DNA from: Myxococcales bacterium
GTDB taxonomy: Bacteria > Myxococcota_A > Polyangia > Palsa-1104
Reading direction: 5' to 3'
Length of the DNA: 32,731 bases
NCBI GenBank assembly: GCA_003153195.1
Contig: PLXG01000123.1
Coordinates: 1 to 32,731 of the forward strand
Positions 1 to 32,731 of this stretch are shown here, one piece after another; position 1 is the first letter of the stretch; every line of letters begins with the position of its first letter. Position numbers and translations under genes: made by a program. The notes below the pieces were generated by a model. The model made no database searches. It worked only from the letters and a program-made list of their open reading frames with translations, and had not been told where the DNA came from.

Positions 1-8
1 GGGGAGCG

Positions 9-332
9 CTAGAAGCGCACGCGGAATTGCGCACCAAGTACAGAGCTGTCGAGGATCGGGCTGAGCTTCATGGTGCCGCGCTCGTAGCCGAACTGCTGAA
101 CTTGGTTGGCCACCATGACCGCCATTCGCTGTACGAGCGAGTCCTCATTCGTCGGGATACCGACGGCAACCCGCACGCGCGAGTCACTTTTTGAGATGGA
201 AGCCTTGGTCTCGACGGCGAAAGCGTTTGGCGAAATTGCGGCCCCCGAATTCGCTTCAGCCGCGCCGGCCAAGCCTCCAATAAGAAGGGAGAGACCGACC
301 ACCGACAGTGTGACCCGCGATCGACGGCGCAT
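9..332 (-). CDS. Small exported protein of unknown function
   Basis: I do not recognise a family. The reading frame opens further upstream at 374, but the ATG at 332 begins a clean signal peptide: MRRRSR, then a hydrophobic stretch, then an Ala-rich cleavage region ending AEA. I therefore prefer 332. The mature part is about 80 residues with no cysteine and a C-terminus ending in FRVRF, aromatic/basic and slightly reminiscent of beta-barrel or membrane-associated ends, but it is too short to be a barrel. It lies downstream of and in the same direction as the sigma-54 regulator gene, separated by about 180 bases and a small hairpin, so it is probably a separate transcript. No clear Shine-Dalgarno sequence precedes either start. 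That it is exported is reasonably sure; its role is unknown. Confidence 0.5.
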   Translation of the reverse strand: MRRRSRVTLSVVGLSLLIGGLAGAAEANSGAAISPNAFAVETKASISKSDSRVRVAVGIPTNEDSLVQRMAVMVANQVQQFGYERGTMKLSPILDSSVLGAQFRVRF

Positions 333-487
333 GCTGAAACAGGATGCACACGACGTGCCTGCGTCACAAAACATCGTACATCACGGTAATCGGTGACAAG
401 TGCTGGCAAACTCAGCAAGCAAGCACCTGTTTGAAAAGCGGTGAACCGTGGTTTTTTGACCGCAGCGCGTGGGTAAACATCCCCCAG

Positions 488-506
488 CCGAGACAGTTGG
501 TCTCAG
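488..506 (-). terminator. Hairpin just after the sigma-54 regulator stop codon
   Basis: Seven-base arms CCGAGAC and GTCTCAG (one G-T pair) enclose a five-base loop, five bases beyond the stop codon of the regulator gene on the minus strand. No T-tract follows, so intrinsic termination is only possible. The position at the end of the kinase-regulator pair supports a 3'-end structure. Confidence 0.3.
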
Positions 507-510
507 TCCG

Positions 511-2067
<1,557 letters not shown>

Positions 2068-2120
2068 GGCAGTTCGTGCTCTCCGCGGTAATCCTTCACG
2101 ATTCGACCCGGAAGGGCAAG

Positions 2121-3785
2121 TCACTTCGGTGAGGCGAGCCGCCCGCTCTCGTGACCCGGGTCGTAGGCAGGCAGAAACACGCGGAAAATCGTGCCGCCTC
2201 CGGGCCGATCGTCGATGTCGATCCAGCCGTCGTGATCCTTGACGATTCCGACGGAAACCGCCAGGCCGAGGCCGGTGCCGCCCGAATCGCGCGCGCCGTT
2301 GGGATCGAACTGCTTGGTCGAATAGAAGGGCTCGAAAATCCTCTCCCGCAACGCCACCGGAATTCCCGGCCCGCTGTCGGCGATCTCGAGGGTTACATAG
2401 CGTCCGGGCGCCGAAACGTCGAGCCCCGGTCGGCGGCGCTTCATGCCGCGTACGCCGATCTGAATCAAACCGCCTTGCGGCATCGCTTGAATCGCGTTTA
2501 CGCACAGGTTCAGGCAGACCTGCTGCAGCTGATCGGAATCGCCAGCCACGATCGGCGTCGAGGGATCGTCGCCCTCTCCATCTTCATCGGCGGGCGTGAA
2601 CTTGCGGCGCTCGACCTCGATGCGTCCCGAATGGAGCTGGTGCTCGAGAAAATCGAGACAGGTGCGCACCACCTCTTCGAGGTTGACCGCCGCGCGGACC
2701 TGCACCGGACGGCGCGCGAAATCGAGCAGCTGTTGAATGATGCGGGTGATGCGTTGCGTTTGGGTGGCGATGATGCCGGCGTTTTTTTCCACCTCGGCCG
2801 GATCGTTCGACTTCTTTTCCATGGTGCGAGCGCGGCCGCCGATGACGTTGAGCGGCGTGCCGACTTCGTGCGCGATGCCGGCGGCGAGTTGACCGATGGT
2901 CGCCAACTTTTCCGAGTGTCGCAGTCGCGCTTCCAGCGCCAGCTTGGCATCGACGCCGTGAAGAATTTCTTCGCGCGCGTCTCTCAGCGATTTGGTCATG
3001 ATGTTGAATCGATCGGCCAAGTCACCGATCTCGTCGTCGCGCTCGCGCAAAATCACGCGCCCGAGATCACCTCGGGTCACGTCATCGATGGCCTCGACCA
3101 GTCGCTTGAGCGGGCTCGAGATCGCGCCGCGCGCCGATAACCAAACCAGCAGCGTCAAGAGCACGCCCAGCCCGGCCAAAACCAGGATCACGTTGCGCTG
3201 CACATCCTGAATTTCTCGATTGGTGTTTCCCTCGTCGCGCGCCAGCTCGACCGCACCGACCAGGCGCTCTTCGGCATCGGTCCCGGCCTTTCCGTAGATC
3301 GGTTCAACCAGGACCAAGCTCGGCTGTCCTTTCATCGTCACGTGATCGAAAAACGGCGCCGACTCGGGCTGTTCGGTGAGGCGAATGAGGCGCGAGAGGC
3401 GCGTCGAATCGGCTGGCGGCGGAACGTAGGTGTCGGCGTCGCCGTCGCCAGCCACGCCTCCATCGGGGGCAGCGGTGCGGGGCTGGACCGCAAACCCGGG
3501 CGGCATTTCGCCAGCACGACTGTGCGCGAAATCGATGTAGACGAAGCCAATGGTCGGCTCCGCCGCCTGCCAACGTCCAACCAAAAGGCTGACATCATGA
3601 TAGAGCCCGTCGGTGAGCGCGGCTTCGATCGCCACTCGCACCGCCGCACCCACCGGCGCCAGCTCGCGCTCTAGATCCGATTCCAGCTCAGCACGCTGAT
3701 TGCGCACCGACACGTAGCCGTAGGTGCCGAGTGTGAGCATCACCAGGGTGATGGTGTACAGCGTGATTCGCGTACCGATCTTCAT
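2121..3785 (-). CDS. Membrane sensor histidine kinase (NtrB/AtoS-like)
   Basis: This is a 554-residue two-transmembrane sensor kinase. The first membrane segment is at about 7-25, and a periplasmic sensing region of about 170 residues follows. The second segment is at about 198-217, then HAMP (about 218-272), HisKA with the phospho-acceptor H306 in [12 protein letters not shown], and an HATPase domain with an N-box ([10 protein letters not shown]), G1 (DSGPGIP) and G2 (GGTGLGLAV). It should autophosphorylate on H306 and pass the phosphate to the NtrC-like regulator encoded immediately downstream. The periplasmic part resembles no sensor I can name and contains an acidic, Gly/Asp/Pro-rich loop around residues 105-125. 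A hairpin separates it from the cytochrome gene upstream, so the pair is probably a unit of its own. The ligand is unknown. Confidence 0.93.
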
Positions 3786-3834
3786 CTATCGGGGACATCT
3801 TGGCCTGGATCGGTCGAGCTGTCACGCGCGGGCT

Positions 3835-3857
3835 AAAGCGGAGTTGAGCGCCGCTTT
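3835..3857 (-). terminator. Hairpin overlapping the cytochrome stop codon
   Basis: Seven-base perfect arms AAAGCGG and CCGCTTT flank a nine-base loop. They begin within the TAA stop codon of the di-heme cytochrome gene on the minus strand, about 50 bases before the kinase start. There is no long T-tract. It is a plausible 3' end for the sigma-factor operon. Confidence 0.4.
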
Positions 3858-5703
3858 AAAGCGTTTCGAGATAGGCGACCAAATCGGAGATATCCGACGA
3901 AGTGAGATGCGAAGTCTGACCGTGATTTTTGCCGCCACAGGTACCGAAACGATCGGTGAGCGTTGGAGCACACCCGTCATGCAGAAACGGCGCGCGAAAT
4001 CCTACGCCGAGCAACGAGGGAACTTGGAACGCTCCTCCGGTTCCGATGTCGACGGTGAGATTGTCGGTTAGGTGTCCTCCCGAGTGGCAGCCGGCACAAC
4101 CTACCTTGGCGTTGTGAAACAGAGTATCGCCGCGCGCGACCGCGTCTCCATCCGAAGCCGGCGAGCTCGGCAAAAGCGGGATCGCGTTCACCCAGGTCGA
4201 GAGCGCTTGCAGCTGATCGGGGGAAACTTTCGGGCCCGACATGCGCTTGACGAAGACATCGTCCATCACCGCGCTCAAATTCTTTTCATCGCCCGACCAG
4301 TGAAAAGGCTCGGTGCCGATGATTCCGCCGCGCAGCGACTGAGTCCGCCTCAAGTCGGAGGCACCGCCGGTGGAGAAGCTCCAGACTCGCCCGTCCTCGC
4401 CACCTTCAGCGTGACACGAGGCGCAGGCCAAGCCGGCCCCTGAGTCACTGTGGAAGATGGCGTGGCCCGTGTCTTCGCGACTGTCGTTGGAGAGCGAGAT
4501 GGTCAGCTGCGCAAATTCGGGATTGTTGGGATCGATGACCTGAATCTGCGCCGGCTCGCGCGACTGAATGACGACCGCTCCGCTGGCCTGGCAAGCGACC
4601 GCGATGGGCTGACCGGTGGTGGCGCTGAGCGGGGAACCGACACAGTTGTCCTCGGTGGTGTCGGTTAGCGCGACTTGAATGACCGTCGCTCTGTCAGACA
4701 TATGCGAATTCCCGGCTGCGACGACGAATAAGCTCTGCTGGTCGGCTGAGATCGCGACGTCCACCGGCAAGACGGCTTGGTTGATCGTGGTGCCGGCGAT
4801 CCAGGAGGCCCCGGGCGTGATCAACGAAACGCGGCTGCGCACCACTCCACTACAAGGATCGGGCCCGCCGTAGGAGCCGGGGGTGCCGGTTTCAATTGCG
4901 CCGCTATTTCCCAGCTGATGAACCATGGCGGCTTGACCACTTGGCAATGCGATGGTTCGCCAGGCCATGGACGACGTGAACGCGGGCGCAGCATCCGGCC
5001 CTTCGGTGTCGGTGCTGGTGGGAAGCACGCGGTCCACGATTTCACCCGTGCCATCGATAGTAAGCAGCTCGGCGCTACGAAACCTGCTGACCAGGAGCTG
5101 ATCGCCACTCACCAATACGTCGCGCAGATCGCGCTCGAGCATCACGCGCTGCACTGGATCGCCGCCGGCGGCCGGAAGAGAAACTAGCTCACCGCCCGCA
5201 CAGACAACGTGAACGAGATCTTTTTTAGCGTCGTAGGCGATCCCGCGCGGGGCGGGGCAAACAGGACGGCGCGAAACGATCTGACCATGCAGAACATCGA
5301 GGTCCACGATCGCACCGCCGCGTCGGAGGCAGACGTGCACCAGGCCGTTTGCGTCTTCCACGCTTCGACCGGGTTCGTCTCCTTGCCCAAGTGCGATCTG
5401 ATTTACTTTTTTATTTCGCAGATCGGCGACAAAGATCATATCGCGGTCGGGGTCGGCCGCCACCGCGGTTCGGCCATCCTTGAGAAGGAGCAGAGTCCCG
5501 CCGCTGATGGGAGGCGGCGAGCTCGCTTGACTCACCGTCGAGCCAAAGGTCGGCTGTGATCCCACCGGCGCCACCCGCGTTTGCGGCGATTCCGAGGAAG
5601 GAGAGGACTCATCGATCCCGATCCCCACCGCCGCCGCGATCAGCTCACACCCCTCGGTCGGAACCAACGCCAGTAATAAACCCGCAGCCAACCACACGCG
5701 CAT
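3856..5703 (-). CDS. Secreted beta-propeller protein with C-terminal di-heme cytochrome (MauG/CCP-like)
   Basis: This 615-residue exported protein has an N-terminal hydrophobic segment ending TEGC; C19 may be a lipidation site, although the lipobox is poor. Residues about 65-410 look like repeated beta-propeller blades of the YVTN/lactonase kind (for example DRDMIFVADLRNKKV and QIQVIDPNNPEF). The C-terminal 200 residues carry two c-type heme motifs, CASCH (about residue 426) and CAGCH (about 534). They also carry di-heme peroxidase-like phrases: RTQSLRGGIIGTEPFHWSGD, and PFLHDG near the end. The start is supported by GGAGGT five bases upstream of the ATG. The gene lies 54 bases downstream of the beta-barrel gene, in the same direction, and is probably in the sigma-factor operon. 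An envelope electron-transfer or oxidation role is likely; the substrate is unknown. The bacterial di-heme peroxidase family includes MauG and CcpA. Confidence 0.8.
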   Translation of the reverse strand: MRVWLAAGLLLALVPTEGCELIAAAVGIGIDESSPSSESPQTRVAPVGSQPTFGSTVSQASSPPPISGGTLLLLKDGRTAVAADPDRDMIFVADLRNKKVNQIALGQGDEPGRSVEDANGLVHVCLRRGGAIVDLDVLHGQIVSRRPVCPAPRGIAYDAKKDLVHVVCAGGELVSLPAAGGDPVQRVMLERDLRDVLVSGDQLLVSRFRSAELLTIDGTGEIVDRVLPTSTDTEGPDAAPAFTSSMAWRTIALPSGQAAMVHQLGNSGAIETGTPGSYGGPDPCSGVVRSRVSLITPGASWIAGTTINQAVLPVDVAISADQQSLFVVAAGNSHMSDRATVIQVALTDTTEDNCVGSPLSATTGQPIAVACQASGAVVIQSREPAQIQVIDPNNPEFAQLTISLSNDSREDTGHAIFHSDSGAGLACASCHAEGGEDGRVWSFSTGGASDLRRTQSLRGGIIGTEPFHWSGDEKNLSAVMDDVFVKRMSGPKVSPDQLQALSTWVNAIPLLPSSPASDGDAVARGDTLFHNAKVGCAGCHSGGHLTDNLTVDIGTGGAFQVPSLLGVGFRAPFLHDGCAPTLTDRFGTCGGKNHGQTSHLTSSDISDLVAYLETL

Positions 5704-5757
5704 CTCTCACCTCCGTAGGGAGATGTGCGAGCCCTCTTCGAACCTTCAGCAGTTTTT

Positions 5758-6981
5758 TCAAAAATGAGAACGGAACCAGAATCCGAACTGATGCGCGGCA
5801 CCATAGTCATGGACGTAGCCCGGCAAGCTGTAGCCGATGCCCACTTCGAAGTAGCGACTCGGGCTCAGGATCAGATCAGCGATGAGTGGAACGGCCCATT
5901 TATAGACGATCGGATCGAGAACCACGTGGATCATGGTGATTCGCCCGCCGACCGACGCCAACAGCGCGATTTTCGGATGCAGCTGCACCAGCACTCCAAC
6001 CGGAATGAAGATCGAACCGATGGCGTGGTTTTCATCGAGGTGAATGCTGAAGAGTCCGTCGGAAACAAACGCCAACGAGTCATAAACAGTGCCGCTGCGC
6101 GCCGGAAACGCGCGATTGAAATGCATTCCCGGCAATCCTCCGGTCACGATGGCAACTCGGGGATGTACTTTCCACTTGGATGGGAATCCAAACGAAAGGA
6201 TCGGTCCATAGTCGGGACTGGCGGTCACATCTCGGTAGCCAATACGCTCGACGCCAAACTGTAGATGGAACGAGACGCCTCGACTGAGCGCCACTTCGAT
6301 ATCGCCGCGAAAAGCGCCAAAGGCCGCTTGGTCGTAGAGAAGCGCATCGAAGCGCAACCCGAGTTGCCATCGTTTGCTCACTCCGACGTCGATCGCGATA
6401 CCGAGGGCGCCGGTGTTGGCGCTGGGACGAAGGTCGGTGCCGGAGAGGGTGGCGATTCCAGACGCAACGTTAGCGGCGCCAAACTCCATGGTGGCCCGAG
6501 CCATCTTTGGTGGAAGCGTCGCAGGTCTGTCGATAAGCGTGAGCGGATAGGTCGCCTTATTGAAGATCGAGAACTTGTCAGGCGCGATGGTCATGTCCGG
6601 GATCGTCGGCGCCTTCGGTTTGTCATCGCTGCCGGTCGATTGCTCGGTGGGAAGATCGATCGTCATGGCCAGGAAGACCGCTGCCGATTTCGCGCGCTCA
6701 CCGCATTGACGTGACGAATCGGTGAATTGCCGACTGCTCTCGCCCAGCCATATGCGAAAGCCGGCGCCCTGATCTTCGATCCTTGCCTCTGCTTCCGCAT
6801 CCTCGTCGGTGTCGTTTTCCAATATCTCTACCATCGGAAGGAGCGACTTCAGCTCCTTCGACACCGCCTGAGCGCTGGGACAACTTCCCTCGAGCGCTAG
6901 GATGTTGACTGATTTCACCGTCGCCGCCGCCGGGGATACCGCAAGCGCCACGACGATGAACGCTCCGCAGACGACCTTCAC
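5758..6981 (-). CDS. Probable outer-membrane beta-barrel protein with N-terminal periplasmic domain
   Basis: This 407-residue exported protein has a signal peptide at residues 1-20 (ends PAAA). A small acidic periplasmic domain follows (about 21-112) with two cysteines, C34 and C93, that could form a disulfide; it includes the stretch CGERAKSAAVFLAMTIDL. From about 155 onward the sequence alternates polar and hydrophobic residues in many strands and ends in FWFRSHF. That terminal aromatic residue is the usual signal for outer-membrane barrel insertion. It starts at GTG, and the GTGA overlap with the upstream anti-sigma gene implies translational coupling. I know of no named family; porin, sensor barrel or structural protein are all possible. 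The link to a sigma/anti-sigma pair suggests that it signals to, or is the main target of, that regulator. Confidence 0.72.
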   Translation of the reverse strand: MKVVCGAFIVVALAVSPAAATVKSVNILALEGSCPSAQAVSKELKSLLPMVEILENDTDEDAEAEARIEDQGAGFRIWLGESSRQFTDSSRQCGERAKSAAVFLAMTIDLPTEQSTGSDDKPKAPTIPDMTIAPDKFSIFNKATYPLTLIDRPATLPPKMARATMEFGAANVASGIATLSGTDLRPSANTGALGIAIDVGVSKRWQLGLRFDALLYDQAAFGAFRGDIEVALSRGVSFHLQFGVERIGYRDVTASPDYGPILSFGFPSKWKVHPRVAIVTGGLPGMHFNRAFPARSGTVYDSLAFVSDGLFSIHLDENHAIGSIFIPVGVLVQLHPKIALLASVGGRITMIHVVLDPIVYKWAVPLIADLILSPSRYFEVGIGYSLPGYVHDYGAAHQFGFWFRSHF

Positions 6982-7739
6982 GGGAAAAGCTTCTGCGCTT
7001 GAAACGCAACTCGACGGAAGCGTCCGAGCGGGTACCGCTTGAGGTAGGCATCGGCCGATTTGCGCGCCGCCGGATCTTTCGCGGAGACGAGCGCCTCGAT
7101 CTTGAGCGCCAGCGCTTCCTCATAGAGCGCACCCGACGGGAACTTCTTGAAGTAGTCGTTCAAAAACTCGAGCGTGAGCGCCGGATCATTCTCGTCGTGC
7201 AGTGCGCGGAAAGCGGGGACCATCAACAAACTTTCGCGAGTTTCGTCTTTGGCAGGATCGTAGTCGATGAGCTTTTCGTCCGCCGGCGGCTTGCCGGCCC
7301 TCTTTTGTGGATGCGGGGCGGCGGTGACGAACGGCGCGGAAGACTTGAGCGGCGGGAGTGGAACATCGGGAGGCGGCAACGGCGGCGCGGGAGCGACGGG
7401 GGGTTCGATCACGACCGTCGGGCCATGCGTAGACGACGAGTCGTGCGGCCCTTTCGTCGTGCGCTGTATTTCGGGGGTGCTCTGACCGAGCCCAAAGAAG
7501 CGCGCAATGGCGTGGCGGCCGAACATGGCACTCGCCGAAGAAATGAACAGGAGCACCGCGAACCCAGCTACCAGCGGCTTCAGTACCCACTTCGGTTTGC
7601 GACGCTTCGAAGCAATCTCCGCGCGCACGCGCTTCTTCATGAACGGATCGGATACGCTCGGCGCTTGCGTCTCGGCCACTTTCGCCGCGAACGCGATATC
7701 ATCCTCGGTCGAGTCTTTGAGATCCTTCAGCCGATCCAT
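6978..7739 (-). CDS. Probable anti-sigma factor: single-pass membrane protein with periplasmic TPR-like domain
   Basis: The 253-residue protein has an N-terminal cytoplasmic part (1-50) that is acidic and then strongly basic (KKRVRAEIASKRRKPK). One membrane helix (about 52-71) follows, then a Pro-rich linker (about 110-135) that could span the periplasm. The C-terminal helical region (about 165-253) has TPR/tol-pal-like features (LNDYFKKFPSGALYEEAL, YLKRYPLGRFR). The ATG overlaps the sigma factor stop in TGATG, and its own stop overlaps the next gene in GTGA. This arrangement is what supports an anti-sigma role, because no zinc HxxxCxxC motif is present and sequence similarity to a named anti-sigma family is not obvious to me. 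The longer upstream frame is a shadow of the sigma gene. Sequestering of the sigma factor is inferred, not seen. Confidence 0.68.
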   Translation of the reverse strand: MDRLKDLKDSTEDDIAFAAKVAETQAPSVSDPFMKKRVRAEIASKRRKPKWVLKPLVAGFAVLLFISSASAMFGRHAIARFFGLGQSTPEIQRTTKGPHDSSSTHGPTVVIEPPVAPAPPLPPPDVPLPPLKSSAPFVTAAPHPQKRAGKPPADEKLIDYDPAKDETRESLLMVPAFRALHDENDPALTLEFLNDYFKKFPSGALYEEALALKIEALVSAKDPAARKSADAYLKRYPLGRFRRVAFQAQKLFP

Positions 7740-8296
7740 CACAGGCCCTCCTTCGCGCGCTGCCGTTTCACACCTTCGACGAACTCTTTGCGCGCGTGAT
7801 GCAGCCGCGTCCATACCGTGGCCAGCGGAATTTTTTCCAGCTCGGCGATCTCTTCGCCAGAATATTCTTCGAATTCGAACAGCACGAAGGCGCGTCGGTG
7901 CTTTTCGCCCATGGTCGCCAGCACCCGCTCGGCCAGTTGCTTGAGCTGCTTTTGTTCCAGCGCCTGCACTGGATTGTCGCGCGAAAGCTGCGAATCGAAC
8001 ACGCGGTCCTCCGACGGGCGAAAGAGAAGATGGCGAAACCACGCCAGCCGCCGGTGGTTGCGCACGGTACGCAGCGTGACCGCGTAGAGCCAGCCGCCCA
8101 GGTTTTGTCCGTCGAAGTCGGCGAGGCGTCGCTCGACGATTAGAAAAACTTCCTGCGCGATGTCTTCCCTGTCGGCGCGATTGCCGCCCATGGCCGGTAT
8201 CCAACGCACCACCGCGTCGAACCACTCCTCATAGATGTGAGTGAAGTCGGCGGGGACTCCCTTGACTTGATCGTCAGATCTCACCAGCCGAAGCAT
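7739..8296 (-). CDS. ECF-type sigma-70 family RNA polymerase sigma factor
   Basis: This 185-residue protein contains only regions 2 and 4. Region 2 (about 20-90) includes DREDIAQEVFLIVERRL followed by FDGQNLGGWLYAVTLRTVRNHRR, the usual core-binding and -10 recognition helices. Region 4 (about 120-180) includes EYSGEEIAELEKIPLATVWT and RLHHARKEF, the -35 binding helix-turn-helix. A short acidic linker lies between them. It is the first gene of a tight minus-strand operon: its stop codon overlaps the ATG of the membrane anti-sigma candidate by one base. The start chosen is the ATG at 8296; the ribosome binding site is weak. It should direct RNA polymerase to envelope-related promoters, probably including its own. 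I could not find a convincing ECF promoter upstream. Confidence 0.92.
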   Translation of the reverse strand: MLRLVRSDDQVKGVPADFTHIYEEWFDAVVRWIPAMGGNRADREDIAQEVFLIVERRLADFDGQNLGGWLYAVTLRTVRNHRRLAWFRHLLFRPSEDRVFDSQLSRDNPVQALEQKQLKQLAERVLATMGEKHRRAFVLFEFEEYSGEEIAELEKIPLATVWTRLHHARKEFVEGVKRQRAKEGL

Positions 8297-8465
8297 AACG
8301 AGAGATGTGCGGTCCCCGCCAATTGCTTCACTGAATCGACCTTGGCCACTGTGAAACCCCGCCCTGAGCCGGTCTTACCGAGAAATTAACATTGATATCC
8401 ATCACTTACTATTCCCAGTGAAGATCGGAGGTCGGTCTACACATCTCCTCTTCAGGAGGGATGTC

Positions 8466-8915
8466 ATGAAGAATTCAATTCTGGTGACGATGATTGTGGT
8501 GGCGGCCGGTTGCGCGCCTAACTGGATCGGCCTCCGCGACACCAGTGAGACACAAAGTGGCGTACGGGTCTGGATCCAAGATCGCGATGGGGATGATTTT
8601 CGCTTCGCCGTGAGCAATGGCGGCAACCGTCCCGTGAGCGTATTGGTAGGCTCGATTCGAATCATGAGCCCGCGCGCCACTGCCTCTCGAGAAGAGGCGA
8701 ATCCCTGGATGGGAATGCCCGGCTTCATTCAAGCCCTGGCGCAAGATGACATGGTGCAGATCCCGCCCGGACACAGCGACACGGTCTTCGCCAACTTCGA
8801 CGTCGGTCGCGCCAAGATCAAAAAAGGAGATCTCATTCAGATCGACCTATCGAAAGCGGTGCTTCAGGATGGCAGACCGGTGTCGGTGCCGCCGCTCGAA
8901 TTTCGCGCCGACTAG
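8466..8915 (+). CDS. Small putative lipoprotein of unknown function
   Basis: The 149-residue product starts MKNSILV and has a short hydrophobic signal with a good lipobox, VAAGC, giving a predicted lipidated Cys at about residue 16. The ATG at 8466 is preceded by AGGAGG at good distance, so I reject the upstream in-frame ATG at 8418. The mature protein is mostly beta-like: VRVWIQDRDGDDFRFAVSN, then NRPVSVLVGSIRI, then PPGHSDTVFANFDV. This fits a small immunoglobulin-like or intracellular-delivery-type fold, but I do not recognise a family. It is divergent from the sigma factor operon across a 169-base intergenic region. Its TAG stop lies in a CTAGGGGGTGTTCCT sequence resembling one found after the Asp-box gene at 18765. 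Confidence 0.75.
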   Translation: MKNSILVTMIVVAAGCAPNWIGLRDTSETQSGVRVWIQDRDGDDFRFAVSNGGNRPVSVLVGSIRIMSPRATASREEANPWMGMPGFIQALAQDDMVQIPPGHSDTVFANFDVGRAKIKKGDLIQIDLSKAVLQDGRPVSVPPLEFRAD

Positions 8916-8947
8916 GGGGTGTTCCTAATTACTTCCCGCCGGTATTT

Positions 8948-9223
8948 CTAAGTTGCTTCGGCCACCATGTAGGTCGGCACCTCTTCTTCGATCGCAAAGC
9001 CGCAGGCGCGATAAAACGCCACCGCGCCGGGATTGTCGGCCAGCACCCACGACTCGCCGATCTGGTGATCTCTCATCCAGGCGTACATTGCGTCGAGAAG
9101 TGCGCGGCCGACATTTTTCCGACGATGAGCGCTGCGCACGCCGATTTCGTACAGCAGCAGCTCGCAAGCTTCACCGGCGCGCTTGCGGATCACATTGCAG
9201 TAAAGAAAACCGAGAACCAATGT
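8948..9223 (-). pseudogene. 5'-truncated GNAT-family N-acetyltransferase remnant
   Basis: The C-terminal 91 codons of a GNAT acetyltransferase are recognisable. They hold a beta strand LLLYEIGV, the acetyl-CoA pyrophosphate-binding loop RRKNVGRAL, and the downstream signature NPGAVAFYRACGF. The layout recalls the AAC(3)-I-like subgroup. The family is normally about 140-170 residues, and the N-terminal half is absent here: upstream of about 9223 the frame runs into a palindromic spacer and then antisense into an intact peptidase gene. No start codon or ribosome binding site suits the remaining part. I read it as a gene that lost its 5' end by deletion, and it is presumably inactive. Confidence 0.7.
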
Positions 9224-9232
9224 CCGTCTGAC

Positions 9233-9261
9233 GCGGGAGCTCCCGCAGCGGCAGCTCCCGC
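9233..9261. repeat. Nested palindrome / hairpin at the GNAT truncation point
   Basis: GCGGGAGCTCCCGC (9233-9246) is a perfect 14-base palindrome. The copy AGCTCCCGC at 9253-9261 gives an alternative nine-base stem with an 11-base loop. It lies between the peptidase stop codon and the point where GNAT similarity ends. It could be a 3'-end structure for the peptidase transcript, but no T-tract follows on the minus strand. Confidence 0.55.
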
Positions 9262-9285
9262 TAAATAAACAATTCTCGGATTTCG

Positions 9286-10395
9286 CTAAGCCACGCGTGG
9301 CCGATATTTTTTGAGCAGCTCCACCACTCGTTCCAGCGGGAGCGCGGGCGCGACATTGTCGTTCTGACCGGTCATGTGATCGGCCATGCAGAGCGCGTTT
9401 ACGATGGCCTCTTCGGTCGCTTCGATCACGCCCTCGTACATGGGGCCGATGGCGCGATCGAGCAGCACGTCGATCTTGTGCGTCATTCCCTGTGACACGC
9501 GCGGAACGCGATTGGCGGTGGAGAAGCCGATGATGATCTCGCCCGATCCGTGTGCGGCGTAGGATCCCACTCGGCCGATTCCCAGCGCCGCTCGTTTGCA
9601 CAGTCGAACGATCTGTGACGACAGCAGTGGCGCGTCGGTGGCGACGATGGCGATGATCGATCCGTAATTATTGACGCGCTTGTCTAGGCCGCCAAAGTCC
9701 GGCGCCAAGATCTCTCCAATCGGCACGCCGTCGATGCGCAGGTTTTCCATCACACCGAAGTTGGTGAGCACCAAGACGCCGATGGTATAGAAACCGACGT
9801 CGGCGACGATGGTGCGCGACGAGGTGCCGATGCCGGCTTTGAAATCGCAGGTCATCATACCGGTGCCAGCGCCGACCGAGCCTTCCGAGACACGACCGGA
9901 CGATGCAACTTCGATCGCTTTGTAGACGTGATCGGATCGAATGTGACGTCCCACCGCGTCGTTCAAAAACGAGTCGTCGCACTCCCCCACCACCGGAATG
10001 ACCACATCGTCTTCCGAACCGATGGTCGGGTTGCGTTTGGTCATCCATTTGATGACCGCGTCGGACACTTTGCCGACCGACATGGTGTTGGTGAGCAGAA
10101 TCGGTGTCTCCACCAATCCCCATTCGGTGACTTGCGTAAGACCGGCCACTTCGCCCGCGCCGTTCAGAATGAACGCACCACCGATCAGTCGCTCGTTATA
10201 GACGTCGTTGTGCGGCATGACGCAGGTGACGCCGGTGCGCACCGGGCCTTTGCCGCGCTCGAGCTTGCCTTGGCCGGAGATGAGCGTGCTGTGTCCGACT
10301 TTGACGCCGCCCACATCGGTAATGGCGTTCAGTGGCCCGGTCGGATAGCGACCGAACGTGATTCCCAGGTCACGAAGCCGTTTTCGCTCCGACAC
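9286..10395 (-). CDS. P1-family (DmpA-like) aminopeptidase
   Basis: This 369-residue protein belongs to the peptidase family S58 / DmpA group (L-aminopeptidase/D-esterase, beta-peptidyl aminopeptidase), Ntn-hydrolase-like enzymes that self-cleave before a Ser. It begins with the typical RLRDLGITFGRYPTGPLNAI and VGGVKVGHSTL. The expected autocleavage site is the Gly245-Ser246 bond in NNYGSIIAIVATDAPL, which would make Ser246 the catalytic N-terminal nucleophile of the small subunit. No signal peptide is visible, so it is likely cytoplasmic. It starts at GTG, overlapping the TAG stop of the double ATP-grasp ligase gene (TAGTG), so the two are translationally coupled. Known members release N-terminal residues from peptides, amino-acid amides or beta-peptides. 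The coupling suggests that its substrate relates to what the ligase makes, which is inference. Confidence 0.9.
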   Translation of the reverse strand: MSERKRLRDLGITFGRYPTGPLNAITDVGGVKVGHSTLISGQGKLERGKGPVRTGVTCVMPHNDVYNERLIGGAFILNGAGEVAGLTQVTEWGLVETPILLTNTMSVGKVSDAVIKWMTKRNPTIGSEDDVVIPVVGECDDSFLNDAVGRHIRSDHVYKAIEVASSGRVSEGSVGAGTGMMTCDFKAGIGTSSRTIVADVGFYTIGVLVLTNFGVMENLRIDGVPIGEILAPDFGGLDKRVNNYGSIIAIVATDAPLLSSQIVRLCKRAALGIGRVGSYAAHGSGEIIIGFSTANRVPRVSQGMTHKIDVLLDRAIGPMYEGVIEATEEAIVNALCMADHMTGQNDNVAPALPLERVVELLKKYRPRVA

Positions 10396-12593
10396 TAATT
10401 CGCAGCCTCGGGCATCTTCACGGGTGTAGCGACCGCGGCGACGGCCGGCGTCGAGGATGCAGCCGGAGTGGAAGAAGGCGCCGCTGCGGGTACGGGCGCG
10501 TGCGCCGCCATCGCCTTCGGGGCCGGACGATCTTCGCGGCGCTTTTCGCGCAGACGCTTGAGCGCGCCGGTCAAGATCTCGGCGATGAGCGTGCGATAGC
10601 TCATGTTGGCGGCGTTGGCGATCAGCACCAAGTCGGAGTAGTCGGGCGTCAGACCTGGCAGCGGATTGACCTCGAGGACGTACACATTCCCCGAGTTGTC
10701 CATGCGCAGATCGATACGCGCCACGTCGCGGCAGTCGAGCGCGGTGAAGGTCTCACGCGCGGCGCGCTCCACGTTCTTGAGCTCGGTGGCAGACAATTTG
10801 GGCGGGCACTCGTAAAAGACGTGCTTCTCCCACTCCTGCTTCACTTCGAAATCGTAAACCGGTCGAAGATTGGTTTTGTTCTTGAAGCAGATCTCCATGG
10901 GCGGCAGCACGCGCGGGCGCTTGTCGCCCAGCAGTCCAACGGTGAACTCACGACCGGTGATGTACTCTTCGATCAGCGCCGGCTGTTTGTAGCGTTCCAC
11001 CAGCGCGTGTACCTTTTCGCGCAGCGCCGGCTCATCATCGACCACTCCCGACGAGGCGATGCCTTTCGACGAGCCCTCGGCGTTGGGCTTGACGATGAGC
11101 GGAAATTTCAGCACCGGGTTCAGCTTCTCGCGTCCCGTCACCATCACCTGAAATTCAGGCGTCAAAATCCCGTGCTGACGCAAAATCCTCTTGGCCAGCG
11201 CCTTGTCCAGCGCCAGCGCCAGTGTCGCCGAGTCCGATCCGGTGTAGGGAATCCCCACCAGCTCGCACAGCGCCGGGACCTGCGCCTCACGATTTCGGCC
11301 CGAGAGTCCCTCGGCGATGTTGAACACCAAGTCGACATGCGAGTCGGTGAGCTTGTGCGGCAAATCGCTGTTGGCTTCGAGCTCCACCACTTCGTGACCG
11401 AGCGATTCGAGCGCGGCGCGAATGGCGTTGATGGTCTCGGGCGGATCGTATTCGGCCTCGGCGTCATCGCCACTTTTGGTCGAAGCGCGCTGCATGTTGT
11501 AGGTGAAGCCGACGCGCAGACGGTGATCGCTCTTTTTCGAGAGGCGCGGAACCTCCCCGTGCACGTAGCCCGGCACGTCGGGCGGCGCCAGTCCCCAGCG
11601 AGTCGCCGCCGAGCGGACGATCTGGGCGATGGTCTGATCGTAACTGAGCCCGAAACGCTTAGTCGCCGCGAACAGCGACGAGCCCGACTCGAGCGACGGC
11701 AGCGCGTTTACTTCCAGGAGATAGATGCGGCCGTCTTCGCCGAGACGAAAGTCGATGCGCGCCACGTCGCGAATGCCGAGCGTGCGAACCACCTTGAGCG
11801 AAATCGCGCGCAGCCGCGCCAGTACGTCGCGCGGAAGATCGGCCGGGCAGCGCACGTTGACTCGCCCCGATTCGCTGTTCTTCAGCCGATAGTCATAGAT
11901 GTTGAAGCGCGAGCGCGCCGCCGGTTCGATCACGTACTCGACGGGTGTGAGCACTCCCTCGCCGCTTTCGTGTGCTGCACTGAGCCCTTCGATGAAGGGC
12001 ACGGTCACGTCGGTGCCAGCGATGAATTCCTCGACGAGCACGCCGGCCGGATACTGCTTGAGCATCTTCTCGACCAGCGCACGCATCGACTTCCAATCGC
12101 GCACCACCGACTCATCGCCGATGCCCTTCGAAGAGCCTTCGTAGTTCGGTTTGACGATCGCCGGAAGCGGCACTGACAGCGTTCCTTCCGAAAGACCATT
12201 GGCCAGATCGCGCGCGGTCACCAGCTTGGCGCGCGGCGTGTCGATTCCCTGCGCCGACAGCACCAGCTTGGTCAGCCATTTGTCGAGCGTGACGGTGAGG
12301 ACGTAGGCGTCAGAGCCGGAGTAGGGACAATTGAGCTCTTCGAAGAGCGCCGGGTAAAACGCTTCGCGGGTACGACCGCGACGTCCCTCGGCGGTGTTGA
12401 AGATCAGGTCGGGCGCAAACGCTTCGACGCGCGCGGCCAAGTGCGACGCGGGGCCGGAGACTTCGATCTTTTCGACCTCGTGTCCGCAGGCGGCGAGCGC
12501 GCTGGCGATCGCATCCACCGTCTCGGCACTGTCGAATTCGGCTTCGTCTTCGCTGTCGGAAAGTCGCAAGTTGTGCGTAAACGCGATCTTCAT
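10395..12593 (-). CDS. Tandem ATP-grasp (D-Ala-D-Ala ligase-like) double ligase
   Basis: The 732-residue protein has two consecutive D-alanine-D-alanine-ligase-like ATP-grasp modules, about 1-345 and 360-690. Both show the same landmarks: an N-terminal MKIAFTHNL- or RVGFTYNM-type strand; a DLIFNTAEG / DLVFNIAEG segment; a GSD with LDK(W/A)L.K; an IVKPN.EGSSKGI ATP-binding strand-loop; VEEFI.G / IEEYI.G; and the metal-binding end VARIDFRLGEDG..YLLEVNALP / VARIDLRMDNSG..YVLEVNPLP. A Lys/Arg then Ala/Pro-rich tail of about 50 residues follows. A single Ddl is about 300-360 residues, so this is a two-module fusion or internal duplication. The ATG at 12593 is chosen over an upstream TTG at 12635. 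It should catalyse ATP-dependent amide bond formation between amino acids; the substrates are unknown. It is coupled by TAGTG to the P1 peptidase. Confidence 0.88.
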   Translation of the reverse strand: MKIAFTHNLRLSDSEDEAEFDSAETVDAIASALAACGHEVEKIEVSGPASHLAARVEAFAPDLIFNTAEGRRGRTREAFYPALFEELNCPYSGSDAYVLTVTLDKWLTKLVLSAQGIDTPRAKLVTARDLANGLSEGTLSVPLPAIVKPNYEGSSKGIGDESVVRDWKSMRALVEKMLKQYPAGVLVEEFIAGTDVTVPFIEGLSAAHESGEGVLTPVEYVIEPAARSRFNIYDYRLKNSESGRVNVRCPADLPRDVLARLRAISLKVVRTLGIRDVARIDFRLGEDGRIYLLEVNALPSLESGSSLFAATKRFGLSYDQTIAQIVRSAATRWGLAPPDVPGYVHGEVPRLSKKSDHRLRVGFTYNMQRASTKSGDDAEAEYDPPETINAIRAALESLGHEVVELEANSDLPHKLTDSHVDLVFNIAEGLSGRNREAQVPALCELVGIPYTGSDSATLALALDKALAKRILRQHGILTPEFQVMVTGREKLNPVLKFPLIVKPNAEGSSKGIASSGVVDDEPALREKVHALVERYKQPALIEEYITGREFTVGLLGDKRPRVLPPMEICFKNKTNLRPVYDFEVKQEWEKHVFYECPPKLSATELKNVERAARETFTALDCRDVARIDLRMDNSGNVYVLEVNPLPGLTPDYSDLVLIANAANMSYRTLIAEILTGALKRLREKRREDRPAPKAMAAHAPVPAAAPSSTPAASSTPAVAAVATPVKMPEAAN

Positions 12594-12838
12594 TTTTTGG
12601 GGATCCTTCTCGGATCGATCGGGTAACACGCCCAACTTCTATGGACAAGCCACAATACGCGTTGGCAAAGCCGGGAAAACCGAATGATATGGGGCCTTGG
12701 TCGCCCACCGAGGGTATGGAAAGCACCTTCATCACCGAAGGCGCGATCAGAATCTCGCGTCCCCCGAATAAACTCGTTATAATCAAGCGAAGCACTAATT
12801 TGAGCTGCGAAGTAAATTCTTTGCTCGGTGCGCCCAAC

Positions 12839-13501
12839 ATGGAAATGGAAGATTGTCTCTCAATCGCGCTCGTAGACGACCACGAGCTTTTTCGTCAGGG
12901 GCTCCGTTCGCTGATCGCGAACGAACCTGACTTCACCATCGTCGGCGAAGCAGGTGACGCGCCCTCTGCCTATGACGTCGTTGCATCCAAGCATCCGCAA
13001 GTGGTGGTCATGGATCTCACGTTACCGGGCGTCGACGGCATCACCGCCACGCGCGAGCTGATGCGACGATCCGATGTCCGCGTGCTCATCTTGACCTCGC
13101 ATCTAGTGGAGAAGTATGCGCTGGAAGCGCTGGCCGCCGGCGCTTCGGGCTACGCGCTCAAGACCGATCCATTTCATACGCTGGCGGAAGCGATTCGTAC
13201 CGTCGCAGCCGATCGCACCTATCTATCGCCCCATCTGCCGAAGTCGATTCTGAATCGTTGCGCGACGCCCGCCAAAGAAGCTCCGACCGACCACGATCCG
13301 ATCGCCATCTTGTCGGACCGGGAAGCGGAAGTGTTTCAGCTGGTCACGCAGGGATTCAACAATCAGCGCATGGCCAAGCAACTCGAGATCAGCGTCAAAA
13401 CGGTTGAGACTCACCGCAGCCGCGTTCACCGGAAGCTCGGCATACACACCGTTGCGGAGCTGATGATATTCGCCAGCCGCAACGGCCTCCTCAAGCACTA
13501 G
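12839..13501 (+). CDS. NarL/FixJ-family response regulator
   Basis: The 220-residue regulator has an N-terminal receiver (about 7-120) with an acidic pair in LVDDHELFRQGL, the phosphoacceptor Asp in VVVMDLTLPGVDG, a switch Thr/Ser in LILTS, and Lys in GYALKTD. A C-terminal LuxR-type helix-turn-helix (about 155-215) carries LSDREAEVFQLVTQGFNNQRMAKQL, broken by the usual turn, then SVKTVETHRSRVHRKLGI. The frame opens at 12641, but the upstream 66 codons look unlike protein; the ATG at 12839 starts directly before the receiver. A second in-frame ATG lies two codons later, and neither has a strong ribosome binding site. It is divergent from the ligase-peptidase pair with a 245-base gap, and no kinase gene is adjacent, so it is an orphan regulator in this window. 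It may regulate the divergent operon; that is untested. Confidence 0.9.
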   Translation: MEMEDCLSIALVDDHELFRQGLRSLIANEPDFTIVGEAGDAPSAYDVVASKHPQVVVMDLTLPGVDGITATRELMRRSDVRVLILTSHLVEKYALEALAAGASGYALKTDPFHTLAEAIRTVAADRTYLSPHLPKSILNRCATPAKEAPTDHDPIAILSDREAEVFQLVTQGFNNQRMAKQLEISVKTVETHRSRVHRKLGIHTVAELMIFASRNGLLKH

Positions 13502-13826
13502 CACGCGCGATCCAGTCGGCCTGATCGCGGCGACCGCAGGGCGCGAAGCGGCGAGCGTAGCGAGCGAACCCGCAGGAAGTGCCGAGCCGTGGCGAGGCCT
13601 TACATCTCACTCGGGTCGGTCATGGGGCCTCGCTTCGCTTCGGCACTCGTTCGGCCTTGTTCGCTCCGCTCCCCTGGCCTCAGTCGCGCAGAGCCCACTC
13701 CCTCGCCTCGCTCCGTTCGGCCCCGATCCCTTCGGGCCACCGCGAGTCGGGGCCTCACCGCTCGCGCTCAGTCTCGACTGGCTCGCGCTCCCTGCATTAC
13801 ACTCGTCGAGTGATCCACTCGGCCGA
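13502..13826. repeat. Intergenic stretch dense in inverted repeats
   Basis: This gene-free 325-base spacer between two convergent genes is packed with palindromic sequence. A nested hairpin spans 13559-13670: outer arms 13559-13569 / 13659-13670 and inner 22-base arms 13578-13599 / 13626-13647 (AGTGCCGA and CGAGGCC ends perfectly matched), with a 26-base loop. A second hairpin pairs GGCCCCGA (13719-13726) with TCGGGGCC (13747-13754). CGAGTG-ATC-CACTCG (13807-13821) sits next to the rlmL stop codon. GGGGCCTC and CTCGCGCTC each occur twice. Small open frames here have no ribosome binding sites and look spurious. It could be a composite transcription end for both neighbours, a REP/MITE-like repeat, or a structured RNA. 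Confidence 0.6.
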
Positions 13827-16001
13827 TTAAGCCTTCTGGATCTTCCAGGCGTTGTGGATTCTTGGGCTGCGGCGGAAGTCGTAGGGCAAGGTCTTGTCGG
13901 TAATCGACTCGACGGTGAGGCCTTGGGGTGCGTCCATCTTGAATCGGCGAAAGTGATTCGAGAAAAGTAAAATGCCGCCGGGCGAAAGCAGCGCCGCCGA
14001 TTGCGTAATGAGCTGGGTGTGGTCGCGCTGGACGTCGAGAGTGTCTTCCATTTTTTTCGAGTTGGAAAACGTCGGTGGCGCTAAAAAGATCAGGTCGAAC
14101 TTTTCTTCCGACTCGGGCAGCCACTTGAGAACGTCCGCGCGCACCAGCTCATGTTTCTCTTTCGAGAGCTTGTTGCGCTCGAAGTTGAGCACCGCCCAAT
14201 CGAGATAGGTGTTCGAGAGATCGATCGACACCGTCGAGCTCGCGCCGCCCGCCGCCGCGTAGATCGTCGCCGCACCGGTGTAGCTGAACAGGTTCAAAAA
14301 CTTTCGCCCGCGACTGAGCTCGCCAATCAGCCCCCGCAGCCGCCTATGATCGAGAAAGAGTCCGGTGTCAACGTAGTCGCTCAGGTTGACTAGAAATTGG
14401 TGTCCGCCTTCGGTGACCCAGCGGGTGTCACGTACGTTGTCCTGCTTTTCGTATTGACCGTCGCTCTCGCGCTGGCGCCGACGAAACTTCACAAAAATGC
14501 TCTCTGGATCAACGCCGAGAACATCGGGAAGTCGGGCGGTCAGATCGCGCATGCGCCCTTCTGCTTTGCGCTGATCGACGGTCTTCGGATAGGCGTACTC
14601 CTGCACGTTGACGGCCGTCTCGTACACATCGATGGCGACGGCGTAGTCCGGCAGATCGCGATCGTAGACGCGATAACAGCTGATCTTTTCGCGCGCCGCC
14701 CACTTGCGCACATGCTTGAGATTTTTTTGCAGGCGGTTGACGAACATGTCGACGCCGGGGTCGATCGGCATCGGCCGCCGGTAGGCAGGCAGATCACTCG
14801 TGACCGGTGCGCTGGCGATCGGCAGCTCCAGCAGACGACATTCGATGGCGCCGTTATAGACCGTCTCGCGACGCGAAGATTTGAGACCAATCTGCTTTAT
14901 CAGCGACAGATTTCCGCTCAGCACGAACGCGGTCCAGCCGAGAAAGCGTCGGCGTAAAACATCGCCGATGTCGGTGTAGAGTTGTCCGAGATCAGCTTCC
15001 TCACCGAGACGTTCGCCGTACGGCGGGTTCATCACCAACATACCCGGCGGTCCGGGTGGCGGCAGGATGTCGACGAAGTTGCGCGTCTCGAGTTGCACGT
15101 ATTTGCGCAAAAACGCGCGATCCAAATTTACTTCCGTCGCGCGCACCGCTTGCGGATCGATGTCGCTGCCAAACAGCGGCGGAATCTTGGTCTGATCTTC
15201 GCGCGCGCGCGCCTCTTCGATGAGACCGCTCCACAGTTTTTCATCGAACGAAGGCAGCCGCTCGAAACCAAATCGTTTGCGACCGAGACCGGGCGCCCGA
15301 TCGGCCGCAATCATCGCCGCTTCGACGAGAAAGGTGCCCGATCCGCACATCGGATCGAACAGCGGCGCGCCCTTTTTCGCGCGCGAAGGCCAATCGGCCA
15401 GCAGCAGAATCGCCGCCGCTAAATTCTCTTTCAGCGGTGCCGGTGCACCCGGCCGACGATAGCCGCGCAGATGCAGACTACCGCCCGACAGATCGATCGA
15501 AACCTTGGCGGTCTGATTGTCGAGATGAACGTGCACACGCAGCGAGGGATCTTCCAGATCCACCGACGGTCGCTCGCCGGTCTCTTCGCGCATGCGATCG
15601 ACGATCGCATCCTTGGTCTTGAGCGCGCCGAAGTGAGTATTGGTGATGCACGATTCGATCTCGGTGAAGCTCACCGCCAAGGTCGAGTCCGCGCGCAGAT
15701 GCTCGCGCCAATCGATGGCGTGAATGCCGGCGTAGAGCGCGTCTTGATCGGGCGCCGGAAAATCGCCGAGCCCCAGCAAGATTCGGCTGGCCACGCGCGA
15801 CCACAAACAGGCGCGATAACCGACCTCGAGCGAACCTTCAAACGCCACGCCGGCGCGCGTCGGGGCGATCGCGGTCGCCCCAAATTCAGCGAGCTCGGAG
15901 GCTGTCAACGCTTCGAGTCCCCGTGCACAAGTCGCAAAAAAACTGGCCACGGGGGCACCTTGGCATACCTCGACGAGCGCTGCATCTACAGAAACGGCCA
16001 T
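13827..16001 (-). CDS. rlmL: Bifunctional 23S rRNA guanine methyltransferase RlmKL
   Basis: This 724-residue protein matches the RlmL/RlmK fusion (E. coli RlmKL is about 700 residues), which makes m2G2445 and m7G2069 in 23S rRNA. An N-terminal THUMP-containing part (about 20-190) starts FFATCARGLEALTASEL. The first methyltransferase has LFDPMCGSGTFLVEAAMIA and the catalytic VMNPPYGERLGEE. The second (about 530-724) has FLNLFSYTGAATIYAAAGGA and FDLIFLAPPTFSNSKKMED. In that last motif the family normally has Asp-Pro-Pro; here the first residue is Ala (GCG, 14079-14081, residue 641), so the second activity may be weakened. It is a single gene convergent with the NarL-type regulator and divergent from the EXORDIUM-like lipoprotein gene. 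The start has about 20 extra residues relative to E. coli, and no clear Shine-Dalgarno sequence is seen. Confidence 0.93.
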   Translation of the reverse strand: MAVSVDAALVEVCQGAPVASFFATCARGLEALTASELAEFGATAIAPTRAGVAFEGSLEVGYRACLWSRVASRILLGLGDFPAPDQDALYAGIHAIDWREHLRADSTLAVSFTEIESCITNTHFGALKTKDAIVDRMREETGERPSVDLEDPSLRVHVHLDNQTAKVSIDLSGGSLHLRGYRRPGAPAPLKENLAAAILLLADWPSRAKKGAPLFDPMCGSGTFLVEAAMIAADRAPGLGRKRFGFERLPSFDEKLWSGLIEEARAREDQTKIPPLFGSDIDPQAVRATEVNLDRAFLRKYVQLETRNFVDILPPPGPPGMLVMNPPYGERLGEEADLGQLYTDIGDVLRRRFLGWTAFVLSGNLSLIKQIGLKSSRRETVYNGAIECRLLELPIASAPVTSDLPAYRRPMPIDPGVDMFVNRLQKNLKHVRKWAAREKISCYRVYDRDLPDYAVAIDVYETAVNVQEYAYPKTVDQRKAEGRMRDLTARLPDVLGVDPESIFVKFRRRQRESDGQYEKQDNVRDTRWVTEGGHQFLVNLSDYVDTGLFLDHRRLRGLIGELSRGRKFLNLFSYTGAATIYAAAGGASSTVSIDLSNTYLDWAVLNFERNKLSKEKHELVRADVLKWLPESEEKFDLIFLAPPTFSNSKKMEDTLDVQRDHTQLITQSAALLSPGGILLFSNHFRRFKMDAPQGLTVESITDKTLPYDFRRSPRIHNAWKIQKA

Positions 16002-16127
16002 CGGAGTCGCCAGGGCAATCTGCGGCAGCGCTGGGCGGTAATGTCCCTGGGGTATTTATTCCCAGCAAGTCCTCTCAACTACTTGCGAATGGATCTTATG
16101 TTGCACTGCGTCGCACGCGGAGGATTG

Positions 16128-17393
16128 ATGCGACGACTGCTGGCGGCTGCTTTCCTTTTGATTGGGTGCTCGAATTCTCACAGTGATAACGCCGATGCCG
16201 GAAGCGCCGGAAGTGTCGATGCCGCGCTGCCCGCCGATCTGGCTGGCGGCGAAGTAAGCACGGTCTATCCCGCCTTTAAACCCGAAATGCCGCAACTGAC
16301 CAACATGGGCGGCCCAATCTTGAACAATCCCAAGCTCATCGCCGTGACCTTCCCCAACGACGACTTGCAAAAACAGATCGAGGACTTCACCACCAAGATT
16401 GGATCGAGCAGCTATTTCTCAGCGGTCACCGCCGAGTACGGCATCAGCGGCGCGACTGCGGGCACGCCGATTCATCTCACCGAGATGGCACCGGCCAGCA
16501 TCGACGACAGCGCGATCGCGACCTGGATTCAGGGCAAGATCGACGGTACGACGCCCGCTTGGAACAAGCCCGACGCGAACACGCTCTACCTGCTCTTCTA
16601 CCCGGCTGCCACCACCATCACCATGGGCGGCGGCACGTCGTGCCAAGATTTCGGCGGCTATCATATTGAGACCACGCTGACCGATGGAAGCACGGTGGTG
16701 TACGCGGTCATTCCGCGCTGCGCTCCGTACAACGTGGGCGTCCTTTTGACCGACATCGATATGCTCACAGCTGCCGCCAGCCATGAGATCGTGGAAGCAA
16801 CGGAAGATCCGCAGCCCGATATCGATCCGGCATTCTCCGAGCTCGATAGCGATCACGTGGCCTGGACCTTCAGCGGCGGCGCTGAAGCCGGCGATCTGTG
16901 CGCGCTCGACCTATCGAACTTCTACAAACCGACCGATCTCGGCTACGTGGTCCAGCGCACCTATTCGAACGTGGCGGCCAGCGCTTATCACGATCCGTGT
17001 GTGCCCGCACCGACGACAGACGTCTATTTCAACGCGGTACCGGTGACCACCGCCGACGTCGATATGGGACAGATTTTCAGCGAAAACGACACCGTGACCA
17101 AGGGCTTCATGATCGCCCAGGGCGCCAGCGCGACCATCGAGGTCGATCTGCTCAGCGACGGACCGACCACCGGTCCGTGGACGGTCAACGCGGAGAACAC
17201 CGCGCTCGGAAGTGGCCGCGCCAAAGCGAACCTCACCTTCGCGTGGGATCGCACCACCGGACAAAACGGTGAGAAGTTGCACCTCACCGTCACCGTGGTC
17301 GGGACCAGTCGTTTTGGCTTTGAGCTGTTCACCATCACCTCGACGCTCGGCAAGAAGAGCTACACCTGGAACGGCGTGGTTCAAGTTCAGTAG
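16128..17393 (+). CDS. EXORDIUM/PHI-1-like putative lipoprotein (copy 1)
   Basis: The 421-residue protein has a signal peptide and lipobox LIGC, with lipidated Cys near residue 14. GGAGG precedes the ATG at 16128 at good distance; the much longer upstream frame is antisense to rlmL. After a Ser/Ala/Asp-rich linker comes a domain opening NMGGPILNNPKLIAVTF, with a central AASHEIVEATEDPQPD and later AEAGDLCALD. A GGP opening, an HE..EA..(D/N)P motif and an E.ADLC motif in that order recall the plant EXORDIUM/PHI-1 family. The His-Glu...Glu cluster could bind a metal, but no HExxH is present. The last 120 residues look like an immunoglobulin-like beta domain. It is paralogous to the gene at 27956. 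It is probably cell-surface or periplasmic; function unknown. Recognition is from memory of family motifs. Confidence 0.68.
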   Translation: MRRLLAAAFLLIGCSNSHSDNADAGSAGSVDAALPADLAGGEVSTVYPAFKPEMPQLTNMGGPILNNPKLIAVTFPNDDLQKQIEDFTTKIGSSSYFSAVTAEYGISGATAGTPIHLTEMAPASIDDSAIATWIQGKIDGTTPAWNKPDANTLYLLFYPAATTITMGGGTSCQDFGGYHIETTLTDGSTVVYAVIPRCAPYNVGVLLTDIDMLTAAASHEIVEATEDPQPDIDPAFSELDSDHVAWTFSGGAEAGDLCALDLSNFYKPTDLGYVVQRTYSNVAASAYHDPCVPAPTTDVYFNAVPVTTADVDMGQIFSENDTVTKGFMIAQGASATIEVDLLSDGPTTGPWTVNAENTALGSGRAKANLTFAWDRTTGQNGEKLHLTVTVVGTSRFGFELFTITSTLGKKSYTWNGVVQVQ

Positions 17394-17459
17394 GCGCTCC
17401 TTCCCTCTCGTTTTCGCGCCGAACGCCTCTTTTCAATTGTCTGCTAAGATGAAGCGGAG

Positions 17460-18767
17460 ATGAAAGTCGCCGCTGCCGCGCTATTCGCCGCTCTCTTCAT
17501 GACCGGCGCCCGCGCCGAGGCGAACGGCGCATTTCCCGACTCGATTCAGGTTCTTCTGCCGGCGGGACATCCGCATCAGATCATCTTGGCCACCAACTTT
17601 GGCTTGGTGGTGTCGAACGATGACGGCGCGAATTTCGATTTCGTATGCGAGGCGGCGATCGCCAGCTATGTGAGCATGTACGCGCTCGGGCCCGGGCCGG
17701 GAGATCGGCTCTACGCCGTCACGCCGAGCGGAATTCGCTATTCGTCCGATGGTGCGTGCACCTGGTCGAGCTCGACCGGCGATCTGGCTGGCCCCACCGA
17801 TCTATTCGTCGACGCCAGCGACGCCACGCACCTGTTCGCCATCGGCACCGAGCGCACCGACGGGAACGTCAATGCCGCCGGTCTGTATGAGTCGCACGAC
17901 AGCGGCGCCAGCTTTCCTGGACCGCCGGTCTACAGCACCGTCCCCGGACAGGGACTGACGGGAATCGAGATTTCGCGCAGCAATCCATCCATCGTCTACT
18001 TGGCGCGCTTTCAAAACGCGCCCGCCGATCCAGCCATTTTGTCGTCGAGCGACGCGGGCAAGACGTTCGTCGAGCACGAGGAAGGTGGCACGCTCACTGA
18101 CCTGCTCCGCATCGCCGAGGTCGATCCGCAAAATCCTCTCAAGCTGTTTTTGCGTTCGAGCGCCAGCGCGCCGAACAACAACGACAGCTTGGTGGTGAGT
18201 GAAGATGGCGGACAAACGGTTTCGGTGAGGCAAGCGCTGCAGGGCCGCATGAGCGCGTTTCTGCACAGCGTCTCCGGGGCCATCTACTTCGGCGGTCTGA
18301 TCATCAACGACGACGGCACCATCGGAAACAGCGAAGCGTATAAGTCCACCGACGGCGGCAAGACCTTTACACCGTGGACCACTGCGCCGCGACTGCGCGC
18401 GCTCGCCGAACGCGACCAGAAAATCTATGCTGCCGGCGACAACTTCAAAGATCATTTTGCGCTCGGCGTATCGTCCGACAACGGCGTGTCGTTTCAGCCG
18501 CTGGTGCGCTTCGATCAGATCCGCGGACCGATGGCCTGCGGAGATCTACCGACGACCTGCGCGACGCCTTGGGCATCGATCTCGTCGCTGTTCGGAATCG
18601 CCGACGCCGGTTTGGCCGACGCTGGTGCAACAACGCCGAAAAGCAGCGGCTGCGACTATGCGAGGGACTCGGGTTCGAGCTGGCCCTTTTTGGGCGGACT
18701 CGGCCTGCTGCTGAGTGTCATCGGCCTGGTCTGGCTTCTCGGCTCGAAACGCTCACGACTTCCCTAG
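17460..18767 (+). CDS. Asp-box beta-propeller surface protein with MYXO-CTERM-like tail
   Basis: The 435-residue exported protein has a signal peptide at 1-22 (MKVAAAALFAALF...ARAEA). At least seven Asp-box-like repeats follow (S.D.G..F/T), for example SNDDGANFDF, SSDGACTWSS, SHDSGASFPG, SSDAGKTFVE, SEDGGQTVSV, STDGGKTFTPW and SSDNGVSFQPL. This is the pattern of sialidase/BNR or VPS10-type propellers without obvious catalytic residues. The C-terminus has SSGCDY, a hydrophobic segment (about 407-428) and GSKRSR, which fits a MYXO-CTERM-like sorting signal (Cys, membrane span, basic end) used for surface display in Myxococcota. It lies 66 bases downstream of the EXORDIUM-like gene, same strand, and may be co-transcribed. 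Binding or adhesion is a reasonable guess; the ligand is unknown. Its TAG stop lies within CTAGGGCGTGTCCTC. Confidence 0.8.
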   Translation: MKVAAAALFAALFMTGARAEANGAFPDSIQVLLPAGHPHQIILATNFGLVVSNDDGANFDFVCEAAIASYVSMYALGPGPGDRLYAVTPSGIRYSSDGACTWSSSTGDLAGPTDLFVDASDATHLFAIGTERTDGNVNAAGLYESHDSGASFPGPPVYSTVPGQGLTGIEISRSNPSIVYLARFQNAPADPAILSSSDAGKTFVEHEEGGTLTDLLRIAEVDPQNPLKLFLRSSASAPNNNDSLVVSEDGGQTVSVRQALQGRMSAFLHSVSGAIYFGGLIINDDGTIGNSEAYKSTDGGKTFTPWTTAPRLRALAERDQKIYAAGDNFKDHFALGVSSDNGVSFQPLVRFDQIRGPMACGDLPTTCATPWASISSLFGIADAGLADAGATTPKSSGCDYARDSGSSWPFLGGLGLLLSVIGLVWLLGSKRSRLP

Positions 18768-18795
18768 GGCGTGTCCTCAAAGTCCTCCCGTCGTC

Positions 18796-18903
18796 GGGCT
18801 GGTTAATCTAGACGAGCTATCGGTCTACACTCGTGCACTCTCCGCGGCGGACGTCGCAGCGCACTACAAAGAGGGCGTCATGTGTGAGTCGGCGATCTTC
18901 TAG
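18796..18903 (+). pseudogene. C-terminal fragment of a LamG/concanavalin-like domain protein
   Basis: The short frame contains VNLDELSVYTRALSAADVAA followed by HYKEG. This is the terminal strand-helix signature typical of LamG / concanavalin A-like domains (…DELRIYNRALSAAEI…LY). A stop follows eight residues later. Nothing upstream within the frame looks like the rest of such a domain (normally about 150 residues), and the preceding sequence is the end of another gene plus a short CTAGGGCGTG junction. It is best read as a 3' remnant left by a deletion or insertion event. Confidence 0.6.
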
Positions 18904-18932
18904 GTACAAGACGTCGCAGCGACGGCGAATCG

Positions 18933-20048
18933 CTACAGCGAATCCGCCAAAACCGAGCAGTTGCGTCCCTGCTCTTTCGCCTTCTTCAGCGCGCGCTCCG
19001 TGCGCTCGAGCCAGGCCTCAGGCCGTTCGTCTGCGCTGATCGCCGATAAGCCCACGGAGACGGTGACCTTCACTTCGGTGCCATGCTCGGTGAAGGCGAT
19101 CGCGCGTACGCTCTTGAGCATGCGATTTTCGATCAAGCTCTGCGCCGCCTCGAGGGTCGACTGCCTGAGCAGGACCGCGAACTCCTGACCACCGAAGCGC
19201 GCCACGCAGTCGTTCTTGCCGGGAAAGGTGCGCACCAGACAATCGGAGACCGCTTTGAGCATCTGGTCGCCGATCGACTGGCCGAAGGCGTCGTTCAGAT
19301 CTTTGAACCGATCGATGTCCACGATCGCCAGACACGCACTTTGATGGATGAAGGTGTTGATGTCGCTGGTGCGCTGCAGCTCCCCGTCGAATGCGCGCCG
19401 GCTGGAAAGTTGGGTGAGCGCATCGAGCAACCCCTCGCGCTCCGCCTCTTCGAGCGCATGCGAAACGGCCTGCAGCTTTTCACCTAAATATTCGATCTGC
19501 GCTTTTTGCCGCTCCTGCCGCTTGTCCACCATCGCGTTGATGGTTTGCACCGCACTGAGCGCTTCGCGTTTGATCGCTTCGACCGAATCGCTGAGCACCG
19601 CTTGCCGAAGCTTCTCCATCTGCTGTTTGGTCTGCGTATCGGCCGCGGTCTCGTCGGGCGCCGCCTTGGTCAAACTATGAACGAAGGCCCAAACGATCTG
19701 GCGCAAATCGCCGACCGTTTTCTTCACGTACTCCGACTCCTGCCGGCGACGTTGCGCGACGAACTGTCCCAGCCCCGACCAATCGCGCGGGCTCGAAGCT
19801 CCGCCGGTGACGGGAACTCCGGGCCGAGGCGTGCGTACCAAGATATGCTGCGCCCAACCTTCACACAGCTCGTCGAAACTCTTCGCGTCGGATTCGCCAG
19901 TATCGAACGAAAACCTGCCGAGAACTCGGACCATCGCCGAAACCGTGTCGATCGCTCGCTCTTCTTCGCTCGCGCCAGGTTTGGCGGTCGACGGCGCGAC
20001 GGTGGCGCTCTCGATGCCGGCGACTTCAGGCTTCTTCTTCCAGAACAT
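18933..20048 (-). CDS. GGDEF-domain protein with altered GGQEF motif
   Basis: The 371-residue soluble protein has an N-terminal helical region of about 195 residues, with coiled-coil-like segments around 140-205 (KQQMEKLRQAVLSD, RQERQKAQIEYLGEKLQ). A C-terminal GGDEF domain (about 205-368) follows. The domain retains LTQLSSRRAFDGEL, the metal-ligand strand VDIDRFKDLNDAFG and IGDQMLKAVSDCL. The signature reads ARFGGQEFAVLL: Gln288 (CAG, 19185-19187) replaces the Asp/Glu that helps bind metal in diguanylate cyclases. The allosteric I-site RxxD is also absent (GKND at that place). Loss of cyclase activity is therefore likely, leaving a GTP- or c-di-GMP-related regulatory role. It lies 82 bases downstream of the 950-residue lipoprotein gene on the same strand. 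Confidence 0.85.
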   Translation of the reverse strand: MFWKKKPEVAGIESATVAPSTAKPGASEEERAIDTVSAMVRVLGRFSFDTGESDAKSFDELCEGWAQHILVRTPRPGVPVTGGASSPRDWSGLGQFVAQRRRQESEYVKKTVGDLRQIVWAFVHSLTKAAPDETAADTQTKQQMEKLRQAVLSDSVEAIKREALSAVQTINAMVDKRQERQKAQIEYLGEKLQAVSHALEEAEREGLLDALTQLSSRRAFDGELQRTSDINTFIHQSACLAIVDIDRFKDLNDAFGQSIGDQMLKAVSDCLVRTFPGKNDCVARFGGQEFAVLLRQSTLEAAQSLIENRMLKSVRAIAFTEHGTEVKVTVSVGLSAISADERPEAWLERTERALKKAKEQGRNCSVLADSL

Positions 20049-20130
20049 TTTCAGGCGTCAGGATATCACACCTGACTGCGAGCGCTATGAAGTGGGGACT
20101 AACGGAGGGTGATGCGGGAAGCGACGCCGA

Positions 20131-22983
20131 CTAGTTGGTGATCTGATTGACGTTGAGCAGATCGTCCAGCTTGAACGACCAACCGTCACCCTTGAGCAGG
20201 TCGGAGATGGTGGAGACTTCGTCGCCCGTTACGTTGGCAGTGATGCCGGTGGTGTACGGAGTGACGTTCTGACCGCTGGTCGGATCTTGCACCGTCGCCG
20301 AAGCGTAGATCGGGTAACCCGAGGGCAGCTGGCTGATGTCGGCCTTCCACTGAAGGTCGAGCTGCGCTTGCGGGTTCATTCCGATGAGCGCGTAGATGAG
20401 CGCGGTCTCTCCCGGGGGATTCTTGGCCAGACGGTTGATGCGCTGGTAGTCATACGAGGTCATGTCAGGCGCGGGGGTCTTCGCCACCATCGGGAGCGTT
20501 TCCGCACCGGGAGCCGCCAACGATCCGACCGCTCCGCGCATGGTGTCAAACCACTCCATCGCAATGGCCGAGCGGGCCGCCGCCATCGACTGAATGGTGG
20601 CGTCGACGATCTGGCCGTTGTCGACCAGCTTGCCTTGCGAGTTGGTCTTGGTGACGTCGTTTCCATCCTTGTCGGTCGGCAGCACCAGGAACAGGAAGTT
20701 GTTTCCCAGCTGGCCATAGTTCTGCTGCGTCTTGGCGCCGGTGACCGGATCGGTCGAGGTGAAAGTCGCGCTGTAGTTCTCGATACCGAGGTGTTGGTTG
20801 TAACGGGTCGCGAACGACTCGTACTTGGCCTCCAGTGCAGTCAGCGACGGCACGAGCGAATCGCGATACTGCGCGAAGTTCGGGATGTTGCCCTTCTCAC
20901 GATCGACCCACACAGCGCCGAGGTAGCTCTTCAGGTGATCGGCGAAGACGGCCGACTGACCCACGGTCAGCATGCCGGCCACGGTGGCGTCGTCGAGGCG
21001 GAAGTCGACACCGATGCTGGTCGAGGGACGCGAGAAGCCTTGGTACACCTCAACCGACTCCTGCGCCGCCAAGCGGAGCAGTGCGGCTTGGGTGAGCAGC
21101 TGCTGCGCTTCGGCCGAAAGTCCGAGGCCGCCGATCACGCTGCCCAGGTTTCCCACCGCGGTCTGAAGATAATTCTGCGTGGTCGCATCGTTGAGAATGT
21201 TCTCGGCGCAGCTCTGGCCTTGACGATTGCAGGTGGACTCGACGTAGCGCTCCATGGCGTTCGATTGATCTTCGATCGCGGCCAGCGTCGCCTTGCCGCC
21301 CAGGCCGAGGATGATTCCGTCCAGGTGGTCGAGCATCTGATCGCGGTTCATCGAAGGCGTCTGGTCGTTGAGCTGGAGGAACAGGTTGGTCTCACCCTTG
21401 TCGACGCCCACATCCGGCTGTACGTGAATGGCCGCCAAACCGGTGCGCTTGTAACCGTGGGTGCTGAACAGCCAGCCGACGCGATGACCTTGCGAATCCC
21501 ACTCCACCGAGTCGGTGCCGTCGTCGGAGTAGACCGAGACGTTGCCGGTCGAGTTGATGTTTTGCACAAAGAAGTTCATGCCGAAGGTCTCGACGCCCGC
21601 GTAGGTGGTGCGGCTCTTGCCCGCGCGAAGGATTTCGAAGTCGAGCTTCATGCCCGGGTGGCGCATGGCCGAGAGCGACTGCGCCAGACGGATATCAGCG
21701 TAGCGCATGTGAGCGAGCGCAAGCTCGAGCGATTGAGTCGAGTCTTCGTTGTTGAGGAGCACGCGGAAGCGCGAGAGCGCCAGGCGGTTCTTGGCGAAAT
21801 CTTGCGAGAACTGCGCCTTGAGCGGCTGAAGCTTGGCGTTGAGCGCGTTCTCGAGGGTGTTGTTCAAAATCTTGGCGACGTCGACCTTGACCGGGCCGAG
21901 GCTGAAGTTGATGTTCTTGAGCACGTTCACGCCCCACGAGTCGGTGAGGTCGATCTCGTAGTTGAAGTCCTTCATGCTGGTGAGGCCGACTTCTGCGGTG
22001 ATCTCGGTGCACTTGTCGTTGTCGGTGGTCGCGCCCGGCGTGCCGGCGGTGCAGAGATACTGAACGTCGATCATGCCTTGCGTCGAGAGTCCGGCGCCGA
22101 TGTGAATCGCTAGCGTGTTGGTGAAGCCCGAAGCGATGTTGGCGACGAGAATCGGTGCGCCCGCGCCGAAGTTCAAGGTCACGTGACCGTTACCGGCGAT
22201 GGAGACCGCTTCTCCCGGCTTCATGCTCTTGAAGTGGTCGAGCGTGAACGGCACCACGAAGCCGCGCGACGCCGCGATCGCATCCCATGGATTTGCGATC
22301 AGAGTCGAGAGCGAACGATTGTCGTAGGCGGAGATGACGCTGGTCTGCAGGCTGGCATCGATGTCGAAACCGAATCCGACCGTCGCGCTCGAGTCGGCGC
22401 CGTTCTTGTCCTTGGCGATGCCGAGCGTCTTGGTGACGTCGTTCGACTCGCTGAAGTATTTTGCGAAATCCACGCCGAGCTGAAACTTCGATTCGGCGAA
22501 CAGCGGTCGACTGCTATCGCCGAGCTCGGTGGCCCGACGCGAAAGGAAGTCGGCGCGGGTCTTGTTGATGGCGGTGGAGAGCTCGGTGTCGCCGAACTGG
22601 GCCGACATGTTGCTCACCAAGTGATTGATGTCTTGAACAGGAATGATCCCGCTGTTCTGCGTGGTGAGTCCGAATAGATAGGTGGAGAGGCCAGCCGCTT
22701 TGAGCGAGACGCCTCCGCCTACGCCAGTCGAAGTGCCCTTATCGAGCTCTTTTTGACCGAGCGAAACCGCGTCGGTCAGAAGGTTTCCGATGGTCAGCGC
22801 GCCGGGTTTGTTGATCTCAGTGATGGCCAGGCTCGAGATCGAGTCGCACTTGCCGCCGCCACAGTTGGCTTGCAGCTCGGTATCCGACGCCGATCCCGCA
22901 GGATCGCCCGCGCATCCGGTGACAGTACTCATCGTGCCGAAGGCTGTTAGGGCGAGAATGCGGAATCGCGATCTGGTAAACAT
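20131..22983 (-). CDS. Large putative lipoprotein of unknown function
   Basis: This is a 950-residue protein with signal peptide MFTRSRFRILALTAFG...STVTGC; the lipobox VTGC predicts lipidation near residue 24. The mature N-terminus has ELQANCGGGKCDSISS, a short Cys/Gly pattern I associate with secreted myxobacterial proteins. The rest is a mix of helical and strand-rich sequence with few cysteines (YLCTAGT…DKCTE, STCNRQGQSCAEN) and no membrane segment, repeat or enzymatic motif that I recognise. GAGGAG precedes the ATG at 22983. A sigma-54-type promoter lies about 55-70 bases upstream. The GGDEF-like gene follows downstream with an 82-base gap. A surface structural or binding role is possible; nothing decides. 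Confidence 0.78.
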   Translation of the reverse strand: MFTRSRFRILALTAFGTMSTVTGCAGDPAGSASDTELQANCGGGKCDSISSLAITEINKPGALTIGNLLTDAVSLGQKELDKGTSTGVGGGVSLKAAGLSTYLFGLTTQNSGIIPVQDINHLVSNMSAQFGDTELSTAINKTRADFLSRRATELGDSSRPLFAESKFQLGVDFAKYFSESNDVTKTLGIAKDKNGADSSATVGFGFDIDASLQTSVISAYDNRSLSTLIANPWDAIAASRGFVVPFTLDHFKSMKPGEAVSIAGNGHVTLNFGAGAPILVANIASGFTNTLAIHIGAGLSTQGMIDVQYLCTAGTPGATTDNDKCTEITAEVGLTSMKDFNYEIDLTDSWGVNVLKNINFSLGPVKVDVAKILNNTLENALNAKLQPLKAQFSQDFAKNRLALSRFRVLLNNEDSTQSLELALAHMRYADIRLAQSLSAMRHPGMKLDFEILRAGKSRTTYAGVETFGMNFFVQNINSTGNVSVYSDDGTDSVEWDSQGHRVGWLFSTHGYKRTGLAAIHVQPDVGVDKGETNLFLQLNDQTPSMNRDQMLDHLDGIILGLGGKATLAAIEDQSNAMERYVESTCNRQGQSCAENILNDATTQNYLQTAVGNLGSVIGGLGLSAEAQQLLTQAALLRLAAQESVEVYQGFSRPSTSIGVDFRLDDATVAGMLTVGQSAVFADHLKSYLGAVWVDREKGNIPNFAQYRDSLVPSLTALEAKYESFATRYNQHLGIENYSATFTSTDPVTGAKTQQNYGQLGNNFLFLVLPTDKDGNDVTKTNSQGKLVDNGQIVDATIQSMAAARSAIAMEWFDTMRGAVGSLAAPGAETLPMVAKTPAPDMTSYDYQRINRLAKNPPGETALIYALIGMNPQAQLDLQWKADISQLPSGYPIYASATVQDPTSGQNVTPYTTGITANVTGDEVSTISDLLKGDGWSFKLDDLLNVNQITN

Positions 22984-23036
22984 GGAAGCTCCTCTTGGAC
23001 CTGGTCGGTTTTGGGGGTCCGTGGCTAGAGTCCTTA

Positions 23037-23052
23037 AGCAAGCCCTTTACCA
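23037..23052 (-). promoter_or_regulatory. Sigma-54-type -24/-12 promoter for the 950-residue lipoprotein gene
   Basis: The minus strand reads TGGTAAAGGGCTTGCT, with GG and GC separated by exactly ten bases and a TTGCT -12 element. This agrees with the TGGCACG-N4-TTGCW consensus at the key positions. Transcription would begin near 23026, leaving a leader of about 43 bases with GAGGAG before the ATG at 22983. A sigma-54 activator gene is present at 511-2067, but no direct link is shown. Confidence 0.5.
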
Positions 23053-23100
23053 ACTCGCTAAGGCGCTGAATTCACCTAAAAGTGACCCATGAACGGGCGG

Positions 23101-23122
23101 CCCGGGCGGGGACACCCCCGGG
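23101..23122. repeat. Strong GC hairpin between the lipoprotein and ileS promoters
   Basis: CCCGGG-C-GGGG and CCCCCGGG form a stem of eight pairs with one bulged base around a short ACA-containing loop. No T-tract follows on either strand. It lies upstream of both divergent promoters and may be a protein-binding site or only GC-rich spacer. Confidence 0.4.
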
Positions 23123-23168
23123 ACCTTCGACTCTCCTGGCCAGGTCCAAAGTACCCAGCGGTACCTCA

Positions 23169-23196
23169 TTGAATTGACCCGATGCGCTGGTATATT
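23169..23196 (+). promoter_or_regulatory. Sigma-70-like promoter for ileS
   Basis: TTGAAT (23169-23174) and TATATT (23191-23196) are separated by 16 bases. Transcription would start near 23203, only about five bases before the ileS ATG at 23208. No Shine-Dalgarno sequence is present, so the mRNA may be essentially leaderless. Confidence 0.45.
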
Positions 23197-23207
23197 CGCC
23201 GCTTCCG

Positions 23208-25931
23208 ATGGACTACAAAGCTACGCTCAACCTGCCCGAGACCGATTTGGCCATGAAGGCCGACCTGGCGAAACGCGAGCCAGAGCTGGTGAAACGATGG
23301 GAAGACGAGCATCTATACGCGCGGATTTTAGAAGCACGGCGCGCGGCTGGAAGCCCGACCTTCGTGCTGCACGATGGGCCGCCGTACGCCAACGGCAACA
23401 TTCACTATGGGCACATCCTCAATAAGATCCTGAAGGACATGGTCTGTAAGTACCGGACCATGGCCGGCCACTACGTCGAATACAAGCCGGGGTGGGATTG
23501 TCACGGATTGCCGATCGAGCTGGCGGTGCTGCGCGAGCACGGCGACAAAGCGGCCAAGATGTCGGCGGTCGAAATTCGTCAGGCGTGCAATGCCTACGCG
23601 CGTAAATGGGTGGCGACGCAGACCGACGAGTTCAAGCGACTCGGCGTGTTTGGAACGTGGGACAAGCCCTATCTCACGCTCGATAAATCCTACGAGGCGA
23701 CCATCGTTCGGCAGCTGGCCGCATTCGCCGAAAAGAAGTGGCTCTATCAGGCGAAGAAGCCGGTGCACTGGTGCTCGTCGGATCGCACCGCGCTGGCCGA
23801 GGCGGAGATCGAGTACGACGAGGCGCATACGTCGCCGTCGATCTATGTGGCGTTCAAATTGCCGGGCGAAAAATTATTCGCGGTCATTTGGACCACTACG
23901 CCGTGGACCCTGCCGGCCAACTGGGCGATCGCCTACAATCCAGAGTTTTCGTACGTCACGGTTTCCGCCAACGGATCTCGATATGTCGTCGCGGAGAAAT
24001 TGGCAGACACATTCGTAAAAGTTTGCGGGCTCACCGAAGAGGGTGCGCGCGCGCCGTTTGCGACGGAAAATTTCGCGCAGCTCAAGGCCGCGCGTCATCC
24101 GTTTTACGATCGCGAATCGAAATTGTTGCCGGCGGATTACGTGACGCTCGAACAGGGAACCGGTCTGGTGCACACCGCGCCGGGACACGGCGTCGACGAT
24201 TACGGTCTCGGCATCAAGTTCGGGCTTCCCGTCGATGCGCCGGTGGACGACGGCGGAAAAATGACGTCGGAAGGAGCGTGGAAGGGACTTTTCGTTTTCA
24301 AGGGCAATCCGCTGGTGATTGCCCAGCTGCAGGAAGTCGGCGCGCTGCTTTCGCCGCCGGATCTAAAGGTCACGCACGCCTACCCAATTTGTTGGCGCTG
24401 CAAGAACGCGGTGATCTTCCGCGCGACCTGGCAGTGGTTCGCCGCGCTCGACGACAAAAATGGTTTGGTGAAATCGAATTTGCGCGAGACCGCGCTCGAT
24501 CAAATCGAAAAGACCGAGTGGATTCCGCCGTGGGGAAAAAATCGCATTCGCGGCATGATCGAAAACCGTCCCGACTGGGTGCTCTCGCGCCAGCGGGTGT
24601 GGGGCGTACCGATTCCCGTTTTTTATAAAGTTGAAGGCGACAAACGCACCGCCATCGCCGATCCCAAGATCATGGAGCACATCGCGTCGCTGTTTGCCGA
24701 GCATGGCGCCGACGTCTGGTTCGAGCGCGATGCCGCAGCGCTGCTTCCGCCCGACTATCCAGCGGGGAATTACGAAAAAGGTCAGGACATCGTCGACGTC
24801 TGGTTCGAGTCGGGCGTGTCGGGCGCGGCGGTTTGCAAAGGTCGACCCGGGCTCGACAGCTCGACCTCGACCGATCCGCGCTATGTCGATCTCTACTTGG
24901 AAGGATCGGATCAACATCGCGGCTGGTTTCACTCTTCGCTTTTGACCGGCTGCGCGGTCGATGGACACGCGCCCTATCGCGCAGTGCTCACCCACGGCTT
25001 CGTGCTCGACGAACGCGGCAAGCCCTATTCAAAAAGTGAAATCGAAAAGGCGCGACGCGAAGGCAAGAAGGTCGAATACATTCCGCCCGGTGATGTCCTC
25101 AAGCAGCAGGGCGCGGAGCTTTTGCGCATGTGGGCGGCGCAGGCCGACTTCAGAAACGACGTCGCCTATTCGCGCGGACATCTCACCCAGCTCGGTGAGT
25201 CCTATCGCAAGATTCGCAACACGGCGCGTTTTCTCCTCGGCAACTTGAAGGATTTCGATCCCGACGCGCCGCGCGATGGCAAACCGGATCTACTCGATGC
25301 GCATCAGGCCGAACGCACCAGCGAGCTTCTGCGTCTCGGAAACGAGGCCTACGCCAACTACGAATTCCACGTGGTGCTTCGCCTGGTGCTCGAGTTCTGC
25401 ACCGTCGATCTGTCGGCGCTCTACTGCGATGTCCGCAAAGATCGGCTCTACTGCGACGGCAAGAACACGGCAGAGCGGCGCGCCACCCAAGGCGTGCTGT
25501 ACGACGCCCTGCGGGCCATGATCACCCTGCTGGCACCGATCTGCTGCTTTACCGCCGAAGAGCTGTGGTCGCACATGCCGCGAAAAAAGAGCGATCCGTC
25601 CAGCGTGCATCTCGCGCTTCTCGAATCGCCGGCGAAAATTGAGGCGCACACGGCGGCGATGCCCTCGCTGCTCGCCATGCGTTCGCTGGTGCAAAAAGAG
25701 CTGGAGCCGTTCCGCGCGCAAAAAAAGAGCTCGCTCGACGCGGAGGTCACCGTCACCACCGAAGATGCGGCACTGCTCGACGTGGATCCGATCTTCCTCG
25801 CCGATCTATTCATCGTTTCGAAGATCACCGTCAAAAAAGGCGCCGAGCATGTCGCCATCGCCGAAGCCAGCGGTCACAAATGCGAGCGCTGTTGGAAATG
25901 GACGCCGGATGAACCGATCTGCGCGCGCTGA
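23208..25931 (+). CDS. ileS: Isoleucyl-tRNA synthetase
   Basis: This 907-residue class I synthetase charges tRNA-Ile. The HIGH motif reads HYGH (residues 66-69, in [15 protein letters not shown]). The CP1 editing domain shows [17 protein letters not shown] and [17 protein letters not shown]. The second signature reads KPYSKS (about residues 604-610) instead of KMSKS, followed by a Lys/Arg-rich insertion before GAELLRMW. The C-terminal zinc motif begins HKCERCWKW and PICAR, then TGA stands where the last Cys (normally CxRC) is expected. Five more codons (KKAGG) and a TAG follow in frame, six bases before the lspA start. The protein is therefore either truncated by a TGC-to-TGA change or read through. 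It is first in the ileS-lspA-lspA-lgt operon, an arrangement echoing E. coli ileS-lspA. The start has no Shine-Dalgarno sequence. Confidence 0.95.
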
Positions 25932-25955
25932 AAGAAAGCGGGCGGCTAGCTCGCC

Positions 25956-26471
25956 GTGCGCAGCTCGAAATACAAATGGTTCGTGCTCGCATTCCTGATG
26001 AGCTTCGGGCTCGATCAGGCGTCGAAGGAATGGGCGCGTCAGGTGCTCAAGCCCAAGTTGCCCGACTGGGTGACGGTAGTGCACGGCTATTTCGATCTGC
26101 GCTATTCGGAAAACGCCGGCTCCGCGTTCGGACTCTTTCGCCGATTGCCGAGCGGCCGAACCTTTTTGCTCTGCATCGGCGTGGCCGCGCTGGTGGCGCT
26201 CAGCTACTATTTGCGAAAGGCCGAGCCCGGACGCGGACGATTTGGCGCCGAGCTGGGACTTCTGGCCGGCGGAACCTTGGGAAATGTCGCCGATCGAGTA
26301 CTATTCGGCCGAGTGACCGACTTCATCGTTTGGAAATTGGGCGCGCGCGAGTGGCCCACCTTCAACATCGCCGATGCCGCGCTGGTGATTGGTCTGGCTG
26401 CCATGTTTTTCGAGACTACTCCCGGCAGCGAGCGAACGGTCGCGCGAGCCACCACAGCAAAGGACACCTGA
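25956..26471 (+). CDS. lspA: Lipoprotein signal peptidase (signal peptidase II), copy 1
   Basis: This 171-residue inner-membrane aspartyl protease cleaves the signal peptide of diacylglyceryl-modified prolipoproteins. It shows the family blocks FGLDQASKEWARQ, RYSENAGSAFGLF, the first catalytic Asp in GGTLGNVADRVLFGRVTDFI and the second in TFNIADAALVIG, with four hydrophobic segments. It starts at GTG 25 bases after the ileS TGA and six bases after the in-frame TAG beyond it. A C-terminal polar tail (SERTVARATTAKDT) is longer than usual. The next lspA copy abuts directly (TGA-TTG). Both Asp residues are present, so it should be active. Confidence 0.95.
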   Translation: MRSSKYKWFVLAFLMSFGLDQASKEWARQVLKPKLPDWVTVVHGYFDLRYSENAGSAFGLFRRLPSGRTFLLCIGVAALVALSYYLRKAEPGRGRFGAELGLLAGGTLGNVADRVLFGRVTDFIVWKLGAREWPTFNIADAALVIGLAAMFFETTPGSERTVARATTAKDT

Positions 26472-26951
26472 TTGTCACGAAAATATCGACTCTTTACCAT
26501 CTACTTCCTCTTGTCGCTGATCCTCGATCAGGCGTCGAAGATCTGGGCGCGTCAAACGCTCAAGCCACGCTTCGATGCGATGGTGATCATTCCCAACTTC
26601 TTCGATCTGCGCTTCGCTGAAAATCCCGGCACCGCGTTTTCGCTCTTGCACGATCTGTCGAATGGTCGCGTTGTGCTGGCTGCCATCGGTATTGGCGCGC
26701 TCGGTCTGATGCTGGTGTGGCTCAAGCGACTTCCATCTGATTCTGGCGTGCTGGCCATCGCGCTCGGGCTCATCGCCGGCGGTGCACTCGGCAACATCAT
26801 CGATCGCGTGCAGTTCGGAAAAGTCACCGACTTCATCGTCTGGAAGGTGAACACCCATCAGTGGCCCACCTTCAACATCGCCGACGCCACGCTGGTGATC
26901 GGCATCGGCTTGGCGCTCATCTACGACAAGAAGAAGCCCGCCACGAAGTAA
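26472..26951 (+). CDS. lspA: Lipoprotein signal peptidase (signal peptidase II), copy 2
   Basis: This second, tandem LspA of 159 residues is clearly paralogous to the first: LDQASKIWARQTLKPR, RFAENPGTAFSLL, the catalytic Asp residues in GGALGNIIDRVQFGKVTDFI and TFNIADATLVIG. It begins at TTG immediately after the first copy's TGA, with AAGGA seven bases upstream. Its TAA overlaps the lgt ATG (TAATG). The two copies differ at many positions between shared blocks, so the duplication is not recent. Multiple LspA proteins are known in myxobacteria, where LspA is the target of the antibiotic myxovirescin (TA). Division of substrates or antibiotic tolerance are possible reasons for keeping both. 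Confidence 0.95.
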   Translation: MSRKYRLFTIYFLLSLILDQASKIWARQTLKPRFDAMVIIPNFFDLRFAENPGTAFSLLHDLSNGRVVLAAIGIGALGLMLVWLKRLPSDSGVLAIALGLIAGGALGNIIDRVQFGKVTDFIVWKVNTHQWPTFNIADATLVIGIGLALIYDKKKPATK

Positions 26952-27910
26952 TGCGACCCGTCCTCATCCAGTTCAAGCTGCCGGTGTTTGGCGACGTCGC
27001 CTTCACTGCCTACTTCACACTTCTGACCCTCGGATTCGCGCTGGCGATCTATCTCACGCTGCGCGAAGCCAAAGGTCTTAAGATGGATTACGAGCGACTG
27101 CTCGACCACGATCTGTGGATGGTGGTGTGGGGCATTATTGGGGCGCGCGTGCTGCACCTCGTCGCCGACGGGCATTTTCACGACTATGTGAACCTGTGCA
27201 CCAACTCCAAGCTGGTGCCGGCCATCGACGCGCGCACCAATGCGTGCACCTCGGCAGCGCAATGTGGCTACGACTATCTGTGCGATCTAGCTACCCACAA
27301 ATGTTATCCCCCCACCGACTGTTTCGCCTGGCTGAAAGTCTGGCGCGGCGGCCTCGCCTACTACGGTGGATTCTTGTTCGCGGTCGGTTTCGCCATCTAC
27401 TACACCCGCCGGCACGCGCTCGGCTGGTGGCGCACCGCCGATTTGTCGTCGCCGGGCATCGCACTCGGACTTTTCTTCGGACGACTCGGCTGCTTTCTGA
27501 ACGGCTGCTGTTGGGGCAAAGTCACGCAGGGCTCGCTCGGCGTGGTCTTTCCGCGCGGCGGCGCGGCATGGCGCAGTCAGGTCGACATGCACCTCATTAG
27601 CGAAGCGCAAAACACGTTGCCGGTGCACGCCACGCAGCTCTACGAATCGATCGCCTGTTTGGCCATCTTCGTCATTCTCTATTACGTCGTTCGGCCGACG
27701 CGCCGCCATTTTGGCGATGTATTCGCCTGGCTGCTTATCCTCTACGCCATCGCGCGCTCGGTGATCGAGATTTGGCGCGACGACGATCGCGGTGTCTTCT
27801 TCGGCGGTTACATCTCGACCTCGCAGCTGATCTCGATTCCGCTGTTCCTCGGCGGGCTAGGTGTGCTCATCTACCTGCGTCGTCGTGCCGATCCGAAAAC
27901 AGTCGGTTAA
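26951..27910 (+). CDS. lgt: Prolipoprotein diacylglyceryl transferase with Cys-rich insert
   Basis: This 319-residue multi-pass inner-membrane enzyme transfers diacylglycerol from phosphatidylglycerol to the lipobox Cys. Family landmarks are present: WGIIGARVLHL, WRGGLAYYGGFLFAVG, the signature GLFFGRLGCFLNGCCWGK, the LPVHATQLYES segment and a C-terminal RSVIEIWRDD. Between GARVLHLVAD and WRGGLAYYGG, where E. coli Lgt has a short loop, lies an extra segment of about 45 residues (79-126). It contains six cysteines (C83, C99, C105, C111, C118, C124) and resembles a small disulfide-bonded module. The ATG at 26951 overlaps the lspA TAA by one base; the longer upstream frame is a shadow. The gene is fourth in the ileS operon. 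Confidence 0.94.
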   Translation: MRPVLIQFKLPVFGDVAFTAYFTLLTLGFALAIYLTLREAKGLKMDYERLLDHDLWMVVWGIIGARVLHLVADGHFHDYVNLCTNSKLVPAIDARTNACTSAAQCGYDYLCDLATHKCYPPTDCFAWLKVWRGGLAYYGGFLFAVGFAIYYTRRHALGWWRTADLSSPGIALGLFFGRLGCFLNGCCWGKVTQGSLGVVFPRGGAAWRSQVDMHLISEAQNTLPVHATQLYESIACLAIFVILYYVVRPTRRHFGDVFAWLLILYAIARSVIEIWRDDDRGVFFGGYISTSQLISIPLFLGGLGVLIYLRRRADPKTVG

Positions 27911-27955
27911 TTTTCCGTCTGAATCTTTTCGAGTGGAATGCGACCGGAGGCAACT

Positions 27956-29068
27956 ATGCGATCTGCACTGGTAGTGATTCTCTGCGGCTTCGGTTGTTCG
28001 AACGCGGCTACGTCGCCAGCCGATCTCGGCGTCGGTGAGGATCTACTGGCCGAGCCTGATCTGCAGATGGCCGTCTCACCGACGGATCATCCGCCGCTGG
28101 TCACTGTGAGCACGCAGGGCGGGCCGGTGATCGCTTCGCCGGAAATTTGGACGGTCGTGTGGCAAGGCGACGAGGCACTTGGCGCGCAGGTCAATGCATT
28201 TCACAACTGGATGTTGAACAGCGACTACTGGACTAGCTCTCTCAGTGAATATGGAGTTGGTGTCGGCGTAGCGAAGGGTGTGATCGTAATTCCTAGCACG
28301 CTGCCGGCGACCGTCGAGGAGACTGCGCTGGGACAACCCATCACGCAGACCATCAGCAGCCACGCGCGCAACGCGAGCTCGGTCTTCGTCTTCGTCGTTC
28401 CCGCGGCGACGCAAGTCACTCACGGCGGCGTCGGCGAATGTCCTAACGGCCCGAACTATCACACCGAAGCCTACGATGGCACGGTGTACGAGCTCGTGTC
28501 GCAATGTTCCAATGGAAATCCGCTCATTCAAGCGCTCAGCCATGAAGCGGCGGAGGCGGCAACCGATCCACATTCGCTCACCACTCCGGCGTGGGGCGCA
28601 TTCGACTTTCTCTCCACCAACGAATTCGAGATCGCTGATCTTTGTTACGGCCTTACTGCCAACTACATGCCCACCACCGATGCCGGTGCACAGAATTACG
28701 TGGTCACGCGACTCTATTCGGCAAAAAATGCGGCGGCGGGCATGGTCGATCCTTGCGTGCCGGCGCCAGCCAGCCTGCCCTACTTCAACGTCGCATTCGA
28801 TCCACTGGTAGTACCGGTTGATTCGAGCGCACCGGTGATGGTGGCGATGAAAGCTTTTGCCTTTGGCGACGTCGGTGCGATCTCCTGGCGCATTGGTGCA
28901 TCTCCGGGAATTCAATTCACGCCGTCGAGTGGAAGTTTGCAGGCAGGAGAACAGGCGATGATCAAAGTTGACGTAACAAACGCAGGGGCCGGCGACCATT
29001 TGATCTTCGTAAACACCAAAACCGCGGGTGGAACGAACGTGACCACCATCGACGTCAGCGTCGATTAA
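27956..29068 (+). CDS. EXORDIUM/PHI-1-like putative lipoprotein (copy 2)
   Basis: The 370-residue exported protein begins MRSALVVILCGFGCSNAA; the Cys near residue 12 follows an imperfect lipobox (GFG). GGAGG before the ATG at 27956 favours that start over the ATG at 27938. The domain opens TQGGPVIASPEIWTVVWQGD and contains a Cys/His-flanked VGECPNGPNYHTEAYDG. It then carries ALSHEAAEAATDPHS and later NEFEIADLCYG, closely recalling EXORDIUM/PHI-1 motifs (HE.AE..(T/S)(D/N)P … EIADLC.G). The remainder is an immunoglobulin-like beta domain. It is a paralogue of the gene at 16128 and follows lgt by 45 bases, perhaps as last gene of that operon. Its TAA overlaps the convergent pabB stop by sharing TTAA. 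Function unknown. Confidence 0.68.
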   Translation: MRSALVVILCGFGCSNAATSPADLGVGEDLLAEPDLQMAVSPTDHPPLVTVSTQGGPVIASPEIWTVVWQGDEALGAQVNAFHNWMLNSDYWTSSLSEYGVGVGVAKGVIVIPSTLPATVEETALGQPITQTISSHARNASSVFVFVVPAATQVTHGGVGECPNGPNYHTEAYDGTVYELVSQCSNGNPLIQALSHEAAEAATDPHSLTTPAWGAFDFLSTNEFEIADLCYGLTANYMPTTDAGAQNYVVTRLYSAKNAAAGMVDPCVPAPASLPYFNVAFDPLVVPVDSSAPVMVAMKAFAFGDVGAISWRIGASPGIQFTPSSGSLQAGEQAMIKVDVTNAGAGDHLIFVNTKTAGGTNVTTIDVSVD

Positions 29069-30381
29069 CCACCGAGATCTTCAAGCGCACGCACGAACGC
29101 AGCGGCTTTGGCGTGCGATTCGGCCAATTCTTCCTGCGGCGTCGAGTCGACGACGATGCCGCCACCCACTGATAAAAAGAATTCGCCGCCGCGTACCACC
29201 GCGGTGCGAATCGCCAGTGAGAGCTCGAGCTGACCGCCGCCGCCGAACCATCCGATCGCGCCGCAATAGGGTCCGCGCTCCCGCCCTTCCAGCTCGGCGA
29301 TGATTTCGATGGCGCGGATCTTGGGCGCACCGGTGATCGATCCGCCAGGAAAGGTAGCCCGCAGAATTTCGGCCAGACGCACGCCCGGGCGAAGCGTCGA
29401 CTTCACCGTCGACACTAGATGGTGAACCGTAGGCAAGCGCACCGAGCGAGCGAATCCCTCGACGATCACGCTACCGATCTCCGAGAGTCGTCCCAGATCG
29501 TTGCGCTCGAGATCGACGATCATCAGGTGCTCGGCGCGATCTTTCTCCGACGCCTCGAGCTCGGCGCGACGTCGCTCGTCCGTTTCCGCATCAGCGCCGC
29601 GCGGCCGGGTGCCTTTGATCGGGCGCGTCTCGATCGTTCGGCCGGAAACGCTCAAAAAAAGCTCGGGGGAATTCGACAGCAGATCCCCGGCGTCGGTGTG
29701 CAGATAGGCACCGAGCGGCGCGGGAAACAGCGAACGCAATCGCACATAGAGCGGCAGCGTCGACTCGCCCGAAATGTCGGCGCGCAGTCGATGCGACAAA
29801 TTGATCTGATAGACATCACCCGAGCGCAAATATTCGAGCACGCGCTCGACTCGACGAAAATAGATTTCGTCTGACGTTTCCCAACGAACGTTCGACACCA
29901 CCGGCGGAGCGAACGGCGGAGCGGTGCGCGAGAGCCGATCGAGCAGGTGTTGCGCGGAGGCACCATCGCGAGCGAGCACATCCGCTTGGCCGGTCGCTTG
30001 ATCGAAGCGCCAGATGGCGGGATAGCGGGCGAAGTCCACCGCCGGCAAGCCGAGGTCATCTTCGAGCCCGCGCACTCGTGCATCCGACGGCAATAGGTCG
30101 TAGGCGAGATATCCCACCGCGAAAGGCCACGGCAGCGAATCGATCGGTCCCATCTGCCAACGCGTCTGCGCTGCTTCCAACAGTGCAAATGGATCGCCAG
30201 CGTCGCCGCTCCGCCAGATCAGTCCATCGTCGGGATCGCACCCGGCGAAGGAATAGCGTCCCAGCCCGTCGGCGTCAGCCGCGCCATCGAGCAAAAATGG
30301 CCGCGTACCGCGATGCAGTCGAGCGAGGGTCTCCGCCGGTCCCGAAATCGGATCGACAGCCGGCGCTCGCACTCGAATCAA
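29065..30381 (-). CDS. pabB: Aminodeoxychorismate synthase component I
   Basis: This 438-residue chorismate-utilising enzyme makes 4-amino-4-deoxychorismate for folate synthesis with a glutaminase partner. The N-terminal part has the Trp-pocket-like FLLDGAADADGLGRYSFAG. The catalytic half has RSGDVYQINLSHRL, LLSNSPELFL, DLERNDLGR, LRATFPGGSITGAPK and LSVGGGIVVDSTP. The diagnostic loop reads RPIKGTRPRG with Lys256, which is characteristic of PabB; anthranilate synthase has Ala there. No pabA or pabC is present in the window. It starts at TTG, sharing TTGA with the stop codon of the upstream TPR-AIM24 gene; a GTG three codons later is an alternative. It is convergent with the EXORDIUM-like gene, overlapping by four bases at TTAA. 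Confidence 0.92.
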   Translation of the reverse strand: MIRVRAPAVDPISGPAETLARLHRGTRPFLLDGAADADGLGRYSFAGCDPDDGLIWRSGDAGDPFALLEAAQTRWQMGPIDSLPWPFAVGYLAYDLLPSDARVRGLEDDLGLPAVDFARYPAIWRFDQATGQADVLARDGASAQHLLDRLSRTAPPFAPPVVSNVRWETSDEIYFRRVERVLEYLRSGDVYQINLSHRLRADISGESTLPLYVRLRSLFPAPLGAYLHTDAGDLLSNSPELFLSVSGRTIETRPIKGTRPRGADAETDERRRAELEASEKDRAEHLMIVDLERNDLGRLSEIGSVIVEGFARSVRLPTVHHLVSTVKSTLRPGVRLAEILRATFPGGSITGAPKIRAIEIIAELEGRERGPYCGAIGWFGGGGQLELSLAIRTAVVRGGEFFLSVGGGIVVDSTPQEELAESHAKAAAFVRALEDLGG

Positions 30382-31703
30382 GCGGCAGGCTCTTCAATCA
30401 GAATCACACCGTCGCCAGTACACTCGATATAGGGTGTCGGCTCGCCGTTCGAACCGGGAATCTGTCTCGGCACCACTCCACCGAACCAGCCTTTGAGCGC
30501 GGCGTTTTCCACGAACATCGTCGAATCTGACGAGATGGCGAGCGTGTATAGGTTGCGGCTGCTCTTCACCACCACGCGACCGGAGCCGCGAAATTGTAGA
30601 ATGCGCAATCGCTCCAGCTCTTCGGGCGGAAGCTCCTGGGAGCCCGCGCCGGGAATACGTCCCGATTCCCAGGTGAGCGTCGTCTCGAAGGAGAACACGT
30701 CCGGCTCGCGGAGATAGAGCACCTCGTCTTGAAGCTCGAGCAGCGTGAACTTTCCGCCGCGCGGCGCCACCACCACCACGCCGTGCCCTTTGGCCAAGAA
30801 CAGTCCGTCGACGCCGGTAGAAAAAGTCTCGTCAGTGAGCTGGCCACGCACGCGCCTTTCGAGCGGCGCAAAGGTGAGCTGCCCCGACGACGCGATCGCG
30901 CCCCAGGTCCTGGTCGGCAGCTCGCCTTCGACGCGCACCAGCAGCAGGCCGCCTTCGGCAAGTTGAAACGAAACACCGATGCCCCCCGGATGCAGCATCT
31001 TGGCTTGCGCGAAGATCGAAAGCGGTTCGGCACCTTTGGTGACGATCCATTGCGCAGGGGCAGGCGAAGTCGGTGCCGCCACCGCGGCCAGATTGTGACG
31101 ACCTCCGACTCCGGGCGAATGAAGTTGCCAACCGCCTTCGATCTCGGAGTCGGCGATCTCTTCGACCGCCAGCTCGAAGGGCTGCTCGACCTCGAGCATC
31201 CGCCCCCCCTCGGCTGCCGCGCGCCGCAGCTCCATTTGCGGCGGTAGCACGTCGGATTCGCGCGTCATTCGGTCTTCGATCTGCTTTACCAGATCATGCT
31301 GCCCGGCTTTCTCCAGCGCACGCTTGGCGCGTCGCAGATCGCCCATGCGCAGAAGCGCGAGCCCTAGGAATCCTTGCGCGTGAAGATTTTCCGGCTCGAG
31401 CGCCACCACCTGCTCGAGGTTGCGCGCCGCATCCTCGAAAAGCCCGAGTCGCAATTCGGAAAGACCGAGGTTCGACCTCAGCGCCGGATCGCTCGGATAG
31501 ATGCGCTCGAGCTCGACGAACACTTGACGCGCCTCTTCGTGCCGCCCGCTCTTCAGATAGATCAGTCCGCGCACATTTCGCGCAGCGACGTCAGAAGGGT
31601 CGAGACTGAGCGCGCGCTCGATGGCCTCCTCGGCCTGTTCGAGTCGCTCTTCCTTGAGGAGGTCCGCCGACCGGGTCACCAGCGCTGAGATTTCGGGATT
31701 CAC
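30378..31703 (-). CDS. TPR protein with C-terminal AIM24-like domain
   Basis: The 441-residue cytoplasmic protein has no signal peptide. Residues about 1-140 form three to four TPR repeats (EERLEQAEEAIERALSLDP, KSGRHEEARQVFVELERIYP, RLGLFEDAARNLEQVVALEP, RMGDLRRAKRALEKAG). After a linker, residues about 210-430 resemble the AIM24 (TRAP-like) beta domain: ISSDSTMFVENAALKGWFGG near the end, LFLAKGHGVVVVAPRG and LQFRGSGRVVVKSS. AIM24 proteins are named for a yeast mitochondrial protein, and their bacterial role is unclear. The TPR part suggests a protein-binding scaffold. Its stop overlaps the start of pabB (TTGA), so the two are co-expressed although their functions are not obviously related. 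The start ATG at 31703 is taken without a strong ribosome binding site. Confidence 0.8.
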   Translation of the reverse strand: MNPEISALVTRSADLLKEERLEQAEEAIERALSLDPSDVAARNVRGLIYLKSGRHEEARQVFVELERIYPSDPALRSNLGLSELRLGLFEDAARNLEQVVALEPENLHAQGFLGLALLRMGDLRRAKRALEKAGQHDLVKQIEDRMTRESDVLPPQMELRRAAAEGGRMLEVEQPFELAVEEIADSEIEGGWQLHSPGVGGRHNLAAVAAPTSPAPAQWIVTKGAEPLSIFAQAKMLHPGGIGVSFQLAEGGLLLVRVEGELPTRTWGAIASSGQLTFAPLERRVRGQLTDETFSTGVDGLFLAKGHGVVVVAPRGGKFTLLELQDEVLYLREPDVFSFETTLTWESGRIPGAGSQELPPEELERLRILQFRGSGRVVVKSSRNLYTLAISSDSTMFVENAALKGWFGGVVPRQIPGSNGEPTPYIECTGDGVILIEEPAA

Positions 31704-31736
31704 CGTCGGAAACGGTAACCGGGGCGGGAAAAGGGG

Positions 31737-32396
31737 TCAAGTCCCGTCGGTCTTGAATTTGTAATATTGCTTGAGCACCATCTTTACGTAGTCCTGGGTG
31801 GTCTCGTAGGGCGGAATGCCCTTGAACTTTTCCACTGCGCCGGGCCCGGCGTGGTAGGCGGCGATGGTGAGCATCAGATCGCCTTTGAAGCGATTGGCGT
31901 TCAGGCGCAATAGGCGCGTTCCGCCAAGAATGTTCTCGCGTGGATCGAACACGTCCTCCACGTGCTGCTCTTTTTGCACGTCGGGCATAAGCTGCATGAG
32001 GCCGCGTGCCTCGGCGCAAGAGACCACGTGCGGATCGTAGTCGCTCTCAACTTTGATGATGGCGCGAATGAGCGCGGTGGGAAGCGAATAAGCCTGCGAC
32101 GCCTCGCGAATGAATGCGTCGTAGCGAACGAATCGATCGGCGGCGTGATCGCGCGCCGGCACTACATCGGCTCGCGACGCCGCACATCCGGCGAACGACG
32201 TGGGTCCCGCGGCGCCGGAGATCATGCTGGCCTTGCCGGGGCCGCTCTTATAGAGGACCTTCCAATGTTGTGCGCCGTGCGCTGGCGCGACATTGGTAAA
32301 ATGGATGATCCCCTCTTTGTCTTCGTAGGTATAGAGATCGGCGCTCGCCGAGGCTGACATCAGCACGACCAACACCGCGCTTGCCCAGCGCATCAT
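31737..32396 (-). CDS. Exported lytic transglycosylase (SLT domain)
   Basis: This 219-residue exported enzyme probably cleaves peptidoglycan glycan strands. A signal peptide (ending SASA) leads to a short DUF4124-like segment (LYTYEDKEGIIHFTNVAP), a linker with Cys, and a C-terminal SLT/lysozyme-like domain (about 100-219). That domain has the catalytic Glu in IRAIIKVESDYDPHVVS, then ARGLMQLMP, then NILGGTRLLRL and LTIAAYHAGPGAVEKFKG. The two codons at 32396 and 32393 are ATGs in tandem and follow a TTG; I take 32396. It is 33 bases upstream of the TPR-AIM24 gene in the same direction, so the three minus-strand genes may share a transcript. It is divergent from nadB. Confidence 0.9.
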   Translation of the reverse strand: MMRWASAVLVVLMSASASADLYTYEDKEGIIHFTNVAPAHGAQHWKVLYKSGPGKASMISGAAGPTSFAGCAASRADVVPARDHAADRFVRYDAFIREASQAYSLPTALIRAIIKVESDYDPHVVSCAEARGLMQLMPDVQKEQHVEDVFDPRENILGGTRLLRLNANRFKGDLMLTIAAYHAGPGAVEKFKGIPPYETTQDYVKMVLKQYYKFKTDGT

Positions 32397-32452
32397 CAAT
32401 TAATACTACGCGGGTTTGCAAAATCGGGCCAATTGACATATTCCGCGGGTGC

Positions 32453-32731
32453 GTGAGCGCAAGCGGCGTCATCGAAACCGATTTTCTCGTCCTCGGATCG
32501 GGCGTGGCAGGACTCTCGTTCGCGCTCAAAGCCGCCGAGCACGGGCGGGTGCTGATCGCCACCAAACGCGCGCCGGAAGAGGGTAACACGCGCTATGCGC
32601 AAGGCGGCGTGGCGGCGGTGCTCGATCCCACCGATAGCGTCGAAGCGCATGTGAAAGACACGCTCACCGTCGGTGAAGGACTCTGCCACCGAGAGATCGT
32701 CGAGCTCACCGTACGCGAAGGCCCGGAAGCG
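32453..32731 (+). CDS. nadB: L-aspartate oxidase, N-terminal part (runs off the window)
   Basis: The first 93 codons are present, starting at GTG 32453. The protein opens with a FAD-binding Rossmann strand DFLVLGSGVAGLSFALKAAE and the NadB landmark NTRYAQGGVAAVLDP, then the typical DTLTVGEGLCHREIVEL. NadB oxidises L-aspartate to iminoaspartate in NAD biosynthesis. The succinate dehydrogenase/fumarate reductase flavoproteins are related, but the AQGGVAAV stretch with DPTDS fits NadB better. No Shine-Dalgarno sequence is clear, and TTGACA at 32433-32438 has no matching -10. The rest lies beyond the window. Confidence 0.88.
   Translation, partial: MSASGVIETDFLVLGSGVAGLSFALKAAEHGRVLIATKRAPEEGNTRYAQGGVAAVLDPTDSVEAHVKDTLTVGEGLCHREIVELTVREGPEA

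Follow-up and report, generated by a model that had tools for sequence, protein, structure and literature searches.

The C-terminal zinc motif of type 1 isoleucyl-tRNA synthetases (IleRS) has an essential role in aminoacylation according to the portion of PMC4861432 citing Glasfeld et al. 1996, whereas type 2 IleRS functions without any Cys4 cluster (PMC4861432, PMC10485003). For selenocysteine (Sec) insertion in bacteria, the bacterial SECIS (bSECIS) model specifies a stem of 4-16 bp, a loop of 3-9 nt with a G in its first two positions, a distance of 16-37 nt from the UGA and an MFE of at most -7.5 (PMC13188914). In a 2026 selenoproteome review, a tRNA synthetase is mentioned twice, neither time as a selenoprotein entry.

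The DNA analyzed here, referred to as the window, is a stretch of 32,731 nucleotides corresponding to contig 134 (1-32731) of a metagenome-assembled genome (MAG) with 511 contigs, a size of 5.56 Mb and an estimated completeness of 71.7%, whose closest public relatives are MAGs labelled Polyangium sp. and Myxococcales bacterium. It contains on the forward strand, at 23208-25931, an ileS gene whose 907-residue product was assigned to type 1 (bacterial) IleRS by profile search (TIGR00392 equivalog, 780 bits against a cut-off of 621.4) and was 67-71% identical to IleS of three family relatives. After an AAA codon, the 3′ end of the gene reads TGC GAG CGC TGT TGG (25881-25895, forward strand), encoding the first zinc knuckle, CERC, with the first two Cys ligands and a Trp; these residues are the same in relatives L031 and L032. 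Following AAA TGG ACG CCG and GAT GAA CCG ATC, the second knuckle (25920-25931, forward strand) consists of TGC (25920-25922) for the third Cys, GCG for Ala, CGC for Arg and, at the place of the fourth Cys, an in-frame TGA (25929-25931, forward strand). The five codons AAG AAA GCG GGC GGC (KKAGG) and a TAG (25947-25949) lie beyond it at 25932-25949 on the same strand and are probably the former C-terminal tail. As written, the four-cysteine zinc cluster of the window IleS is thus incomplete, with three Cys codons and a TGA for the fourth. The family assignment rests on the whole protein; the missing fourth Cys reflects the allele or the assembly and does not bear on that assignment. At the DNA level, the two knuckles form an 18-nt direct repeat (25881-25898 and 25920-25937), 78% identical and spaced by 39 nt.

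Six bases (25950-25955) separate the TAG from the GTG start, at 25956, of the next gene of the operon, lspA, encoding signal peptidase II (25956-26471, forward strand; PF01252 Peptidase_A8, 108.8 bits), which itself ends with TGA. A preliminary description of this DNA had reported the TGA, the KKAGG codons, the TAG and the lspA GTG at these positions, and its coordinates and reading were correct. Directly 3′ of ileS, lspA is present as a tandem pair (25956-26471 and 26472-26951), and both copies keep the GNxxDR-type and FNIAD motifs. Because family relatives L032 and L033 likewise have two copies, the duplication is conserved in the family.

The ileS 3′ end was readable in three family relatives (L031, L032 and L033), and in 3/3 the codon aligned to the window TGA is TGC and the next gene is lspA. 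Their second knuckles and tails read CARC-QTAVERKG, CERC-QAAVAIPGKA and CARC-QAAVTARGAA, which agrees with the placement of the TGA, in the preliminary description, exactly at the fourth Cys of CxxC...CxxC. That description had also considered that IleS of relatives might naturally end before this residue; the close relatives end no earlier, and their tails after the fourth Cys comprise about 8-11 residues, compared with five codons in the window, and are unconserved in sequence. Cys was present at this position in all of the more distant bacterial-type ileS tails that were read (other members of the class, Thermodesulfobacteria and others), and all four Cys were kept in every type 1 ileS tail read from relatives. 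When 318 genomes of the class were searched for the knuckle pattern with TGA in the fourth place, only the window and two unrelated, non-ileS places were recovered. The TGY version of the pattern recovered about five genuine ileS genes together with chance places, so this strict pattern provides a supporting result rather than a census.

At the fourth-Cys codon the window thus differs from its relatives by a single third-position change (TGC to TGA). A frameshift was considered in place of a substitution and rejected, as the alignment to L031 and L032 is free of indels in the knuckles through the TGA codon. The window retains the first three Cys ligands and the block CERCWKWTP, and the IleS it encodes is 56-76% identical to that of relatives in the last 25 residues, compared with 52-57% in the last 60. 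A zinc domain this free of decay, in its three ligands, in CERCWKWTP and over the last 25 residues, argues against a long-standing loss, from which we infer a change that arose recently, is at low frequency or exists in the consensus only.

The source assembly was examined for signs of other errors and of an altered genetic code. Among approximately 50 stretches aligned to relatives (15.7 thousand residues), no other clear mid-gene stop was seen; five further flagged stops were at the ends of alignments or in apparent shadow frames, as judged by eye. Base errors are therefore infrequent in this assembly, which weighs against a consensus error at the TGA. The MAG nevertheless holds at least one suspicious junction, between half of selD and part of a gene of the radical SAM type. 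In this fusion (L089:1-2739, complement; G000 contig 108 near 15238-15693), selD contributes its first half (profile positions 2-156) and, at about one residue, runs in frame into the later portion of a gene for a B12-binding radical SAM protein (matching TIGR03960 from position 219 of the profile); the junction is either a chimera created by assembly or a deletion that brought the two genes together. Reassignment of TGA was rejected, because the identified tRNAs include no suppressor and the aligned stretches show no further clear stop within a gene; the only tRNA-Trp found in the genome carries the normal anticodon, CCA. In the host, TGA serves as an ordinary stop, with no sign of a reassigned code.

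The preferred reading is that ileS, single-copy and otherwise intact, shows an ordinary stop at its fourth-ligand codon through one third-position difference, TGC to TGA, and that translation would be expected to terminate there. The TGA would have arisen either as a consensus base error in a fragmented MAG or as a nonsense allele of recent origin, probably at low frequency in the sampled population; if translated as written, the product would be an IleRS of 907 residues lacking both the fourth ligand and the short tail. The evidence makes it probable that the TGA is an error of this kind or a nonsense allele that is rare or recent, and not a recoding site. The preliminary description had offered nonsense change, sequencing error, readthrough and Sec insertion without ranking them. 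The first two survive and are favored, while readthrough is without positive evidence and Sec insertion is unsupported.

Next in standing is a stop that is real and fixed in the lineage, with a truncated IleRS that works well enough. Zinc might then be held by three Cys, with the fourth position taken by water, a His nearby or the carboxylate of the new C-terminus, or the last knuckle might be dispensable. Such an enzyme is consistent with the good preservation of ileS elsewhere, with the lack of other clear mid-gene stops in the sampled assembly and with a loss confined to the last ligand and a short tail that is itself unconserved, as is the existence of type 2 IleRS, which manages without the cluster (PMC4861432, PMC10485003). 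Against it stand the four Cys seen in all type 1 tails that were read and the reported requirement for the motif in type 1 aminoacylation (PMC4861432, in the portion citing Glasfeld et al. 1996). Moreover, just one ileS was found over the cut-off in the genome of the window and in each of its complete relatives, and a second, rescuing ileS over the cut-off was sought in that genome and not found. Because ileS is single-copy and the Cys4 cluster is reported to be essential, a fixed null allele is unlikely. We regard a genuine, tolerated truncation as a less likely but still plausible account, and as the foremost of the alternatives to consensus error or a recent allele.

UGA is the leakiest stop codon in bacteria, and a near-cognate tRNA could in principle read the TGA at a low rate, so that full-length IleRS terminating at the TAG would be made in sufficient amounts. 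The second in-frame stop is only five codons on, and the resulting tail would be only slightly shorter than those of the relatives. However, neither a recoding element nor exceptional structure was found at the site: the folding energy of the stretch after the TGA was ordinary relative to shuffled sequence (z = -0.34), and an Rfam search of the TGA region gave no match at E up to 5. A low rate of readthrough would also be costly for an essential enzyme, and the sole tRNA-Trp found is of the normal type. This explanation is accordingly improbable.

A TGA aligned to a conserved CxxC Cys is the usual signature of a selenoprotein gene, and Sec at this codon would make a Sec-for-Cys zinc ligand in IleRS. 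The lineage is Sec-capable, since family relatives carry selA, selB and selD over the cut-off (4/4) and tRNA-Sec (3/4). In the genome of the window, selA, selB and tRNA-Sec were not found and selD is represented by its first half only; this absence is weak evidence, because the incomplete MAG (71.7%) also lacks both RF1 and RF2, which are present in the three relatives searched. The best of the SelB-like matches in the host was rejected as an apparent TypA-type GTPase fragment, named from its sequence and not by family search. An RF00031 search of the genome was uninformative, since the control genomes gave no match either. The selD match holds one in-frame TGA in three family genomes, G001, G004 and G002 (L086, L087 and L088), in which SelD is therefore probably itself a selenoprotein, judging from sequence; the selD stretch found in G003 and in the genome of the window has Cys instead.

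The site itself is a better test of Sec insertion than the absence of machinery. A script that scored uninterrupted stems found no hairpin fitting the bSECIS model in the 60 nt 3′ of the TGA, and because 66 of the 905 TGAs in the window (7.3%) pass the same script, a pass would have meant little. The GGCG...CGCC stem pointed out in the preliminary description does exist. A strong GC-rich hairpin after the TGA (25938-25961, forward strand) falls outside the bSECIS model, its loops beginning just 11-15 nt from the TGA. The UGA is aligned to the Cys of homologues and is followed by just five unconserved codons. Given, in addition, that relatives have TGC and none has TGA at this codon, that a Cys with a structural, zinc-binding role does not form a redox site and that neither mention of a tRNA synthetase in the 2026 review concerns a selenoprotein entry, insertion of Sec at the TGA is very improbable, and equally remote is the broader proposal that the TGA is decoded as Sec (through an atypical SECIS) or as Cys, such that a recoded stop would specify the last zinc ligand of an essential synthetase.

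As found, the observation is a minor one. It cautions against taking one in-frame TGA at a conserved Cys, seen in a single draft MAG, as evidence for a selenoprotein. If the stop were real and fixed, the gene would represent a type 1 IleRS that survives the loss of its fourth zinc ligand, and would put the essentiality of the Cys4 cluster outside E. coli to the test.

Compared with known systems, the locus resembles a bacterial selenoprotein gene in that its TGA is aligned to a CxxC Cys, coding sequence continues to a second stop and its relatives have Sec machinery; it differs in that neither a SECIS-model hairpin nor complete Sec machinery was found, the Cys is structural and not redox, and the tail is five unconserved codons. 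Type 2 (eukaryote-like) IleRS provides a precedent for an enzyme that works without a C-terminal Cys4 cluster, but it is a separate sequence family and the window enzyme is clearly type 1. Although its fourth Cys codon is TGA and the protein as written is without the last ligand and tail, the window gene shares with type 1 IleS (TIGR00392) a full-length core, the anticodon-binding domain, the first three zinc cysteines and a position directly before lspA.
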